Assembly (NCBI RefSeq): GCF_004353825.1
Contig: NZ_SMNA01000006.1
Span: 62,001 to 126,000, forward strand
DNA from: Occultella glacieicola
GTDB taxonomy: Bacteria; Actinomycetota; Actinomycetes; Actinomycetales; Beutenbergiaceae
DNA length: 64,000 nucleotides
Direction: 5' to 3'
A model generated the notes under the pieces. That model searched no databases, had not been told where the DNA came from, and saw only the letters and a program-made list of their open reading frames with translations. A program made the position numbers and the translations under genes. The stretch's first letter is position 1, and each line of letters opens with the position of its first letter. Shown piece after piece: positions 1 to 64,000 of this stretch.

Positions 1-499
1 GGAACTCCTCGAGCTCGGTGACGACCTCGTCGTGCGCCGCCTCGGGTGCGTCGGCGGCCAGGGTGACGGAGACGAAGAAGCCGTCCTGCTCCGTGGAGAC
101 GAACGCGAGTGCCCGCGGGTCGGCCGGGCCACCGGGAAAGACATACGGGTCAACCACCGAGTCCACCCCGTCGATGGCCAACAGCGTGGTGTGCAGCGTC
201 GTGGACGCGCGTCCGGCGGCGCTCACGTCGTCCGGGTCCGACAGGTCGACGCCCTGGATGACGAGGGAGATGGTCTCGCCGGTGTCGTCGTTGTCGGCGA
301 TGATGTCCGCGCCGATCTGGCTCTGGGACCCCGGCACCCGGGGCTCCCCGGAGTGCAGCCGGTCGAACAGTCCCGGGCCGCCGCCGAAACCGGTCATGGC
401 GAGTGCGAGGCACCCCCCGACCAGGAGGATCCAGATGATCACGGTCAGGCGGGGGCGGTGGGCGATGTCACGTCCCAGGCGATCGAACACGGGAGCCAT
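1..499 (-). CDS. MMPL/RND-family membrane transporter, N-terminal part (runs off the window)
   Basis: The minus strand is open from an ATG at 499 to the window edge, giving about 166 residues. It begins MAPVFDRLGRDIAHRPRL, then has one strong membrane helix (about residues 18-38), then a soluble stretch. This layout (short basic N-terminus, TM1, large periplasmic/outer loop) is that of MMPL exporters, which move lipids or other hydrophobic cargo using the proton gradient. The family call rests on the N-terminus only, since the GxxxDY-type motifs and later helices lie outside the window. It is divergent from rarA, with 79 bp between the starts. A generic RND-type exporter is the main alternative. 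Confidence 0.72.
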   Translation of the reverse strand, partial: MAPVFDRLGRDIAHRPRLTVIIWILLVGGCLALAMTGFGGGPGLFDRLHSGEPRVPGSQSQIGADIIADNDDTGETISLVIQGVDLSDPDDVSAAGRASTTLHTTLLAIDGVDSVVDPYVFPGGPADPRALAFVSTEQDGFFVSVTLAADAPEAAHDEVVTELEEF

Positions 500-566
500 G
501 ATGACAGCCCGGCGACAGCCCCGGTTGCGACCCGGGACCCCGCGATGATCCGGTCCGCGGGCCGCG

Positions 567-572
567 TAGGCT
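567..572 (+). promoter_or_regulatory. -10 box of rarA, leaderless
   Basis: TAGGCT fits the actinobacterial TANNNT consensus and ends 6 nt before the GTG start. A transcript starting 6-7 nt after the box would begin at the start codon itself. No clear -35 is seen. Confidence 0.6.
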
Positions 573-578
573 GCTCGG

Positions 579-1934
579 GTGGATCTGTTCGAAGCGGCCG
601 GCACCGATGACGTCGGCGTCCCGCGGGCACGAGAGGGCGCCCCGCTCGCCGTCCGGATGCGGCCCGCCGTCCCTGCCGAGGTGCTCGGCCAGGACCATCT
701 CCTCGAGCCCGGATCGCCCCTGCGACGGCTGATCGACCCGCCCGTGGCGGGGGCGCTGCCGCCGTCATCGGTGATCCTGTGGGGTCCGCCGGGCACCGGC
801 AAGACGACGCTGGCCTACCTGGTCGCGCACGTGTCCGGTCGGCGGTTCGTGGAACTGTCCGCGGTCACCGCCGGGGTGAAGGACGTGCGGGCGGTCATCG
901 AGGACGCGCGGCGGCGTCTCGCCGGCTCGGGCGGGGAGACGGTGCTGTTCATCGACGAGGTGCACCGGTTCTCCAAGACCCAGCAGGACGCGCTGTTGCC
1001 CGCCGTCGAGAACCGGTGGGTCACCCTCATGGCCGCCACCACGGAGAACCCGTCCTTCTCGGTGATCTCACCGCTGCTGTCGCGGTCGATCATGCTGACC
1101 CTGCGGCCGCTTGAGACCGAGGACCTCGACGCACTGCTGACCCGGGCGCTGACCGACGAACGGGGCCTGGCCGGCCGGGCGAGCCTCGCCGACGACGCCC
1201 GGGCCTACCTGTTGCGCCTGGCCGGAGGCGACGCGCGCAAGTCGCTCACGATCCTGGAGGCGGCGGCCGGCACCGCCCAGTCCGGCTCCGACGCCGGTGA
1301 CGTGGTGATCGGTCTGCAGGCCGTGGAGCGGGCCATCGACGTCGCGGCGGTGCGGTACGACCGCGACGGGGATCAGCACTACGACGTGATCAGTGCCTTC
1401 ATCAAGTCGATGCGGGGCAGCGACGTGGACGCGGCCCTGCACTATCTGGCCCGGATGATCGCCGCGGGGGAGGACCCCCGGTTCATCGCCCGCCGGATCG
1501 TGATCGCGGCGTCCGAGGACGTCGGGATGGCGGACCCCGCGGCCCTGCAGACGGCGATGGCCGCCGCGCAGGCGGTCGCGATGATCGGGATGCCCGAGGC
1601 GCGGATCATCCTCGGGCAGGCCGTCGTGCACGTGGCCACCGCTCCGAAGTCGAACGCCTCCTACAACGCGATCAACGCGGCTCTCGCGGACGTGCAGGCC
1701 GGGAAGGTGCCGCTGGTCCCGGCGCACCTGCGGGACGCGCACTACGCCGGGGCGAAGCGCATCGGGCACGGGCAGGGGTACGTGTACTCCCACGACGAGC
1801 CGCACGGCGTGGCCCGCCAGCAGTACCTCCCGGACGACCTGCGGGGCACCACGTACTACAGCCCCACCGACCGCGGCTACGAACGTGGCCTCACCGAACG
1901 GCTCGCCCGGATCCGCGCGATGCTCACCGACTGA
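579..1934 (+). CDS. rarA: Replication-associated recombination ATPase RarA (MgsA/WRNIP1 family)
   Basis: A 451-residue AAA+ ATPase acting at stalled replication forks, related to clamp-loader subunits. Walker [10 protein letters not shown] lies at residues 69-77 and Walker B with the DEVHR sequence at about 123-130, followed by a sensor-1 type TTENPS segment and the RarA C-terminal tetramerisation region containing the EDVGMADP and ERGL stretches. Length is normal for the family. The GTG start gives the common MDLFEAAG opening and carries a leaderless -10 box directly upstream. It is convergent with the TetR gene, with 24 bp between the ends. The call is secure; only the exact fork-repair role is taken from the family. 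Confidence 0.96.
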
Positions 1935-1958
1935 GAGCCGGCCGCGCTCCTCGCACCG

Positions 1959-2609
1959 TCAGGTCGCCGACGGGTGTCCGATCGAACGCAGGAAGGCGGT
2001 CACGGCGGCCTGCGCGTGGGCGCGACGCTCGGCCGGGGAGGGAATCGCCCCGTCACCCAGCAGCATCGCGGCATTGAGCGGCCCGCCCATCACCAGCCAG
2101 TTGTAGTGCCGGGCCGCCACGAGCGTGTCGTGGGCGGGCAGGACGCCCGCCGCGACCCACCCGGCCAACCGCCGCTGCACCCCGGCGATCGCGCGCTCGG
2201 GCCCGTGCTCGAACAGGGCCCTGCCGAGGTCGGGGAACCGGTTCGCCTCACCGATCACGAGTCGGCGCAGCCGGAGGATGCGGGGCGTGAGGACCGCGTC
2301 GAGCATGGCCACGGCGAGATCCGTGAGGTTCGTGCCGACGTCACCCGCTACCCCGGGGGTCTCATGCCCGACCGGGGCGCCGGTGTCATCCGTCATCGAG
2401 CTGACCAGGACCTCGAAGAGCTGCTCCTTGTTGCCGAAGTGCTTGTACACGGTCTGCTTCGAACTGCCCGAGATCCTCGCGACCTCGTCCATGCTCGAGC
2501 CGACATAGCCGTCGCGGAGGAAGACCTCCTCGGCGGCGCCGAGGATGGCGGCGTGGACGCGCTCGCTGCGTGAGGATGCGGGGGCTGCGGCTGGATCGAT
2601 CGTTGACAT
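1959..2609 (-). CDS. TetR/AcrR-family transcriptional repressor
   Basis: A 216-residue regulator. The N-terminal HTH lies at about residues 39-58 with the typical VYKHFGNKEQLF ending of TetR proteins; the remainder is an all-helical ligand domain. An upstream-extended frame exists, but the ATG at 2609 gives a standard TetR N-terminus and has a TACAGT -10 box exactly 6 nt upstream, so it is probably leaderless. It is divergent from the alpha/beta hydrolase across a 68-bp region holding two matching palindromes. The inference is that it represses itself and the hydrolase. The inducer cannot be read from the sequence. Confidence 0.93.
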   Translation of the reverse strand: MSTIDPAAAPASSRSERVHAAILGAAEEVFLRDGYVGSSMDEVARISGSSKQTVYKHFGNKEQLFEVLVSSMTDDTGAPVGHETPGVAGDVGTNLTDLAVAMLDAVLTPRILRLRRLVIGEANRFPDLGRALFEHGPERAIAGVQRRLAGWVAAGVLPAHDTLVAARHYNWLVMGGPLNAAMLLGDGAIPSPAERRAHAQAAVTAFLRSIGHPSAT

Positions 2610-2612
2610 ACC

Positions 2613-2633
2613 AGAACTGTACCGTCTAGTGTT
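2613..2633. promoter_or_regulatory. TetR operator 1
   Basis: An imperfect 21-bp palindrome of the form AGAACT-N9-AGTGTT with core TACCGTC. It covers both the leaderless -10 box of tetR (TACAGT, minus strand, 2616-2621) and a candidate -10 of the hydrolase (TAGTGT, 2627-2632), so binding here would shut off both directions. Its centre is 28 bp from that of operator 2. Confidence 0.65.
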
Positions 2634-2640
2634 GAGGAAC

Positions 2641-2661
2641 GGAACTGGACCGTCTAGTTCC
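2641..2661. promoter_or_regulatory. TetR operator 2
   Basis: A near-perfect 21-bp palindrome, GGAACT-N9-AGTTCC with core GACCGTC. It shares the GAACT...CCGTCTAGT pattern with operator 1 and covers the expected transcription start of the hydrolase gene. Confidence 0.7.
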
Positions 2662-2677
2662 GTGAAGGGAGCCGACG

Positions 2678-3472
2678 ATGACCGAGTACGCGGAGACCAG
2701 TGCGGGGGACCGGATCGGGTTCGACCGCTACGGCCCGGCGTCCAGCACCGGGCCGGGCGTCGTCTTCGTCGCCGGTGCCGGCCCATTCCGAGCCATGGAC
2801 CCGACGACCACCGAGACCGCCAGGCTCGCGGCCGAGGCGGGGGTGGTGACGCTGGTCCACGACCGACTCGGTCGTGGCGACAGTCAGGCCGCAGGCGACC
2901 TGACCCTCGAGCGTGAGCTCTCCGCGATCGCCGCGGCGATCGACGAGGTGGGCGGCAGCGCCGTCCTCGTCGGACACTCGTCGGGCTGCACGATCGCGAT
3001 GGCGGCGGCCGACGCCGGGCTGCCGGTGACGGGCCTGGCGCTCTGGGAGGCGCCGGTCGGGCAGTTCGACGGCGGGGCCGCCCAGTTCGAGACGGACTTC
3101 CTGCGGCACCTCGACCGGGGCGACCACGAGGCCGCGCAGAAGGAGTACATGCGCGACATGCCACCGGAGTTCCTCGAGGGCGCGATGCAGGACCCGGCCT
3201 GGCCGCAGATCGTGCGCGGCAGCCGGACCTACCGCGCCGACGCGCGCTCCCTGGCGTGGGCCGAGGAAGTGCCGGCGAGCGAGCGGTACGCGAGGATCAC
3301 CGTGCCCGTGCTCGTCATGGTCGGCGAGCAGACGTTCCCGGGCATGACCGAGTCGGCCGAGATGCTGCGGGACGCGATCCCGAGCGCGGCGTTCCGGGTG
3401 ATGCCCGGGGCGATGCACGAGTGGGAGGCGGGCCCGATGGCGCCCGTGATCGCCGCGCTCGCCCGCGCCTGA
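2678..3472 (+). CDS. Alpha/beta-fold hydrolase
   Basis: 264 residues with an alpha/beta-hydrolase fold. The nucleophile elbow GHSSG places Ser101 as nucleophile, and His247 in the GAMHEWE segment is the likely catalytic His; the acid probably lies after the VLVMVGEQ strand. There is no signal peptide, so it is likely cytoplasmic. The ATG has a good AAGGGA ribosome-binding site 7 nt upstream. Control by the divergent TetR regulator suggests an inducible esterase, lactonase or haloperoxidase-like enzyme acting on a small organic compound. The substrate is unknown. Confidence 0.9.
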   Translation: MTEYAETSAGDRIGFDRYGPASSTGPGVVFVAGAGPFRAMDPTTTETARLAAEAGVVTLVHDRLGRGDSQAAGDLTLERELSAIAAAIDEVGGSAVLVGHSSGCTIAMAAADAGLPVTGLALWEAPVGQFDGGAAQFETDFLRHLDRGDHEAAQKEYMRDMPPEFLEGAMQDPAWPQIVRGSRTYRADARSLAWAEEVPASERYARITVPVLVMVGEQTFPGMTESAEMLRDAIPSAAFRVMPGAMHEWEAGPMAPVIAALARA

Positions 3473-3506
3473 AGACGTTGGACGGCCCGCGATCCGCGCC
3501 CGCCGG

Positions 3507-4790
3507 TCACCGGCGCGCGTCGACGTGCACCCGGAGGCCGTCCCGCGGCCGCATGGCCGCGAACCCGGTCGGCCGGATCCGCTGCTCGGGCAGGGTCAGG
3601 TCCAGCCGGGTGAGCATCCGGGCCAGCATCACGGTCAGCTCCGTGGTGGCCATGGTCGCGCCGATGCACCGGTGCGGGCCGCCACCGAACGGCAGGAACC
3701 GGGCCGGCCCCGGCTTGACATGCTCGGTCGATCCGGGGAGCCACCGCTGCGGCCGGAACTCCAACGGACGATCCCAGTACTCGGGCATCCGTTGGGTCAG
3801 GTACGGGCTGAGCAGCAGCGTCGTGCCGGGGCGAAGCACGGTGCCCTCGACCTCGAAGTCCTGGGCCACGTGACGGGCGGTGACCACCGCCGGTGGGTAC
3901 AGGCGCAGGGTCTCGTTCACGACCCCGGTCAGGTACGGCAGCGAGCCCAGGTCGCTCGGCCGGGGCGGCGCGTCGCCGACGACCGCGCGCACCTCCTCCC
4001 GCGCCGCCGCCCACACGTCGCGGTTGGTGGTGAGCGCGTAGACCGCCCACGCCATGGCCGCACTGGTGGTCTCGTAGCCCGCGGCGATCAGGGTGACCAC
4101 CTGGTCCCTGACCTCCAGGTCGCTCAGGCGCTCGTCGTCGGAGTCCCGGCCGTTCACCAGGGTCGCGAGGACGTGGTCACCGACCGGTGGCCCGAGGGAG
4201 CGGGCGCGCTCGATCTCGGCCCGGATCCGACGGTCGACGTCGGCCCGGGCCCGACCTGCTCGCTGCCACGTCCGCGTACTCAGCCGCCGGTGCCAGTCGG
4301 TCAGCGCCGGCAGGCCGTCGACGAGGTCGAGCAACGGCTGCAGGCTCCGGCCCAACTCGTCAGCGTAGGCGGCCAGTCCGGGCCCGAACAGTGCGTTGAT
4401 CGTGCTCCGCCGGATCGCGGCGCGGAACTCGGCGTAGGCGTCCACCTCGGTGCCCGGCCGCATGGTGTCGATCACAGCGTCCGCGGTCGAGGCCATGATC
4501 TGCACATGGTGCGCCACCTGGCTCAGGTGCATCGACGGCTGCACGAGCCGGCGCCGGCGCCGATGCGCAGCGCCGTCCGAGACGATCATGGACGTCGGCC
4601 CGTCCACCGGCACCAGGCCGGCGAAGGCCTCCTCCCAACGGAACCTGTCCGAGGCGGCGAAGACCGCGGCGTTCGCGGCCTCGCCGCGGACGTAGGCGAA
4701 CCCGCGCGCGCCGCCCACGCGCAGCACGGGGCCGAACCGGTCGTGGCAGCGCCCGAGGAACTCGGCGGGTCGGTAGGTCAGGGCGGTCAC
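3507..4790 (-). CDS. Cytochrome P450
   Basis: A 427-residue heme monooxygenase. The I-helix signature AAGYETTS, the K-helix ETLR, a FRPQRW meander segment and the heme loop FGGGPHRCIG, with thiolate ligand Cys375, are all present. The start is the GTG at 4790, preceded by GGGGGAG 5 nt upstream; a longer open frame reaches 5036 but has no P450-like sequence there. No ferredoxin or reductase gene adjoins it, so electrons must come from elsewhere. It is convergent with the hydrolase (34 bp apart) and divergent from rpsD. The short N-terminus before the first helix suggests a soluble bacterial class-I enzyme. The substrate is unknown. Confidence 0.95.
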   Translation of the reverse strand: MTALTYRPAEFLGRCHDRFGPVLRVGGARGFAYVRGEAANAAVFAASDRFRWEEAFAGLVPVDGPTSMIVSDGAAHRRRRRLVQPSMHLSQVAHHVQIMASTADAVIDTMRPGTEVDAYAEFRAAIRRSTINALFGPGLAAYADELGRSLQPLLDLVDGLPALTDWHRRLSTRTWQRAGRARADVDRRIRAEIERARSLGPPVGDHVLATLVNGRDSDDERLSDLEVRDQVVTLIAAGYETTSAAMAWAVYALTTNRDVWAAAREEVRAVVGDAPPRPSDLGSLPYLTGVVNETLRLYPPAVVTARHVAQDFEVEGTVLRPGTTLLLSPYLTQRMPEYWDRPLEFRPQRWLPGSTEHVKPGPARFLPFGGGPHRCIGATMATTELTVMLARMLTRLDLTLPEQRIRPTGFAAMRPRDGLRVHVDARR

Positions 4791-4899
4791 GGAACTCCCC
4801 CTCGTTGCGCTTCGTCCCACTGTGTCATCGCTACCGGGAGGGTCACCCACCCGCCACCCGGCGACCTGCCGCACGCACGGGCACACCCGGCGGATGCGG

Positions 4900-4905
4900 T
4901 AGAGT
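4900..4905 (+). promoter_or_regulatory. Candidate -10 box and long leader of rpsD
   Basis: TAGAGT fits TANNNT and would give a leader of about 140 nt before rpsD. In many bacteria S4 represses its own translation through its leader; whether this leader binds S4 cannot be told by eye. Confidence 0.4.
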
Positions 4906-5054
4906 GGTCGGGTTGTCCGTTCGGACACCTGGGGTCCTAGCCGAAGGTCGCGCACGCGTTCGCCGAGCGTGGTCGGGAGTCGGCCCCACGCCACACCGGC
5001 ACCAGCCGGTCCGTGGTGTGACGTCATCAACAACACGACAGGAACACATTTCGC

Positions 5055-5681
5055 ATGGCATCACAGAACCGCACGCGCCGCCAGGTGCGACTGTCCCGCG
5101 CGCTGGGCATCGCCCTCACGCCGAAGGCCGTCAAGTACTTCGAGAAGCGCCCCTACCCGCCGGGCGAGCACGGCCGCGCCCGTCGCCGCACCGAGAGTGA
5201 CTACGCGGTCCGGTTGAAGGAGAAGCAGCGCCTGCGCGCCCAGTACGGGCTCCGCGAGGTGCAGTTGCGCCGTGCCTTCGACGAGGCCCGCCGCGAGCCG
5301 TGGCTGACCGGTGAGTCGCTGGTCGAGCTGCTCGAGATGCGTCTCGACGCGCTCGTGCTGCGCGCCGGCTTCGCCCGCACCATCGCCCAGTCGCGCCAGG
5401 CCGTGGTGCACCGCCACATCCTGGTGGACGGCAAGCTGGTGGACCGTCCCTCCTTCCGCGTGAAGCCGGGTCAGGTCGTCCAGATCAAGCCGCGCAGCCA
5501 GACCATGGTGCCGTTCCAGGTGGCCGCCGCCGGCGCCCACCGGGACGTGCTGCCGCAGGTGCCCGAGTACCTGAGCGTCGACCTCGAGAAGCTCCGCTTC
5601 GAGCTGGTCCGCCGCCCCAAGCGCGCCGAGGTCCCCGTGACCTGTGACGTGCAGCTGGTCGTGGAGCACTACTCGCGCTGA
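5055..5681 (+). CDS. rpsD: 30S ribosomal protein S4
   Basis: 208 residues, normal length. It binds 16S rRNA and nucleates small-subunit assembly. The N-terminal ribosomal S4 domain is followed by the S4 RNA-binding domain (about residues 97-160, including LDALVLRAGFA and the VDGKLVDRPS turn). The N-terminus MASQNRTRRQVR lacks the zinc-binding cysteines of many S4 proteins, so this is the zinc-free (C-minus) form. It is a single-gene unit here, away from the alpha operon, with its own leader and a strong terminator just after it. Confidence 0.98.
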   Translation: MASQNRTRRQVRLSRALGIALTPKAVKYFEKRPYPPGEHGRARRRTESDYAVRLKEKQRLRAQYGLREVQLRRAFDEARREPWLTGESLVELLEMRLDALVLRAGFARTIAQSRQAVVHRHILVDGKLVDRPSFRVKPGQVVQIKPRSQTMVPFQVAAAGAHRDVLPQVPEYLSVDLEKLRFELVRRPKRAEVPVTCDVQLVVEHYSR

Positions 5682-5708
5682 CGCTGCAGACGAACGTCGG
5701 AGCATCGA

Positions 5709-5751
5709 CCCGCCCCGGGACGGCCGCACCTCGGCCGGCACCCGGGGCGGG
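5709..5751 (+). terminator. GC-rich terminator hairpin after rpsD
   Basis: A perfect 11-bp outer stem (CCCGCCCCGGG at 5709-5719 with CCCGGGGCGGG at 5741-5751) encloses an inner CGGCCG/CGGCCG stem (5721-5726, 5732-5737). There is no T-run after it, as is often the case in high-GC actinobacteria. Confidence 0.75.
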
Positions 5752-5806
5752 CTCGTCTCGCCCACCGACGGGGGCCTGGGGTATCCGGTTCCCCGACTGG
5801 AACGGG

Positions 5807-5812
5807 TAGTGT
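5807..5812 (+). promoter_or_regulatory. Candidate -10 box of the DUF948 gene pair
   Basis: TAGTGT lies 46 nt before the ATG, just after the rpsD terminator. The -35 is not convincing. Confidence 0.35.
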
Positions 5813-5858
5813 CGCCCCGAGGATCTTCCCCCGCCCCGTAGCCGCTGGAGGCAGCGTC

Positions 5859-6212
5859 ATGTCAATCGCAGACGTCGCAGGTCTGATCGCCGCGATCGCG
5901 TTCGTGCTGCTCGTCGGAGCACTCGCGATCCCGCTGTTCAAACTGGGACGGGTGATGGACGAGGCCCGCACGTCACTGGCCCAGATCACCGAGCACACGT
6001 TGCCGGTGATCGACGAGGCCGCGCAGACCATCACCGCCACCAACGGTCAGATCGCCAAGGTGGACACGGTCACCACGGCCGCGGCCGAGGTCTCCACGAA
6101 CGTCTCCGCGATGACCTCGCTGATCTCCGCCACGGTCGGTGCGCCGCTGATCAAGGTGGCCGCCTTCTCGCTGGCGGTGCGCGGCCTGTTCGGCAAGGCG
6201 GAGAAGAAGTGA
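5859..6212 (+). CDS. DUF948-family membrane-anchored protein
   Basis: 117 residues. One N-terminal membrane helix (about residues 8-30) is followed by a helical, Thr/Ala-rich stretch that looks coiled-coil, ending in a basic FGKAEKK tail. This is the DUF948 layout; the function is unknown. The ATG has a clear GGAGG site about 7 nt upstream. The stop overlaps the GTG of the next gene (GTGA), so the two are translationally coupled. In related actinobacteria I recall this pair sitting between rpsD and alaS, as here. Confidence 0.85.
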   Translation: MSIADVAGLIAAIAFVLLVGALAIPLFKLGRVMDEARTSLAQITEHTLPVIDEAAQTITATNGQIAKVDTVTTAAAEVSTNVSAMTSLISATVGAPLIKVAAFSLAVRGLFGKAEKK

Positions 6213-6541
6213 AGCGGCTGTTCTGGATCGGCGTCGGTGTGGGCGTGACCGTGCTCGTGCTCCGTCAGGTCGGACGCCTGAACAACACCGTCGGGAAGGT
6301 GGCCCACGCGGTCAGCCCGGCCGGGATCGCGGACTCGATCACGGAGCTGGCCACCACCGCCAAGGAACTCGGCGAGACGTTCCGGGCGTCGATGGCCGAG
6401 AACGAAGCCGCCCTGACGGCTGCGCTGCTGCCCTCCGAGGAGGAGCGCGCCCGGGCCGCACGGGTTCGCGAGGAACGACGCGCCGCCGAGCGACGGGTCA
6501 CCGACGAGTACAACCCCGACGACGAGAACGAGTTCTTCTAG
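6209..6541 (+). CDS. Small membrane protein, DUF6167-like
   Basis: 110 residues. A single N-terminal helix (about 4-20) is followed by a charged helical domain ([18 protein letters not shown]) and an acidic tail ending in ENEFF. It is coupled to the DUF948 gene by a 4-bp overlap. The family name is from memory of this genomic slot; no function can be assigned. Co-occurrence with a DUF948 protein suggests the two may form one membrane-associated complex, which is an inference. Confidence 0.78.
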
Positions 6542-6623
6542 GCGCTGCGGCGCCTGCGAGAGCACCCCGGCCGGGCACCCGGCCCGCCGCCACAACGTGA
6601 ACGTGAACCTGAACGAAGGACCC

Positions 6624-9302
6624 ATGCGCACCGCCGAGATCCGACGCCGATGGCTGACCTACTTCTCCGACCGCGGTCACGCCGTCGTGCCGTCCGCCTC
6701 GCTGATCTCCCCGGACCCCTCCACGCTCTTCGTGATCGCGGGCATGGTCCCGTTCATCCCGTACATGACGGGGGAGCGGACCCCCCCGTGGTCGAGGGCG
6801 ACCAGTGTGCAGAAGTGTGTGCGGACCTCGGACATCGAGGAGGTCGGCAAGACCACCCGGCACGGCACGTTCTTCCAGATGAACGGCAACTTCTCCTTCG
6901 GCGACTACTTCAAGGAGGAGGCGATCCGGTACGCCTGGGAGTTCATCACCGGCTCCGAGGACGAGGGACGGCTGGGCTTCGACCCGGACGTCATCTGGGT
7001 CACCGTCTACGACGACGACGACGAGGCGTTCCGCCTCTGGCAGGAGATCGCCGGCCTCCCGCCGGAGCGGATCCAGCGCCGTGGCATGCGGGACAACTAT
7101 TGGTCCACCGGTGCTCGCGGACCGGCCGGACCGTGCTCGGAGATCTACGTCGACCGCGGACCCGAGTACGGGCTCGAAGGTGGACCCATCGCCGATGAGG
7201 ACCGCTACCTCGAGATCTGGAACCTCGTGTTCATGCAGTACGAGCGTGCGAACGGCGGCACGAAGGACCATTTCGAGATCCTCGGCGAGCTACGCCAGAA
7301 GAACATCGACACCGGCATGGGCCTTGAACGGGTGGCGTTCCTCAAGCAGGGCGTCGACAACATGTACGAGATCGACGAGGTCTTCCCGGTCATCGCGGCG
7401 GCGCAGCGGCTCTCCGGCCGGCGCTACGGCGACGACCACGACGACGACGTCCGCATGCGCGTCGTCGCCGACCACGTGCGCTCGGCCCTGATGCTGATCT
7501 CGGACGGGATCAAGCCCGCGAACGAGGGCCGCGGCTACGTGCTGCGCCGGCTGCTGCGCCGCGCCGTGCGCGCGATGCGGCTGCTCGGCGTCACCGAACC
7601 GACCCTGCCCGTGCTGTTGCCGGTGTCCAAGGACGCGATGAAGGCGTCCTACCCGGAGCTCGAGGCCGACTTCGCACGGATCTCCCAGGTGGCCTACGGC
7701 GAGGAGGAGGCGTTCCGGCGCACCCTCGACTCCGGTACCTCGATCCTCGACACCGCGGTGCGGAAGGTGAAGTCCTCCGGTGGTGACCTGCTCGCCGGCG
7801 ACCAGGCGTTCGCGCTGCACGACACGTACGGCTTCCCGATCGACCTGACCCTCGAGATGGCTGCGGAACAGGGCCTGAAGGTCGACGAGGAGGCGTTCCG
7901 CACCCTGATGACCGAGCAGCGTCAGCGCGCCCGCGCGGACGCGCTCGCCAAGCGCTCCGGACAGGTCGACACCCAGGTGTACCAGGGGCTACAGGCTGCG
8001 CTGGGCGCGCCCGTGCAGTTCCTCGGCTACACCGACCACACCGCGCCCGCGCGGGTCGCGGCGATCCTGGTCGACGGCGTGGCGGTGCCCCAGGCGCAGG
8101 CACCCGCCGACATCGAGGTGGTGCTCGACCGCACGCCGTTCTACGCCGAGGCCGGCGGTCAGCTCGCCGACCACGGCACCATCGTGCTCGACGGGGGCGG
8201 GATCGTCGAGGTGGACGACGTCCAGGCACCGATCAAGGGCATGCCGGTGCACCGCGGCCGGCTCGTCGACGGTCAGGCGACCCTCGACGAGGGTGCGACG
8301 GCCACGATCAACACCGACCGCCGTCGGGCGATCAGCCGGGCCCACACGGCCACGCACATGGTGCACAAGGCGCTGCGCGAGTCCCTCGGCGACTCCGCCA
8401 CCCAGGCGGGCTCCGAGAACGCCCCGAGCCGGGTGCGGTTCGACTTCCGGTCCGGCTCCGGCGTGCCCACCGGCGTGCTGTCCGAGATCGAGGAACGCGT
8501 GAACACCCAACTCGCCGAGAACCTCGAGGTGACCGACGCGGTCATGGGCCTGGACGAGGCCCGCGCCCAGGGCGCCATGGCCCTGTTCGGTGAGAAGTAC
8601 GGCGACCGGGTCCGGGTGGTCTCGATCGGCGGCGACTGGTCCAAGGAGTTGTGCGGTGGCACCCACGTGCGCACCTCCGGGGAACTCGGCCTGGTGACCC
8701 TCCTCGGCGAGGCCTCGATCGGCTCCGGGGTGCGCCGCATCGACGCGCTCGTCGGCGCCGGGGCGTACACGTTCCAGGCCCGTGAGCACGCCCTCGTCGG
8801 CCAGTTGTCCCAGCTCGTCGGCGCCCGCAGCGAGGAGTTGCCCGAGCGCGTCTCCGGGCTGCTCACCCGGCTCAAGGACGCCGAGAAGGAGCTCGCCGCA
8901 CTGCGTCAGGGCCAGTTGCTCGCCGGTGCCGGAAAGCTCGCTGCCGAAGCGGCCACGCATGGCGGCCTGCGGGTGGTGACCACCGACATCGGGGAGGTCT
9001 CCTCCGCCGACGACGTACGCACCCTCGTCCTGGACGTGCGGAACCGGCTCGGCAACGCCGCCGGCGCCGTGGTCGCCATCGGGGCGATCGTCAAGGACCG
9101 GCCGGTGGTCGTGGTCGCGACGAACGAGGCGGCTCGGAGCGCGGGTGCGAAGGCGGGCGCCCTGGTCCGGACGGCGGCCGGCCGGCTCGGCGGCGGCGGT
9201 GGCGGCAAGGACGACATCGCTCAGGGTGGCGGCACCGACGCCGCGGCGTTGGCGGACGCGCTGGCGGCGATCACCACGGACCTGGATGCCATCGGTGACT
9301 GA
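6624..9302 (+). CDS. alaS: Alanine-tRNA ligase
   Basis: 892 residues, full length. It charges tRNA-Ala and edits mischarged Ser/Gly. The class II catalytic core is N-terminal ([29 protein letters not shown]). The editing-domain zinc motif has His574 and His578 (HTATH) with Cys677 in CGGTH (677-681), and a C-terminal oligomerisation/C-Ala domain follows. The frame extends to a GTG at 6597, but the ATG at 6624 gives the usual [10 protein letters not shown] start and has GAAGGA just upstream. Three GTGAAC-like hexamers lie directly before the start. The 3' end overlaps ruvX. Confidence 0.98.
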
Positions 9303-9816
9303 CGGGCCCGGGGGCATGCGGACCGGCGTCCGGATCGGCGTCGACGTCGGCACCGTCCGGATCGGCGTGGCGCGTTGCGACCCGCACGGGATGCTGGCCA
9401 CCCCGGTGCGGACCGTGGCGCGTTCGGGGCCCGGTCGGGGGGTCGACGAACTGGCGCAGATCGTCGCCGATTACGAGGCGATCGAGGTCGTCGTCGGCCT
9501 GCCCAGGAGCCTGTCCGGGCAGGAGGGTGCTGCGGCACGCAGTGTTCGCGCGTACGCTGGAGCGATTGCGAAGGCGGTACGTCCCCTCCCCGTGCGCCTT
9601 GTCGACGAGCGGCTGACGACCGTGTCGGCACACCAGGCCCTGCACGCCTCGGGACGCGCCGGCCGCAAGCACCGACAAGTAGTGGACCAGGTCGCCGCGA
9701 CCATGATCCTGCAGGCTGCGCTCGACCAGGAGCGCCACCTCGGTCAGCCACCCGGCACGGCCGTCGGCGGCGAGGACAGTGCGAACGAATCGAGACCCCA
9801 GGAGGAGGAACGGTGA
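9295..9816 (+). CDS. ruvX: RuvX/YqgF-family Holliday-junction resolvase-like nuclease
   Basis: About 173 residues with an RNase H-like fold. The [14 protein letters not shown] motif carries the first catalytic Asp, VVVGLP the second strand, and VDERLTT and the VVDQVAA region the remaining acidic residues. In E. coli the homologue takes part in 16S rRNA 5'-end maturation. The GTG at 9295 overlaps the alaS stop by 8 bp; an ATG at 9316 is a reasonable alternative start. The C-terminal tail after residue 150 is variable. The stop overlaps mltG (GTGA). Confidence 0.92.
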
Positions 9817-11006
9817 CCGACCTCTTCGACGAAGCCTTCACGGGCTCCGCGGCCCCCGAACCGCAGCGGGCCACCTCCCGACGCAACTCACAGCGCCGAC
9901 GCGAGGCCAAGCGACGCGCGCAACGGCGCCGGAACATGATCACGTTCTTCGTGATGATCGTCTCCATCGCGCTGCTCGTCGGTGGTGCCTGGGTGCTGAT
10001 CCGCCCGATGATCTCCGGCGACGGCGCACCGAGCGCGACCGTCTCCGACTACCCGGGCCCCGGCACCGGTGAGGTGCAGATCGTGGTCAACACGGGTGAG
10101 ACCGGCGCCGACATCGCGACCACGCTCGTCGACAACGACGTCGTGGCCACCACCGGAGCCTTCGTGCAGGCCTACAACACCAACCCCGACGCCGTCAGCA
10201 TCCAGGCCGGGACCTACACGCTGCAGTCGCAGATGAACGCCGCCGACGCCGTCGCCGCGCTCCTCGACCCGGCCAGCCGGTCCGACCTGACCATCACGAT
10301 CCCGGAGGGCTGGCGGGCCACGAAGATCTACGCCCGGATCGCGAACCGGCTCGGCATCACCGAGGAGGAGGTGGCCACGGCCGCCGCCGAGGTCGCCGCG
10401 TCCTACCTGCCGGCGGAGGCCGGTGGCGAGATCGAGGGCTGGCTGTTCGCGTCCACGTACACGATCCAGACCGACTCCACCGCGACCTCGGTGCTGCAGC
10501 AGATGGTCGACCTGACCGTGGCGAACCTCGACGAGCGGAACATCGCGGCCGAGGATCGTGAGGAGCTCCTGATCAAGGCGTCGATCGTCGAGGCCGAGGT
10601 CGCCAACCAGGACGACTGGAACATGGTGGCCCGGGTGGTCGAGAACCGGCTCGCGGGTTGCACCGGTGACGGCACCCTCGGGATGGACTCCACCTACGCC
10701 TACGGGCTGAACAAGATCGCGCCTGAGATCACCCGCACCGAGTGGGAGACCGAGCACCCGTTCAACACCCGGATCGTGCCCGGACTGCCGCCGACGCCGA
10801 TCGGGGCACCCGGTGCCGGAGCTCTCGACGCCGTGCTGAACCCGCCCGAGGGCGACTGGTGCTACTTCGTCACCGTGAACCCGACGACCGGTGAGACCCG
10901 CTTCACCGCGGACTACGACGAACATCTGGAGAATCAGCGGCTGTACCGCGAGTGGCTCGCCGAACAGACCGCTGCGCCGGAGGAGACCACGGAGGGCGAA
11001 GGCTGA
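9813..11006 (+). CDS. mltG: Endolytic peptidoglycan transglycosylase MltG
   Basis: 397 residues. A basic cytoplasmic N-terminus (RRNSQRRREAKRRAQRRR) leads into one membrane helix (about 42-63), then a LysM-like region and the YceG catalytic domain on the outer side. The catalytic Glu is E260 in LIKASIVEAE. The family cleaves nascent glycan strands and so limits their length. The GTG start at 9813 overlaps the ruvX stop and has the strong SD GGAGGAGG; upstream in-frame sequence is a shadow of ruvX. The acidic C-terminus (EETTEGEG) is typical of actinobacterial members. Confidence 0.95.
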   Translation: MTDLFDEAFTGSAAPEPQRATSRRNSQRRREAKRRAQRRRNMITFFVMIVSIALLVGGAWVLIRPMISGDGAPSATVSDYPGPGTGEVQIVVNTGETGADIATTLVDNDVVATTGAFVQAYNTNPDAVSIQAGTYTLQSQMNAADAVAALLDPASRSDLTITIPEGWRATKIYARIANRLGITEEEVATAAAEVAASYLPAEAGGEIEGWLFASTYTIQTDSTATSVLQQMVDLTVANLDERNIAAEDREELLIKASIVEAEVANQDDWNMVARVVENRLAGCTGDGTLGMDSTYAYGLNKIAPEITRTEWETEHPFNTRIVPGLPPTPIGAPGAGALDAVLNPPEGDWCYFVTVNPTTGETRFTADYDEHLENQRLYREWLAEQTAAPEETTEGEG

Positions 11007-11008
11007 GC

Positions 11009-11857
11009 ATGCGGCACCATGCGGCGGTGCTCGGTCACCCCGTCGCGCACTCGCTGTCACCGGTGTTGCACCGGGCCGCGTATGCCGACCTCGGGCTCAC
11101 GGAGTGGGAGTACGGGCTGCACGACGTCGACGAAGGTGACCTCTCGGCGTTCGTGCGCGGCCTCGACGACTCCTGGGCCGGCCTCTCGCTGACCATGCCG
11201 CTCAAGCAGCAGGCGCTGGCCCTCAGCGACCACGTGGAGCCGCTCGCCAAGGTGGTGGGCGCCGTCAATACGCTGCTGTTCCAACCCGGCGGCCTGCTGA
11301 TCGGCGCGAACACCGACGTCCACGGCATCGTCGAGGCATTGCGGGAGGCGACGCCCCAGCCACCGCGCGCCGACGCCCGGCGCGGCGTGATCATCGGCGC
11401 CGGGTCGACCGCGGCGGCCGCCCTGGCCGCGCTCGGTGAGTTGGGCATCCACGCACCGGTGGTACTGGCGCGTTCGGTCGGGCGGGCAGGGATCGTGATG
11501 CGTGCCGCCGCACGGATGGGCGTCACCCCCGAGTACGTCACCCTGACCGACGACCGGGCCCGTGCCGAACTGCTCGGCGCCGATGTGGTGGTCTCGACGG
11601 CGCCGCACGGCGCGGCGGACTCCCTGGTCGCTCTGCTCGACGGCGCCGCACTGGACCCCGATCAGGTCCTGTTGGACGTGGTCTACGAGGGCTGGCCGAC
11701 GGCGGTCGCGGCCGCCTGGCGGTCGGCCGGCGGATCGATCTCGCCCGGGTATCTGATGCTGCTGCACCAGGCCGTCGAGCAGGTCCGGCTGATGACGGGG
11801 CAGACCGGCCCCGTGGCGGCCATGCGCGCCGCCCTCATGCAGGCGCTGGCGGACTGA
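11009..11857 (+). CDS. aroE: Shikimate dehydrogenase-family protein
   Basis: 282 residues. It reduces 3-dehydroshikimate to shikimate with NADPH. The shikimate-binding SLSP motif is at residues 15-18, the catalytic Lys66 in TMPLK, then AVNTL, IGANTD with the substrate-binding Asp, and an NADP-binding GAGSTAAAA Rossmann turn. The ATG at 11009 is chosen over upstream in-frame codons because GHPVAHSLSP then falls at the standard distance. It follows mltG by 2 bp and precedes the prepilin peptidase by 5 bp. Quinate/shikimate dehydrogenase paralogues exist, but the setting among aro genes favours the biosynthetic enzyme. Confidence 0.94.
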   Translation: MRHHAAVLGHPVAHSLSPVLHRAAYADLGLTEWEYGLHDVDEGDLSAFVRGLDDSWAGLSLTMPLKQQALALSDHVEPLAKVVGAVNTLLFQPGGLLIGANTDVHGIVEALREATPQPPRADARRGVIIGAGSTAAAALAALGELGIHAPVVLARSVGRAGIVMRAAARMGVTPEYVTLTDDRARAELLGADVVVSTAPHGAADSLVALLDGAALDPDQVLLDVVYEGWPTAVAAAWRSAGGSISPGYLMLLHQAVEQVRLMTGQTGPVAAMRAALMQALAD

Positions 11858-11862
11858 CCGGC

Positions 11863-12513
11863 ATGGGGGATCCGGTGGTGGTGCTGGTCTGCGCCGCGCT
11901 GACGGGCCTGGTCGCGCTCGCGCTGACGCCGTGGCTGCGGGTCCGTTGCGGCGAGGAGTCCACCCTGCCGAACTCGGGCCTGCACGCGATGCTGGCGAGC
12001 CTGGGCGGTGCCGGTGCGGCGATCCTGGCCGATGGCTGGGCCGAACTGGTGGCGCTGGCCGTCGCCGCCCTGGCGTGCTCGCTGCTGGTCGTGGTGGACG
12101 TGGCGACCCACCGGCTGCCGGACGTGATCGTGGTGCCGGCGTCCGCCGTCGTCCTCCTTGCCCTCGTGGTCGCGGCCGCGACCACGGGCACCTGGGCGGA
12201 CCTGCTGCGGGCCCTCGCCGGGGCGGCCGCCGTGGGGGTCGGCCTGCTTCTGCTGTGCCTGGCCAGCCCGACCGGTCTCGGCCTGGGCGATGTGAAGCTG
12301 GGCGCACTGCTGGGCCTGGTCCTCGGCTGGACCGGGTGGGCCGCGGTGGCGGCCGGGGTGCTGGCGGCGTTCGTGCTCGGTGGCCTGTTCGCGGTGATCC
12401 TGCTCGCCACCACGAAGGCGGACCGGCGCACGGCGGTCGCGTTCGGGCCGTGGCTGATCGCGGGCGCCGTGGTCGGTATGGTCTGGGGTCCGGCGCTGCT
12501 CGGCATGTCCTGA
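11863..12513 (+). CDS. A24-family prepilin peptidase
   Basis: A 216-residue polytopic membrane protein with about 6-7 helices. The two catalytic aspartates of the A24 peptidases are visible: Asp79 in VVVDVATHRLPD and Asp143 in GLGDVKL. It lacks the N-terminal methylase domain of full PilD, so it resembles TadV/CpaA-type enzymes. The family cleaves leader peptides of type IV pilins or Tad/Flp pilins at the inner membrane face. No pilin or pilus assembly gene lies in the window, so its substrates are elsewhere. It is embedded in the aro cluster and likely cotranscribed with aroE. Confidence 0.88.
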   Translation: MGDPVVVLVCAALTGLVALALTPWLRVRCGEESTLPNSGLHAMLASLGGAGAAILADGWAELVALAVAALACSLLVVVDVATHRLPDVIVVPASAVVLLALVVAAATTGTWADLLRALAGAAAVGVGLLLLCLASPTGLGLGDVKLGALLGLVLGWTGWAAVAAGVLAAFVLGGLFAVILLATTKADRRTAVAFGPWLIAGAVVGMVWGPALLGMS

Positions 12514-12608
12514 GCCGCCGGAGCCGCCCCGGCCGGCCGGGCCGGTGGAACTGATCGAAGTCCGGACGGCGCCCGGACCGGACGGCGCGCCGTGGGACAC
12601 TAGCGATC

Positions 12609-13826
12609 ATGCTCAGATGGTTGACGGCCGGGGAGTCCCACGGCCAAGCGCTCGTCGGGATCATCGAGGGGGTGCCGGCCGGGGTCACCGTCGGCAGCGC
12701 CGAGATCCGCACCGCCCTCGCTCGGCGCCGACTCGGCCACGGCCGGGGCGCACGGATGAAGTTCGAACAGGACGAGGTGCGGGTCCTCGGGGGTGTCCGG
12801 CACGGTGTCACGATGGGCTCACCGGTCGCGATCGAGATCGGCAACTCGGAGTGGCCCAAGTGGGAGCAGGTCATGGCCGCCGACCCGGTCGGCGCGGGTG
12901 TCCTCGAGATCGACGCGGGCACCGGTGACGCACGGGAGCAGGCGCGTAACAAGCCGCTGACCACGCCGCGCCCGGGCCATGCCGACCTGGTCGGCATGGA
13001 GAAGTACCACCTGAGCGATGCCCGGCCGGTGCTTGAACGGGCCTCCGCGCGCGAGACGGCCACCCGGGTGGCGCTCGGCACCGTCGCCGCCGCCCTCCTC
13101 GAGCAGGCCGCCGGTGTACGCCTGGTCTCCCACGTGGTCTCGGTCGGTCCGGTGGGCACACCCGAGGACGCCCCGCGCCCGGGACCCGACGACGTCGCGG
13201 CCCTGGACGCGGATCCGATCCGCAGCTTCCACGCCGAGACGTCCGCCGCGATGATCGCCGAGATCGACGACGCGAAGAAGGCCGGGGACACCCTCGGCGG
13301 CGTGGTCGAGGTGCTCGCCTACGGACTGCCCCCGGGCCTCGGCAGCTACGTGCACAGCGACCGGCGCCTCGACGCCAGGCTGGCCGGCGCGCTGATGGGC
13401 ATCCAGGCGATCAAGGGGGTCGAGGTCGGGGACGGGTTCCGTACCGCTGCCCGGCGCGGCTCGGCCGCCCACGACGAGATCACCCGCGACGCCGACGGCC
13501 GGGTCCGGCGGCGCACGAACCGCGCCGGCGGCATCGAGGGTGGCATGTCCAACGGTGAGGTCCTCGCCGTGCGGGCCGCCCTCAAGCCCATCTCGACCGT
13601 GCCACGCGCCCTCGAGACCATCGACGTCGCGACCGGCGAGTCGGCGACCGCCCTGCATCAGCGGTCCGACACCTGCGCGGCCGCCCCGGCCGCGGTGGTC
13701 GCCGAGGCGATGGTGGCGCTCGTCCTGGCGGAGGCCCTGATGGAGAAGTTCGGCGGAGACGCGATCTCCGAGACCGCCCGGAACGTGGCCACCTACCTCG
13801 ACTCGATCCCGGAGACCATGAAGTGA
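12609..13826 (+). CDS. aroC: Chorismate synthase
   Basis: 405 residues. It converts EPSP to chorismate using reduced FMN as catalyst. The start [13 protein letters not shown] has the GESHG signature at residues 8-12; [12 protein letters not shown] and the C-terminal [12 protein letters not shown] and RSDTCAAPA-like segments are all family signatures. A GACACT box 7 nt before the ATG could be a variant leaderless -10. The gene begins the tightly overlapped aroC-aroK-aroB-aroQ run. Confidence 0.98.
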
Positions 13827-14344
13827 GCGCCGCCACGAACGGACCGGCCCTGATCCTGATCGGCCCGCCCGGCGCCGGCAAGTCGACCGTTGGCCACCTG
13901 CTCGCAGCCGCCTGGGGCACGACGTTCCGGGACACCGACGCCGACGTGGAGGCGGCCGCAGGCCGCAGCATCCCGGACATCTTCATCGACGACGGCGAGG
14001 AGGTCTTCCGAGCACTGGAGCGCACGGCCGTGGCGACGGCGTTGGCCGAGCACGACGGCATCCTCGCCCTGGGTGGGGGCGCGGTGCTCGACGAGGGTAC
14101 GCAGGCGGCACTGGCGGGCCGCCGCGTCGTCTACCTGTCGGTGTCCCTGGCGCACGCGTCACCGCGGGTCGGACTGAGCGGCAACCGCCCTTTGCTCGTG
14201 GGCAGCCCGCGGCGGCAGTGGCAGGTGCTGATGGACGCCCGCAGGCCGGTGTACACCGCTCTCGCCTCCGTGGAGGTCAGCACCGACGGCCGGTCCCCGG
14301 AACAGGTCCGGGACGCCGTGCTCGCCGAGGTGGCCCTGCCGTGA
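13823..14344 (+). CDS. aroK: Shikimate kinase
   Basis: 173 residues. It phosphorylates shikimate at the 3-OH with ATP. The P-loop GPPGAGKST is at residues 14-22; DTDADVE binds shikimate; LGGGAVL is the conserved glycine-rich turn; and the NRPLL segment belongs to the lid. The GTG start overlaps the aroC stop by 4 bp, and the stop overlaps aroB in the same way. Confidence 0.96.
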
Positions 14345-15477
14345 CCGTCACCCGCATCCACGTCACCGCGGAGCGCAGTTACGACGTGCTGATCGGACGC
14401 GGGCTCGCGGGTGAGCTGCCCGGACTCGTGGGCGCCGGCACCCGCCGGGTGCTGCTGGTCCACCAGGTCGCCGTCGCGGACGCGGCCGAGGGGTTCCGTT
14501 CGGCCCTGACCGCCGCCGGGTTCGAGGTGCACCCGAGCCCGATCCCGGACGCGGAGGGGGCCAAGACCGCGACGGTCGCGGCCGGGTGCTGGGAACAGCT
14601 CGGTCTGGCCGGGTTCACCCGGGACGACGTCGTCATCGGGCTCGGCGGGGGAGCGGCCACCGACCTGGCCGGGTTCGTCGCGGCCACCTGGCTGCGTGGG
14701 GTCAGGGTGATCCAGGTGCCCACCACCCTGCTCGGGATGGTGGACGCCGCCGTGGGCGGCAAGACCGGGATCAACACGGCCGAGGGCAAGAACCTCGTGG
14801 GGGCGTTCCACTCCCCGGTCGGGGTGCTCTGCGACCTCGACACCCTGGCGACCCTGCCCGCCGCGGATCTTGCCGCCGGGCTGGCCGAGGTGGTCAAGTG
14901 CGGGTTCATCGACGACCCCCGGATCCTCGAGCTCGTCGAGGCGGATCCGGACGCCGCCCGCGACCCGGCCGCACCGGTGCTGCGTGAACTCGTGGAGCGC
15001 GCGGTCGCGACGAAGGCCCGGGTGGTCTCGGCGGACCTGCGCGAGGCCGATCTGCGCGAGATCCTGAACTACGGGCACACCTTCGGTCATGCGATCGAGC
15101 ACCACGAGCAGTTCCGGTGGCGGCATGGGGAAGCGGTGGCGGTGGGCTTGGTGTTCGCCGCGGAGCTGGCCCACCTCGCCGGGCGCCTGGACGCCGATCT
15201 GGCCGACCGGCACCGCCGGATCCTGGCCTCGCTCGGATTGCCCACCGGTTACCCGGCCGGGCACTGGGACGCGTTGCTCACCGCGATGCGCCGGGACAAG
15301 AAGACCCGGGGCGCGACCCTGCGGTTCGTGATCCTCGACGGCTTGGCCCGGCCGACCCGGCTCGAGGGCCCGACGCCGGAGCTCCTGATGGCCGCCTATG
15401 CCGCCATCAGCTCGCCCGCCGCCCCCGCCGGTGCCAACAGTGCCAACAGTGCCAACAGTGCCACGGAGCTCCCATGA
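14341..15477 (+). CDS. aroB: 3-dehydroquinate synthase
   Basis: 378 residues. It is an NAD- and zinc-dependent enzyme converting DAHP to 3-dehydroquinate. Visible motifs are the [16 protein letters not shown]-binding segment, [15 protein letters not shown] and [11 protein letters not shown] with zinc ligands. The GTG at 14341 overlaps the aroK stop. The last about 20 residues are not conserved: they include an Ala/Pro stretch followed by the tripeptide ANS repeated, encoded by tandem 9-bp units (15431-15457), just before the stop that overlaps aroQ. Confidence 0.97.
15431..15457 (+). repeat. Three tandem copies of a 9-bp unit in the aroB 3' end
   Basis: GTGCCAACA occurs three times without gaps, followed by a partial fourth copy (GTGCCACGG). 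Being 9 bp long, a gain or loss of a unit keeps the aroB frame and only changes the AlaAsnSer tail, 11 codons from the aroQ start. Confidence 0.9.
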
Positions 15478-15911
15478 CCGACGTCCTCGTCCTGAACGGT
15501 CCGAACCTGGGCCGGCTCGGCTCACGCGAGCCCGATGTCTACGGCGTTCTCGACCACGCCGGGCTGACCGCCGCGATCGGGCAGTGGGCCGACGCCCTCG
15601 GCCTGACCGCCGAGGTGCGCCAGAGCGACGACGAGGCCGAGCTCGTCCACTGGCTGCACGAGGCGGTCGACGCCCGTCGGGACGTGGTGCTCAACCCGGC
15701 CGCGTTCACCCACTACTCCTACGCGCTGCGGGACGCCGCCGCCCAGGTGACCACCTCGGGTCTGCGCCTGATCGAGGTCCACCTGACCAACCCGGCCACG
15801 CGCGAGCGGTTCCGGCACAACAGCGTGATCGGTGGGGTCGCCACCGGGACCGTCGCCGGCTTCGGGACGGACTCCTACCGGCTCGCCCTGGCGGCGCTCG
15901 TCGAGGCTTGA
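15474..15911 (+). CDS. aroQ: Type II 3-dehydroquinate dehydratase
   Basis: 145 residues, the normal length of the dodecameric type II enzyme. It dehydrates 3-dehydroquinate to 3-dehydroshikimate. [17 protein letters not shown] holds the substrate and catalytic Tyr/Arg region, NPAAFTHYS the active-site Asn, and [17 protein letters not shown] the catalytic His and binding loop. The ATG overlaps the aroB stop (ATGA). It is the last gene of the aro run; the two CTTGAT palindromes that follow begin within its final codons. Confidence 0.97.
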
Positions 15912-15926
15912 TCCTTTTGAATCAAG
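15907..15926. promoter_or_regulatory. Palindromic operator A upstream of the SatD-like gene
   Basis: CTTGAT-N8-ATCAAG, with one extra GC pair on each side. It lies at the aroQ stop and is identical in half-sites and spacing to operator B, 28 bp downstream. AT-rich half-sites stand out in this GC-rich background. Confidence 0.7.
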
Positions 15927-15934
15927 CCCTAAGG

Positions 15935-15954
15935 CTTGATACATATCAATCAAG
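15935..15954. promoter_or_regulatory. Palindromic operator B, overlapping the -35
   Basis: A second CTTGAT-N8-ATCAAG. It covers the TTGATA -35 hexamer (15936-15941) of the downstream promoter, so a bound protein would block RNA polymerase. Confidence 0.7.
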
Positions 15955-15964
15955 ACTGTAGCCT
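15936..15964 (+). promoter_or_regulatory. Promoter of the SatD-like gene, leaderless
   Basis: TTGATA (15936-15941), 17-bp spacer, TAGCCT (15959-15964), then 6 nt to the GTG start at 15971. This is one of the best-formed promoters in the window and predicts a leaderless mRNA. Confidence 0.75.
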
Positions 15965-15970
15965 TGTCTC

Positions 15971-16600
15971 GTGTTCGTACTGACGGTGGACCAGGACGCC
16001 TCCAGGCGGCGCGGGGACCGTGTCGACGCCGCGCTGGCCGGGCTCGACGCCCACATCGACGCCCGCGGCCTCGCCACCGACCTGGCGCTGCCCTTCGAGC
16101 GCACGGTGGGGGACGAGATCCAGGGGGTGGTGACCGGCGCCCCGGCCGCCCTCGACCTCGTCCTGTACCTCCAGCGGCGAGCCGAATGGAGCGTGGGGGT
16201 GGGCGTCGGCCCGGTCGACCTGCCGCTCGCCGGCAGCGCGCGGGCCTCCTCGGGTGAGGCGTTCGTACGCGCCCGGGCCGCCGTCGAGCGTGCCAAGGGC
16301 AAGTCGGTGCCGGTGCCCCTGGCGCTGGACGCGGGCGAGCGCCCGAACGGGGCCGCCGACGAGGCGGAGGCGCTGGTGCAGTTGCTGGCCGCCGTGGTCC
16401 GGCGACGTACCGAGCGCGGTTGGGAGGTGGTCGACCTCCTCACCGACGGCGTCGGGACGGCTCGCGAGGCGGCCTCTCGCCTCGGGATCACGCCGCAGGC
16501 CGTGAGCCAGCGCCTGGACGCGGCGATGTGGTCGGTCCAGGACCGGGTCCACCCCCTCGCGGAGCGTCTGCTGGCCGACCTGGACCTCGCCGCGACATGA
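15971..16600 (+). CDS. SatD-like protein with C-terminal helix-turn-helix
   Basis: 209 residues. The first 150 or so residues (MFVLTVDQDASRR... and FERTVGDEIQGV) resemble the SatD family, of unknown biochemical role and linked to acid tolerance in streptococci. Residues 163-187 (GTAREAASRLGITPQAVSQR) form a clear HTH like that of sigma region 4. The promoter carries two identical palindromes, one over the -35, so self-repression is likely but inferred. The next gene, 7 bp on, encodes a membrane protein that is probably its partner. The SatD assignment is from memory of the family; the HTH is directly visible. Confidence 0.78.
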   Translation: MFVLTVDQDASRRRGDRVDAALAGLDAHIDARGLATDLALPFERTVGDEIQGVVTGAPAALDLVLYLQRRAEWSVGVGVGPVDLPLAGSARASSGEAFVRARAAVERAKGKSVPVPLALDAGERPNGAADEAEALVQLLAAVVRRRTERGWEVVDLLTDGVGTAREAASRLGITPQAVSQRLDAAMWSVQDRVHPLAERLLADLDLAAT

Positions 16601-16607
16601 TGGCGCG

Positions 16608-17021
16608 GTGAACCTCGTCCTCACCATCGAGATCGCGGCCGCCGCCCTGGTCATCTCCGCAGGCGCCGGCGGCCCCATCACCGCCTGGATCCTGCGCCTG
16701 GCCAGCCGGAAGCGACTCGAGGACGCCGCCGAACGGGACGGCGCGGATCCCGACGACCGGCAGGCCGACCCGGCCGCCGAGCAATTGCGCGGCGGTGCCT
16801 GGATCGGAGTCCTCGAGCGACTGGCGATCACCGGCTCGATCCTGGTCGGATACCCGGCCGCCATCGCCGTCGTGGTCGCGGTCAAGGGTCTCGGCCGGTT
16901 CCCGGAGATCCACGGCAGCGTAGGGGTCTCGGAGCGGTTCATCATCGGAACGCTGGCCTCCTACCTCTGGGCGGGCGCGATCGGCGTGGCAGCGGTGGCG
17001 GCCCTCGGCGCGTTACCCTGA
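16608..17021 (+). CDS. Small integral membrane protein downstream of the SatD-like gene
   Basis: 137 residues with three membrane helices: an N-terminal one (about 3-26), then after a charged loop (RKRLEDAAERDGADPDDRQ) two more (about 67-86 and 110-135). The last part, SERFIIGTLASYLWAGAIG, resembles the C-terminus of DUF3307/SatE-like membrane proteins. GTG start, 7 bp after the SatD-like stop, so it is cotranscribed. Function unknown; its pairing suggests it is the membrane arm of whatever the HTH protein controls. Confidence 0.7.
   Translation: MNLVLTIEIAAAALVISAGAGGPITAWILRLASRKRLEDAAERDGADPDDRQADPAAEQLRGGAWIGVLERLAITGSILVGYPAAIAVVVAVKGLGRFPEIHGSVGVSERFIIGTLASYLWAGAIGVAAVAALGALP
17014..17019 (+). 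promoter_or_regulatory. Candidate -10 box of efp-nusB
   Basis: TACCCT overlaps the end of the preceding membrane-protein gene and would give a leader of about 98 nt for efp. No clear -35. Confidence 0.35.
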
Positions 17022-17123
17022 GGGCCGCACCTTTCCTGCACCGGGCCCGGTGACCGCAGATCCCGTGCGCCCCCGTCGGCCCGCCCGGATCCGACAGACC
17101 GAACAGAAACGAAGGAAACGCCT

Positions 17124-17687
17124 GTGGCATCGACGAACGACCTCAAGAACGGCCTGGTTCTCAACATCGACGGCCAGCTCTGGTCCGTGGTGGAGTTCCA
17201 GCACGTCAAGCCCGGCAAGGGCCCGGCGTTCGTGCGCACCAAGCTCAAGGGCGTCACCAACGGCAAGGTGGTCGCGAAGACGTTCAACGCGGGCGTGAAG
17301 GTGGAGACGGCGAATGTCGACAAGCGCGACATGCAGTACCTGTACCAGGAGGGCGAGGACTTCGTCTTCATGGACACCAGTGACTACGAGCAGATCACCG
17401 TGCCCGGCGCGACCGTGGACAGCGCCGCGAACTTCATGCTCGAGGGCCAGGAGGTCATCGTCGCCATCCACGAGGGCACCCCGCTCTACGTGGAGCTGCC
17501 GGCGTCCGTGGTCATGGAGATCACCTACACCGAGCCGGGACTGCAGGGCGACCGCTCCTCGGCCGGCACCAAGCCCGCCACGATCGAGACGGGCTACCAG
17601 ATCCAGGTGCCGCTGTTCCTCGAGACCGGCACGAAGGTCAAGGTCGACACCCGTAGCGGTGACTACCTGGGCCGCGTCAACGACTAG
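17124..17687 (+). CDS. efp: Elongation factor P
   Basis: 187 residues with three beta-barrel domains. It relieves ribosomes stalled at polyproline. The tip loop of domain I reads PGKGP (residues 30-34) with the key Lys32 (Lys34 in E. coli numbering). This PGKGP loop marks the actinobacterial subfamily reported to act with an unmodified lysine, consistent with no epmA/epmB genes here. The GTG has GAAGGAAA about 6 nt upstream. The stop TAG overlaps the nusB GTG by one base. Confidence 0.98.
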
Positions 17688-18136
17688 TGGCCGCACGCAG
17701 CAAGGCGCGCAAACGCGCGCTCGACGTGCTCTATGAGGCCGATCAGCGCGCCCTCGGCGCCGCCGCGACCGAGGGTGGCGCGGCGCCGACCCTGATGGGT
17801 CTGCTCGCGGACCGCATCCTCGAGCCCGGCACCCAGGCCGCGCTGCCCGAGTACTCGGTGCAGATCGTCGAGGGCGTCAGCGAGCACGTGGCCCGGATCG
17901 ACGAGATCCTGTCGACGTTCTCCCAGGGCTGGACGCTCGCGCGGATGCCCGCAGTGGACCGGGCCATCCTGCGCCTGTCCACGTGGGAGATCCTCTACAA
18001 CGACGAGGTGCCGGACGCCGTCGCGATCGACGAGGCACTCGAACTCGCCCGGGCGCTGTCCACGGACGACTCGCCGCCGTTCATCAACGGCATGCTGGGT
18101 CGGATCGCCCAGTACGGCTCCGACCTCCTGGACTGA
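17687..18136 (+). CDS. nusB: Transcription antitermination factor NusB
   Basis: 149 residues, all-helical. The N-terminal [18 protein letters not shown] is the boxA RNA/S10-binding region and the C-terminal [11 protein letters not shown] is the family signature. With NusE (S10) it loads on boxA RNA for rRNA antitermination. GTG start overlapping the efp stop, so it is translationally coupled, the usual efp-nusB arrangement. Confidence 0.96.
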
Positions 18137-18165
18137 ACGGACCGACCCTCGACCCGGGAGCAACC

Positions 18166-18615
18166 ATGCCCCTTCACGGTGACTACGCCCCGAGCCCCAG
18201 CGACCGCTCGGCCGCACAGGTGGCCGCCTACGAGTCGTCCGGGGGCACGAAGGGCATCACCCTGGGCGGCAAGCCCGTCGTGATCCTGACCACGGTCGGC
18301 GCGAGGTCGGGGAAGCTGCGCAAGATCCCGCTGATGCGCGTGGAGCACGACGGCGAGTATCTCGCCGTGGGCTCCTACGGGGGCGGCCCGAGGAACCCCG
18401 TCTGGGTCCACAACCTGCTCGCCGACCCTCGGGTGGGGCTCCAGGACGGCCCGCGGACGTGGGACATGGTCGCTCGGGAGCTCACCGGCGCCGAGCGGGA
18501 CGTCTGGTGGGAGCGTGCGGTCGCCGCATTCGGGACCTACGCGAGCTATCAGCGCAGGACCGAGCGGCTGATCCCCGTGTTCCTGCTCACACCCGCGTCG
18601 ACGCCGCACGCCTGA
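18166..18615 (+). CDS. Nitroreductase/deazaflavin-dependent (DDN-like) family protein
   Basis: 149 residues. It resembles the split-barrel deazaflavin (F420)-dependent nitroreductase family, with the [19 protein letters not shown] and [14 protein letters not shown] segments typical of Ddn-like proteins. These bind F420 or act as quinone reductases; the substrate here is unknown. The ATG at 18166 has GGGAG 6 nt upstream; earlier in-frame codons lie inside nusB. It is possibly at the tail of the efp-nusB unit (29 bp gap). Confidence 0.87.
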
Positions 18616-18641
18616 GGCCCGCGGTCACAGGGGCACTCGGC

Positions 18642-18681
18642 ACGTCGTCGGGGTCGTCGGAACGTCGTCGGTACGTCGCGG
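18642..18681 (+). repeat. Short degenerate direct repeats between two genes
   Basis: ACGTCGTCGG occurs at 18642 and 18662, with related GTCGTCGG and ACGTCGCGG units around them. There is no coding sense; possibly slippage-prone. Confidence 0.5.
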
Positions 18682-18722
18682 TCAGGTCGTGGACGGGGAT
18701 GGTCGACCGGTGCGAGTCGAAC

Positions 18723-18728
18723 TAGCGT
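18723..18728 (+). promoter_or_regulatory. -10 box, leaderless, of the AhpD-like gene
   Basis: TAGCGT ends 6 nt before the GTG start at 18735. Confidence 0.55.
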
Positions 18729-18734
18729 GGCGGC

Positions 18735-19202
18735 GTGAACCGGATCTCAGTCCCCGACCTGTTTCCCGACGTCTACCGGCGGCTCCTGACGCTCAACCGG
18801 GAGGTCGAGGCGGCCCGGCGCAGCGCCGACGTCGAACTCGCCGTCATCGAGCTCGTGAAGGTGCGTGCCTCGCAGATCAACGGCTGCGCGTTCTGCACGG
18901 ACATGCACGCCAAGGAGGCCCTGGAGGCCGGCGTCACCGCACGTCAGCTCGCGGTTCTGCCGACCTGGCGCGAGACCCGGCTGTTCACGTCCGCCGAGCG
19001 CGCGGCGCTGGACCTGGCGGAGTCGATGAGCCGGCTCGCCCTCACCCAGCACGTGCCCGACGAGGTCTACGCGGCGGCCGCCGAGGTGTTCGACGAGGAC
19101 CAGTTGGCCGTGGTGATCTGGGCCGCGGCCGTGATCCAGACCTTCAACGCCCTGAACGTCACCTGCCCGAAGCCGTTGCCGGAGCAGGACTGGCCGAGCT
19201 GA
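18735..19202 (+). CDS. Carboxymuconolactone decarboxylase/AhpD-like protein
   Basis: 155 residues, all-helical. The AhpD-type redox motif CAFCTDMH gives Cys51, Cys54 and His58, as in alkylhydroperoxidase AhpD cores. Such proteins reduce peroxides or act as CMD-family enzymes; the CxxC plus His favours the peroxidase-like subgroup. It is a single-gene unit with its own leaderless promoter and is followed by the pyr promoter. The substrate is not determined. Confidence 0.9.
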   Translation: MNRISVPDLFPDVYRRLLTLNREVEAARRSADVELAVIELVKVRASQINGCAFCTDMHAKEALEAGVTARQLAVLPTWRETRLFTSAERAALDLAESMSRLALTQHVPDEVYAAAAEVFDEDQLAVVIWAAAVIQTFNALNVTCPKPLPEQDWPS

Positions 19203-19235
19203 GCGCACCCGTGCGGATCGGGTCGCCGGGGGCGG

Positions 19236-19241
19236 TAAGGT
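19236..19241 (+). promoter_or_regulatory. -10 box of the pyr operon
   Basis: TAAGGT. A transcript from about 19248 would carry the PyrR-binding leader (19270-19287) and reach pyrR at 19306, a leader of about 58 nt. Confidence 0.55.
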
Positions 19242-19250
19242 GACCGAGGC

Positions 19251-19268
19251 ATGTTGACATTCCTTTAA
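19251..19268 (+). CDS. Possible five-codon leader peptide (MLTFL) before pyrR
   Basis: ATG TTG ACA TTC CTT TAA lies at the predicted 5' end of the pyr mRNA, 9 nt after the -10 box, and ends 1 nt before the PyrR-binding hairpin. It could be chance. If translated, a ribosome stopping here would sit against the regulatory hairpin. Confidence 0.3.
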   Translation: MLTFL

Positions 19269-19269
19269 G

Positions 19270-20839
<1,570 letters not shown>

Positions 20840-20843
<4 letters not shown>

Positions 20844-22195
20844 CCAGCTACCTGATCCGCGCCGCGTCCGTCCTCGGCGGCGAGCGCACCGACCTCTATC
20901 TCGCCGATGGCGTGATCGCGGCCCTCGGGCCCGACGCGGCCGCGGCCGCGCCGCGCGGCGACGGCGGCAGTGCCGTCGAGGTCGTCGAGATCGACGCGAG
21001 CACCCTGATCGCGTTGCCGGGCCTCGTCGACCTGCACACGCACCTGCGCGAACCGGGCCGCGAGGACGCCGAGACGGTCGCCTCCGGTACCCGTGCGGCG
21101 GCCGTCGGGGGTTTCACCTGTGTGCACGCGATGGCGAACACGGACCCCGTCGCGGATACCGCGGGCGTGGTCGAGCAGGTCTGGCGACTCGGCCAGGACG
21201 CCGGCTGGGCGCAGGTGCGCCCGGTGGGTGCCGTGACCGTCGGACTGCGCGGGGAGCAGCTCGCCGAGCTCGGCGCGATGGCCGACTCCGCGGCGGCCGT
21301 GCGGGTGTTCTCCGACGACGGCATGTGCGTCCACGACCCGGTCCTGATGCGGCGGGCCCTGGAGTACGTGAAGGCGTTCGACGGCGTCGTGGCCCAGCAC
21401 GCGCAGGAGCCACGCCTGACCGCGGGTGCGCTCATGCACGAGGGTGTCGTCTCCGCGGCCCTCGGGCTGACCGGCTGGCCCGCGGTCGCGGAGGAGGCGA
21501 TCATCGCCCGCGACGTCCTGCTCGCCGAGCACGTGGGCTCCCGCGTGCACATCTGCCACCTCTCGACGGCCGGTTCCGTGGACATCATCCGCTGGGCCAA
21601 GGCCCGGGGCATCGACGTGACCGCGGAGGTCACCCCGCACCACCTGGTGCTCACCGACGAGGCGGTGCGCGGCTACGACCCCCAGTTCAAGGTGAACCCG
21701 CCGTTGCGCACCGCGGCCGACGTGGCCGCGGTCCGCGCCGGCCTCGCGGACGGCACCATCGATATCGTCGCCACCGACCACGCACCGCATCCGGACGAGG
21801 ACAAGGACTGCGAGTTCGCCGCCGCCGCGATGGGCATGACCGGGCTGGAGACCGCCCTGTCCGTGGTGGTCGAGGCGATGGTGAACAACCCCGACCACGA
21901 CTTCGGCTGGGCCGACGTGGCCCGCACCATGTCCGCGGCCCCGGCGGCCATCGGCCGGGTGTCCGAACAGGGGCGCCCGCTCGAGGTCGGGGAGCCCGCG
22001 AACCTCGTCCTGGTGGACCCCGAGGCCACCTGGACCGTCGACCCACCGGCCCTGCGCACCGCCAGCTCGAACACCCCCTTCGCGCAGCGCGAACTGCCGG
22101 CCCGCGTGGTCGCCACGTTCTGGCGCGGCGCGGCGACCGTGCTCGACGGTGCCCCCCGTGAGGCCCTCCGCGAGCGTGCGGGGGCCGGCGCGTGA
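20840..22195 (+). CDS. pyrC: Dihydroorotase
   Basis: 451 residues, amidohydrolase fold with a metal-binding [10 protein letters not shown] signature and the later TDHAPHP motif. It cyclises carbamoyl-aspartate to dihydroorotate. This is the long (class I) type found next to pyrB in Gram-positives. The start overlaps the pyrB stop by 4 bp. The gene after it is carA directly; the small membrane-protein gene that I recall between them in some actinobacteria is absent. Confidence 0.97.
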
Positions 22196-22230
22196 ACACC
22201 CAGCAGCAGATGAATACCGAGGTGAAAGTC

Positions 22231-23487
22231 ATGACGTCCGCAGCGACGCTCGATCCGGCCGCCGACCAGGCCGGCCACGGGGCGGAAACCGCCCTGCTCG
22301 TCCTCGAGGACGGCACCGTCATGCGCGGACGCGCCTACGGCGCCCGGGGCGTCACGTTCGGCGAGATCGTCTTCTCCACCGGCATGACCGGCTACCAGGA
22401 GACCCTCACCGACCCTTCATACCACCGGCAGATCGTCATCATGACGGCCCCGCACATCGGGAACACCGGCGTGAACGACGAGGACCCCGAGTCCCTGAAG
22501 ATCTGGGTGGCCGGCTTCGTCGTGCGCGACCGGGCCCGCCGCGCCTCGAGCTGGCGCTCGCGCCGGGAGCTCGAGGACGAGCTGGCCGCGCAGGGCATCG
22601 TCTCGATCAGCGACGTGGATACCCGCGCCCTGACCCGCCGGCTGCGGGAGGAGGGTGTGATGCGCGCCGGGATCTTCTCCGGGGACGCACTGCCGGCCCT
22701 GCCCGGCCGGCACGGCGAGGCCGAACTGCTCGCGCAGGTCGCGGCCAGCCCGCAGATGACCGGTGCGGACCTGGCCCGCGAGGTGAGCACCCCCGAGCCG
22801 TACGTCGTGGAGCCGTCCGGCGAGTTCGCCGGCCGGGACCCGCTCGCCACCGTCGTGGCCGTCGACCTCGGCATCAAGGCGATGACCCCACAGCGGCTCT
22901 CCGAGCGCGGCGTCCGGGTGCACGTGGTGCCCTCACGCAGCACGATCACCGACATCACCGCACTGCAGCCGGACGGCGTGTTCTTCTCGAACGGTCCCGG
23001 TGACCCCGAGGCGTCCGTCCACGAGGTGGAACTGCTACGCGAGGTTCTCGACGCCGGCCTGCCCTACTTCGGGATCTGCTTCGGCAACCAGATCCTCGGG
23101 CGTGCCCTGGGCTACGGCACCTACAAGCTCGGCTACGGCCACCGCGGGCTGAACCAGCCCGTCAAGGACGTCACCACCGGCAAGGTCGAGATCACCTCGC
23201 ACAACCACGGCTTCGCCGTCGACGCCCCGATCGACGGCGAGTCGACCGCCCCGCATGATGGCGGCCGTTACGGGCGCGTGATCGTCTCCCACATCGGTCT
23301 CAACGACAACGTGGTGGAGGGCCTGGAGTGCCTGGACATCCCCGCGTTCTCGGTGCAGTACCACCCGGAGGCCGCGGCCGGCCCACACGACGCCGCCTAC
23401 CTGTTCGACCGGTTCGTGGACCTGATCACCGGCGGCGCGACGCCGGCCCGGGCCACCGCCCCACAGACCCAGAAGGACGCCAACTGA
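22231..23487 (+). CDS. carA: Carbamoyl phosphate synthase small (glutaminase) subunit
   Basis: 418 residues from this start. The N-terminal CarA domain ([15 protein letters not shown]) is followed by a class I glutamine amidotransferase domain with the nucleophile Cys in [10 protein letters not shown] and the [11 protein letters not shown] segment. It supplies ammonia to CarB. Three starts are possible: GTG 22192 (overlapping the pyrC stop), ATG 22210 and ATG 22231. The last has GAGG 8 nt upstream and matches the homologue length best. The stop overlaps the carB ATG by one base. Confidence 0.95.
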
Positions 23488-26400
23488 TGCCCCGTCGTTC
23501 CGATATTGCCAGCGTCCTCGTGATCGGGTCCGGCCCGATCGTGATCGGCCAGGCCGCAGAGTTCGACTACTCCGGCACCCAGGCCTGTCGCGTCCTGCGC
23601 GAGGAGGGTCTGCGGGTCATCCTGGTCAACTCCAACCCGGCCACGATCATGACCGACCCGGAGTTCGCCGACGCCACCTACGTGGAGCCGATCACGCCCG
23701 AGGTGGTGGCGTCCATCATCGAGAAGGAACGACCCGACGCCCTGCTGCCGACCCTGGGCGGGCAGACCGCCCTCAACACGGCCATCTCGCTGCACGAGGC
23801 CGGGGTGCTGGAACGGTACGGCGTGGAGCTGATCGGCGCGAACATCGACGCCATCAACGCGGCCGAGGACCGACAGCTCTTCAAGGGTGTCGTGGAGCGC
23901 TGCGGCGCCGAGGTGGCCCGGTCCGCGATCACCCACTCGATCGAGGACTGCCTGGACGCCGTCGCTGACCTCGGTTACCCGGTCGTGGTGCGCCCCTCCT
24001 TCACCATGGGCGGCCTCGGCTCCGGGATCGCCTACGACGAGGCCCAGTTGCGCCAGATCGCCGGCGCCGGGCTGCACTACTCACCGACCACCGAGGTGCT
24101 GCTCGAGGAGTCCATCCTCGGCTGGAAGGAGTTCGAGCTCGAACTCATGCGCGACCGCGCGGACAACGTGGTGGTCGTCTGCTCCATCGAGAACTTCGAC
24201 CCGGTGGGGGTGCACACCGGTGACTCGATCACCGTCGCCCCGGCCCTGACCCTGACCGACCGCGAGTACCAGCGGCTGCGGGACATCTCGATCGCGGTCA
24301 TCCGTGAGGTCGGGGTGGACACCGGTGGGTGCAACATCCAGTTCGCCGTGGAGCCGTCCACCGGCCGGATCGTGGTCATCGAGATGAACCCCCGGGTGTC
24401 CCGCTCGAGCGCCCTGGCCTCCAAGGCCACCGGGTTCCCGATCGCGAAGATCGCCGCCCGCCTCGCCGTGGGCTACACCCTCGACGAGATCCCGAACGAC
24501 ATCACCGGATCCACGCCGGCCTCGTTCGAGCCGACCCTCGACTACGTCGTGGTCAAGGTGCCCCGGTTCGCGTTCGAGAAGTTCCCGGCCGCGGACCCCA
24601 CCCTCACCACCACGATGAAGAGCGTGGGGGAGGCGATGGCCCTCGGCCGCAACTTCACCGAGGCGCTGCAGAAGGCGATGCGCTCGATCGACACCGACGA
24701 CTCCTCGTTCACCTGGGCCGGAGAGGTTCCGGACGCCGAGGAGACCGGTCTGCTCCTGGAGTCGATCCGGGTCCCGACCGACCACCGCATCCTCGACCTG
24801 CAGCGGGCCATCCGCGGCGGCGCCACCCTTGAGGAGATCACCGCCGCGACCGGGATCGACCCCTGGTTCGTCGACCAGATCATCCTCCTGGACGAGGTCG
24901 CGCATGAGATCACCGCGGCCGCGACGCTGCAGCCCGACATCCTCGCCCGGGCGAAGCGGCACGGCTTCTCGGACGCCCAGATCGCGCAGATGCGCGGCCT
25001 GGGGGAGGCGACCGTGCGCGAGATGCGCCACGCCTACGGGCTGCGGCCGGTCTACAAGACGGTGGACACCTGTGCCGCCGAGTTCGCCGCCCGGACCCCG
25101 TACCACTACTCCAGCTACGACGCCGAGACCGAGGTGGCCGCCCGGGGCCGCCCGGCCGTGCTGATCCTCGGCTCGGGACCGAACCGGATCGGGCAGGGCA
25201 TCGAGTTCGACTACTCGTGCGTGCACGCGGCCCTGGCGCTCAAGGGCTCGTACGAGACCGTCATGATCAACTGCAACCCGGAGACGGTCTCCACCGACTA
25301 CGACACCGCGGACCGCCTGTACTTCGAGCCGCTCACGTTCGAGGACGTGCTCGAGGTCTACCTGGCCGAGCTGGCCGTCGGCCCGGTCGCGGGCGTGATC
25401 GTGCAGCTCGGTGGGCAGACGCCGCTCAAGCTGGCCGACCGCCTGGCCGCCGCCGGCCTGCCCATCTGGGGCACCCCGCCGTCGGCCATCGACGCGGCCG
25501 AGGACCGCGGCCAGTTCGGCCAGGTGCTGCTGAACGCCGGGCTGCCGGCGCCGGCGTTCGGCACCGCGATCTCGCTGGCGCAGGCGACCGAGATCGCGGA
25601 CCGGATCGGCTACCCGGTCTTGGTGCGACCGTCCTACGTTCTCGGCGGGCGCGGGATGGAGATCGTCTACGACGCCGAGCAGCTCGTCGACTACGTGCGC
25701 CGGGCCACCGGCGCCGGTGACGCCGGGGCGCTGCTGCCCGCCCCGGTGCTCGTGGACCGGTTCCTCGACCAGGCGATCGAGATCGACGTGGACGCCCTCT
25801 ACGACGGCACCGAGCTGTACCTGGGCGGGGTGATGGAACACATCGAGGAGGCGGGGATCCACTCCGGCGACTCCGCGTGCGTGCTGCCACCGGTCACGCT
25901 CTCGGACTCCATGATCGACCGGATCCGGACCTCGACCGAGGCGATCGCCGCCGGCGTCGGGGTGCGCGGGCTGATCAACATCCAGTTCGCCCTCGCCGCG
26001 GACGTCCTGTACGTCCTCGAGGCGAACCCGCGCGCGTCCCGGACGGTGCCCTTCGTCGCGAAGGCCACCGGCGTGCCGTTGGCGAAGGCGGCGGCGCTGC
26101 TGATGAGCGGCCGCTCGATCGCGGACCTGCGCGCGGACGGAGTGCTCCCTGAACAGGACGCCAGCCACACCGATCTCGACGCGCCGATCGCGGTCAAGGA
26201 GGCGGTGCTGCCGTTCAAGCGGTTCCGCACCGCGTCCGGTCAGGTCGTGGACACCGTGCTCGGGCCGGAGATGCGCTCCACCGGTGAGGTCATGGGCTAC
26301 GACGTGGACTTCCCGCTCGCGTTCGCGAAGTCCCAGGCGGCGGCGTTCGGCGGGCTGCCGACCGAGGGCACCGTGTTCGTGTCCGTCGCGGACCGGGACA

Positions 26401-26846
26401 AGCGGTCCCTGACCATGGCCACCGGCCGGCTGCTGGAGCTCGGCTTCCGGATCCTCGCGACCGCCGGGACCGCGAGCGTGCTGCGCCGCAACGGCCTGTC
26501 CGCCGAGGTGGTCCGTAAGGCCTCCGACGGCACCGGCCCGAACGGAGAGCCGACCATCGTCGACCTGATCAACGCCGGGCAGGTGGACATGGTCATCAAC
26601 ACCCCGGGGAGCAAGGGCGCGCGCGCGGACGGGTACGACATCCGGACCGCGACCACCGCAGCAGACAAGGCGATCTCGACCACCACGCAGCAGTTCACGG
26701 CGGCGGTCCAGGCGATCGAGGCGATCCGGCGGGGACCGTTCGCGGTGCGCTCGCTGCAGGAGCACGACGCCGCCCGGCTGGCGCGGCACGAGGCAGCGGA
26801 CCAGGGGCTGACGGGCTCGAGGACGACCGGACGAACCAGGAGATGA
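23487..26846 (+). CDS. carB: Carbamoyl phosphate synthase large subunit
   Basis: 1119 residues, full length. Two homologous ATP-grasp halves are visible: the first opens with [21 protein letters not shown] and the second repeats it as [19 protein letters not shown]. They make carboxy phosphate and carbamoyl phosphate in turn. The C-terminal allosteric MGS-like domain follows ([10 protein letters not shown] onwards), where UMP and ornithine act in known enzymes. This is the only carAB pair seen, so it likely feeds both pyrimidine and arginine synthesis. A 1040-codon antisense open frame over it is a GC-skew shadow. Confidence 0.98.
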
Positions 26847-26856
26847 GGGAGCGGGG

Positions 26857-27762
26857 ATGAGCACCACCACCACGACCACGGGCGAGCGGTCCACACGCAC
26901 CGGCTTCGGCACCCGGTTGTCCCAGGCGATGGCGGCCCGCGGCCCGCTGTGCGTCGGGATCGACCCGCACGTCGGACTGCTGCACCGGTGGGACCTGCCG
27001 GACGATGCCCGCGGCGTCCGTGAGTTCTCCCTGCGGGTGGTCGAGGCCGTGGCCGGCCAGGTCGCGGCCGTCAAGCCCCAGTCCGCATTCTTCGAGCGGT
27101 ACGGCTCCGCCGGGATGGCCGCCCTGGAGGAGACGATCGCGGCCTGCCGGGCGGCCGGTCTGCTCTGCGTCGTGGACGCCAAGCGCGGCGACATCGGATC
27201 CACGATGGACGGCTACGCCGACGCGTTCCTCGGGAAGGACTCGGGCTTCGCCGGGGACGCGGTCACGCTCTCCCCGTACCTGGGCTTCGAGACCCTGCGA
27301 CCGGCGATCGAGGCCGCGCTGGCTACCGGCCGGGGGGTGTTCGTGCTCGCCCTGACGTCGAACCCCGAGGGCGCCGAGGTGCAGCACGCCCTGGTCGACG
27401 GCGTCCCGGTCGCCGCGGTGATCGCGCGGCACGCCGCCGCGGCGAACGTCGCCGAGATCGAGGCCGGGGCGCCGCTCGGCAGCGTCGGCCTGGTCGTCGG
27501 TGCCACGATCGGGTCCGCGGCACGCGACCTCGGGGTGGACCTGGCGGCCGTACGCGGGCCACTGCTCGCCCCGGGCGTTGGGGCCCAGGGTGGGGGAGCG
27601 GCACAGATCCGGGACGCATTCGCCGGCGCCCTCGGCGCGGTACTGCCGTCGAGCTCGCGTGACATCCTGCGCGCGGGGCCGAGCGTCGACGACCTGCGCG
27701 CCGCGGCCCGGGCGATCAACGCCGAGCTGCGCGACGCCGTCGGGCAGGTGCCGGCCGGCTGA
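26857..27762 (+). CDS. pyrF: Orotidine-5'-phosphate decarboxylase, type 2
   Basis: 301 residues, TIM barrel. It decarboxylates OMP to UMP. The motif DAKRGDIGST places the catalytic Asp107/Lys109/Asp112 set. The length and the KPQSAFFERYG segment identify the longer PyrF type common in actinobacteria and mycobacteria. It starts 10 bp after carB with a GGGAG site. pyrD and pyrE are not in the operon and must lie elsewhere. Confidence 0.97.
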   Translation: MSTTTTTTGERSTRTGFGTRLSQAMAARGPLCVGIDPHVGLLHRWDLPDDARGVREFSLRVVEAVAGQVAAVKPQSAFFERYGSAGMAALEETIAACRAAGLLCVVDAKRGDIGSTMDGYADAFLGKDSGFAGDAVTLSPYLGFETLRPAIEAALATGRGVFVLALTSNPEGAEVQHALVDGVPVAAVIARHAAAANVAEIEAGAPLGSVGLVVGATIGSAARDLGVDLAAVRGPLLAPGVGAQGGGAAQIRDAFAGALGAVLPSSSRDILRAGPSVDDLRAAARAINAELRDAVGQVPAG

Positions 27763-27794
27763 GCCGGTCTGAGCCAGTCCTGAGCCAATCCATG

Positions 27795-27810
27795 GGCGGG
27801 GCACCCCGCC
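27795..27810 (+). terminator. Hairpin after pyrF
   Basis: GGCGGG-GCAC-CCCGCC, a 6-bp perfect stem, without a T-run. It lies between the pyr operon and the mihF promoter, so it may end the operon. Confidence 0.45.
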
Positions 27811-27861
27811 GAACGTGTTCAGGCCCACGCCTTCCCGATTGATCTGCGGGCCCGCCCTCGC

Positions 27862-27867
27862 TAGGTT
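27862..27867 (+). promoter_or_regulatory. -10 box of mihF
   Basis: TAGGTT, about 50 nt before the GTG start. It overlaps the 27864-27878 palindrome. Confidence 0.5.
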
Positions 27868-27878
27868 GCCTAGCAACC
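27864..27878. promoter_or_regulatory. Perfect palindrome over the mihF promoter
   Basis: GGTTGC-CTA-GCAACC, arms of 6 bp. It overlaps the -10 box and the expected transcription start, the position of a repressor site. The protein that would bind is unknown; self-regulation by the nucleoid protein is one option. Confidence 0.5.
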
Positions 27879-27916
27879 ATCCTCCGCCGACGCTTCGAGA
27901 GTTGAAGGTAAACACC

Positions 27917-28228
27917 GTGGCTCTTCCCCCACTGACACCGGAGCAGCGCGCCAACGCGCTCGCCAAGGCCGCCGCCGCTCGTGCGACCCGTGCCGAGGTG
28001 AAGAACCGGCTGAAGTACTCCGGTGGCAAGCTGTCCGAGGTGATCGCCGAGGGTGCCACCGACGACGCCGTGGGCAAGCTGAAGGTGCTGTCGCTGCTGG
28101 AGTCCCTGCCCGGCGTGGGCAAGATCACCGCGCGCGCCGTCATGACCGAGGTGGGGATCTCCGAGAGCCGACGCGTGCGTGGGCTCGGTCCGAACCAGAT
28201 CGCCAAGCTGGTCGAGCGGTTTGGCTGA
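27917..28228 (+). CDS. mihF: Actinobacterial integration host factor (mIHF)
   Basis: 103 residues from the GTG at 27917, which gives the family start [12 protein letters not shown]; the frame extends upstream to 27815 but that part is not conserved. The H2TH-like segment [22 protein letters not shown] and the basic SRRVRGLG end are hallmarks of mycobacterial/streptomycete IHF, a nucleoid protein that bends DNA without the HU fold. GAAGG lies upstream. The genomic slot before gmk and rpoZ is the usual one. Confidence 0.95.
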
Positions 28229-28835
28229 GCAGACCACCCCCGCTCGGCTCACGGTCCTGGCCGGCCCGACCGCGGTCGGCAAGGGCACCGTCTCCGCGGA
28301 CCTGCGCGCCCGCTACCCGAACATCTGGCTGTCGGTGTCCGCGACCACCCGGGCACCCCGGCCCGGCGAGGTCGACGGCGTCCACTACCTGTTCCTGAAG
28401 CCCGACGAGTTCGCCGGGATGGTCGCGGGCGGGGAGTTCCTGGAATGGGCCGTGGTGCACGGCCGCAACAGCTACGGCACCCCGCGCAGGCCGGTGGAGG
28501 AGCGCCTCGCCGCCGGGGCGCCGGCACTCCTGGAGATCGACCTGCAGGGCGCCCGCCAGGTCCGCCAGACCATGCCGGAGGCGCGGTTCGTGTTCCTGGC
28601 CCCGCCGAGCTGGGAGGAGTTGGTCCGGCGACTCGAGGGTCGCGGCACCGAGGACGCCGAGGAACGCGAGCGCCGGCTCGTCACCGCCCAGGTCGAGCTC
28701 GCGGCCGCCGCGGAGTTCGACCACACGATCGTCAACGACGACGTGCAGCGGGCCACCGACGAGCTGGTCGCGCTGATGGGATGTGCGCCGGCACCGCGCG
28801 AGCGCCTCGCCCCGACCGACCCGACGAGCCGCTAG
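28221..28835 (+). CDS. gmk: Guanylate kinase
   Basis: 204 residues from a TTG at 28221, overlapping the mihF stop by 8 bp. It phosphorylates GMP to GDP. The P-loop [10 protein letters not shown] is at the N-terminus; [11 protein letters not shown] and VHYLFL form the GMP-binding part. A GTG at 28179 is in frame but would add 14 residues unlike the family and overlap mihF by 50 bp, so the TTG is preferred with moderate confidence. The stop codon TAG is also the first half of the TAGACT box of rpoZ. Confidence 0.94.
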
Positions 28836-28838
28836 ACT
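28833..28838 (+). promoter_or_regulatory. -10 box of rpoZ built on the gmk stop codon
   Basis: TAGACT: the first three bases are the gmk stop codon. A leader of about 75 nt would follow, including the triple decamer repeat. Confidence 0.5.
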
Positions 28839-28866
28839 AGAGCGTTCGAACACCCAGCCGGCACCT

Positions 28867-28896
28867 GCCGACACAAGCCGACACAAGCCGACACAA
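28867..28896 (+). repeat. Three tandem copies of a decamer in the rpoZ leader
   Basis: GCCGACACAA repeated three times without gaps in the untranslated leader of rpoZ. A change in copy number would alter leader length only. Confidence 0.9.
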
Positions 28897-28918
28897 GCAC
28901 AGACGAGGTTCTCCCGAC

Positions 28919-29182
28919 ATGTCAGGAACCGTTGCCGCACCCGAGGGCATCACCGATCCGCCGATCGACGAACTCCTCGAGGCAGCCGACTCCAAGTACG
29001 CCCTGGTCATCTACGCCGCCAAGCGCGCGCGTCAGATCAACGCCTACTACGCCCAGCTGAACGAGGGGCTGCTCGAGTACGTGGGCCCGCTCGTGGAGAC
29101 CGAACAGCAGGAGAAGCCCCTCTCCATCGCCATGCGCGAGATCAACGAGGGCCTCCTGACGGTCGAGCCGACCGAGGACTGA
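28919..29182 (+). CDS. rpoZ: RNA polymerase omega subunit
   Basis: 87 residues. The conserved omega core has [28 protein letters not shown] followed by the [10 protein letters not shown] segment. It folds around the beta' C-terminus and helps core assembly. The ATG follows a GAGGTTCTC stretch. coaBC begins 8 bp after the stop, so they are one unit, as in other actinobacteria (gmk-rpoZ-coaBC-metK). Confidence 0.97.
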
Positions 29183-29190
29183 GCCCGAGC

Positions 29191-30447
29191 GTGCACGTCG
29201 TCCTCGGGGTCGGCGGGGGGATCGCCGCCTACAAGGCCGTCCTGCTGCTGCGCCTGCTGCGCGAGGCCGGGCACGACGTGCGCGTGATGCCCACGGACGC
29301 CGCGCTGGCGTTCGTGGGCGCACCGACCTGGGAGGCCCTCAGCGGGCACCCGGTCACCACCAGCGTCTTCGACGGTGCCGACACCGTCGATCACGTCCGG
29401 TTCGGTCGCGCGGCGGACCTGGTGGTCATCGCCCCGGCGACGGCGGACCTGCTGGCCCGCGCCGTCGGCGGACACGCCGACGACCTGCTCACCGCCACCC
29501 TGCTGACCGTGACCAGCCCGGTGCTGATGGCACCGGCGATGCACACGGAGATGTGGCACCACCCGGCCACCCGGGCCAACGTGGCCACCCTGCGCGAGCG
29601 CGGTGTGCACATCCTGGACCCCGCCGACGGACGCCTCACCGGCGCCGACTCCGGGCCCGGCCGGCTGCCGGAACCCGAGCAGATCCTCGCGGCGGCACTC
29701 GCCCTGGTGCCCGACGAGCGAGGCGACGCCCGTCCGTTGCCGCCGGCCGGTGACCGGTTCGCGGCCTCCCACGGGGGCCCCCTGAGCGGACGCCGGGTCG
29801 TCGTGAGCGCGGGCGGCACCCGCGAGCCGCTCGACCCGGTCCGGTTCATCGGGAACCGGTCCTCCGGCCGGCAGGGCGCCGCCCTGGCCGCGGTGGCCGC
29901 GGCCCGCGGCGCCGACGTGGAACTGGTCGCCGCGAACGTGGACGCGGCCCTGCTGCCCGACGGCGTCCGGGTCACCGCCGTGGAGACGACCGCGGAACTC
30001 CACGACGTGATGACCGCCCGCGCGGGCACCGCCGACGTGCTCGTCATGGCCGCCGCCGTCGCCGACTTCCGCCCCGTGCACACCGCCGCGTCGAAGACGA
30101 AGAAGAACGACGACGGGTCGGTCGCTCCCATCGAGCTGACCCAGAACCCGGACATCCTGGCCACCCTCGCGGCCGGCCGGCGACGAGGCCAGGTGATCGT
30201 CGGGTTCGGGGCCGAGACCGGGGACGCCGGCGGGAGCGTGCTCGACCACGGCCGGGCCAAGGCCCGGCGCAAGGGCGCCGACCTGCTCGCCGTGAACCAG
30301 GTCGGCGTCGGACAGGGGTTCGGCGACGTACCCAATCAGGTGGTCGTGCTCGACGGCTCCGGGACCGAGGTCGCCACCGTGGCCGGCAGCAAGGCCGAGG
30401 TGGCCGCCGGGCTGTGGGACGTGATCGCCGAACTGCTCAGGGACTGA
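29191..30447 (+). CDS. coaBC: Bifunctional phosphopantothenoylcysteine decarboxylase/phosphopantothenate-cysteine ligase
   Basis: 418 residues. Two domains make 4'-phosphopantetheine for coenzyme A: an FMN-binding CoaC decarboxylase (VGGGIAAYKAV, PAMHTEMWHHPATRANV) and a CoaB ligase starting about residue 195 (SAGGTREPLDPVRFIGNRSSG, then the KTKK loop). The GTG at 29191 is chosen because VHVVLGVGGGIAAYK is the usual N-terminus; upstream codons in frame run across rpoZ. The domain order and length are standard. Confidence 0.97.
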   Translation: MHVVLGVGGGIAAYKAVLLLRLLREAGHDVRVMPTDAALAFVGAPTWEALSGHPVTTSVFDGADTVDHVRFGRAADLVVIAPATADLLARAVGGHADDLLTATLLTVTSPVLMAPAMHTEMWHHPATRANVATLRERGVHILDPADGRLTGADSGPGRLPEPEQILAAALALVPDERGDARPLPPAGDRFAASHGGPLSGRRVVVSAGGTREPLDPVRFIGNRSSGRQGAALAAVAAARGADVELVAANVDAALLPDGVRVTAVETTAELHDVMTARAGTADVLVMAAAVADFRPVHTAASKTKKNDDGSVAPIELTQNPDILATLAAGRRRGQVIVGFGAETGDAGGSVLDHGRAKARRKGADLLAVNQVGVGQGFGDVPNQVVVLDGSGTEVATVAGSKAEVAAGLWDVIAELLRD

Positions 30448-30515
30448 GCCGGATCGGCTCACGCATCGAGCGGATCTTCTCGACGGAAACTCCGCGGGCG
30501 CGCACGCGCAGGCAT

Positions 30516-30521
30516 TAGGCT
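30516..30521 (+). promoter_or_regulatory. -10 box of metK, leaderless
   Basis: TAGGCT ends 7 nt before the GTG at 30529. There is no leader and so no room for a SAM riboswitch. Confidence 0.6.
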
Positions 30522-30528
30522 CGCCCCC

Positions 30529-31734
30529 GTGACTATGCGCCTCTTCACCTCGGAATCCGTGACCGAGGGCCACCCCGACAAGGTCTGCGATCTCATCTCC
30601 GACTCGATCCTGGACGCGATGCTCGCGGCCGACCCGACCTCCCGGGTGGCCGTCGAGACCATGGTGACCACGGGACTGGTCCACGTGGCCGGGGAGGTGA
30701 CCACCGACAGTTACGTCGAGATCCCGCGCCTGGTCCGGGGCGTTGTCAACGCGATCGGCTACACGTCCTCGGACATCGGCTTCGACGGCCACTCCTGTGG
30801 CATCTCGATCTCGATCGGGCAGCAGTCCCCGGACATCGCCGTCGGCGTCGACAAGGCCCTCGAGGTCCGCACCGACAGCGCCGACAGCGACCCCAACGAT
30901 CTGCAGGGCGCCGGTGACCAGGGCCTGATGTTCGGCTACGCCTCCGACGAGACGCCCGAACTGATGCCGCTGCCGATCGTGCTCGCGCACCGGCTCTCGG
31001 CCCGGCTGACCCAGGTCCGCAAGGAGGGCATCGTGCCCGGCCTGCGCCCCGACGGGAAGACCCAGGTCACGATCGCCTACGACGGCGACAAGCCGGTCGC
31101 GGTGGACACCGTGGTGCTGTCCACCCAGCACGAGGCGGACGTTCGCCTGGAGGAACAGCTCGAGCCGGCGATCCGCGAGCACGTGATCGACTTCGTGCTC
31201 GACGAGTACGCCGAGAAGACCGGCCTCGACGTCTCCTCCTACAAGCTCTTCGTGAACCCGACCGGCACATTCGTCGTCGGTGGCCCGATGGGCGACGCGG
31301 GGCTGACCGGCCGCAAGATCATCGTGGACAGCTACGGCGGCATGGCCCGGCACGGCGGCGGCGCGTTCAGCGGCAAGGACCCCTCGAAGGTGGACCGGTC
31401 GGCCTGCTACGCGATGCGGTGGGTCGCCAAGAACGTGGTGGCGGCCGGGCTCGCACGGCGCTGCGAGGTGCAGGTCTCGTACGCGATCGGCCGGGCCCAC
31501 CCGATCGCGGTCTACGTCGAGACGTTCGGCACCGAGACCGTCCCGACCGCGCGGATCACCGACGCCATCACGTCGGTGTTCGACCTGCGCCCGCGGGCCA
31601 TCATCGCCGACCTGGACCTGCTCCGGCCGATCTATGCGCTGACCTCCAACTACGGGCACTTCGGGCGCGAGCTGCCGGAGTTCACATGGGAGCGGACCGA
31701 CCGCGTGGACGCCCTCAAGGCCGCGGTGTCCTGA
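30529..31734 (+). CDS. metK: S-adenosylmethionine synthase
   Basis: 401 residues. It makes SAM from methionine and ATP. The [10 protein letters not shown] start motif, [12 protein letters not shown] hexapeptide region and [17 protein letters not shown]-loop-like signature are all present. GTG 30529 is taken as the start from the leaderless box; an ATG 6 nt later is a possible alternative. priA follows after 72 bp. Confidence 0.98.
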
Positions 31735-31806
31735 CCATCCGGCCGCGGCCCGGCCCGTTGGGCACGGCGTTCGTGGCTGTCGGCAGTTCATGATGGGATC
31801 GGTCCT

Positions 31807-34005
31807 GTGCCGGCACCAGAACAACCCAGCCTCCTCGACCCGGGGATCTCTGCCCCGGAGCCACCGCGGTACGCCGGGGTGGCGCAGGTGCTCGTCGACA
31901 TGCCGTTGCCACACCTGGACCACACGTTCGACTACGGCATCCCGGACGCCCTCGACGGGGTCGCGCAGCCCGGCGTGCGGGTCAAGGTCCGGTTCGCCGG
32001 GACGGACCGGGACGGTTACCTGATCGCCCGGACGCCCGGCACGAACCACACCGGCACCCTCGCGCCCTTGCGGAAGGTCGTCTCGCCGCTGCCGGTCCTG
32101 ACCCCGGACATCCTCGAACTGGCCCGCACGGTGGCCCGCCGGTATGCCGGAACCAGCACCGACGTGCTCCGGCTCGCCATCCCGCCGCGACACGCGACGG
32201 CCGAGAAGGCGGTCCTGGCGCAACCGGAGGTGGCGCCCGAGCGGGTCCCGGCGCCGCCGGCGGCCGTCGCGGCCCCATCCGCCGCGCATGGCGCCGCCGG
32301 GACCGGACCCACGACCGGGCGAGCATCCCCACCCGAGCCGGCCGCCGCCGTCGGGCAGGAACCGTTACCGGACCCGACCGGTGCGCAGGTGCTGCTCGGC
32401 CCCGACCGGCTCGCCCACTGGGCCGACTACCCGGGCGGCGCCGCGTTCCTGCGCCGCATCGGCGCCGGCGAGTCCCCGCGCGCGGCCTGGTGCGCGCTGC
32501 CCGGGCGCGACGAACTGGCCGGCACCGAGCACCCGCACTGGGCGCTGGCGACCGCGGTCGCGGTGCTGGCGGCCCGGGCCGGGCGGCGGGACGCGATCGT
32601 CTGCGTCCCGGATGCCCGCGACGTCGCCACCGTCGGAGCGGCTCTGGACGCCCTGCAGGTCGAGCACGTGGTGCTCACCGCGGAGCAGGGCGCCTCGGCC
32701 CGGTACCGGCGCTTCGTGCGTGCCCTGACCGGCCGCACCCACGTCGTGATCGGGACCAGGTCGGCCGCGTTCGCGCCGCTGCCGAACCTCGGCCTCGTGG
32801 TGTGCTGGGACGACGGCGACGACCTGCTCGCCGAACCGCGCGCCCCGTACCCGCACACCCGCGAGGTGCTCGTGCAGCGCGCCGACATGGCCGGCGCCGC
32901 CGCCCTCGTCGGCGGTTTCGCGCGGACCCCGGAGGCCCAGTTGCTGGTGGCCGACGGGTGGGCCCGCTCGCTGCAGGCGGACCGGGCCGTGGTGCGGGCT
33001 CGCACTCCGCGGGTGATCGCACCGGGGGAGGCCGACCTCGCCCGCGAGGGGGACGGCGGCCGGGCCCGGATCCCGGCGACGGCGTCCGCGCTGGCCCGTC
33101 GTGCGCTCGCGCGGGGACCCGTGCTGGTCCAGGTGCCCCGGGCCGGGTACCTGCCGGTGGTCGCCTGCGCGCGCTGCCGCACCCCCGCCCGCTGCGGCCA
33201 CTGCCACGGACCGTTGCGGCTCGACCGGCCGGACGCGCCGCCGCAGTGTCGGTGGTGTGGCCGGCACGCGACCGCATGGGCATGCGGCGCGTGCGGTGCG
33301 ACGGCGGTGCGGGCCATGCGTACCGGCGCCGGCCGGACGGCCGAAGAACTCGGGCGGGCGTTTCCCGGGGTGCCGGTGACCGTCTCCGGCCGCGACGGCG
33401 GAGTGCAGGACCGGGTGCCCGGATCCCCGCGGCTCGTGGTCGCCACGCCCGGCGCCGAGCCACCCGCGGACGGCGGGTACGCTGCCGCACTGCTGCTCGA
33501 CGCGGCGCTGGTCTCGAACCGACCGGAGCTGTCGGCGGGGGTGGAGTCGCTGCGTCGGTGGCTGCGGGCGGCCGCGCTGGTGCGGTCCTCGGGTGACGGT
33601 GGCGAGGTGATGATCCTCGGCCAGGGCGCGCCGGTTCCGGTGCAGGCGCTGGTGCGATGGGATCCCGTCGGACATGCGGGTCGCGAGCTCGGCGAGCGGC
33701 AGGATCTCGCGTTCCCGCCCCTCGTGCGGCTCGCCACCCTCACCGGCGGCTCGGCGGCGTTGGCGTCGATGATGCGTCACCTGCGGCTTCCCGCCGACGC
33801 GGAGGTGCTCGGACCGGTCCCGGTCGAGGACCAGGCCGGCATGAAGGAGGCCGGCGACGAGGAGATCCTGCGTACCCTGGTGCGTATCGACCGCCGGGCC
33901 GGGGACGACCTGAGCGTCGCGCTGGCCCAGGCCCAGGCGGTCCGCAGTGCCCGCAAGGAGCCCGGCGTGGTCCGGGTCCGCGTCGACCCCGACCAACTCT
34001 GGTGA
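31807..34005 (+). CDS. priA: PriA-like primosomal protein N' lacking helicase motifs
   Basis: 732 residues. The N-terminal 3'-DNA-end-binding domain (VDMPLPHLDHTFDYGIPD) and the zinc-binding cysteines (CARCRTPARCGHCHG, then CRWCG and CGACG) are typical of PriA. The helicase part is degenerate: no GxGKT Walker A is found where expected (the region reads DELAGTEHPHWALA) and the DEAH-like box reads WDDGDD. This agrees with the known actinobacterial PriA proteins, which have no detectable helicase motifs. It may still act as a structural restart factor. A Pro/Ala-rich linker lies at about residues 140-190. Confidence 0.9.
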   Translation: MPAPEQPSLLDPGISAPEPPRYAGVAQVLVDMPLPHLDHTFDYGIPDALDGVAQPGVRVKVRFAGTDRDGYLIARTPGTNHTGTLAPLRKVVSPLPVLTPDILELARTVARRYAGTSTDVLRLAIPPRHATAEKAVLAQPEVAPERVPAPPAAVAAPSAAHGAAGTGPTTGRASPPEPAAAVGQEPLPDPTGAQVLLGPDRLAHWADYPGGAAFLRRIGAGESPRAAWCALPGRDELAGTEHPHWALATAVAVLAARAGRRDAIVCVPDARDVATVGAALDALQVEHVVLTAEQGASARYRRFVRALTGRTHVVIGTRSAAFAPLPNLGLVVCWDDGDDLLAEPRAPYPHTREVLVQRADMAGAAALVGGFARTPEAQLLVADGWARSLQADRAVVRARTPRVIAPGEADLAREGDGGRARIPATASALARRALARGPVLVQVPRAGYLPVVACARCRTPARCGHCHGPLRLDRPDAPPQCRWCGRHATAWACGACGATAVRAMRTGAGRTAEELGRAFPGVPVTVSGRDGGVQDRVPGSPRLVVATPGAEPPADGGYAAALLLDAALVSNRPELSAGVESLRRWLRAAALVRSSGDGGEVMILGQGAPVPVQALVRWDPVGHAGRELGERQDLAFPPLVRLATLTGGSAALASMMRHLRLPADAEVLGPVPVEDQAGMKEAGDEEILRTLVRIDRRAGDDLSVALAQAQAVRSARKEPGVVRVRVDPDQLW

Positions 34006-34128
34006 GCGGCGCCGAATGACGTCCACGAGCCCGACGACCCCGACCTCGCCCGGCGACCCGTCCACCACTGCGTCGCGCTCCCGACGATCCATGGTCCCGA
34101 TCACCGACCCACCCCAGGAGGCCCAGCC

Positions 34129-34758
34129 GTGACCACCATCGACCGGACCGTGACCACCGTCGTCTTCGACCTCGGGAACGTGCTGCTGCGCTGGGACCCG
34201 GCGGCCGTGTTCGAGGGCCGGCTCACCGATACCGAGGTCGCCGAGTTCATGGCCGCCGTCGACTTCCCGACGTTGAACCACTCCCTCGACGCCGGGCGGA
34301 CCTGGGCGCAGGCGCGGCCGGAGGTGGCCGAACGAGCCCCGGGCCACGTGCACCACATGGACGCCTACGTGCGCGACTTCGCGCGCTCGCTCGTCGGTGA
34401 GGTGCCGGGCACGGCGCAGGTCGCACGCGACCTCCTGGCTGCCGGGATCCGGGTCCTGGGCCTGACGAACTGGTCCGCCGAGACCTTCGAGCACGCCCCA
34501 CGGGCGGCGCCGGTGCTGGCCGAGTTCGAGCAGATCCTGGTCTCCGGGACCGTGGGCCTGGCGAAGCCGGATCCGGCGATCTTCCACCTGCTGATCCGCA
34601 CCACCGGGATCGTCCCGGTGCAGACGGTGTTCATCGACGACTCACCGGCGAACGTCGCCGCGGCCACCGAACTGGGTTTCCAGGCCCTGCTGTTCACCGA
34701 TGCGCCCACGTTCCGCGACGACCTGGTCGCGCGCGGTCTTGCGATCCCACGCTCCTAG
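34129..34758 (+). CDS. HAD-superfamily hydrolase (HAD-IA)
   Basis: 209 residues. Motif I is VVFDLGNVLLRWD; its second Asp position is Asn (FDLGN), as in many YihX-like sugar-phosphatases; motif II is LTNWS; Lys is in GLAKPDPAIF and motif IV in FIDDSPANV. Likely a small-molecule phosphatase. GTG start with AGGAGG 6-7 nt upstream. The stop codon TAG doubles as the start of the fmt -10 box. Confidence 0.9.
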   Translation: MTTIDRTVTTVVFDLGNVLLRWDPAAVFEGRLTDTEVAEFMAAVDFPTLNHSLDAGRTWAQARPEVAERAPGHVHHMDAYVRDFARSLVGEVPGTAQVARDLLAAGIRVLGLTNWSAETFEHAPRAAPVLAEFEQILVSGTVGLAKPDPAIFHLLIRTTGIVPVQTVFIDDSPANVAAATELGFQALLFTDAPTFRDDLVARGLAIPRS

Positions 34759-34761
34759 ACT
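34756..34761 (+). promoter_or_regulatory. -10 box of fmt, leaderless, built on a stop codon
   Basis: TAGACT: the TAG is the stop of the HAD gene; the box ends 6 nt before the fmt ATG. Confidence 0.6.
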
Positions 34762-34767
34762 GCCCCC

Positions 34768-35727
34768 ATGCGTCTGTTGTTCGCGGGCACCCCCGCCGTC
34801 GCCCTGCCAACCCTGGCGGCCCTGCTGGACTCCGGCCACGACGTCGTCGGCGTGCTCACCCGGCCACCGGCCCCGGTGGGGCGCAAGCGCGTGATCACCC
34901 CGAGCCCGGTGCAGGTGCTCGCGCAGGAGCGCGGGGTGCCGGTGATCACCTCCGACCGGCCCCACGACGAGGCGACAATGTCAGCACTGTCGGCACTGAC
35001 CGACCTTGAGATCGACTGCGCGCCCGTGGTCGCCTACGGTGCGCTGCTGCGGGAGCCCGCACTGTCGCTGCCCCGGCACGGCTGGGTGAACCTGCACTTC
35101 TCCCTGCTGCCCGCGTGGCGTGGCGCCGCACCGGTGCAGCACGCGATCATGGCCGGGGACGACATGACCGGTGCCAGCACCTTCCGGATCGAGGCCGGTC
35201 TGGACACCGGACCCGTCTTCGGCACGCTCACCGAGCCGGTCCGCCGACGGGACACGGCCGAGGATCTGCTCGAGCGGCTCGCGCAGGCGGGGCCGGCGCT
35301 GATGCTGGCAACCCTGGACGCGATCGAGGCCGGCACCGCCCGCCCGACGCCGCAGGCGGCCGACGGGGTCAGTCTCGCGCCGCGTCTGACCAGCGCGGAC
35401 GCGCGGGTGGACTGGTCGCTGCCCGCGCTGGCGCTCGACCGGCGGATCCGGGGGTGCACGCCCGCTCCCGGTGCGTGGACCACTCGGGACGGGGAGCGAT
35501 ACAAGCTCGGACCGGTGCTGCCGGTGGTCGAGGACCCCGGCCTGGCCCCTGGACAGCTTGCGGCCGTCGACGGCGCCGTGCTCGTCGGCACCGGCTCGGG
35601 GCCGGTGCGGCTCGACGCGATCGCCCCGCCCGGGAAGGGCTGGATGGCCGCCGCGGACTGGCTGCGCGGTGCGCGGCTGCCCGCGGACGCCTCCTTCGAC
35701 CCGGTCGAGGTGGGCTCGGATGTCTGA
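34768..35727 (+). CDS. fmt: Methionyl-tRNA formyltransferase
   Basis: 319 residues. It formylates initiator Met-tRNA using 10-formyl-THF. The catalytic Asn/His region [18 protein letters not shown] carries the SLLPxxRG signature, and a C-terminal OB-like tRNA-binding domain follows ([12 protein letters not shown]). Length is standard. The 3' end overlaps rsmB by 8 bp. No def gene is adjacent. Confidence 0.97.
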
Positions 35728-37285
35728 CGGCGGACCGAACCGCGGCGGTGGCCGTGACTCGGGCGGCGCGGACCGGGAGAGCGGCAGCGGCTCAGCCGGC
35801 GAGCGGCGGGGTGGCCGGGGATCGGGCCGCCCGGCCCAGGGCCGGGGCTCCCGCGACCGGGGCCGTCGCCCTGACTCGCAGCGGACCGCGTCCCGGCCCG
35901 CGGACCGCTCCCGCGGCGGGGATCCGGCGCGGCGGGCCGCCTATGACGTGCTGCGGTCGGTCGCGGCGACGGATGCCTACGCCAACCTGGTGCTGCCCCC
36001 GGTCCTGACCGAGCGGAGGATCCGCGGTCGCGATGCCGCGTTCGCCACCGAGCTCACCTACGGCACCCTCCGACTGCAGGGCCGCTACGACGCGGTCATC
36101 GCCCACGCGGCCCAGCGCGACGTGGGCAGCCTCGACGCCGAGGTGCTCGACGTGCTGCGCCTTGGTGCCCACCAGCTCCTCGGGATGCGGGTGCCCGGTC
36201 ACGCAGCGGTCTCCGAGACCGTCGGCCTCGCCAGGGCGACCTGCGGCACCGGCCCCTCACAGCTCGTCAACGCCGTGCTGCGCCGGATCTCCGAGCGCAG
36301 CCTTCCGGAGTGGCTCGACCTCCTCGGCGCCGAGGCCGACGATGAGACCGCCCGCCTGGCCGTGACCCAGTCGCACCCGGCCTGGGTGGTCCGGGCCATG
36401 CGCTCGGCCCTGGCCCGGACCGGGCCGGGCGACGGTGACCTCGAGGCTCTCCTGGAGGCCGACAACGCCTCACCATCGGTGAACCTGGTCGTGCGGCCCG
36501 GACTCGCCGGACCCGAGGACGCGCCGGACGCGGTCCCCGGCCGGTGGGCCCCCACCGCCCTGGTGCTGCGCGGCGGCGATCCCGGCGCGATCGAGGCGGT
36601 CCGCACGGGGCGGATCGGGGTCCAGGACGAGGGCAGCCAGCTCGTGGCGCTCGCCGCCGCGGCCGTCGCCATCGAGGGCGCGGACCACACCTGGCTCGAT
36701 CTGTGTGCCGGCCCCGGCGGCAAGGCCGCGCTCTCGGCCGCACTCCTCGCCGCACGGGCCCCGGACGGCCGGTTCGTGGCGAACGAGGTCGCCGAGCACC
36801 GGGCCAGGCTGGTGGAGCGGTCGATGGCCGCGGTGCGCCAGGTGCTCCCTGGCATCGAGGTCCGCACCGGCGACGGCCGGGAGATCGGGACGAGCGAGCC
36901 CGGACGCTACGACCGGGTCCTCGTCGACGTGCCGTGTACGGGCCTCGGCGCACTCCGGAGGCGACCGGAGTCGCGATGGCGACGTTCGCCGTCGGACCTT
37001 GCGACGCTCGGCCAGCTCCAGCGAGAGTTGCTCACCTCCGCCCTCGCCGCCACCCGCGCCGGCGGGGTGGTCGCGTACGTGACCTGCTCACCGCACCTGG
37101 CCGAGACCCGGTTCGTGGTGGAGGACGTGCTCAAGCGCACCGCGGGCGCCACCCTGGTGGACGCCGTCGAGGTCCTCGCCGGGGTGAGCGCCGAGCCGCT
37201 CGGCGACCTGCGGGGCCCCTATGTGCAGCTCTGGCCGCACCGGCACGGCACCGACGCGATGTTCCTCGCCCTGATCCGGGCCTGA
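35720..37285 (+). CDS. rsmB: 16S rRNA m5C967 methyltransferase-like protein
   Basis: 521 residues. A disordered Arg/Gly/Ser/Asp-rich N-terminal tail (about 70 residues) precedes a NusB-like RNA-binding domain, then a Rossmann SAM-binding domain with DLCAGPGGK. Both cysteines of m5C RNA methyltransferases are visible: VDVPCTG and VTCSPH. The tail is longer and more RGG-like than in E. coli RsmB and is common in actinobacteria. The ATG at 35720 lies within the fmt end; upstream in-frame codons are shadows of fmt. Confidence 0.95.
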
Positions 37286-37318
37286 ACCGCACCGGGTCCG
37301 CGAGCCCGTGCGGCGCAC

Positions 37319-37324
37319 TACGCT
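37319..37324 (+). promoter_or_regulatory. -10 box of rpe, leaderless
   Basis: TACGCT ends 7 nt before the ATG at 37332. Confidence 0.55.
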
Positions 37325-37331
37325 CGGCCAC

Positions 37332-37997
37332 ATGGGCATCCTCATCTCTCCCAGCGTCCTGAACTCGGACCTGTCGAACCTGGCCGGTGAGGTGGACCGG
37401 ATCTCCGCCGCCGACTACGTGCACCTGGACGTCATGGACAACCATTTCGTCCCGAACCTCACGTTCGGCCTGCCCGTGGTGACCGCGCTGCTCGCACACA
37501 CCAGCCTGCCGGCGGACGTGCACCTGATGATCGAGGACCCGGACACCTGGGCGCCCGCGTTCGCCGAGGCCGGCGCGAAGTCCGTGACGTTCCACGCGGA
37601 GGCCTCCAGCGCGCCGGTTCGCCTGGCCCGCGAACTCCGCAAACTGGGGGCTCGCGCCGCGATCGCACTGAAGCCGGCCACGGGCATCGAGCCGTACCTG
37701 GACCTGCTGCCCGAGTTCGACATGGTGCTCGTGATGACCGTGGAGCCCGGGTTCGGCGGTCAGTCGTTCATCGAGGGCACGCTGCCGAAGATCCGGCGCA
37801 CCCGGGACGCGATCACGTCGCTCGGCGCCGACATCTGGGTGCAGGTGGACGGCGGTGTGTCCCGGTCCACGATCGCGATGGCCGCCGGTGCGGGGGCGAA
37901 CATGTTCGTCGCGGGGTCCGCGGTCTACTCGGCCGAGGAGCCGAACGCCGAGATCGAGGCCCTGCGTGGTCTCGCCGAGGCCGCCTACCGGGACTGA
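37332..37997 (+). CDS. rpe: Ribulose-phosphate 3-epimerase
   Basis: 221 residues, TIM barrel. It interconverts ribulose-5-P and xylulose-5-P. Signatures are [13 protein letters not shown], the metal-binding [27 protein letters not shown] and VDGGV. Its product pool includes ribulose-5-phosphate, a riboflavin precursor, which explains why rib genes often follow rpe in actinobacteria; here the next unit is an FMN-riboswitch-controlled transporter instead. Confidence 0.97.
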
Positions 37998-38066
37998 GGC
38001 ACGAGCCCGGCCGGTCTCGGAATCCGGTCCGTCCGGGCGCCGCGCACGAACGCGGCGTGGGTGTGT

Positions 38067-38072
38067 CAGAAT
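38067..38072 (+). promoter_or_regulatory. Candidate extended -10 box for the FMN riboswitch transcript
   Basis: CAGAAT preceded by TGT (extended -10 form). A start near 38079 would place the 5' end just before the riboswitch P1 stem at 38086. No clear -35. Confidence 0.4.
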
Positions 38073-38085
38073 CGTGGGGCAAGAA

Positions 38086-38214
38086 CGTGCTCCGGGGTCG
38101 GTGAAATTCCGAGCCGGCGGTGATAGTCCGCGACCCGGCCACTGCTCGTCAGTGGTCGGTTGACCTGGTGGAACTCCAGGACCGACGGTTAAAGTCCGGA
38201 TGGGAGGAAGCACG
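38086..38214 (+). ncRNA. FMN riboswitch (RFN element)
   Basis: All conserved blocks of the RFN aptamer are present in order: CCGGGGTCGGTGAAATTCCG, GGCGGTGATAGTCCGCGA, a variable arm closed by CACTG/CAGTG (about 38142-38156), CTGGTGGAACTCCAG, CCGACGGTTAAAGTCCGGA and GATGGGAGG. The closing P1 stem CGTGCT (38086-38091) pairs with AGCACG (38209-38214). The aptamer binds FMN and switches off flavin genes. Here it leads not into ribD but, after an 86-nt expression platform, into an ABC permease gene. Among the most certain calls in the window. Confidence 0.96.
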
Positions 38215-38241
38215 CGGCGTTGGGTCGATCCCGGCGTCGGC

Positions 38242-38292
38242 GGACGGTCGCGCGGCGCGCCGTCCTTCCCCGGGGTACGCCTGGGGAAGGAG
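38242..38292 (+). promoter_or_regulatory. Expression platform of the FMN riboswitch with SD-sequestering hairpin
   Basis: Hairpin 1: GGACGG (38242-38247) with CCGTCC (38260-38265). Hairpin 2: CCTTCCCC (38264-38271) with GGGGAAGG (38283-38290), which buries the SD AAGGAG (38287-38292) of the permease. The two stems share bases 38264-38265, so full formation of both is exclusive. No T-run follows, so control is likely translational. Confidence 0.7.
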
Positions 38293-38300
38293 AACGGCAG

Positions 38301-39038
38301 GTGGCCCGCGAGGATCTCGTCGCGCCCGTCGCATTCGGCGGCTTCGCACTGCTCGCCTGGCAGGGGCTGTCCTTGGTGCTCCCGGACCGGGTGCTCCCGG
38401 GCCCGACGGAGGTCGCCGCCCGCTTCGTGCTCGAGTTGCGTGAGGGCGGTCTGCTCGGTTTCGCCGGCCACACCCTCGCCGAGGCCGTGCTGGGCAGCCT
38501 GCTCGGGCTCGCCGTCGCTGTTCCACTGGGCTATCTCGTCGCCCGGTTCCGGATCGTGGCCGCTGCCATCGGCCCCTACCTCGCCGCCTCCCAGGCGATC
38601 CCGGCCGTCGCGCTGGCGCCGCTGCTGGTGGTCTGGTTCGGGTACGGCCTGCTCCCGATCGCGCTGCTGTGCGCGCTCCTGGTGTTCTTCCCGATCTTCG
38701 TCAACACGACCCTCGGGCTGAGCACCCTCGACCCGGACGTCATCGGTGCGGCGAAGGTCGACGGTGCCGGACGGTGGCGACTGCTCCTGCACATCGAGGG
38801 TCCGCTCGCGCTGCCCGCCCTGCTCGCCGGCGTCCGGAACGGCTTCGTGCTGTCCGTGACGGGTGCGGTGGTGGGCGAGTTCGTCATGGGCGGCCAGGGC
38901 CTCGGCCTGCTCCTGTCCGTGTACCGGGACCGCTCCGACATCGAAGGCATGTTCGCCGTGCTCGTCGCGCTCATCGCCCTGGCGATCAGCGTGTTCTATC
39001 TCATCCGTTCCCTCGAAAGGCGTATCCAATGGCTCTGA
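38301..39038 (+). CDS. ribX: ABC transporter permease, RibX-like (riboflavin uptake)
   Basis: 245 residues with about six membrane helices. The binding-protein-dependent transport EAA loop is visible as GAAKVDGAGRWRLLLHIEGP (about residues 149-168). It resembles SsuC/ThiX-type permeases of the nitrate/sulfonate/taurine group, the group that includes RibX. GTG start with AAGGAG 8 nt upstream, sequestered in hairpin 2 of the FMN riboswitch platform. The FMN riboswitch directly upstream is the main reason to call it a flavin transporter; from the protein alone it would be a generic permease. No ATPase gene lies in the operon. Confidence 0.82.
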   Translation: MAREDLVAPVAFGGFALLAWQGLSLVLPDRVLPGPTEVAARFVLELREGGLLGFAGHTLAEAVLGSLLGLAVAVPLGYLVARFRIVAAAIGPYLAASQAIPAVALAPLLVVWFGYGLLPIALLCALLVFFPIFVNTTLGLSTLDPDVIGAAKVDGAGRWRLLLHIEGPLALPALLAGVRNGFVLSVTGAVVGEFVMGGQGLGLLLSVYRDRSDIEGMFAVLVALIALAISVFYLIRSLERRIQWL

Positions 39039-40051
39039 CCGTGCCCCCCGTCCGGTCGCTCGCGGCGCTGACCGGCGCCGCCGCCCTCGCCCTGGCGCTC
39101 GGTGCCTGCGGCACCGATGAGCCCGACGGCGGAGCCCCGGATCTGCCGGGACTCACCATCGGTCTGACGTACGTCCCGAACGTCCAGTTCGCCCCGTTCT
39201 ACGTCGCGGAGCAGCGGGGGTACTTCGACGAGGCCGGAGTCGACGTCACCCTGCGGCACCACGGCGAGTCCGAGGACATCTTCGGCGCACTCGCCAGCGG
39301 CACCGAGGACGTCGTCACCGCCGGCGGTGACGAGATCCTCCAGGCCCGTTCGCTCGGCACACCCGCGGTCAGCATCGCGACCATGTACCAGGAGTACCCG
39401 GTGGCCCTGATCGTGCCGGAGGACTCCGACATCCAGTCGGGGGCGGACCTGGCCGGGCGCACCATCGGCGTGCCGGGGCCGTTCGGGGAGACCTACTTCG
39501 GCCTCCTGGCGATGCTCGACCTGGCGGGTCTGACCGCCGAGGACGTCACCATCGAGTTCATCGGCTTCACGCAGCAGAGCGCCCTGGCCGAGGAGCACGT
39601 CGACGCCGTGATGGGCTTCTCCAACAACGACATCCCGCAGTTCCGGGCGACGGGCCTGGACGTCCGCGCGGTCCCGCTGGGCCCCGACGTCCCGCTCGTC
39701 GGCATCGGCCTGGGCACCACGGATGACGTTCTAGCCGCCGAACCGGAGGCACTCACCGCGGTGATCACTGCCGTCGGGCGTGCGGTTGCCGACATCGCCG
39801 CGGAGCCCCAACTCGCCGTCGACGCGGCCCGGGAGGAGATCCCGGGCACCATGACGGCGGAGCAGGAGGCGATCAGCCTGGCCACCGTCGAGGAGACCAT
39901 CCCGCTCTACGGGGACCTCGGCGGCCCGTGGGGCCGGCAGGACGGCGGCACCTGGGAACAGATGGCGGAGTTCATGACGCAGACCGGACTGATCACCGAC
40001 CCGGTCTCAGCATCGCAGGCGCATACCAACGACCTCATCGGTGCCGAGTAG
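39029..40051 (+). CDS. ribY: Substrate-binding lipoprotein, RibY-like (NMT1/THI5 fold)
   Basis: 340 residues. A lipoprotein signal peptide ends in LALALGAC with lipobox Cys27, so it is anchored on the outer face of the membrane. The mature part has the NMT1/THI5-like fold of SsuA/ThiY/RibY binding proteins: LTIGLTYVPNVQFAPFYVAE, then ARSLGTPAVSI and GVPGPFGETYFGLL. It overlaps ribX by 10 bp. Together with ribX under an FMN riboswitch it is most simply the riboflavin (or FMN-precursor) binding protein. The final TAG is the start of the hisE -10 box. Confidence 0.83.
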   Translation: MALTVPPVRSLAALTGAAALALALGACGTDEPDGGAPDLPGLTIGLTYVPNVQFAPFYVAEQRGYFDEAGVDVTLRHHGESEDIFGALASGTEDVVTAGGDEILQARSLGTPAVSIATMYQEYPVALIVPEDSDIQSGADLAGRTIGVPGPFGETYFGLLAMLDLAGLTAEDVTIEFIGFTQQSALAEEHVDAVMGFSNNDIPQFRATGLDVRAVPLGPDVPLVGIGLGTTDDVLAAEPEALTAVITAVGRAVADIAAEPQLAVDAAREEIPGTMTAEQEAISLATVEETIPLYGDLGGPWGRQDGGTWEQMAEFMTQTGLITDPVSASQAHTNDLIGAE

Positions 40052-40054
40052 GCT
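40049..40054 (+). promoter_or_regulatory. -10 box of hisE, leaderless, built on the ribY stop codon
   Basis: TAGGCT: the TAG is the ribY stop; 6 nt to the GTG at 40061. Confidence 0.6.
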
Positions 40055-40060
40055 CGGGCC

Positions 40061-40324
40061 GTGAAAACCTTCGACGACCTCTTCACCGAACTGCAGGAGA
40101 AGTCCATCAGCCGCCCGGAGGGCTCGGGTACCGTCGCCCAGCTGGACGCCGGCGTGCATGGCATCGGGAAGAAGATCGTCGAGGAGGCCGCCGAGGTGTG
40201 GATGGCCGCGGAGTACCAGACCGACGCCGAGACGGCCGAGGAGATCTCCCAGCTCATCTACCACCTGCAGGTACTCATGGTCGCGAAGGGTCTGACCCCG
40301 GACGACGTGTACCGCTACCTCTGA
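40061..40324 (+). CDS. hisE: Phosphoribosyl-ATP diphosphatase
   Basis: 87 residues, the stand-alone HisE of actinobacteria (MazG-like all-helical fold). It hydrolyses PR-ATP to PR-AMP, histidine step 2. The [20 protein letters not shown] metal-binding helix and the [14 protein letters not shown] helix are diagnostic. GTG start with a leaderless box. hisG follows after 67 bp. Confidence 0.96.
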
Positions 40325-40391
40325 GCGGGCACCCCGAACCACCGACAGTTACGCCCCGGCCGCCGGGGCACGAACCAACAAGGTTGACGAC

Positions 40392-41237
40392 GTGTTGCGA
40401 ATCGCCGTGCCGAACAAGGGCTCACTCTCCGAGCCCGCGACCCAGATGCTCCGAGAGGCGGGCTACCGCCAGCGCCGCGACGGTGGCCGTGAGCTGGTCC
40501 TTCCGGACCCGGAGAACGACGTCGAGTTCTTCTTCCTGCGACCCCGCGACATCGCGGTGTACGTGGGCGCCGGTGTGGTCGACGCCGGGATCACGGGGCG
40601 GGACCTCCTGCTGGACTCCGGTGTGGACGCCGTGGAACATCGGTCGCTCGGCTTCGCCGGCTCCACGTTCCGGTTCGCCGGTCCGGAGGGCAGCGTGCGC
40701 AGCCTCGCGGACATCGAGGGCAAGCGGGTGGCCACCTCGTACGAGGTGCTGGTCCGCAACTACCTGACCGAGCGCGGCATCACCGCCGAGGTGGTCCGTC
40801 TCGACGGCGCCATCGAGTCCACGGTCCAACTCGGTGTCGCCGACCTGGTCGCGGACGTCGTCGAGACCGGCAGCACCCTCCGGGCCGCCGGTCTGCACGT
40901 CTTCGGCGATCCGATCCTGCAGTCGGAGGCGGTGCTGATCCGGCCGAACGCGGAGCCGAAGTCCGGACTCACCGTGCTCGACCGGCGCCTGCACGGGGTG
41001 CTCGTGGCGCGCCGGTACGTGCTGATGGACTACGACTGCCCGGTCGAGAAGGTGGACGCCGCCGTGTCCATCACACCCGGCCTGGAGTCACCGACCGTCT
41101 CGCCGCTCCATCGGACCGGCTGGGCCGCGGTGCGGGCCATGGTTCCGCGGGAGCGGACGAACGCGGTGATGGACGAGCTGTACGACGTCGGCGCGCGCGC
41201 CATCATCGTCACCTCGATCACCGCGAGTCGCCTGTAG
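40392..41237 (+). CDS. hisG: ATP phosphoribosyltransferase, long form
   Basis: 281 residues. It is histidine step 1, joining ATP and PRPP. The opening [15 protein letters not shown] and the [25 protein letters not shown]-binding segment are typical. The C-terminal about 80 residues form the His-binding regulatory domain, so this is the self-sufficient long form that needs no HisZ. It is paired with hisE; other his genes are not in the window. Confidence 0.97.
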
Positions 41238-41250
41238 GGAGTGGCCCGCC

Positions 41251-41700
41251 ATGGCCGCCGCCGACCCCGATCCGTACGCGCCGTTCCGCCCACGGGCGAC
41301 CCGGATCGCCTGCCTGGTGATCGCGGTCTGGCTGATCACCGGCCTTGCCGTCCTCGTCGTGGTCCTGAACAGGCTGGAGGAGCCACGCCTCCCCGACCAG
41401 GTCGCGGCGGCCGTCATCGTGGCTCTGGTGTGCGCGTTCCTCGCCCGACAGGCGGGGGTCAAGGCGGTGCCCTCCGCCGACGGTCTCATGGTTCGTAACG
41501 TCTTCCTCACCCACCGGCTGGAGTGGGCCGAGATCGTCTCGGTCCGCTTCGGGGAACGCGACTGGGTGCTACTCGACCTCGCCGACGGCTCGACGCTGGC
41601 AGTGATGGCCATACAGCGCGTCGACGGCAAGCGGGGCAGAGCGGCGGCCTCGCGCCTGGCCAGTCTCGTCGCCGCCCACGAGCCCCGAGGGGGCGGGTAG
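41251..41700 (+). CDS. PH-domain-like small membrane protein
   Basis: 149 residues. Two membrane helices at about residues 18-39 and 51-66 are followed by a bacterial PH-like domain (ADGLMVRNVFLTHRLEWAEIVSVRFGERDWVLLDLADG). It starts 13 bp after hisG, the usual actinobacterial slot for this family. Function unknown. Confidence 0.85.
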   Translation: MAAADPDPYAPFRPRATRIACLVIAVWLITGLAVLVVVLNRLEEPRLPDQVAAAVIVALVCAFLARQAGVKAVPSADGLMVRNVFLTHRLEWAEIVSVRFGERDWVLLDLADGSTLAVMAIQRVDGKRGRAAASRLASLVAAHEPRGGG

Positions 41701-41704
41701 TCCG

Positions 41705-41751
41705 CCCGGTTGTAGGTCGACCGCTCCCGCTGAACGGATCGCACAACCGGG
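41705..41751 (+). terminator. Inverted repeat after the hisEG-PH unit
   Basis: CCCGGTTGT (41705-41713) and ACAACCGGG (41743-41751) form a perfect 9-bp stem with a 29-nt loop, 4 bp after the stop. It may act as a terminator or mRNA 3' end; there is no T-run and the loop is long. Confidence 0.4.
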
Positions 41752-42277
41752 TCGTCGCACTTCTGGGGCGTGGCCTCGGACGCATGTTCGATTGCTGTCG
41801 TCACCCTAGACCGCACCTCCGACATCGAAAGATCCCGATTTTCGTTGTGGATGCAGGGCAATCGGGCACTCCAACCACCCCACCCAGGCGCCGAAACGCA
41901 CCCCGGATGACACCCCATCCACAGGCCGGGCCCAACCGGCCTGGCGATGTCACGTGCTGCACCCATGTCAGCGCGCTGGCAACGAGCCCCACAAGGGCAG
42001 ATGAGGAAGAGAAGGGGGACCGGCACGAGGGCGATGGGAAGGTCCTGCTCGGGAGGCTGCGAGAACCGCCCGGAACGAGAGTGGCCCGGAACGAGCAGCC
42101 CGGCACCAAAGAGCAGCCCGGCACCAGGGGCACCCCGGCTCAAGCGAGCGACCCGGCTCAAGTGAGCGGGCGAGCGGCACCAATGCAGGAGACCGGCACA
42201 AGGGCAGGAGGCCGGCACAAGAGCAGGAGGACGGGCCGGACCGGGTGGACACACCGGTCCCGGCGGTCCTGCGCCCC
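41752..42277. other. Non-coding stretch between convergent genes
   Basis: About 525 bp with no convincing gene on either strand. Its first part (about 41790-41880) is clearly less GC-rich than the surroundings and holds a small CGAAA/TTTCG inverted repeat; the second part is the degenerate minisatellite described separately. The open frames here have Arg/Pro/Cys-rich, repetitive translations and no ribosome-binding sites. Confidence 0.6.
42019..42240. repeat. Degenerate minisatellite of about 10 units
   Basis: Units of about 14-19 bp with a CCCGGCACAAG-like core (variants CCCGGAACGAG, CCCGGCACCAA, CCCGGCTCAAG, CCGGCACAAG) followed by a purine-rich GAGCAGGAG-like part. Clear unit starts are at 42069, 42085, 42099, 42117, 42134, 42152, 42192 and about 42211, with an outlying copy at about 42019. 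The copies are diverged, which suggests decay. It is not a CRISPR: the units are adjacent, with no unique spacers. Confidence 0.65.
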
Positions 42278-43393
42278 TCAGCTCCCGGCGCGCACCCGCA
42301 CCGCGTGCACGCCGGCGGCCGCGGCCGCGAGGAACGATGCAGGATCCTCGACCAGGCCGCGCCCCATCGTGGACAGTCGCACCGGCGCGTCCGCGAGCGC
42401 GTCCATCAGTCCGTCGGTGCCCACCTGGACCAACCGGTGCCCGGCGGGGGCGTCCCGAAGCACCTCGGCCTGCGCGGCGACCCGCGCACCCAGCGGCGCC
42501 AGGTCGCCGTCGAACCTCGGGACGACCAGGTCCGCCGGGGCGAGCGCCACCCGGCCGTACGCCGTCAGGCTGTGATGGGAGATGCCCAGGTGCCGCTCCC
42601 GCGCGTCCGCTCCGGAGACGCGCAACGAGGCCACAGCTCGCCCGCCGAGCACCGCGACCGCATTCACCGCTTCACCAGCGCTGACACCCGAGAACCCCCA
42701 CATGGTGCCCGTCCCGAGGTTGCCCGGCCCCTGTGCGACCACCACGAGGTCTGCCGCGACGACCAGATGGGCGGCGAGCATCCCGGTGTGCACGGTGACC
42801 GCCTCAAGATCACCACCGAACGCCTGCCCGACCGTGATCGTCGCGGTGAGCCAGTCCGCGTCCCGCAGTGCCCCGATCGTCCGCGAGAACCAGGCCGGCA
42901 GCGCTCCGCCGTCGGTCATCACGTAGGCGACCCGCGGCGCCGCGAGTCCCGCCCGGGAGGCCTCCAACCGCGCCCCGGCCACGATCGCCGGCAGCGCGGA
43001 GTGCAGATCCGCGACCACGACCGGCAGGCCGGCGAGGTCGTCGGCGTCGCGCAGGACGTCGTGGTGCGCGGACTCCTGCTCGTCCACCCCGAGGACCATC
43101 GTCTGCAGCGGCGTGTACCGGGCCTTGACGATGTGTCCGGGGCCGGCGGGGGGATCGACCGGCAACCGGTCGGGCAGCGCCACCACGAGTGCATAGCCGC
43201 CGGTGCCGAGCCCGCGGGTGAGGGCCGTCGTCGTGACGGTGACCCGGTCACCGACCTCCGGTGCGCCGACCAGTTCCGGGTAGGCCAGCGCCCGGACCGC
43301 GGCCGGAGTGCCGTCGATCTCGATCTCGAGTTCGACCGCCCCGGGCCAGTTCCGGCCGAGTGAACGCACCACGCCGTCGCGCCAGTTGATCAT
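42278..43393 (-). CDS. DUF3866-family protein
   Basis: 371 residues, no signal peptide or membrane helix. It matches the DUF3866 family that I recall sitting next to pafB in actinobacteria. It opens with MINWRDGVVRSLGRNWPGAVELE (an OB-like start) and holds Gly-rich strands such as VVVAQGPGNLGTGTMWGFSG and HLGISHHSLTAYGRVAL; biochemical role unknown. The ATG at 43393 carries a leaderless TAGGTT box, back to back with that of pafB in a 31-bp gap. Its constant pairing with the DNA-damage regulator PafBC hints at a related role, an inference only. Confidence 0.88.
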   Translation of the reverse strand: MINWRDGVVRSLGRNWPGAVELEIEIDGTPAAVRALAYPELVGAPEVGDRVTVTTTALTRGLGTGGYALVVALPDRLPVDPPAGPGHIVKARYTPLQTMVLGVDEQESAHHDVLRDADDLAGLPVVVADLHSALPAIVAGARLEASRAGLAAPRVAYVMTDGGALPAWFSRTIGALRDADWLTATITVGQAFGGDLEAVTVHTGMLAAHLVVAADLVVVAQGPGNLGTGTMWGFSGVSAGEAVNAVAVLGGRAVASLRVSGADARERHLGISHHSLTAYGRVALAPADLVVPRFDGDLAPLGARVAAQAEVLRDAPAGHRLVQVGTDGLMDALADAPVRLSTMGRGLVEDPASFLAAAAAGVHAVRVRAGS

Positions 43394-43399
43394 CTCGGC

Positions 43400-43405
43400 A
43401 ACCTA
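43400..43405 (-). promoter_or_regulatory. -10 box of the DUF3866 gene, leaderless
   Basis: TAGGTT on the minus strand, 6 nt before the ATG at 43393. Confidence 0.6.
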
Positions 43406-43412
43406 TCGCGAC

Positions 43413-43418
43413 TAGCCT
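43413..43418 (+). promoter_or_regulatory. -10 box of pafB, leaderless
   Basis: TAGCCT, 6 nt before the ATG at 43425. It is only 7 bp from the opposing -10 box of the DUF3866 gene. Confidence 0.6.
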
Positions 43419-43424
43419 CGCAGT

Positions 43425-44429
43425 ATGAGTGAGCGCGTCGAACCTGCCGAGCGGCTGCTCGATCTCGTGATCGCACTGGCCAACACCCCACACCGGATGA
43501 CCAAGTCGCAGATCCGCCGGGGCGTGAACGGCTACGCGGACGCCAAGAACGACGCGGCGTTCGACCGGATGTTCGAGCGGGACAAGGACGCCCTGCGCAC
43601 CCTCGGCATTCCGATCGTCACCCTCACCGACGCAGCTCATGAGGACGACATCGGCTACCGGATCGACACCGACTCCTACGACATGCCGGCGGTGGCGTTC
43701 ACGCCCGCCGAGGTGGGGGCGCTCTCGCTCGCTGCCGAGGTCTGGCAGGACTCGACGCTGTCGGCACAGTCGCGCCGGGCCCTGACGAAGGTCCGAGCCG
43801 TCAGCGAGCTCGAGGACGCCGCCCTGCACGCCGGCCTGGCCTTGCGGGTGCGTGGCCCCGACGCCACCTTCGGCGCCCTGCTCGACGCGATCTCCGACCG
43901 GATCACGGTCCGGTTCACCTACCGCGCGGCGAACACCGGCCGCACGAAGCAGCGCATCGTCGAGCCCTGGCGCCTGTATGCCAAGGACCGCGGCTGGTAC
44001 CTCGTCGGTCACGACATCGACCGGGACGCCGAACGCGAGTTCCGGCTGTCCCGGATCGTCGGGCGGGTCAGCCGGATCGGCGAGCCCGGGAGCGTCCGGG
44101 TGCCCGATCGGGCGCGCCCGCACCGGGAGGCGCCGATCATCCGCGCCACGCTCGCGCTGCGCCCCGAGCGGGCGTCGGCGCTGCGTGCCCGCGCCGTCGA
44201 GATCGGGAGCCCGACGGCGGGGGCCGGGTCCGCACCGGCGTCACCTCAGGCGGAGGTACCCGGGCCCCCGGACCGAGACGTGATCGCCGTCGACGTCAGC
44301 GACCTGGACCTGTTCGCCGAGGAACTGGTCGGCTACGGCGACGCGGTGCTGGTCCTCGACCCGCCGCGGCTGCGCGAGGCGGTCCTGGCCCGGCTGCGTC
44401 CGGCCGCGACCCTGGGAGGGAGGTCCTGA
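43425..44429 (+). CDS. pafB: WYL-domain transcriptional regulator PafB
   Basis: 334 residues. An N-terminal winged HTH (about residues 10-60) is followed by a WYL domain with RIVEPWRLYAKDRGWYLVGHD and a WCX-type C-terminal part. PafB works with PafC as a heterodimer activating LexA-independent DNA-damage genes in mycobacteria, and senses single-stranded DNA. Its stop overlaps pafC by one base. The prcBA-pafA proteasome genes that often lie upstream are not here; DUF3866 is there instead. Confidence 0.95.
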   Translation: MSERVEPAERLLDLVIALANTPHRMTKSQIRRGVNGYADAKNDAAFDRMFERDKDALRTLGIPIVTLTDAAHEDDIGYRIDTDSYDMPAVAFTPAEVGALSLAAEVWQDSTLSAQSRRALTKVRAVSELEDAALHAGLALRVRGPDATFGALLDAISDRITVRFTYRAANTGRTKQRIVEPWRLYAKDRGWYLVGHDIDRDAEREFRLSRIVGRVSRIGEPGSVRVPDRARPHREAPIIRATLALRPERASALRARAVEIGSPTAGAGSAPASPQAEVPGPPDRDVIAVDVSDLDLFAEELVGYGDAVLVLDPPRLREAVLARLRPAATLGGRS

Positions 44430-45415
44430 TGGCCGACACCGCCGAGGACCGCCTGGTCCGCATGCTCGCCCTGATCACCTACCTGGAGGGGCACCCGAGC
44501 GTTCCGGTCGCGGACGTGGCCGCGCACTTCGGCGTCACGGAGGGCCAGGTCCTCCTGGACATCGACACCCTGTGGGTCGCCGGGACCCCCGGCTACCTGC
44601 CCGACGACCTGATCGACTTCTCGGTCGACGACCACGAGCAGAACCGGCTCACCCTCACCAACGCGCGGGGGATGGATCGCCCGCTCCGGCTCGGCCCGCA
44701 GGAGGCGGTGGCACTCCTGGTCGCGCTCCGCTCGCTGCAGGCCACCCCGGCTCTCGCCCAGGACCCGGTCCTGGCGTCCACGATCGACAAGCTGCGGGCG
44801 GCCGCGGGGGAGGCGGCCGGCGCCGCGGACGCCGTCGACGTGTACGTCGGCGCCGAGGACGTCGGCGAGCGACTCAGCGCCCTGCGCTCGGCGCTGGCCG
44901 ACGGCCGGCAGGTGCGGCTGCGCTACGTGTCCGGGTCCGACGTCGTCAGCGAGCGGGTCGTGGACCCGCTGCAGCTGCTCACCGACGCCGAGCGGTGGTT
45001 CCTCTACGCGTGGTGCCACCGCGCCGACGGCGTCCGGCAGTTCCGGCTGGACCGGATGCTGGAGGTCGAGGTGCTCGACTCCGGCGCCCCGGCACACCCG
45101 GACGTGGCCCTGACCGGGAGCACCGACCCCGAACTCACGACGGCGCAGTGGCATGTGCGCCTCGAGCTCGCCTCCCGGGCGCGCTGGGTCGCTGAGAAGT
45201 ACCCCAGCGCGGCCGTGACCGACCTCGAGGAGGGCTGGTTCGCCGTCGAACTGGACGTCGTGAACCTGGCCTGGTTGCACAACCTGGTGCTCGGCCTCGG
45301 CGCGGACGTGCGCGCGGTGCAACCGCCCGAGGTCGCGGAGTCGATCGCCGAGCGGGCGCAGGCCGCCCTGGATGCCTATGGCGCCCTCGACGGCGGTGCC
45401 GGGGCCCCGCAGTAG
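44429..45415 (+). CDS. pafC: WYL-domain transcriptional regulator PafC
   Basis: 328 residues. HTH at about residues 8-50 (VRMLALITYLEGHPSVPVADVAAHFGVTEGQV), WYL domain with RVVDPLQLLTDAERWFLYAWCHRADGVRQFRLDRM, then a WCX end. Partner of PafB, translationally coupled. The TAG stop forms the first half of the next gene's -10 box. Confidence 0.95.
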   Translation: MADTAEDRLVRMLALITYLEGHPSVPVADVAAHFGVTEGQVLLDIDTLWVAGTPGYLPDDLIDFSVDDHEQNRLTLTNARGMDRPLRLGPQEAVALLVALRSLQATPALAQDPVLASTIDKLRAAAGEAAGAADAVDVYVGAEDVGERLSALRSALADGRQVRLRYVSGSDVVSERVVDPLQLLTDAERWFLYAWCHRADGVRQFRLDRMLEVEVLDSGAPAHPDVALTGSTDPELTTAQWHVRLELASRARWVAEKYPSAAVTDLEEGWFAVELDVVNLAWLHNLVLGLGADVRAVQPPEVAESIAERAQAALDAYGALDGGAGAPQ

Positions 45416-45418
45416 GCT
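45413..45418 (+). promoter_or_regulatory. -10 box, leaderless, built on the pafC stop codon
   Basis: TAGGCT: TAG is the pafC stop; 7 nt to the ATG at 45426. Confidence 0.6.
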
Positions 45419-45425
45419 GGCGGTC

Positions 45426-45758
45426 ATGCTCTGGTTCAGTGTGTGGACGGTCCTCGTCCTCGGCACCCTCGTGGGGGCGTTCCTCCTCGGTCGCCGGTTG
45501 TGGCGGTCGGCGAAGGCGCTGATGGCGCAGGCGGGGGAGACCTCCCGCGTGATGGCCGACCTGTCCGCGAAGGTGGCCGAACTGGAGGCCGCCGCCGGGG
45601 CGACTCGCACGTTCACCCCCGACCTGGCCGCCACCCAGGAACAACGTGAGAACTGGCGGGCCAGGCGCGCCGAGAATCTGGCTTCGCGGCGCGCGCGGGT
45701 GCAGGCGCGGCGATCGCGTACCCTGGCGAGGTGGCGCTCGATCGGGATCCCGTTCTAG
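45426..45758 (+). CDS. Small membrane-anchored coiled-coil protein
   Basis: 110 residues. One N-terminal helix (about 4-22, FSVWTVLVLGTLVGAFLLG) is followed by a helical stretch (SAKALMAQAGETSRVMADLSAKVAELE split by Ala) and a very basic C-terminus (RRARVQARRSRTLARWR). Not assigned to a family. It lies between pafBC and tatAC, where I recall an uncharacterised protein of this type in related genomes. The basic tail may bind nucleic acid or anionic lipid. Confidence 0.75.
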   Translation: MLWFSVWTVLVLGTLVGAFLLGRRLWRSAKALMAQAGETSRVMADLSAKVAELEAAAGATRTFTPDLAATQEQRENWRARRAENLASRRARVQARRSRTLARWRSIGIPF

Positions 45759-45777
45759 TGCGGCGCCGCGCAGACGT

Positions 45778-45783
45778 TAGACT
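45778..45783 (+). promoter_or_regulatory. -10 box of tatA-tatC
   Basis: TAGACT, 38 nt before the tatA ATG; a GGAGG site lies in the short leader. Confidence 0.5.
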
Positions 45784-45821
45784 GAGCACATCACCATCCT
45801 CAAGGCGGAGGGCCTGAGCCC

Positions 45822-46109
45822 ATGCGATTGCAACCGGTACACCTGATCATCCTTCTCGTTCTCGTCCTTCTGATCTTCGGGGCCGCCAAGTTGCCGGACA
45901 TCACCCGCAACGTGGGCAAGTCCATGAAGATCTTCAAGCAGGAGGTCAAGGAGCTCCGGGATGACACCGACCCGAACCAGCCGCCGGCCACGGGCTCGGA
46001 CGCCACGCCGCCCGCCGCCGGCACCGACGCTCCGACGGTGACCACGCCGCCCCAGCAGGGCGGTGGGGGCACACCACCTGGCAGCGCGCCGGGCGATACC
46101 AACCGCTAA
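45822..46109 (+). CDS. tatA: Sec-independent protein translocase TatA
   Basis: 95 residues. A short N-terminal membrane helix (about 7-21) is followed by the FGAAKLPD hinge and an amphipathic helix (RNVGKSMKIFKQEVKEL), then a Pro/Thr/Gly tail. It forms the pore component of twin-arginine export of folded proteins. ATG with GGAGG. tatC follows after 6 bp. Confidence 0.95.
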   Translation: MRLQPVHLIILLVLVLLIFGAAKLPDITRNVGKSMKIFKQEVKELRDDTDPNQPPATGSDATPPAAGTDAPTVTTPPQQGGGGTPPGSAPGDTNR

Positions 46110-46115
46110 CGCCCG

Positions 46116-46940
46116 GTGGCCCTGAACACAGGGGCGCGCAAGAGCAATCCCGAAGCGCGGATGGCCTTGACCGCGCACCTACGTGAACTCCGGAAGCGAG
46201 TCGTCCTGGCCGCGATCGGCCTGGCGGTCGGTGCCGTGGTCGGCTGGATCCTGTACGACCCGGTGTTCAAGGCGCTGCAGGCGCCCGTGGACGACCTGGT
46301 GGCCGAGGGGCGCATGGCCGCGCTCAACTTCGGCGGGATCGCCACCTCGTTCGACATCAAGATCCGGGTCGCCCTGTTCGTCGGAGCCTTCATCAGTTCA
46401 CCCTGGTGGATCTACCAGGCGTGGGCGTTCATCACGCCGGGCCTGACGAAGAAGGAGCGGCGCAACGCCATCGGCTTCGTCGCGGCGGCGGTGCCTCTGT
46501 TCCTCGCCGGGGCCTATCTGGCCTGGTCGGTGCTGCCGAACGCGGTCCGGATCCTGACCGAGTTCACGCCCGAGGGTTCGGTGAACTGGATCAGCGCCGA
46601 CGTCTACCTGAAGTTCGTCATGCAGTTCATGCTGGCCTTCGGCGCCGCGTTCCTGATGCCGCTGGTCATGGTCGTGGTGACGTTCCTCGGGCTCGTGCGA
46701 GGCACGACCTGGCTCAAGGGCTGGCGCTGGGCGCTCGTCGGGATCTTCACGTTCTGTGCGTTCGCGACCCCGACCCCGGACGCGATCTCGATGATCCTGC
46801 TCGCGCTGCCGATCATCGCCCTGTACTTCATCGCGGTCCTGATCTGTATCCGGCATGACAAGCGCCGGGACAAGCGCCGCGCCGAGGAGGACGCCAAGCT
46901 CGACGCGGCCCTCGCGGATGACACGACGTCCGCGGCCTGA
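46116..46940 (+). CDS. tatC: Sec-independent protein translocase TatC
   Basis: 274 residues, six membrane helices, the Tat signal-peptide receptor. LTAHLRELRKRVVLA is the conserved N-terminal cytoplasmic start, PWWIYQAWAFITPGLTKKERR the first-loop signature, and FATPTPDAISMILLALPI the last conserved loop. GTG start. The charged C-terminal tail is usual in actinobacteria. Confidence 0.97.
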   Translation: MALNTGARKSNPEARMALTAHLRELRKRVVLAAIGLAVGAVVGWILYDPVFKALQAPVDDLVAEGRMAALNFGGIATSFDIKIRVALFVGAFISSPWWIYQAWAFITPGLTKKERRNAIGFVAAAVPLFLAGAYLAWSVLPNAVRILTEFTPEGSVNWISADVYLKFVMQFMLAFGAAFLMPLVMVVVTFLGLVRGTTWLKGWRWALVGIFTFCAFATPTPDAISMILLALPIIALYFIAVLICIRHDKRRDKRRAEEDAKLDAALADDTTSAA

Positions 46941-46986
46941 GACACCCGCATCGCGTGAGAGGTCCTGAACGCGGGCGCCGCCCGAA

Positions 46987-47928
46987 ATGAGCCGACTTGG
47001 GGTCCTGGTCAACCCGTCCGCCGGGCACGGGCGTGGCACCACCGGGGGACGTGACGCCGTCGCCGGGCTGGCCAGGTCCGGGCACGAGGTCATCGACCTG
47101 TCCGGACGCACCGCCGCCGAGGCGCTCGCCAACGCGCGGGCAGCGCTCTGGGAACTCGACGCCGTCGTGGTGGTCGGTGGTGACGGCATGGTGCACCTGG
47201 GCGTGAACGCCGTCGCCGGCACGAACCTCCCGCTCGGGATCGTGCCGTTCGGCAGCGGCAACGACTTCGCCCGGTGCATGGGGCTGCCGGTCCACGACGT
47301 GCCCGCGGCCGTCGCCCTGATCCTGGCCGCCCTCGACCGACCGCCCCGGATCATCGACGCGATCGCCACCCGGGTGCACAACCCGGAGGCGGCCCCGGAG
47401 CAGGAGACGGCCGTGGAGTGGACGGCGTGCATCCTCTCGGCGGGATTCGACGCCGCGGTGAACGGTCGGGCGAACGACTTCACCTGGCCGAAGGGGGAGG
47501 CGCGGTACCTGCGGGGGGTGGCCGCCGAACTGATCGGGTTCCGCCCGTACGGATACCGGCTCACCATCGACGGAGTGGTCCGCGAACAGGACGCCACCCT
47601 GGTGGCGCTGGCGAATGCGAGGTCCTTCGGCGGGGGCATCCCGATCGCCCCGGATGCCGAGGTCGACGACGGCCTGATCGATGTGGTCATCGGGGACGCG
47701 ATGGGTCGGGGACAGGTGCTGCGGTTGTTCACCAAGCTCCTCAAGGGCGCCCACCTGGGTGATCCCAAGGTGCACGTGGTCCGCGCCCGCGAGGTGATCA
47801 TGGAGGCCCTGCCGGGTCATCGCTCGCCGCCGCAGGTCTTCGCCGACGGTGAGCCGCTCGGCTCCCTGCCGATCCACGCCCGGCTGCGGCCCGGCGCGCT
47901 GCGGCTGTTGGCGCCCGCGGACGCCTAG
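46987..47928 (+). CDS. Diacylglycerol/lipid kinase family protein
   Basis: 313 residues. The DAGK catalytic domain has NPSAGHGRG at the start, GGDGM at residues 64-68 and GSGNDFAR, the ATP-binding and active-site segments. Such enzymes phosphorylate diacylglycerol, ceramide-like lipids or, in the YegS group, phosphatidylglycerol. The exact lipid is not clear. It lies between tatC and helY as in related genomes. The stop TAG is part of the helY -10 box. Confidence 0.9.
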   Translation: MSRLGVLVNPSAGHGRGTTGGRDAVAGLARSGHEVIDLSGRTAAEALANARAALWELDAVVVVGGDGMVHLGVNAVAGTNLPLGIVPFGSGNDFARCMGLPVHDVPAAVALILAALDRPPRIIDAIATRVHNPEAAPEQETAVEWTACILSAGFDAAVNGRANDFTWPKGEARYLRGVAAELIGFRPYGYRLTIDGVVREQDATLVALANARSFGGGIPIAPDAEVDDGLIDVVIGDAMGRGQVLRLFTKLLKGAHLGDPKVHVVRAREVIMEALPGHRSPPQVFADGEPLGSLPIHARLRPGALRLLAPADA

Positions 47929-47931
47929 TCT
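47926..47931 (+). promoter_or_regulatory. -10 box of helY, leaderless, built on a stop codon
   Basis: TAGTCT: TAG is the stop of the lipid kinase gene; 7 nt to the ATG at 47939. A GGGAGG lies in these 7 nt and could also act as an SD on a read-through transcript. Confidence 0.55.
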
Positions 47932-47938
47932 GGGAGGC

Positions 47939-50737
47939 ATGTCCTCACCAGCCGAGCGATACGCGGCTGCCCGTCAGCGGCACCAGGATTCGCGCACCCG
48001 GCTCGGCGCGTTCCGCGCCGGCCTGGCCTTCGACCTCGACGAGTTCCAGATCCAGGCCTGCGAGGCCGTCGAGGCCGGTCGGGGGGTGCTCGTGGCAGCA
48101 CCGACCGGGGCGGGCAAGACCGTGGTCGGCGAGTTCGCCGTCGACCTCGGCCTGAAGACCGGCCGCAAGGCGTTCTACACGACGCCGATCAAGGCCCTGT
48201 CGAACCAGAAATTCACCGACCTGCAGCGCCGGTACGGGCCCGAGCACGTCGGCCTGCTCACCGGGGACACCTCGATCAACGGGGACGCGCCGATCGTGGT
48301 GATGACCACCGAGGTGCTGCGGAACATGCTCTACAGCGACTCGCCGGCGCTGACCGGCCTCGGGTTCGTGGTCATGGACGAGGTGCACTATCTCGCCGAC
48401 CGGTTCCGTGGTCCGGTCTGGGAAGAGGTGATCCTGCACCTGGCCGACGACGTGCAGGTGGTCTCCCTGTCCGCGACGGTCTCGAACGCGGAGGAGTTCG
48501 GGGACTGGCTCACCGAGGTCCGCGGCGACACCGCGGTGGTGGTCTCCGAGGTTCGCCCGGTCCCGTTGTGGCAGCACGTGATGGTGAACAAGACCGTGCT
48601 GGACCTGTACAGCTCGAACGTGGACCCGACCAGGCCCGGGGTGAACCCGCCGATCAACCCGGACCTCGTCGAAGCCATCCGGGCCTCCGAGCGGGGCGGT
48701 CGGCCGGGCGAGCGCACCCGCGGCGCACGCGGCGACCGCCGCGGCGGCAAGGGCCGCTACCACCAACGCGGCCCGCTGGTGCGACCGCCGTCGCGGCCGG
48801 TGATGGTGGACCGGTTGGACCGGGCCGGGCTGCTCCCGGCGATCGTGTTCATCTTCTCCCGGGCGGGTTGTGAGGCCGCGGTCACCCAGGTGTTGCTCAG
48901 CGGCATCTCGCTGACCTCGCCGGCCGAGCGCAAGCAGATCGCCGCGATCGTGGAGGAGCGCTGCGCGAGTCTGCCCGCCGAGGACCTGGACGTCCTGAAC
49001 TACTGGTCCTGGCAGCAGGCGCTGCTGCACGGGGTGGCGGCCCACCACGCCGGGCTGCTCCCGGTGTTCAAGGAGACCGTCGAGGCGCTGTTCGCCGCGG
49101 GTCTCGTCAAGGTCGTGTTCGCCACCGAGACCCTCGCCCTGGGGATCAACATGCCGGCCCGGTCGGTGGTCCTGGAGAAGTTGACCAAGTGGGACGGGCG
49201 CGCCCACGCGGAGGTGACGCCGGGGGAGTACACCCAACTCACCGGCCGCGCCGGGCGACGTGGCATCGACGTGGAGGGACACGCCGTCGTCCTCTACTCC
49301 TCGGGCCTGGACCCGGTGGCTCTCGCTGGTCTGGCGAGCCGGCGCACCTACCCGCTCCGGTCCCGGTTCCGGCCCACCTACAACATGGCCGTGAACCTGA
49401 TCTCGGCGTCCGGGTGGACCCGGACCCGGGAGGTGCTCGAGACCTCGTTCGCGCAGTTCCAGGCGGACCGTGGCGTGGTGGGCCTGGCCCGGCAGGCGCG
49501 AACGCTCTCGGAGGGCCTGGCCGGCTACACCGAGGCGATGACCTGCCACCTCGGTGACTTCGAGGAGTACATGCAGTTGCGTCGGGACATCAAGGCTCGC
49601 GAGAGCGAGTTGTCCCGGTCCCGGTCCCGAGCGCAGCGGGAGGCGGTCAACACCGCGGTGGCGCACCTGCAACGCGGCGATGTGGTGCAGATCCCCACCG
49701 GGCGACGGGCGGGCTACGCCGTCGTCCTCGAGCCACCCGGCCCGCCGGGTCTTGACGGTCCGGCACTGACCCTGCTCACCGGCGACGGCAAGGTCCGCAA
49801 GCTCTCCGGCGCGGACGTGCCCTACGGCACGAGTTCCCTCACCCGGGTCCGGATCCCGAAGGCGTTCAACTCCCGGCGACCCGCGGACCGGCGTGACCTC
49901 ACCTCGTCCATGCGGAACGCGCTCGGTGCACTCGCCGACGACGCGCCGCGCACCCGCCATGGCGAGCGGCCGGCGTCGACCGCCACCACCGACACCGAAC
50001 TCGGCCGCCTCAAGCAGGCGCTTCGCTCACACCCGTGCCACGGCTGCTCCGACCGGGAGAACCATGCGCGGTGGGCCGAGCGGGCGGTGAAGCTCGCCGA
50101 CGAGCACGAGGCCCTGCTGCGACGGATCGAAGGCCGTACCTCCTCGATCGCCCGCGACTTCGAGAAGGTCTGCGAGGTCCTCGGATCGCTGCACTACCTG
50201 GAGGGCACCGGCGAGGACACCACCGTGACCGAGCAGGGGGCCTGGCTCCGGCGCCTGTACGCCGAGAAGGACCTCGTGCTCGCGGAGTGCCTGCGGTCCG
50301 GGTCCTGGGCCGACCTCGACGCCGCAGGCCTCGCGGCCGTGGTCTCCACGGTGCTGTACTCCTCCCGGTCCGACGAGGAACGGCCCGCACCGCGGCTGCC
50401 CGGTGGGCCCGGCGGCACCCTCGCCCGGGCCGTCCAGGGGACCGTGCTGATCTCCCAGGACCTCGAAGAACTCGAGCGGCAGCACGGGCTGCAGGCCGTC
50501 GAGCCGGTCGACCTCGGCCTGGTCCGGTCGATCCACCAGTGGGCGAGCGGCTCCACCCTGGAGGACGTCCTCGACGGCACCGATCTGGCCGCCGGGGACT
50601 TCGTGCGGTGGGCCAAGCAGGTCATCGACCTACTCGACCAGCTCACGCTGGCCGCGCCCACGCCCGCCCTGCGCCGCACCGCCCGAGCCGCGATCGAATC
50701 CGTGCGTCGCGGCATCGTCGCGCACGGCACCGTGTGA
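47939..50737 (+). CDS. helY: Ski2/Mtr4-like DEAD/DEAH-box RNA helicase HelY
   Basis: 932 residues. Walker A APTGAGKT is at residues 54-61 and the DEVH box at 147-150; the helicase C part includes FSRAGCEAAV, GINMPARSVV and the QLTGRAGRRGID motif VI. A basic Gly/Arg insertion (about residues 255-280) lies between the two RecA domains. The C-terminal half matches the DSHCT-type region of Ski2-like helicases. Likely acts in RNA turnover. The ATG at 47939 is chosen over the longer open frame because of the family start and leaderless box. Confidence 0.95.
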   Translation: MSSPAERYAAARQRHQDSRTRLGAFRAGLAFDLDEFQIQACEAVEAGRGVLVAAPTGAGKTVVGEFAVDLGLKTGRKAFYTTPIKALSNQKFTDLQRRYGPEHVGLLTGDTSINGDAPIVVMTTEVLRNMLYSDSPALTGLGFVVMDEVHYLADRFRGPVWEEVILHLADDVQVVSLSATVSNAEEFGDWLTEVRGDTAVVVSEVRPVPLWQHVMVNKTVLDLYSSNVDPTRPGVNPPINPDLVEAIRASERGGRPGERTRGARGDRRGGKGRYHQRGPLVRPPSRPVMVDRLDRAGLLPAIVFIFSRAGCEAAVTQVLLSGISLTSPAERKQIAAIVEERCASLPAEDLDVLNYWSWQQALLHGVAAHHAGLLPVFKETVEALFAAGLVKVVFATETLALGINMPARSVVLEKLTKWDGRAHAEVTPGEYTQLTGRAGRRGIDVEGHAVVLYSSGLDPVALAGLASRRTYPLRSRFRPTYNMAVNLISASGWTRTREVLETSFAQFQADRGVVGLARQARTLSEGLAGYTEAMTCHLGDFEEYMQLRRDIKARESELSRSRSRAQREAVNTAVAHLQRGDVVQIPTGRRAGYAVVLEPPGPPGLDGPALTLLTGDGKVRKLSGADVPYGTSSLTRVRIPKAFNSRRPADRRDLTSSMRNALGALADDAPRTRHGERPASTATTDTELGRLKQALRSHPCHGCSDRENHARWAERAVKLADEHEALLRRIEGRTSSIARDFEKVCEVLGSLHYLEGTGEDTTVTEQGAWLRRLYAEKDLVLAECLRSGSWADLDAAGLAAVVSTVLYSSRSDEERPAPRLPGGPGGTLARAVQGTVLISQDLEELERQHGLQAVEPVDLGLVRSIHQWASGSTLEDVLDGTDLAAGDFVRWAKQVIDLLDQLTLAAPTPALRRTARAAIESVRRGIVAHGTV

Positions 50738-51144
50738 CCGTCCTCCTCGAGCCGGGTCGTCCGGACCGGCCTGGTCACGATGTGAGACGTGCTCGTTCCT
50801 TCTGTCGGATGGCCTAGCGGGCCGCCAGCCGACACACCCCCACGACACGCCGAGCAGCGAGATCTTTTTGTGACCTCAGGGGGTCGCGCTGACCTGCGCG
50901 AACGCCCCTGACCTGCATCGATGCGGTGTTGGCGCGACCCGATCGGACGGGTAAGTTCTCGTGTCACTACCTCGCCGGGGAGGCGGGTGGGCACCGACTA
51001 GGCCCGCGGGTTCACTAGACAACGAGGGGGCAGTTCCCTGCCGTCGCGGACCGAAGGATCCGCGGGCTGGTCGGTGGTAGAGCACGCCGGGTGGCTCGGC
51101 GTCCGGGACCGTTCGGACCGTCAACCGTAGCCCGCTGGGCCACG
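50738..51144. other. Non-coding stretch before lnt with an internal promoter and hairpins
   Basis: 407 bp without a supported gene. A T5 run (50865-50869) may mark the end of the helY transcript. A well-spaced promoter follows at 50929-50957, and two perfect hairpins at 51029-51042 (GGCAG-TTCC-CTGCC) and 51045-51064 (CGCGGA-N8-TCCGCG) lie in the RNA it would make. It could be a small RNA or a long lnt leader. Confidence 0.5.
50929..50957 (+). promoter_or_regulatory. Promoter with good -35/-10 upstream of lnt
   Basis: TTGGCG (50929-50934), 17-bp spacer, TAAGTT (50952-50957). This is a rare case in this window where both boxes and the spacing fit a housekeeping sigma factor. The RNA would start near 50964, about 190 nt before lnt. 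Confidence 0.55.
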
Positions 51145-51150
51145 TATCCT
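51145..51150 (+). promoter_or_regulatory. -10 box of lnt, leaderless
   Basis: TATCCT, 6 nt before the GTG at 51157. Confidence 0.55.
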
Positions 51151-51156
51151 GCAACG

Positions 51157-52857
51157 GTGTCCCCGTTCACACCGCCCCGATGGCTCACGCTGCTCCTCGC
51201 CGTCGTCGGCGGCCTGGTCACCGACACGGCTTTCCCGCAGCGCTCGTGGTGGCCGATGGCGTTCGTCGGGATCGCGCTCCTGATCATCGCACTGGGTCGG
51301 GACAGCGCCCGGTGGGCCTGGCTGGTCGGCTTCGTCTGGGGTCTGGCGTTCTTCCTGCCGCATATCTGGTGGGCCAACGAAGCGGTCGGAGTGATCCCCT
51401 GGGTGGCACTGTCCGTGGCCGAGGCAGCGATCGCCGGAATCGCCTGCGCCACTTGGATCTGGGTCCGCCGGATCGACTGGGTGGAGCGGCACCGGTTCGC
51501 GCAGCCGGTCGCGTTCGCGATCATCTGGGTGACCCTGGAGCAACTGCGTCAGGTGTGGCCGTTCGGTGGGTTCCCGTGGGGTCGGCTGGCCTTCTCGCAG
51601 ACGGATGGGCCGTTGCTCGCGCTCGCCTCGGTCGCCGGAGCACCCCTCGTCTCGGCCGCCGTCGTGATCGTCGGGTTCCTGCTCGCCGAGACCGTCCTCG
51701 GGCTGCGCCGGGTGCGGATCCTGACGGCCTCGACGGCGGCCCTCGCCGGTGCGGCGATCGTCGCCGCCACGGGGTTGATCCCGCTGCCCACGCAGGCCGA
51801 GAGTGGCGAACTGAACATCGGGGCGGTCCAGGGGAACGTGTCCGAACCGGGGCTGGGTGCGTTCAACAACGCACGCGAGGTGCTGAACAACCATGCGGCG
51901 GGAACCGAGGAACTGGCGCAGTCCCGTCCCGAGGGTTGGTTCGACCTGGTGGTGTGGCCGGAGAACTCCTCGGACATCAATCCCCGGGTGGACGAGGACG
52001 CGGCCGACGTGATCGACGGCGCCGTCGACGCCGTCCAGGCCCCGCTGCTGTTCGGCACCGACTCCTACACCGAGGTCGCCCGGTACAACGACATGGTGCT
52101 GTGGATGCCCGACGATGGGCCGGTGTTCTCCTACTCCAAGCAGATCCCCGCGGCGTTCGCCGAGTACATCCCGCTGCGCTCGATCGCCCGGGTCTTCTCC
52201 TCCGCCGTGGACCTGGTCCGCACGGACATGGCCCCGGGCACCGAGATCGCGCTCGTGCCGGTCCCGGTGGCCCGGCTGGACCGGATCGTCCCCGTCGGCC
52301 CGATCATCTGCTTCGAGGTCGCCTACGACGCGCTGATCCGCGAGTCCGCCCTTGGTGGTGCCGAGGTGCTCGTCGTACCCACGAACAACGCCTCGTTCGG
52401 ATACACCCAGGAGTCCACGCAGCAGTTCGCGATGTCCCGGTTGCGCGCGGTCGAGCACGGCCGCGCGACGATCCAGATCTCGACGGTCGGCGTCAGCGGC
52501 GTCATCGGACCGGACGGCACGGTCTGGGAGGACACCGCCTTGTTCACGCCGGACCACCTGTCCGCGACCGTCCCACTGCGCACGACCCTCACGATCGCGG
52601 ACCGCCTCGGCGACTGGCCGATCATCGCGGCGACCGCGCTGACCGTACTCGGTCTGCTGGCCGGGATCGTCGCGACGATCCGGCGCCGCCGCGAGGGGCG
52701 GCCCGACGGTCTTGCGACGGGCGTCTCCGCGGGAGCGGCGCCCACCGAGCCGGAGCCCGCCACGGGGGGCCACCGAACACGCGAGACCTCCGCGGAGGCT
52801 GCGGACGCGCTGCCCGCCGCGACCGAGGCTGCCACGCCCGCGAACGAGCGCGCGTGA
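51157..52857 (+). CDS. lnt: Apolipoprotein N-acyltransferase
   Basis: 566 residues. An N-terminal membrane part of about 6 helices, then a nitrilase-fold catalytic domain facing outward, then a last helix near residue 490 and a polar tail. The nitrilase triad can be read as Glu269 (WPENSS), Lys328 (YSKQIPAAFAEY) and Cys385 (PIICFEVAYD). It adds the third acyl chain to lipoproteins such as the RibY-like protein. GTG 51157 is preferred to the GTG at 51091 because of the leaderless box. Coupled to ppm by a 4-bp overlap. Confidence 0.95.
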   Translation: MSPFTPPRWLTLLLAVVGGLVTDTAFPQRSWWPMAFVGIALLIIALGRDSARWAWLVGFVWGLAFFLPHIWWANEAVGVIPWVALSVAEAAIAGIACATWIWVRRIDWVERHRFAQPVAFAIIWVTLEQLRQVWPFGGFPWGRLAFSQTDGPLLALASVAGAPLVSAAVVIVGFLLAETVLGLRRVRILTASTAALAGAAIVAATGLIPLPTQAESGELNIGAVQGNVSEPGLGAFNNAREVLNNHAAGTEELAQSRPEGWFDLVVWPENSSDINPRVDEDAADVIDGAVDAVQAPLLFGTDSYTEVARYNDMVLWMPDDGPVFSYSKQIPAAFAEYIPLRSIARVFSSAVDLVRTDMAPGTEIALVPVPVARLDRIVPVGPIICFEVAYDALIRESALGGAEVLVVPTNNASFGYTQESTQQFAMSRLRAVEHGRATIQISTVGVSGVIGPDGTVWEDTALFTPDHLSATVPLRTTLTIADRLGDWPIIAATALTVLGLLAGIVATIRRRREGRPDGLATGVSAGAAPTEPEPATGGHRTRETSAEAADALPAATEAATPANERA

Positions 52858-53666
52858 GCACTGCCGAACCGGGCGGTGCCCGAGCGTCCGCGGGCGAGGG
52901 GTCGGAACGTCCCGGGACCATCCTGGTGATCGTCCCGACCTACAACGAGCGCGCAGCCCTGCCGGGCACGCTGGCCCGGCTCCGGGCCGCCGTGCCGTCC
53001 GCCGACGTCCTCGTGGTCGACGACGGCAGCCCGGATGGTACGGGGGAGTGGGTCGACGAGGTGGCCGCCTCGGACCCGCAGGTGCATGTTCTGCACCGGA
53101 CGTCCAAGGAGGGGCTCGGGCGGGCCTACATCGCGGGCTTCCGGTGGGGACTGGCGCGCGGGTACGAGCTGCTCGTGGAGATGGACGCTGATTCCTCGCA
53201 CCGGCCCGAGGACCTACCCCGGCTGCTCGACGCGGCGTGCCCCGGGGTGGACCTGGTCATCGGATCCCGGTGGGTGCCGGGCGGCCGGACCGAGAACTGG
53301 CCGCTGTCACGGTCCCTGCTCAGCCGCGGCGCGAACACCTACGCGAATCTCGCGATCGGGCTGCGGGTGAAGGACGCGACGGCGGGGTTCCGGGTCTACC
53401 GGGCGGACACGCTCCGGGCGATCGAGCTAGAGGACGTCAATTCCGCCGGATACTGCTTCCAGATCGACATGACCTGGCGGGTCCGACGCGCCGGCGGCAC
53501 CATCGTGGAGGTGCCGATCACGTTCGTGGAGCGCGTCGAGGGGGAGTCGAAGATGAGCCGCGACATCGTTGTGGAGGCCCTCTGGCGCGTCACTGCCTGG
53601 GGCGCGCAGGCGCGCTCCAGGCAGTTCGGCGGTCGTGTCTCTCAGGCGCTACGCCGGCGGGCCTGA
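52854..53666 (+). CDS. ppm1: Polyprenol monophosphomannose synthase (GT2)
   Basis: 270 residues. Family 2 glycosyltransferase: VIVPTYNERAALPGTL, VVDDGSPDGTGEW and the metal-binding EMDADSSHRPEDLP are all visible. It transfers mannose from GDP-Man to polyprenyl phosphate, the donor for outer-face mannosylation of lipoglycans and proteins. In M. tuberculosis the Lnt and Ppm1 activities are one fused protein; here they are two coupled genes. There are no C-terminal membrane helices, so it probably docks on Lnt. The 3' end overlaps rbpA by 25 bp, tail to tail. Confidence 0.94.
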   Translation: MSTAEPGGARASAGEGSERPGTILVIVPTYNERAALPGTLARLRAAVPSADVLVVDDGSPDGTGEWVDEVAASDPQVHVLHRTSKEGLGRAYIAGFRWGLARGYELLVEMDADSSHRPEDLPRLLDAACPGVDLVIGSRWVPGGRTENWPLSRSLLSRGANTYANLAIGLRVKDATAGFRVYRADTLRAIELEDVNSAGYCFQIDMTWRVRRAGGTIVEVPITFVERVEGESKMSRDIVVEALWRVTAWGAQARSRQFGGRVSQALRRRA

Positions 53667-53989
53667 CCACTGCGGAGCAGCGCCAGCCGTTCGTCGAGGA
53701 GCACCTCGAGCTCCTTGATGGTGCGGCGCTCCAGGAGCATGTCCCAGTGAGTACGAACGTGCTTCGTGGGCTTGGCCTCCGGGCGAGTGGCGTCGCGCAG
53801 GAGGGCCTCGCCGCCGCCGGGGGCCTCCCAGACCGGGGGGATCTCGGCTTCCGCGGCGAACGGAATCACGATGACCCGGCCATCCGGGCAGTCGTAGATC
53901 GCTTGGACCCGGGGGGCCAGCTCGACGCCCTCGTCCGTCTCCATGCTGTTCGCGCCGATCTTCATGCCGCGCAGTGCTCGGTCAGCCAT
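53642..53989 (-). CDS. rbpA: RNA polymerase-binding protein RbpA
   Basis: 115 residues. An N-terminal tail and core (MADRALRGMKIGANSMETDEGVELAPR split here at Met16) with YDCPDGRVIVIPFAAEAEIPP, a basic linker (THWDMLLERR) and the sigma-interacting helix RTIKELEVLLDERL. It binds group 1 and 2 sigma factors and stabilises the open complex. The start ATG at 53989 has GGAGGAG 4 nt upstream. A SigR-like promoter lies about 40-65 bp upstream. The lnt-ppm/rbpA neighbourhood also matches M. tuberculosis. Confidence 0.96.
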   Translation of the reverse strand: MADRALRGMKIGANSMETDEGVELAPRVQAIYDCPDGRVIVIPFAAEAEIPPVWEAPGGGEALLRDATRPEAKPTKHVRTHWDMLLERRTIKELEVLLDERLALLRSGQARRRSA

Positions 53990-54029
53990 CGCACTCCTCC
54001 TTGTGTCAGTGGTGCGTTCCAATTGGTCC

Positions 54030-54055
54030 AACGGCCGAGGCGTCGGCGCTGTTCC
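54030..54055 (-). promoter_or_regulatory. SigR/SigH-type promoter of rbpA
   Basis: On the minus strand GGAAC (54055-54051), exactly 18 nt, then GTT (54032-54030). This matches the GGAAT-N18-GTT consensus of the actinobacterial thiol-stress sigma factor, which is known to transcribe rbpA in Streptomyces. It would give a leader of about 35 nt. Confidence 0.65.
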
Positions 54056-54103
54056 GGCCCGGGGTGAAGGTGATGTGAAGTTCGCGCAGGGAGAACGTGG
54101 CCG

Positions 54104-54130
54104 GATCCCGGGGTCTCGCATCCCGGGATC
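54104..54130. repeat. Perfect inverted repeat between rbpA and the aldo/keto reductase
   Basis: GATCCCGGG (54104-54112) and CCCGGGATC (54122-54130), 9-bp arms, 9-nt loop. It lies between the two divergent promoters and could be an operator or a barrier hairpin. Confidence 0.55.
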
Positions 54131-54166
54131 GGCTCCCGCGTGATATCAGGGGAATCCGACCTCGCA

Positions 54167-54172
54167 TAGGCT
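54167..54172 (+). promoter_or_regulatory. -10 box of the aldo/keto reductase gene
   Basis: TAGGCT, 8 nt before the GTG at 54181; likely leaderless or nearly so. Confidence 0.5.
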
Positions 54173-54180
54173 CTGACGAC

Positions 54181-55137
54181 GTGAGCACACACTCGATGGA
54201 ATACCGGCAACTCGGCGCTTCTGGTCTCACGGTCTCAGCAGTGGGCCTGGGCTGCAACTCGTTCGGACGGAACACCGCCGCCGGTGAGGTCCCCGGACTC
54301 GTGTCCGCGGCGCTGGACGCGGGCGTCACCCTGTTCGACACGGCCGACACCTACGGGGCCGTACCCGGGCTCAGCGAGGAACTCCTCGGCGCGGCGCTCG
54401 GCGGCCACCGGGACGATGTTGTCGTGGCCTCCAAGTTCGGCATGGACACCCGCGGCCTGAACGGGCCCGACTGGGGCGTGCGAGGCTCACGTCGCTACAT
54501 CCGGCGAGCGGTGGAAGGCTCCTTGCGCCGTCTCGGCACCGACCACCTCGACCTCTACCAGATGCACAAGCCGGACCCGCATACCCCGATCGAGGAGACC
54601 CTCGGGGCCCTGCACGAGCTGGTCGTCGAGGGCAAGGTCCGCTACGTGGGTTCCTCCAACTTCGCCGGCTGGCAGGTCGTCGACGCGGACTGGACGGCCC
54701 GGACCGCCGGGTATACCCCGTTCATCTCGGCGCAGAACGAGTACTCCCTGCTGAACCGCCGCCTCGAGGCGGAGGTGGTGCCCGCCGTGGAGCAGGTCGG
54801 CGCCGGCATCCTGCCGTTCTTCCCGCTCGCGTCCGGCCTGCTGACCGGCAAGTACGCACGGAACGCCCCGGCACCCGAGGGCACCCGCCTCGCGACGCGT
54901 CCGGAACGGTTGGAGCGGGCGGACTTCGACGCCATCGAGGCGCTGCAGACGTTCGCGCGGGCCCGGGACCTGACCCTGGTGCAGGTCGCGATCGGGTGGC
55001 TCGCGGCGCAGCCCGCGGTCGGTTCGGTGATCTCCGGGGCCTCGCGCCCCGAGCAGGTCCGCACGAACGCCGCGGCGCTCTGGGACCCTTCGGCCGAGGA
55101 TCTGGTCGAACTGGACGAGATCACCTCGCCCGCCTGA
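54181..55137 (+). CDS. Aldo/keto reductase
   Basis: 318 residues, TIM barrel, NADPH-dependent. The catalytic tetrad reads Asp53 and Tyr58 (LFDTADTYG), Lys85 (VVASKFG) and His129 (YQMHKPD). VGSSNFAGWQ and the C-terminal SGASRPEQVRTNA NADP-binding loop are typical. GTG start from the leaderless box; ATG at 54196 is possible. Substrate unknown; the sequence type is close to general stress/detoxification AKRs. Confidence 0.94.
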   Translation: MSTHSMEYRQLGASGLTVSAVGLGCNSFGRNTAAGEVPGLVSAALDAGVTLFDTADTYGAVPGLSEELLGAALGGHRDDVVVASKFGMDTRGLNGPDWGVRGSRRYIRRAVEGSLRRLGTDHLDLYQMHKPDPHTPIEETLGALHELVVEGKVRYVGSSNFAGWQVVDADWTARTAGYTPFISAQNEYSLLNRRLEAEVVPAVEQVGAGILPFFPLASGLLTGKYARNAPAPEGTRLATRPERLERADFDAIEALQTFARARDLTLVQVAIGWLAAQPAVGSVISGASRPEQVRTNAAALWDPSAEDLVELDEITSPA

Positions 55138-55141
55138 GCGA

Positions 55142-55178
55142 CCGCCGCGGGAGCCGGCCGGGCCGTTCGTACCGGCGG
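55142..55178. terminator. Possible hairpin between convergent genes
   Basis: CCGCCG (55142-55147) and CGGCGG (55173-55178) with GC-rich sequence between them, 4 bp after the aldo/keto reductase stop and before the DUF6510 stop. Weak evidence. Confidence 0.3.
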
Positions 55179-55183
55179 CGGGT

Positions 55184-55456
55184 TCAGCCCCGGCGCATCT
55201 CGATCGCGGTCAGCCCGCGCATGCTCAGCCAGGCGCGATCGGGGGACTGGACGAGCACGGCCAGCACCTCGCCGCAGCTGGCGCAGCGCACCACGCTGCC
55301 CGCACCGCTGCGATAGACCATCGCACGGGCGACCTCGGCGACCGCGCCGCAGCCGGCGCAGCGTCCGCTGGCCTCGGTCACGTCGATTCCGAGCAGTTCG
55401 GCGAACGGACCGGCGAGGGCGTTCCCGTCGAGGTGGGGCGGGGCTGCATTCGGCAT
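55184..55456 (-). CDS. DUF6510-like small zinc-ribbon protein
   Basis: 90 residues with two CxxC knuckles, CAGC and CASC, about 23 residues apart, which suggest a zinc ribbon or rubredoxin-like metal site. The ATG overlaps the stop of the FAD reductase gene, so it is translationally coupled. The family name is from memory of this gene trio. In context it could be an electron carrier or a metal-binding assembly factor for the oxidoreductase pair. Confidence 0.8.
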   Translation of the reverse strand: MPNAAPPHLDGNALAGPFAELLGIDVTEASGRCAGCGAVAEVARAMVYRSGAGSVVRCASCGEVLAVLVQSPDRAWLSMRGLTAIEMRRG

Positions 55457-56262
55457 CAGGTGCCTCCGAATCGTTCGGTGCGGATGTCCTGGGCGCGGTG
55501 GCCCAGTTCGAGGAGCCAGGATGCGACGGCTTCGACGAACCCGGTGGAACCGCAGACGAACACCCGCGGCGCCGCACCGGCGGGCAGGACCGTGGCCTCG
55601 AGACGCTCGCGGGTGATGCGGCCCACCGGCCGTGGATCGCCGTCAGGTGCTCGCCGCGTGTAGACGAGGTCGACGCGCAGTGCACCCGGCTGTTCCGGGT
55701 CGCCGGTCGCCAGCGCCGCCAGTTCGTCGGCGAAAAACAGGTCGCTGGGCGAGCGCACCGAGTACAGCAGCCGGAACGGGGTGGCATCGCGTGCGGCGGC
55801 GTGGGCGGAGGCCATCGCGAACAGGGGCACAACCCCGGATCCGCCGCCGACCAGTTGCACCGGTCGCGGCGCTGCGGAGGGATCCGGGTCACGCCGGTGG
55901 CCGGGACTCGGAGCCCCGGCCGTGATCGGGTCCGGTCGCCACACGAAGAACCCGCCCAGCGGCCCGTGCACCTCGACGCGGTCGCCGACGCGCAACTCGT
56001 CCACCAGGAAGGGCGAGACCTCGCCGTCCGGCACCCGGTCGACCGCCAGCACGACGCGCGTCGACCCCCCGGACGACGCGATCGAGTATGAGCGGGTGGC
56101 GGTGTACCCGTCGGGCGCGGTGAGGCGCACGTCGAGGTGCTGGCCCGCCTCGTTGCCCGGCCAGCCGGCCACGTCGAGATCGATGCGGGCGGAGCCCGGC
56201 GTCTCGGGGCGGGTGCTGACGACAGTCGCGACGTGCCACGCGCTGCGCGGCCGTGCGATCAC
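55456..56262 (-). CDS. FAD-binding ferredoxin/flavodoxin-type oxidoreductase
   Basis: 268 residues. FAD-binding motif RSYS (residues 57-60), the NAD(P) motif GGGSGVVPLFAM, and CGSTGFVEA near the end; the protein finishes in TERFGGT. There is no fused 2Fe-2S domain. The GTG at 56262 overlaps the stop of the molybdoenzyme gene and has GGAGGAG 8 nt upstream. It likely passes NAD(P)H electrons to, or takes them from, the neighbouring sulfite-oxidase-like protein. Confidence 0.9.
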   Translation of the reverse strand: MIARPRSAWHVATVVSTRPETPGSARIDLDVAGWPGNEAGQHLDVRLTAPDGYTATRSYSIASSGGSTRVVLAVDRVPDGEVSPFLVDELRVGDRVEVHGPLGGFFVWRPDPITAGAPSPGHRRDPDPSAAPRPVQLVGGGSGVVPLFAMASAHAAARDATPFRLLYSVRSPSDLFFADELAALATGDPEQPGALRVDLVYTRRAPDGDPRPVGRITRERLEATVLPAGAAPRVFVCGSTGFVEAVASWLLELGHRAQDIRTERFGGT

Positions 56263-56852
56263 CAGTACCGCTCCTCCTTCCACGGGTCGCCACGCAGGTG
56301 GTAGCCGTTCTGCTCCCAGAATCCCGGTTCGTCCCGTTCGATCATGTCGAGCCCGCGCACCCATTTCGCGCTCTTCCAGAAGTACAGATGCGGCACGATC
56401 AGGCGGGCCGGCCCGCCGTGTTCGGCCGGGAGCGGTTCACCGTCGAACTCGAAGGCGACCCAGGCCTTACCGTCGAGCAGGTCGTCGAGGGGTACGTTCG
56501 TCGTGTAGCCGCCGTAGCTGTGCGCCATCGTGTAGTCGTAGCCGGTCTCGACATCGGCGAACAGGGTGTCGAGGGCGATGCCGCGCCAACTGGTGCCGAG
56601 CTTGGACCAGTGGGTCACGCAATGGATGTCGGTGGAGACGTCCTCGATCGGGAGCGCCATGAGGTCGTCCCAGGTCCAGCGATGGTCCACGCCCGTCTCG
56701 GTGTGGATCGTGAAGGCCCAGTCGGCGGTGTCGACCTCGGGGGTAGGACCGGCGGAGAGCACCGGGAAGTCGTGCACGAGGGTCTGCCCCGGGGGCAGGC
56801 GTTCGTCCCGGTCCCGACTGCGTCCGCCGAAGCCTCTGGTGATGAACGACAT
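56259..56852 (-). CDS. Sulfite-oxidase-like molybdopterin oxidoreductase
   Basis: 197 residues, the single Mo-binding (SUOX) domain without heme or dimerisation domain. The Mo-ligand cysteine is Cys78 in DIHCVTHWSKLG; the SYGGYTTNVPL and EHGGPARLIVPHLYFWKSAKWVRG segments are typical. No signal peptide or Tat motif, so cytoplasmic, unlike MsrP/YedY. A GTG at 56858 is in frame, but the ATG at 56852 has GGGAG 5 nt upstream and is preferred. First gene of the trio with the FAD reductase and DUF6510. Confidence 0.9.
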   Translation of the reverse strand: MSFITRGFGGRSRDRDERLPPGQTLVHDFPVLSAGPTPEVDTADWAFTIHTETGVDHRWTWDDLMALPIEDVSTDIHCVTHWSKLGTSWRGIALDTLFADVETGYDYTMAHSYGGYTTNVPLDDLLDGKAWVAFEFDGEPLPAEHGGPARLIVPHLYFWKSAKWVRGLDMIERDEPGFWEQNGYHLRGDPWKEERYW

Positions 56853-56918
56853 CGTCACTCCCTGGTCGAGCCAAGACTAGGGCGCGAGGGGCGTGCCTGT
56901 CACGGGTCCCAGGAGCGC

Positions 56919-57560
56919 TCAGAGCAGGCTCGCCCGCCGGGATCCGAGCGCAGCCACGGCCCGCAACGTGACCTGGTGGCGGGTGGCCGCCGCGGTCACG
57001 GCCGTGTGCCAGAGGCGTTCGTAACCGCCCCGGTCGCCGCCATCGGGCCGCGCGATCGCGATGACGAGGCTGGCCGGCACCCGGTCCGGGCCCTGGGCCG
57101 CCTCCCGGAACTCCGCGAACAGCCGGTCCAGGTGGGCCCGCTCGGGCCGCTGCCCGCGCTCACCCAGCAGGAGCAGCAGATCGGTCATCGTGTCCCGTCC
57201 GTCCATCACGAAGCACCACACCGATGGTGAGCCCTCGACGATCAGGGCGCTGGTCGTCGTGGTCAGCACCGCCAGCAGGGCGGCGTCGTCCGGGATCGCC
57301 ACCCCCGGACCGGGCATCGGGACGTGCACTCCGGCCGAGGTGGCTGCGGAGGGTTCGGTCACGTCCGGGACGGACCAGTCGCCGTAGTCGTCGTCGTCGT
57401 CAACGTCGTCGTCGACGTAGTCCCAGAGGTCATCGTCGTCACCGCCCAGGTCGTCATCCTCATCACCCAGGTGGCCGAGGTCGAGGTGGGCCAGTTCCTC
57501 GATCCACAGCTCGACGGTCTCAGGTTCGCTTCGCCGCTGCTCGTGCCCGCGCTCGCTCAT
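56919..57560 (-). CDS. Hypothetical protein with Asp-rich acidic linker
   Basis: 213 residues, not recognised. An N-terminal part (VELWIEELAHLDLGHLG) is followed by a very acidic Asp-rich stretch (about residues 33-63), encoded by GAC/GAT runs. The folded C-terminal domain (about residues 85-213) carries PSVWCFVMDGRDTMTDLLLLLGE and ASLVIAIARPDGGDRGG. No signal peptide or membrane helix. Coding status is supported by the non-repetitive C-terminal domain and normal codon bias. Confidence 0.72.
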   Translation of the reverse strand: MSERGHEQRRSEPETVELWIEELAHLDLGHLGDEDDDLGGDDDDLWDYVDDDVDDDDDYGDWSVPDVTEPSAATSAGVHVPMPGPGVAIPDDAALLAVLTTTTSALIVEGSPSVWCFVMDGRDTMTDLLLLLGERGQRPERAHLDRLFAEFREAAQGPDRVPASLVIAIARPDGGDRGGYERLWHTAVTAAATRHQVTLRAVAALGSRRASLL

Positions 57561-57732
57561 CCGGCCACGATGGCCTCGGTCGGGCCCGCGGTCCCGGGCT
57601 CGTCAGCCGCCTGTGGAAAGGGCGGCACTTCAGCCCGCCTGTGGACGTGCAGTGGTCATACTGGTGTTCGACCGCCGACGGCCCCACTGCCGTCGCCGAC
57701 GACATCCACGATCGGCGGTCGAGGAGGCGGTC

Positions 57733-58185
57733 ATGGCGATCCAGGGCTATCTCAGGATCCAGGACATCCGTGGCGAGAGCGCCCGGGACGGCCACGAGGA
57801 CGAGATCGAGTTGCACGGGATCGAGTTCGGCATGGCCGCACCGATCGACGGCGGGGCCGGGGGAGCGCGCCGGGGCCGGGTCACCCTCGAACCGATCCGG
57901 GTCGTGAAGCGCTACGACCGGTCGTCTGCGGCATTGAAGCAGGCACTCTTCCGCAACCAGGTCTTCCCCGAGGCCCTGATCGCGGTGCGCCGGACCGTCG
58001 ATGGCGAGACGTCCGACTACCTCGTGATCACGATGACGGGAGCCAACATCATCGAGTACCACCTACGGCCCGGGGGCGAGCCGGACGTGCTGGAGGAGAC
58101 CCTCGCCTTCAGCTACGCCGAGGCAACATTCGTGTATGACGGATCATATGAGGTGGCCCTGGAATCCCGACGTGGCGTCCGTTGA
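57733..58185 (+). CDS. Hcp-family (type VI secretion tube-like) protein
   Basis: 150 residues. MAIQGYLRIQDIRGESARDGHEDEIELHGIEFG split over the start matches Hcp N-termini, and the RRVT...VVKRYDRSSAAL and later beta-strands fit the ring-forming Hcp barrel. The ATG has GAGGAGG 5 nt upstream. No other T6SS or contractile-injection gene is in the window, and a Gram-positive would not be expected to have a T6SS, so this is an orphan. A CATACT box at 57657-57662 may be its -10. Secretion and role unknown. Confidence 0.85.
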   Translation: MAIQGYLRIQDIRGESARDGHEDEIELHGIEFGMAAPIDGGAGGARRGRVTLEPIRVVKRYDRSSAALKQALFRNQVFPEALIAVRRTVDGETSDYLVITMTGANIIEYHLRPGGEPDVLEETLAFSYAEATFVYDGSYEVALESRRGVR

Positions 58186-58194
58186 CCCGAGCCG

Positions 58195-58986
58195 GTGCAC
58201 TCGGTGAGCCCACCGAACACCGCCGAGGCCGCAACGGTGCTGCGGCTGCGGGCGGCCGGGTGCGTGTTCGCCGAGGACGAGGCTCACCTGCTGCACGAGG
58301 CCGCGACCGGTTCCGTCCACCTCGAGACGCTCGTCACTCGGCGCACCGGCGGCGAGCCGCTGGAGCAGATCCTCGGCTGGTCCGCCTTCGCGGGGCTGCG
58401 GATCCTCCTCGAGCCGGGGGTCTTCGTCCCGCGCACGCGCACCGAGTTCCTGGCCGAGACCGCCGCCGCCCTGCTGCGGCCCGGCGACGTGGCTGTGGAC
58501 CTGTGCTGCGGCGCCGGGGCCATCGCCGCCGTTCTCGCGGCCCGGGTCCCCGGCCTCGACCTGCACGCCGCCGACATCCAGCCGGAGGCGGTGCACTGCG
58601 CGCGGCGCAACCTGGCCGGCCGCGGACAGGTTCACGCCGGGGACCTCTTCGGCGCGCTGCCCGCTGACCTGACCGGACGCGTCGGAGTGCTCGTCGCGAA
58701 CACTCCGTACGTACCGACCGACGCGATCGCCCGGATGCCTCCCGAGGCGCGCGACCATGAGCCACACGTGACCTTGGACGGCGGGCCCGACGGCCTCGAC
58801 GTGCAGCGTCGGCTGGCCGAGGGGGCAGGTCGGTGGTTGGCGCCCGGCGGGTACCTGCTCGTCGAGACGAGCAGCGCGCAGGGCCCGACGGCGGCCCGCA
58901 TCTTCTCCGGGCACGGCCTCGTCGCGCAGGTGCTCACCGACGACGAGGTCGGTGCCACGGTGGTGCGCGGCCGCCGCCCAGGCTGA
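58195..58986 (+). CDS. PrmC-like class I SAM methyltransferase
   Basis: 263 residues. SAM motif I VDLCCGAGAI lies at residues 101-110 and an NTPY motif at 169-172, in the place of the NPPY of N5-glutamine methyltransferases. HemK/PrmC proteins methylate release factors; this shorter actinobacterial paralogue type may have another target. NTPY instead of NPPY is a notable change. Two GTG starts (58195, 58204) are possible, neither with an SD. It starts 9 bp after the Hcp gene, so they may be cotranscribed. Confidence 0.87.
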   Translation: MHSVSPPNTAEAATVLRLRAAGCVFAEDEAHLLHEAATGSVHLETLVTRRTGGEPLEQILGWSAFAGLRILLEPGVFVPRTRTEFLAETAAALLRPGDVAVDLCCGAGAIAAVLAARVPGLDLHAADIQPEAVHCARRNLAGRGQVHAGDLFGALPADLTGRVGVLVANTPYVPTDAIARMPPEARDHEPHVTLDGGPDGLDVQRRLAEGAGRWLAPGGYLLVETSSAQGPTAARIFSGHGLVAQVLTDDEVGATVVRGRRPG

Positions 58987-59023
58987 CCGACATCGAGGTG
59001 CTCCCGGCGTGACGCCCGGTCGC

Positions 59024-59728
59024 TCAGTCAGTCGCGAGGGCGTCGACGATCGTCGCGCCCAGGTCGTCCGGGCGACTGAACTGGGGCCAGTGCCCGGTCG
59101 GCAGGTCCCGGTACTCGACCGAGCGGAGCCGCCCGAGTTCACGCACGAACGGGTGGTCCTGAGCCATCCAGTCCTTGAGCATGGCCGACGGGAACTCGCA
59201 CGCGATCACGGTGGCCGGAACGTCGAGGCGCCGTTCGTCGGTCAGGTGCATCGGATCCTGCGCGACGTGCGCGGGCGTGGGGATCGCCCGGGCTCGGAAC
59301 TCGGCTCGGAGCGCGTCGTCGAGGCCGACGAGATCAGCATCCTCGAACACCGACCAGTCCGGCAACGGCAGTTCGCCGCCGACCGTCGGGTACTCGTCGT
59401 TGATGACCGCGCCCTCGCCCGACGGTCCACTGTCCACGTAGATCACCCGCGCCACCCGGTCCGGTCGTGCGTCGACCGCGCCGTACGCGACGGCGCCTCC
59501 GCCGGAGTGCCCCACAAGCACCACGGGAGCCTCGGGGTGGGCGTCGATCTCCGCGACCACCGCAGCGATGTGGTCGGCGAGGGTGATCTGGCTGCGGTCG
59601 GTGTCCCGGGACTCCATGCCCGGGAGCGTCAGCGGGAAGCACGCATGGCCGGCCCGCTCGAGGTGTGGCACCACCGCCTCCCAGGATGCGCCGTCGAGCC
59701 AGAAGCCGGGGATCATGAGGATGTCCAT
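59024..59728 (-). CDS. Alpha/beta hydrolase
   Basis: 234 residues. MDILMIPGFWLDG (oxyanion HG-type turn replaced by PGFW), nucleophile Ser75 in LVGHSGGGAV, and a C-terminal His in LPTGHWPQFSRP. The form is that of small esterases/lactonases of the RsbQ/salicylate-esterase-like type. The ATG at 59728 has a TACCGT box 7 nt upstream (leaderless); the longer open frame is not conserved-looking. Convergent with the PrmC-like gene. Confidence 0.9.
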   Translation of the reverse strand: MDILMIPGFWLDGASWEAVVPHLERAGHACFPLTLPGMESRDTDRSQITLADHIAAVVAEIDAHPEAPVVLVGHSGGGAVAYGAVDARPDRVARVIYVDSGPSGEGAVINDEYPTVGGELPLPDWSVFEDADLVGLDDALRAEFRARAIPTPAHVAQDPMHLTDERRLDVPATVIACEFPSAMLKDWMAQDHPFVRELGRLRSVEYRDLPTGHWPQFSRPDDLGATIVDALATD

Positions 59729-59735
59729 ACCGAGC

Positions 59736-59741
59736 ACGGTA
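59736..59741 (-). promoter_or_regulatory. -10 box of the alpha/beta hydrolase gene, leaderless
   Basis: TACCGT on the minus strand, 7 nt before the ATG at 59728. Confidence 0.5.
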
Positions 59742-59843
59742 CGGGCGGCCACCGACATTCGCCCGTGCGTGTGGTGGCCCGCCGGTGACCGGTGCGCCAC
59801 GGCCGGGCGCTTCGCACCGGCTGCCCTTGTCGGAGGGGCACGC

Positions 59844-59849
59844 TAGATT
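59844..59849 (+). promoter_or_regulatory. -10 box of the giant membrane protein gene
   Basis: TAGATT, about 50 nt before the ATG at 59901; a GGGAG SD (59889-59893) lies in the leader. Confidence 0.5.
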
Positions 59850-59900
59850 CGCAGCACAGACACTCCGACGAGCGCGGATCACCAGGTCGGGAGCGTGACG

Positions 59901-62900
59901 ATGCGCAAGAGGTGCCGGACCGGGCGGGACGGCCGACCGGAGCGGGTCCCCGTGTCGGTGCTCGAGTTGCGCGTGCACGGGATCGGGAACACGCCCCCGG
60001 CGGTGCTCCTCGACCTGCCTCCGGCCGAGATCCAGCAGTCGCGCGGGGACGCGCTCGGCAGCTTCTGGGTGCCGACGACCGCCGCGAGCGAACGGGATCG
60101 CGCCCTACCGCCGGCCGACGTCCACGCCATCCGGCCGGACACCCGCCGCGAGGCCTACTCCTGGGGCGCCATGGCCCGACTGTCCGCCATCCCCGGATGG
60201 GGTCTGATCGGATCGTTGGCCCGGGGCCTGATCCGGGTCGGCTGGACCGTCCTGGTCCCGTTCGGACTCGCCAACGTGGCGTACTGGACCCGGCGGCTAC
60301 CGGATGCGTCCGCGGGCTGGCGGGCCGGGAACGGCGCCGCGAGCATCCGGGTGTTCTCCCTGCTGCTCACCTTGCTCTTCACGGCGTCGACGGCGTCGGT
60401 GACCCTCGGGCTGCTCGCCGGGCAGTGCTTCCCGGCCGCGCAGTCGGTGGCGGCCCCGGGTGTCGGCACGGAGGTCGAGGTGGGTCTCGCCTGCGCGCAG
60501 CTGCCAGGATTCCTGCAGGCCCTGGCCGGATGGGAACCGGGTGCGCGGACCGTGGTGTTCGCCCTGGTGCCGTTGGCGGCCGTGCTGGCGCTTTGGTTGA
60601 TCTCCCTGACCGGTCAGGTCCGGTACGAGGAGCGGATGTCGGCGACATACGCGAGCCGGCCGGATTCGGACGGGAGCGGGATCCGAGGGAGCGGAACGGT
60701 CCCGGTGCCGCCGGGGGAGTCCGGGCCGATCCCGATCGCGCCCCGGCGGGTCCGGCCCGTGGTGGGTCCGGCTTCGGGGGTGCCGGTCCTGGCCACCCCG
60801 GGGTTCTGGGGCCACCGGCTGCTGACGGTCACCACTGCTCGGCTGCACCTCGCGGCCGCGGCCGCGCTGCTCACCGCGGTCCTCGCCTGGGACGGCGTGC
60901 TCGGTCCCGTGGCGGCGTGTCGGAGCCTGGCGAGCGTGCCGACCGGCGCATGCCTCGACGCGGGCGCGCGGCTCGCCGGCACCCGGCCGCTGCTGACCGG
61001 CCTAGGGGCCCTCGCGGTGGTGGTCCTGGCCTGGACCATCGCCCGGGTATGCATCGGATCCGAGGCGAGCCCGGACGTGGGCAGCGCCGGACGGACCCGG
61101 CGGCTCCAGTCCGGCTGGCTCCTGCTCGGCGCCCTGGCGGTGTTCGGGGGTGCGCTGCTGGTCACCTGGCGGTCCGAGGACCGTCAGGCCTCTGCGGGGT
61201 ACGCCGGGCTCGAAGCGGTCCCCGTGGTGCTGGTCGCGGTACTCCTCGGGATCGCGGTCGCGGCACTGGGGTGGCGTGGCGGCCTGCGGCCGGGCCTGTG
61301 GGTGCCGCTGCTGGCGATCGGGACGCTCGGCTGTGGTGGATTCGCCTTGCTGCGCGGTACGGCGGACTGGGCCGGACTGCTGCTCGGTGGCGGGATCCTC
61401 GCGCTCCTGACGTTGGTCGCGGCGGTGGTCGTGGCACTGCGCCGGCCCCCCGGAGCCGGCGAGGGCTGGTCCGGCGGTGCACCCGGTGTCCTGCTGCTCC
61501 TGGCGGCGGGCGCGGCGATGATCTTCTCGACGCTCGTCGTGCTCGGGACGGAAACCTTCCTGAACGGTTCCGGGCCACGCGCACCGTTCGCCGTCGCGGC
61601 TGGTTCAGCGCTGATGCTCCCGACGGCGGAGCTCGCCCCGATCGGCGATCTGGCCCGGGCGCAGGCGGGCTGGCCGGGTGCCCTGGCGGCGCCGCAGGCC
61701 TACGCCGAATTCGGGCTCGCGACGCTCGTCACGTTGGCCGTCTTCGTGCTGGCGGTGATCCCACCCGCGCTGCGCGCGGTGTTCGGGACCCGGCGGGTGC
61801 CCGGTGCCCCGAGGACCTGGACCGGCCCTGGCACCGGGCCAGAGGCCGGGACCCGGGACGGGACAGGGAACCGGAACGGGACGGCGACCCGGACCGGGAC
61901 AGCGACCCGGAACGGGACGGGGACACCGAACGGGACGGGCCGGGCGGGGACCGGGTCCGCGGCCGGGGGAGACGCGGACGCGCGGGCCGGCGACGGGGAT
62001 CGCTCCGGCTATGGTCCGGCGGCCACCCAGGTCGAGCGGTCGCGGCGGGTGGCCGCGGCGATCCAGCGCGCCGAGCCGGTCGTCGGGTGGCTCGCGGGTG
62101 GTGCGGGCCTCGCGCTCGTCCTCACCCTGCTGACCAGGTCGCCCGGGTTGCCCGGGCCGCCGGGTGGGACGGGAGCCGCCGCGGACGGCACCGCCGACAC
62201 CTCGGTGGTCGGCGTGGATCTGGTCGGGTTCGCGCTACCTCCGTGGGCGCTGCCGGCGGACGTGACCGCCTGGGCGGTCGCCGCCGTGGGAGCCGCAGCG
62301 GTCGCGCTGCTAGGGGCGATGCTGGCCGGCTCGATCGGTGGCGGCGCGCGACCCCTCGGGATCCTCTGGGACATGATCTGCTTCCTGCCCCGCGCCGCCC
62401 ACCCGTTCGGACCACCCTGCTACGCGGAGCGAGTGGTTCCGGAGTTGCGGGGGCGGATCGACGCGTGGTTCGCGCCGACCCCGGCGTCGGACGACCCACG
62501 GGACCTCGTCCCGCCGGAACGGCGCCGGGTGGTGCTCTCGGCACACTCCCTGGGGGCGGTGCTGGCCGTCGCCGTACTGCTCGCGCGCCCGCGGGACGCG
62601 GCTTCCGCCCGGATCGGCCTGTTGACCTACGGCACCCAGGTGCGCGGGTTCTTCGGACGCTACTTCCCCGAACTGCTCGGCCACCCGGCCACCGGCAGCC
62701 CGCCGTGCCGGGCGCCCTCCTACGTGAGCGCCGATCCGTGGCACCGCGACGCGGCCAGTCCACTCGAGGGCGGGGCGGGCGCGCACACCCTCGTGGCCCT
62801 GCTGCGCGGGCCCCGGCCGGGCGAACCAGCGTGGGTGAACCTCTGGCGCCGCACCGACCCCCTCGGGCTTCCCGTCCACTCCTACGCCGGCAACGAGATC

Positions 62901-63107
62901 GACCGCGGCGCCGAGGAGCGCGACCGGGCCGGGTACCTGTTCGGCGTGATGGCCCACTCCGGCTACCCGCGCGCCTACGCCTACCACCGCGGGCTCGAGG
63001 AGGTCCTGACGCGGCTGTCCGGCGACCGGTCCGGCACCATCAGCGGTGCTCACCGCCGTCGCCGCCCCGGGTTGGGAAGGACGGGTGAACGTGGCAGGAT
63101 CTCCTGA
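59901..63107 (+). CDS. Large polytopic membrane protein with a split alpha/beta-hydrolase signature
   Basis: 1068 residues, no assigned function. The N-terminus carries LELRVHGIGNTPP (HGIG at about 26-29), like the oxyanion strand of lipases. Roughly 13 hydrophobic helices follow between residues about 105 and 820, with a Gly/Thr/Arg/Asn linker built of 18-bp repeats at about 652-681. The C-terminal soluble domain has VVLSAHSLGAVLAV with Ser883 as a serine-hydrolase nucleophile, then WVNLWRRTDPLG and a His in YAYHRGLEE. I recall unannotated actinobacterial proteins with a similar LRVHG start, from memory only. ATG 59901 has GGGAG 7 nt upstream; GTG 59895 is too close to it. The araC-type gene follows directly. 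Confidence 0.85.
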   Translation: MRKRCRTGRDGRPERVPVSVLELRVHGIGNTPPAVLLDLPPAEIQQSRGDALGSFWVPTTAASERDRALPPADVHAIRPDTRREAYSWGAMARLSAIPGWGLIGSLARGLIRVGWTVLVPFGLANVAYWTRRLPDASAGWRAGNGAASIRVFSLLLTLLFTASTASVTLGLLAGQCFPAAQSVAAPGVGTEVEVGLACAQLPGFLQALAGWEPGARTVVFALVPLAAVLALWLISLTGQVRYEERMSATYASRPDSDGSGIRGSGTVPVPPGESGPIPIAPRRVRPVVGPASGVPVLATPGFWGHRLLTVTTARLHLAAAAALLTAVLAWDGVLGPVAACRSLASVPTGACLDAGARLAGTRPLLTGLGALAVVVLAWTIARVCIGSEASPDVGSAGRTRRLQSGWLLLGALAVFGGALLVTWRSEDRQASAGYAGLEAVPVVLVAVLLGIAVAALGWRGGLRPGLWVPLLAIGTLGCGGFALLRGTADWAGLLLGGGILALLTLVAAVVVALRRPPGAGEGWSGGAPGVLLLLAAGAAMIFSTLVVLGTETFLNGSGPRAPFAVAAGSALMLPTAELAPIGDLARAQAGWPGALAAPQAYAEFGLATLVTLAVFVLAVIPPALRAVFGTRRVPGAPRTWTGPGTGPEAGTRDGTGNRNGTATRTGTATRNGTGTPNGTGRAGTGSAAGGDADARAGDGDRSGYGPAATQVERSRRVAAAIQRAEPVVGWLAGGAGLALVLTLLTRSPGLPGPPGGTGAAADGTADTSVVGVDLVGFALPPWALPADVTAWAVAAVGAAAVALLGAMLAGSIGGGARPLGILWDMICFLPRAAHPFGPPCYAERVVPELRGRIDAWFAPTPASDDPRDLVPPERRRVVLSAHSLGAVLAVAVLLARPRDAASARIGLLTYGTQVRGFFGRYFPELLGHPATGSPPCRAPSYVSADPWHRDAASPLEGGAGAHTLVALLRGPRPGEPAWVNLWRRTDPLGLPVHSYAGNEIDRGAEERDRAGYLFGVMAHSGYPRAYAYHRGLEEVLTRLSGDRSGTISGAHRRRRPGLGRTGERGRIS
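61854..61943 (+). repeat. Five tandem 18-bp units inside the giant gene
   Basis: Five in-frame units encode RDGTGN, RNGTAT, RTGTAT, RNGTGT and PNGTGR. They form a flexible polar linker between membrane blocks; a change in unit number keeps the frame. Confidence 0.85.
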
Positions 63108-63551
63108 GTGTCCAAGGATGAGGCGGAGCGGCTGAACGATCTGAAACGCCTGCGGCGCATCCGCGACCGGATCGACCGCGAGTACGCCCAGCCCCTCAAC
63201 GTCGAGGCCCTCGCGCGGGCCGAGTACCTGTCCTCGGGGCACCTGAGCCGCGAGTTCCGGGCCGCCTTCGGCGAGTCGCCCTACAGCTACCTGATGACCC
63301 GACGGATCGAGCGCGCGATGGCGCTCCTGCGCGTCGGAGAGCTCTCCGTGACCGAGGTGTGCTTCGCCGTCGGGTTCTCCTCCCTCGGCACATTCAGCAC
63401 CCGGTTCACCGAGCTGGTCGGCATGCCACCGAGCACCTACCGCAGCGAGGAGGCCGGCCCGCCGGCCGGCATCCCCGCGTGCATCGCCAAGAAGGTCGCC
63501 AGACCGATCAGGAATCGAGAAGCGCCCGCGAGGGCGCCGGAACTAGCGTGA
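63108..63551 (+). CDS. AraC-family transcriptional regulator (DNA-binding domain only)
   Basis: 147 residues with the two-HTH AraC/XylS domain (LNVEALARAEYLSSGHLSREF, then LSVTEVCFAVGFSSLGTFSTRF and the MPPSTYR end). There is no N-terminal ligand domain, so signal sensing must come from elsewhere or be absent. GTG start immediately after the giant gene's stop, suggesting coupling. The next gene, a VOC protein, has its own leaderless box and is a common partner of this short AraC type. Confidence 0.92.
   Translation: MSKDEAERLNDLKRLRRIRDRIDREYAQPLNVEALARAEYLSSGHLSREFRAAFGESPYSYLMTRRIERAMALLRVGELSVTEVCFAVGFSSLGTFSTRFTELVGMPPSTYRSEEAGPPAGIPACIAKKVARPIRNREAPARAPELA
63544..63549 (+). promoter_or_regulatory. 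-10 box of the VOC gene, leaderless
   Basis: TAGCGT, 7 nt before the ATG at 63557, within the end of the araC-type gene. Confidence 0.5.
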
Positions 63552-63556
63552 GGCTC

Positions 63557-63970
63557 ATGGACATCACCATTCACCACGCATATCTCCCGCACACCGACCC
63601 CGAGGCCGCGCTCGCGTTCTACCGGGACACGCTCGGTTTCGAAGTTCGCAACGACGTCGAGTACCAGGGCCTGCACTGGCTCACCGTGGGCCCTCCGGGA
63701 CAGCCGGACACCTCGATCGTGCTGACCCCGCCGGCCGCCGACCCGGGCATCACCGAGGACGAGCGCAAGGTCATCGCCGAGATGATGGCCAAGGGCACCT
63801 ACGCGAGCATCAACCTCGCCACCAAGGACCTGGACGAGACCTTCGAGCGGGTGCAGGCCGGACCCGTCGGAGAGGTCGTCCAGGAGCCCACCGAGCAACC
63901 ATGGGGGGTGCGGGACGCGGCGTTCCGCGACCCGTCGGGCAACATGGTCCGCATCTTCGAGAGCAAGTAG
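63557..63970 (+). CDS. VOC-family (glyoxalase/dioxygenase-like) protein
   Basis: 137 residues, two beta-alpha-beta-beta-beta modules. The opening DITIHHAYLPHTDPEAALAF has His near a metal position, and the end FRDPSGNMVRIFE has the usual C-terminal Glu. VOC proteins include glyoxalase I, dioxygenases and antibiotic-resistance binders; the role here is unknown. It is probably controlled by the adjoining AraC-type regulator. Confidence 0.92.
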   Translation: MDITIHHAYLPHTDPEAALAFYRDTLGFEVRNDVEYQGLHWLTVGPPGQPDTSIVLTPPAADPGITEDERKVIAEMMAKGTYASINLATKDLDETFERVQAGPVGEVVQEPTEQPWGVRDAAFRDPSGNMVRIFESK

Positions 63971-63989
63971 ACGACCGTTGGAGACCTCG

Positions 63990-64000
63990 ATGAACACCGC
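63990..64000 (+). CDS. Start of a further gene, cut by the window edge
   Basis: An ATG at 63990 preceded by TTGGAG (63979-63984), 19 bp after the VOC stop. Only three full codons (Met-Asn-Thr) are visible, so nothing can be said about the product. Confidence 0.4.

Follow-up and report, generated by a model that had tools for sequence, protein, structure and literature searches.

A putative RibXY-type riboflavin importer behind an FMN riboswitch between rpe and hisE in Occultella glacieicola, and rib operons of more than one lineage in its family

The window, by which we mean the whole stretch of 64,000 nucleotides of Occultella glacieicola DNA that was analysed, carries a slot between rpe and hisE-hisG that is filled by an FMN riboswitch and two genes of the ABC transporter type, called ribX and ribY here. 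The features of the slot are collected in Table 1.

Table 1. Features in and around the slot between rpe and hisE-hisG, with positions counted in the window
Feature	Position	Strand	Evidence or remark
rpe, ribulose-phosphate 3-epimerase	37332..37997	+	TIGR01163, 250.6 bits (cut-off 212.6); left edge of the slot
FMN riboswitch aptamer, RF00050	38084..38216	+	95.3 bits, full model
Predicted 12-bp hairpin over the ribX Shine-Dalgarno sequence, likely the OFF structure	38263..38291	+	MFE fold
ribX, ABC permease, GTG start	38301..39038	+	PF00528, E 2.5e-32
ribY, NMT1/THI5-like solute-binding lipoprotein	39029..40051	+	PF09084 (NMT1), E 5.5e-39
hisE	40061..40324	+	NF001610, 150.5 bits (cut-off 104); right edge of the slot
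hisG	40392..41237	+	TIGR00070, 183.3 bits (cut-off 75.75)

The riboswitch begins 86 bases downstream of rpe, and its match (E 1e-20, gathering score 66.2 bits) runs over model positions 1-138 of 138. It is the sole RNA family found at gathering scores by cmscan against Rfam in the 64 kb window, which holds no TPP riboswitch at gathering score. A preliminary description of this DNA had placed a complete FMN riboswitch at 38086-38214, followed by a permease and a binding lipoprotein and then hisE-hisG, all downstream of rpe; the Rfam, Pfam and NCBIfam matches bear this out, and its likening of the two genes to the uptake genes ribXY stands as well, a PF00528 and PF09084 pair lying behind the FMN riboswitch. 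The 3' end of ribX and the 5' end of ribY overlap by 10 bases, which suggests translational coupling, and only 9 bases separate the ribY stop from the start of hisE. The next gene after ribY being hisE, the operon contains no ATPase gene. RibY has a lipobox, LGAC, with the cysteine at position 27 (read by eye). RibX matched 12 NCBIfam families without reaching the cut-off of any, and RibY exceeds no NCBIfam family cut-off. Among solved structures, 3ix1, an N-formyl-aminopyrimidine binding protein, comes closest to RibY (E 2.2e-18), and a profile built from 28 RibY sequences again finds 3ix1 (E 2.2e-27), then 4nmy and THI5 proteins, which are superfamily relatives only. Judged from sequence, ribX-ribY looks like a riboflavin importer of the RibXY type without an ATPase of its own, a known kind of transporter; the conservation of the slot arrangement in relatives, described below, argues that the arrangement is not due to chance.

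The leader between the aptamer and the start codon gave -59.5 kcal/mol for the whole piece (z -2.05), and its minimum free energy structure contains the hairpin of Table 1, which is also present in a 251-nt fold. The hairpin sequence is unchanged in four close Occultella sequences, so that these offer no covariation to judge it by. Among 25 leaders (23 from the family and two from a second family, f3) a start was picked by script in 22, of which three picks, the window's own included, were dropped as too close to the aptamer; at least two of five ribosome-binding positions are paired in all 19 leaders kept, although GC-rich leaders such as these pair readily. A scan for promoters and terminators gave no promoter-like site and one terminator-like site, which lies on the minus strand and does not stand above shuffled sequences. 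The lack of a plus-strand terminator makes translational control the likelier mode.

A second FMN riboswitch (G000:C19:262425-262555, 91 bits) is present on another contig of the genome that carries the window (G000; 5,339,675 bases, 23 contigs, completeness 100). In locus L003 it is followed by consecutive ribD, ribE, fused ribBA and ribH genes, all with open reading frames, which match RibD_C, Lum_binding, DHBP_synthase, GTP_cyclohydro2 and DMRL_synthase in Pfam; ribD, ribE and ribH exceed NCBIfam cut-offs, and ribBA was assigned by Pfam. With an intact ribD-ribE-ribBA-ribH set, Occultella should both make and import riboflavin. The preliminary description had proposed that this organism swapped riboflavin synthesis for import or else carries its rib genes elsewhere, and searching the rest of the genome decides for the latter, an intact rib operon being found under a second FMN riboswitch, which is one half of what the description had named as refuting it. 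That the organism is a riboflavin auxotroph, as a slot free of rib genes would suggest and as the same pattern in 10 of 24 genomes of its family does suggest for those, has become hardly credible: an auxotroph of this kind would be recognized by a genome without riboflavin biosynthesis genes, and G000 has all four. About 3.6 kb from ribH the same locus contains one frame (L003:1192-3207) with a PtuB-like part and a PtuA-like ATPase part, with matches to a Septu-type defence system at E 8.7e-30 and 7.7e-190, possibly a fusion.

The search for a partner ATPase covered 21 candidates in the genome at E 1e-30 or better, together with hits gathered at 1e-32 in 12 genomes carrying ribXY, 30 of which had loci; 51 ATPase loci were clustered at 50% identity. 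The best ATPase, at C16:70755, was set aside as part of what looks, by eye, to be a gene cluster for the catabolism of pyrimidines or hydantoins that has its own permeases. One group of five loci is common to Occultella and four f3 genomes, and it was rejected because its neighbour reads, again by eye, like the permease of a two-part thiamin transporter. No partner for RibXY was thus found among the 21 ATPases of the genome or the 51 clustered loci, a point that weighs against the importer reading. The only other RibY relative found in G000 (C16:69244, 29% identity, L318) belongs to a group of genes that, on inspection by eye, resembles a pathway for breaking down pyrimidines or hydantoins and includes a complete ABC transporter.

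To describe the slot in relatives we used 24 genomes of 10 genera; this family grouping is wider than that of NCBI, where Occultella is placed in Ruaniaceae. Families of the order are labelled f, genera g, genomes G and fetched loci L. A close RibY relative, an FMN riboswitch and the order ribY-hisE-hisG are present in 24 of 24 family genomes. The gene rpe falls within the examined stretch in 19 of them, the remaining five being three g7 genomes, G005 and G003. The FMN riboswitch precedes ribX in 23 of 24, the exception being G003, whose contig starts about 220 bases before the ribY match and is too short to tell; the aptamers of the 23 checkable leaders score 82.9-100.7 bits. At the level of the order, 20 regions were fetched around FMN riboswitch or ribH hits. 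Seven of these (L228, L230, L233 and L237-L240) have the layout rpe-FMN-rib-hisE-hisG, which occurs in families f5, f6, f9, f13, f14 and f16, and two of the seven (L233 and L237) show no ribD match; one further region, L229, has rib-hisE-hisG without an rpe match, ten have rib genes without rpe or hisE-hisG as neighbours, and two, both from f3, have ribXY in the slot. The layout with rib genes under an FMN riboswitch between rpe and hisE-hisG, which the preliminary description had given for many actinobacteria, is therefore real in the order, and the comparison of the interval among relatives that had been proposed along with it gives the importer in the slot throughout the family and rib genes there in several related families.

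RibY relatives at E 1e-25 or better were found in 57 of 346 genomes of the order with completeness of at least 90%: 23 in the family itself, 30 in f3 and four elsewhere. Twelve of the 30 f3 genomes were examined at the slot, and nine have rpe-ribX-ribY-hisE-hisG, one lacking an rpe match and two a hisE match within the examined stretch; ribH is also present in seven of the 30. The importer in the slot between rpe and hisE is thus an old, shared state, which holds the slot in this second family too.

The family differs in the presence of synthesis genes. The gene ribH occurs in 14 of 24 genomes, and ribD exceeds its cut-off in the same 14. The other ten (G001, G002, G004-G007, G011, G017, G022 and G023) span 8 of the 10 genera, and each has a single FMN riboswitch, the one before ribXY. 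In G017, which is 92% complete and in 360 contigs, the lack of ribH and ribD is less sure. These 10 of 24 genomes look import-only, judged by missing ribH and by ribD below the cut-off, and the swap of synthesis for import, which fails for Occultella, fits them. The position of their only FMN riboswitch before ribXY makes riboflavin the likeliest ligand. An orphan ribE outside any rib operon was seen in G001, G011, G015, G017 and G021 (L157:7025-7594, L158:6965-7543, L159:6919-7497, L160:6804-7379 and L161:2407-2985). Three of these genomes, G001, G011 and G017, lack ribH as well as any ribD above its cut-off, and the rib operons of G015 and G021 give no ribE match; the orphan's neighbours are common to the three g8 genomes G015, G017 and G021, and in G001 it lies beside leuA. 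In the import-only genome G005 the RibY match of L147 (G005:C1:1309889-1310826) is split into two parts that lie in different reading frames, which points either to an error in the sequence or to an importer that is broken.

Riboswitch comparisons were made over about 130 bases, where differences of a few percent are weak evidence when taken alone. The window aptamer is 98% identical to one congeneric copy, and compared with riboswitches of rib genes in the same slot it is 86-87% identical in f5, f9 and one of two f16 genomes, 82-83% in f14 and the other f16 genome, and 75% in f6. The riboswitch of the g4 rib operon, outside the slot, is likewise 86% identical, which means that resemblance to the window aptamer is not peculiar to riboswitches of the slot. 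The aptamer of the Occultella rib operon is 91-92% identical to those of f12, 90% to the f9 genus g18, 87-88% to g7 and 81% to the window aptamer. These identities would fit a history in which the riboswitch of the slot stayed in place through an exchange of the genes behind it and the regained operon arrived with a separate riboswitch.

To compare the origins of the rib operons, the RibD, RibE, RibBA and RibH sequences were joined and placed in one tree (67 rows, quick method). The four Occultella operons form one clade (100) and group with three operons of f12 (SH-aLRT 100). The seven g8 operons are placed elsewhere than those of Occultella, the g4 operon joins an f3 genome (99), and the two g7 operons lie near f9 and Occultella with no clear place. 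AU tests, run without one very long row (L227), reject a single clade of all 14 rib operons in the family (delta lnL 698, p 5.7e-51), and likewise a clade of Occultella with g8 (delta lnL 163, p 4e-59) and one of Occultella with g7 (delta lnL 222, p 1e-94); the 14 operons are not one lineage. Identity of the Occultella RibBA is 71-74% to f12, 59-61% to g7 and 50-52% to g8 (58% in one partial g8 hit), whereas the slot proteins RpE, RibX, RibY, HisE and HisG are 64-85% identical between Occultella and g8. At the DNA level, the Occultella operon with its riboswitch aligns continuously with the f12 genome G265 for 3,751 bases at 75% identity; the operon DNA matches g7 at 67% and g8 in pieces only. 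In a tree of the slot neighbours, many of whose rows are less than half filled, the family stays in one group (89) and clusters with f3 (99); an unrooted RibXY tree broadly agrees with this (family 74). The rib tree can recover vertical groups, since f7, f13, f14, f17 and f19 come out single in it, with two or three rows each. Families f3, f6, f8, f9, f12 and f16 are not single groups, and this scatter makes transfer of, or conflict among, rib operons look common in the order. Within f12, loci L287-L289 carry rib operons like those of Occultella and L235, L236 and L286 carry another type. Taken together, these comparisons indicate that Occultella's rib operon was probably acquired from another bacterium by horizontal transfer.

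We had considered the unlike operon neighbours in g1, g7 and g8 as proof of separate arrivals and rejected this. Between G000 and G010, two Occultella genomes with operons of plainly the same lineage, the match covers only the operon and its riboswitch (L003 6837-10641), and the flanks of 6-7 kb are unlike; such neighbours are therefore no proof, and for this reason we gave less weight to a repeated return of the pathway and more to the replacement of an ancestral operon. G009, another genome of the genus, shares one flank of the rib operon with G000. Compared with L148 and L258, the operon and riboswitch of L003:6837-10641 form a sharply bounded block, as if a moving cassette. This suggests that the rib operon and its riboswitch travel as a unit.

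The explanation that best joins the gene content, both riboswitches, the conserved slot and the phylogenetic conflict of the rib operons, all of which are observed, combines a RibXY riboflavin importer, a rib operon elsewhere in the genome, an ancient takeover of the slot and a later transfer that supplied the Occultella operon; we hold this combination with good confidence. We infer that riboflavin is the ligand of RibXY from the riboswitch, its conservation and the import-only genomes, and we likewise infer the direction and order of the gains and losses. The lipoprotein RibY would capture riboflavin outside the cell and deliver it to the permease RibX, powered by an ATPase encoded elsewhere. 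When FMN is plentiful, its binding to the riboswitch would let the hairpin hide the ribosome-binding site of ribX and lower ribX translation, and ribY translation would fall along with it through the overlapping start. Import and synthesis in Occultella, each with a separate FMN riboswitch, would answer the same FMN signal. Earlier in the history of the family, the importer would have displaced the rib operon from the interval between rpe and hisE and come under a riboswitch already there; the synthesis operon of Occultella would have come later by horizontal transfer, with the importer kept.

It is unlikely that the pair imports another compound, such as a thiamin pyrimidine, and that the FMN riboswitch is a relic of a lost rib operon. 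The nearest solved relatives of RibY, which are pyrimidine-binding or of the THI5 type, would speak for such a ligand and against riboflavin, above all the N-formyl-aminopyrimidine binding protein that is the best of them, and the riboswitch is much like those of rib genes in the same slot in other families; but a relic would not be expected to score as the aptamer does in 23 of 23 checkable family leaders or to be the only FMN riboswitch in the ten genomes without ribH, and no TPP riboswitch accompanies the pair in the window. We consider it somewhat less probable still that the family's rib operons are an old, vertically inherited set, with synthesis relocated from the slot a single time and lost afterwards in several genera. 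Such a history needs no transfer and accords with the single Occultella clade, and the unlike surroundings seen even between G000 and G010 take away one argument for separate arrivals, but the AU tests reject a single clade for all 14 operons and for Occultella with either g8 or g7, and the Occultella operon is closer to f12 than to its own family.

How the conflict among the operons arose allows two readings of more weight. The common ancestor with f3 may have lost its rib operon to the importer, several descendants regaining synthesis by separate transfers, and to this we give about an even chance. Alternatively, the ancestor may have kept a rib operon outside the slot, which foreign operons replaced several times without any import-only stage; it accounts for the phylogenetic conflict equally and draws on the apparent frequency of rib operon transfer in the order, but it needs further losses for the 10 genomes, in 8 of 10 genera, that lack ribH, and we regard it as a serious though doubtful alternative. 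If loss followed by separate regain is true, the ancestral takeover would mean a lineage that depended on outside riboflavin, the regained rib operons would have brought their own FMN riboswitches while the importer was kept, and the family would be a natural series of vitamin pathway loss and repeated return. The family is of interest because it combines one slot and one riboswitch position with rib operons of unlike origin, and import-only species side by side with species that import and synthesize. It makes it testable whether a lost vitamin synthesis can return repeatedly and what role a riboflavin importer has in a cell that also makes riboflavin, a role that PMC4418817 calls unknown. 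Among the matches listed from open-licence papers, no title dealt with slot replacement or repeated return of the pathway, and none fitted regained riboflavin synthesis or Beutenbergia auxotrophy.

The importer itself is of an ordinary, already-known kind. In PMC3766115, RibXY is predicted in Chloroflexi as an FMN-riboswitch transporter, a homologue of ThiXYZ without an ATPase component, and in Roseiflexus castenholzii it is said to compensate for a missing rib operon. PMC4418817 reports that an E. coli strain auxotrophic for riboflavin can grow on low riboflavin with the help of RibXY from Chloroflexus aurantiacus, and cites other work for flavin binding by C. aurantiacus RibY and for the presence, in a few Chloroflexi, of a ribZ ATPase gene next to ribXY. 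For Actinobacteria it lists RibXY under FMN riboswitches both where the pathway is present and where it is absent; it also states that most bacteria with a riboflavin transporter also synthesize riboflavin, notes homologues elsewhere under TPP, ykkC or T-box control, which counts against riboflavin as the ligand here, assigns RibXY to COG0600 and COG0715, and gives as its starting threshold for RibY >38% identity over at least 80% to the C. aurantiacus protein.

Compared with RibXY of Chloroflexi and Actinobacteria, to which we liken it by gene makeup, riboswitch and domains, the Occultella pair has the same FMN riboswitch, the same operon of a permease and an NMT1-type binding protein without an ATPase gene, and the same occurrence with or without the biosynthesis pathway; it differs in its place between rpe and hisE-hisG, where several related families have their rib operon, and in having no counterpart in its operon to the ribZ of a few Chloroflexi. 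The FMN riboswitch (RFN element, RF00050) is a full-length match with nothing unusual about it, and the downstream hairpin suggests translational control. The thiamin-precursor importer ThiXYZ belongs to the same protein superfamily, with 3ix1 as the best solved relative of RibY, whereas the Occultella operon has an FMN and not a TPP riboswitch, no ATPase gene, and rpe and hisE-hisG as neighbours. With the actinobacterial order rpe-rib-hisEG it shares the slot, the riboswitch position and the neighbours, but in Occultella two importer genes stand in place of the biosynthesis genes.
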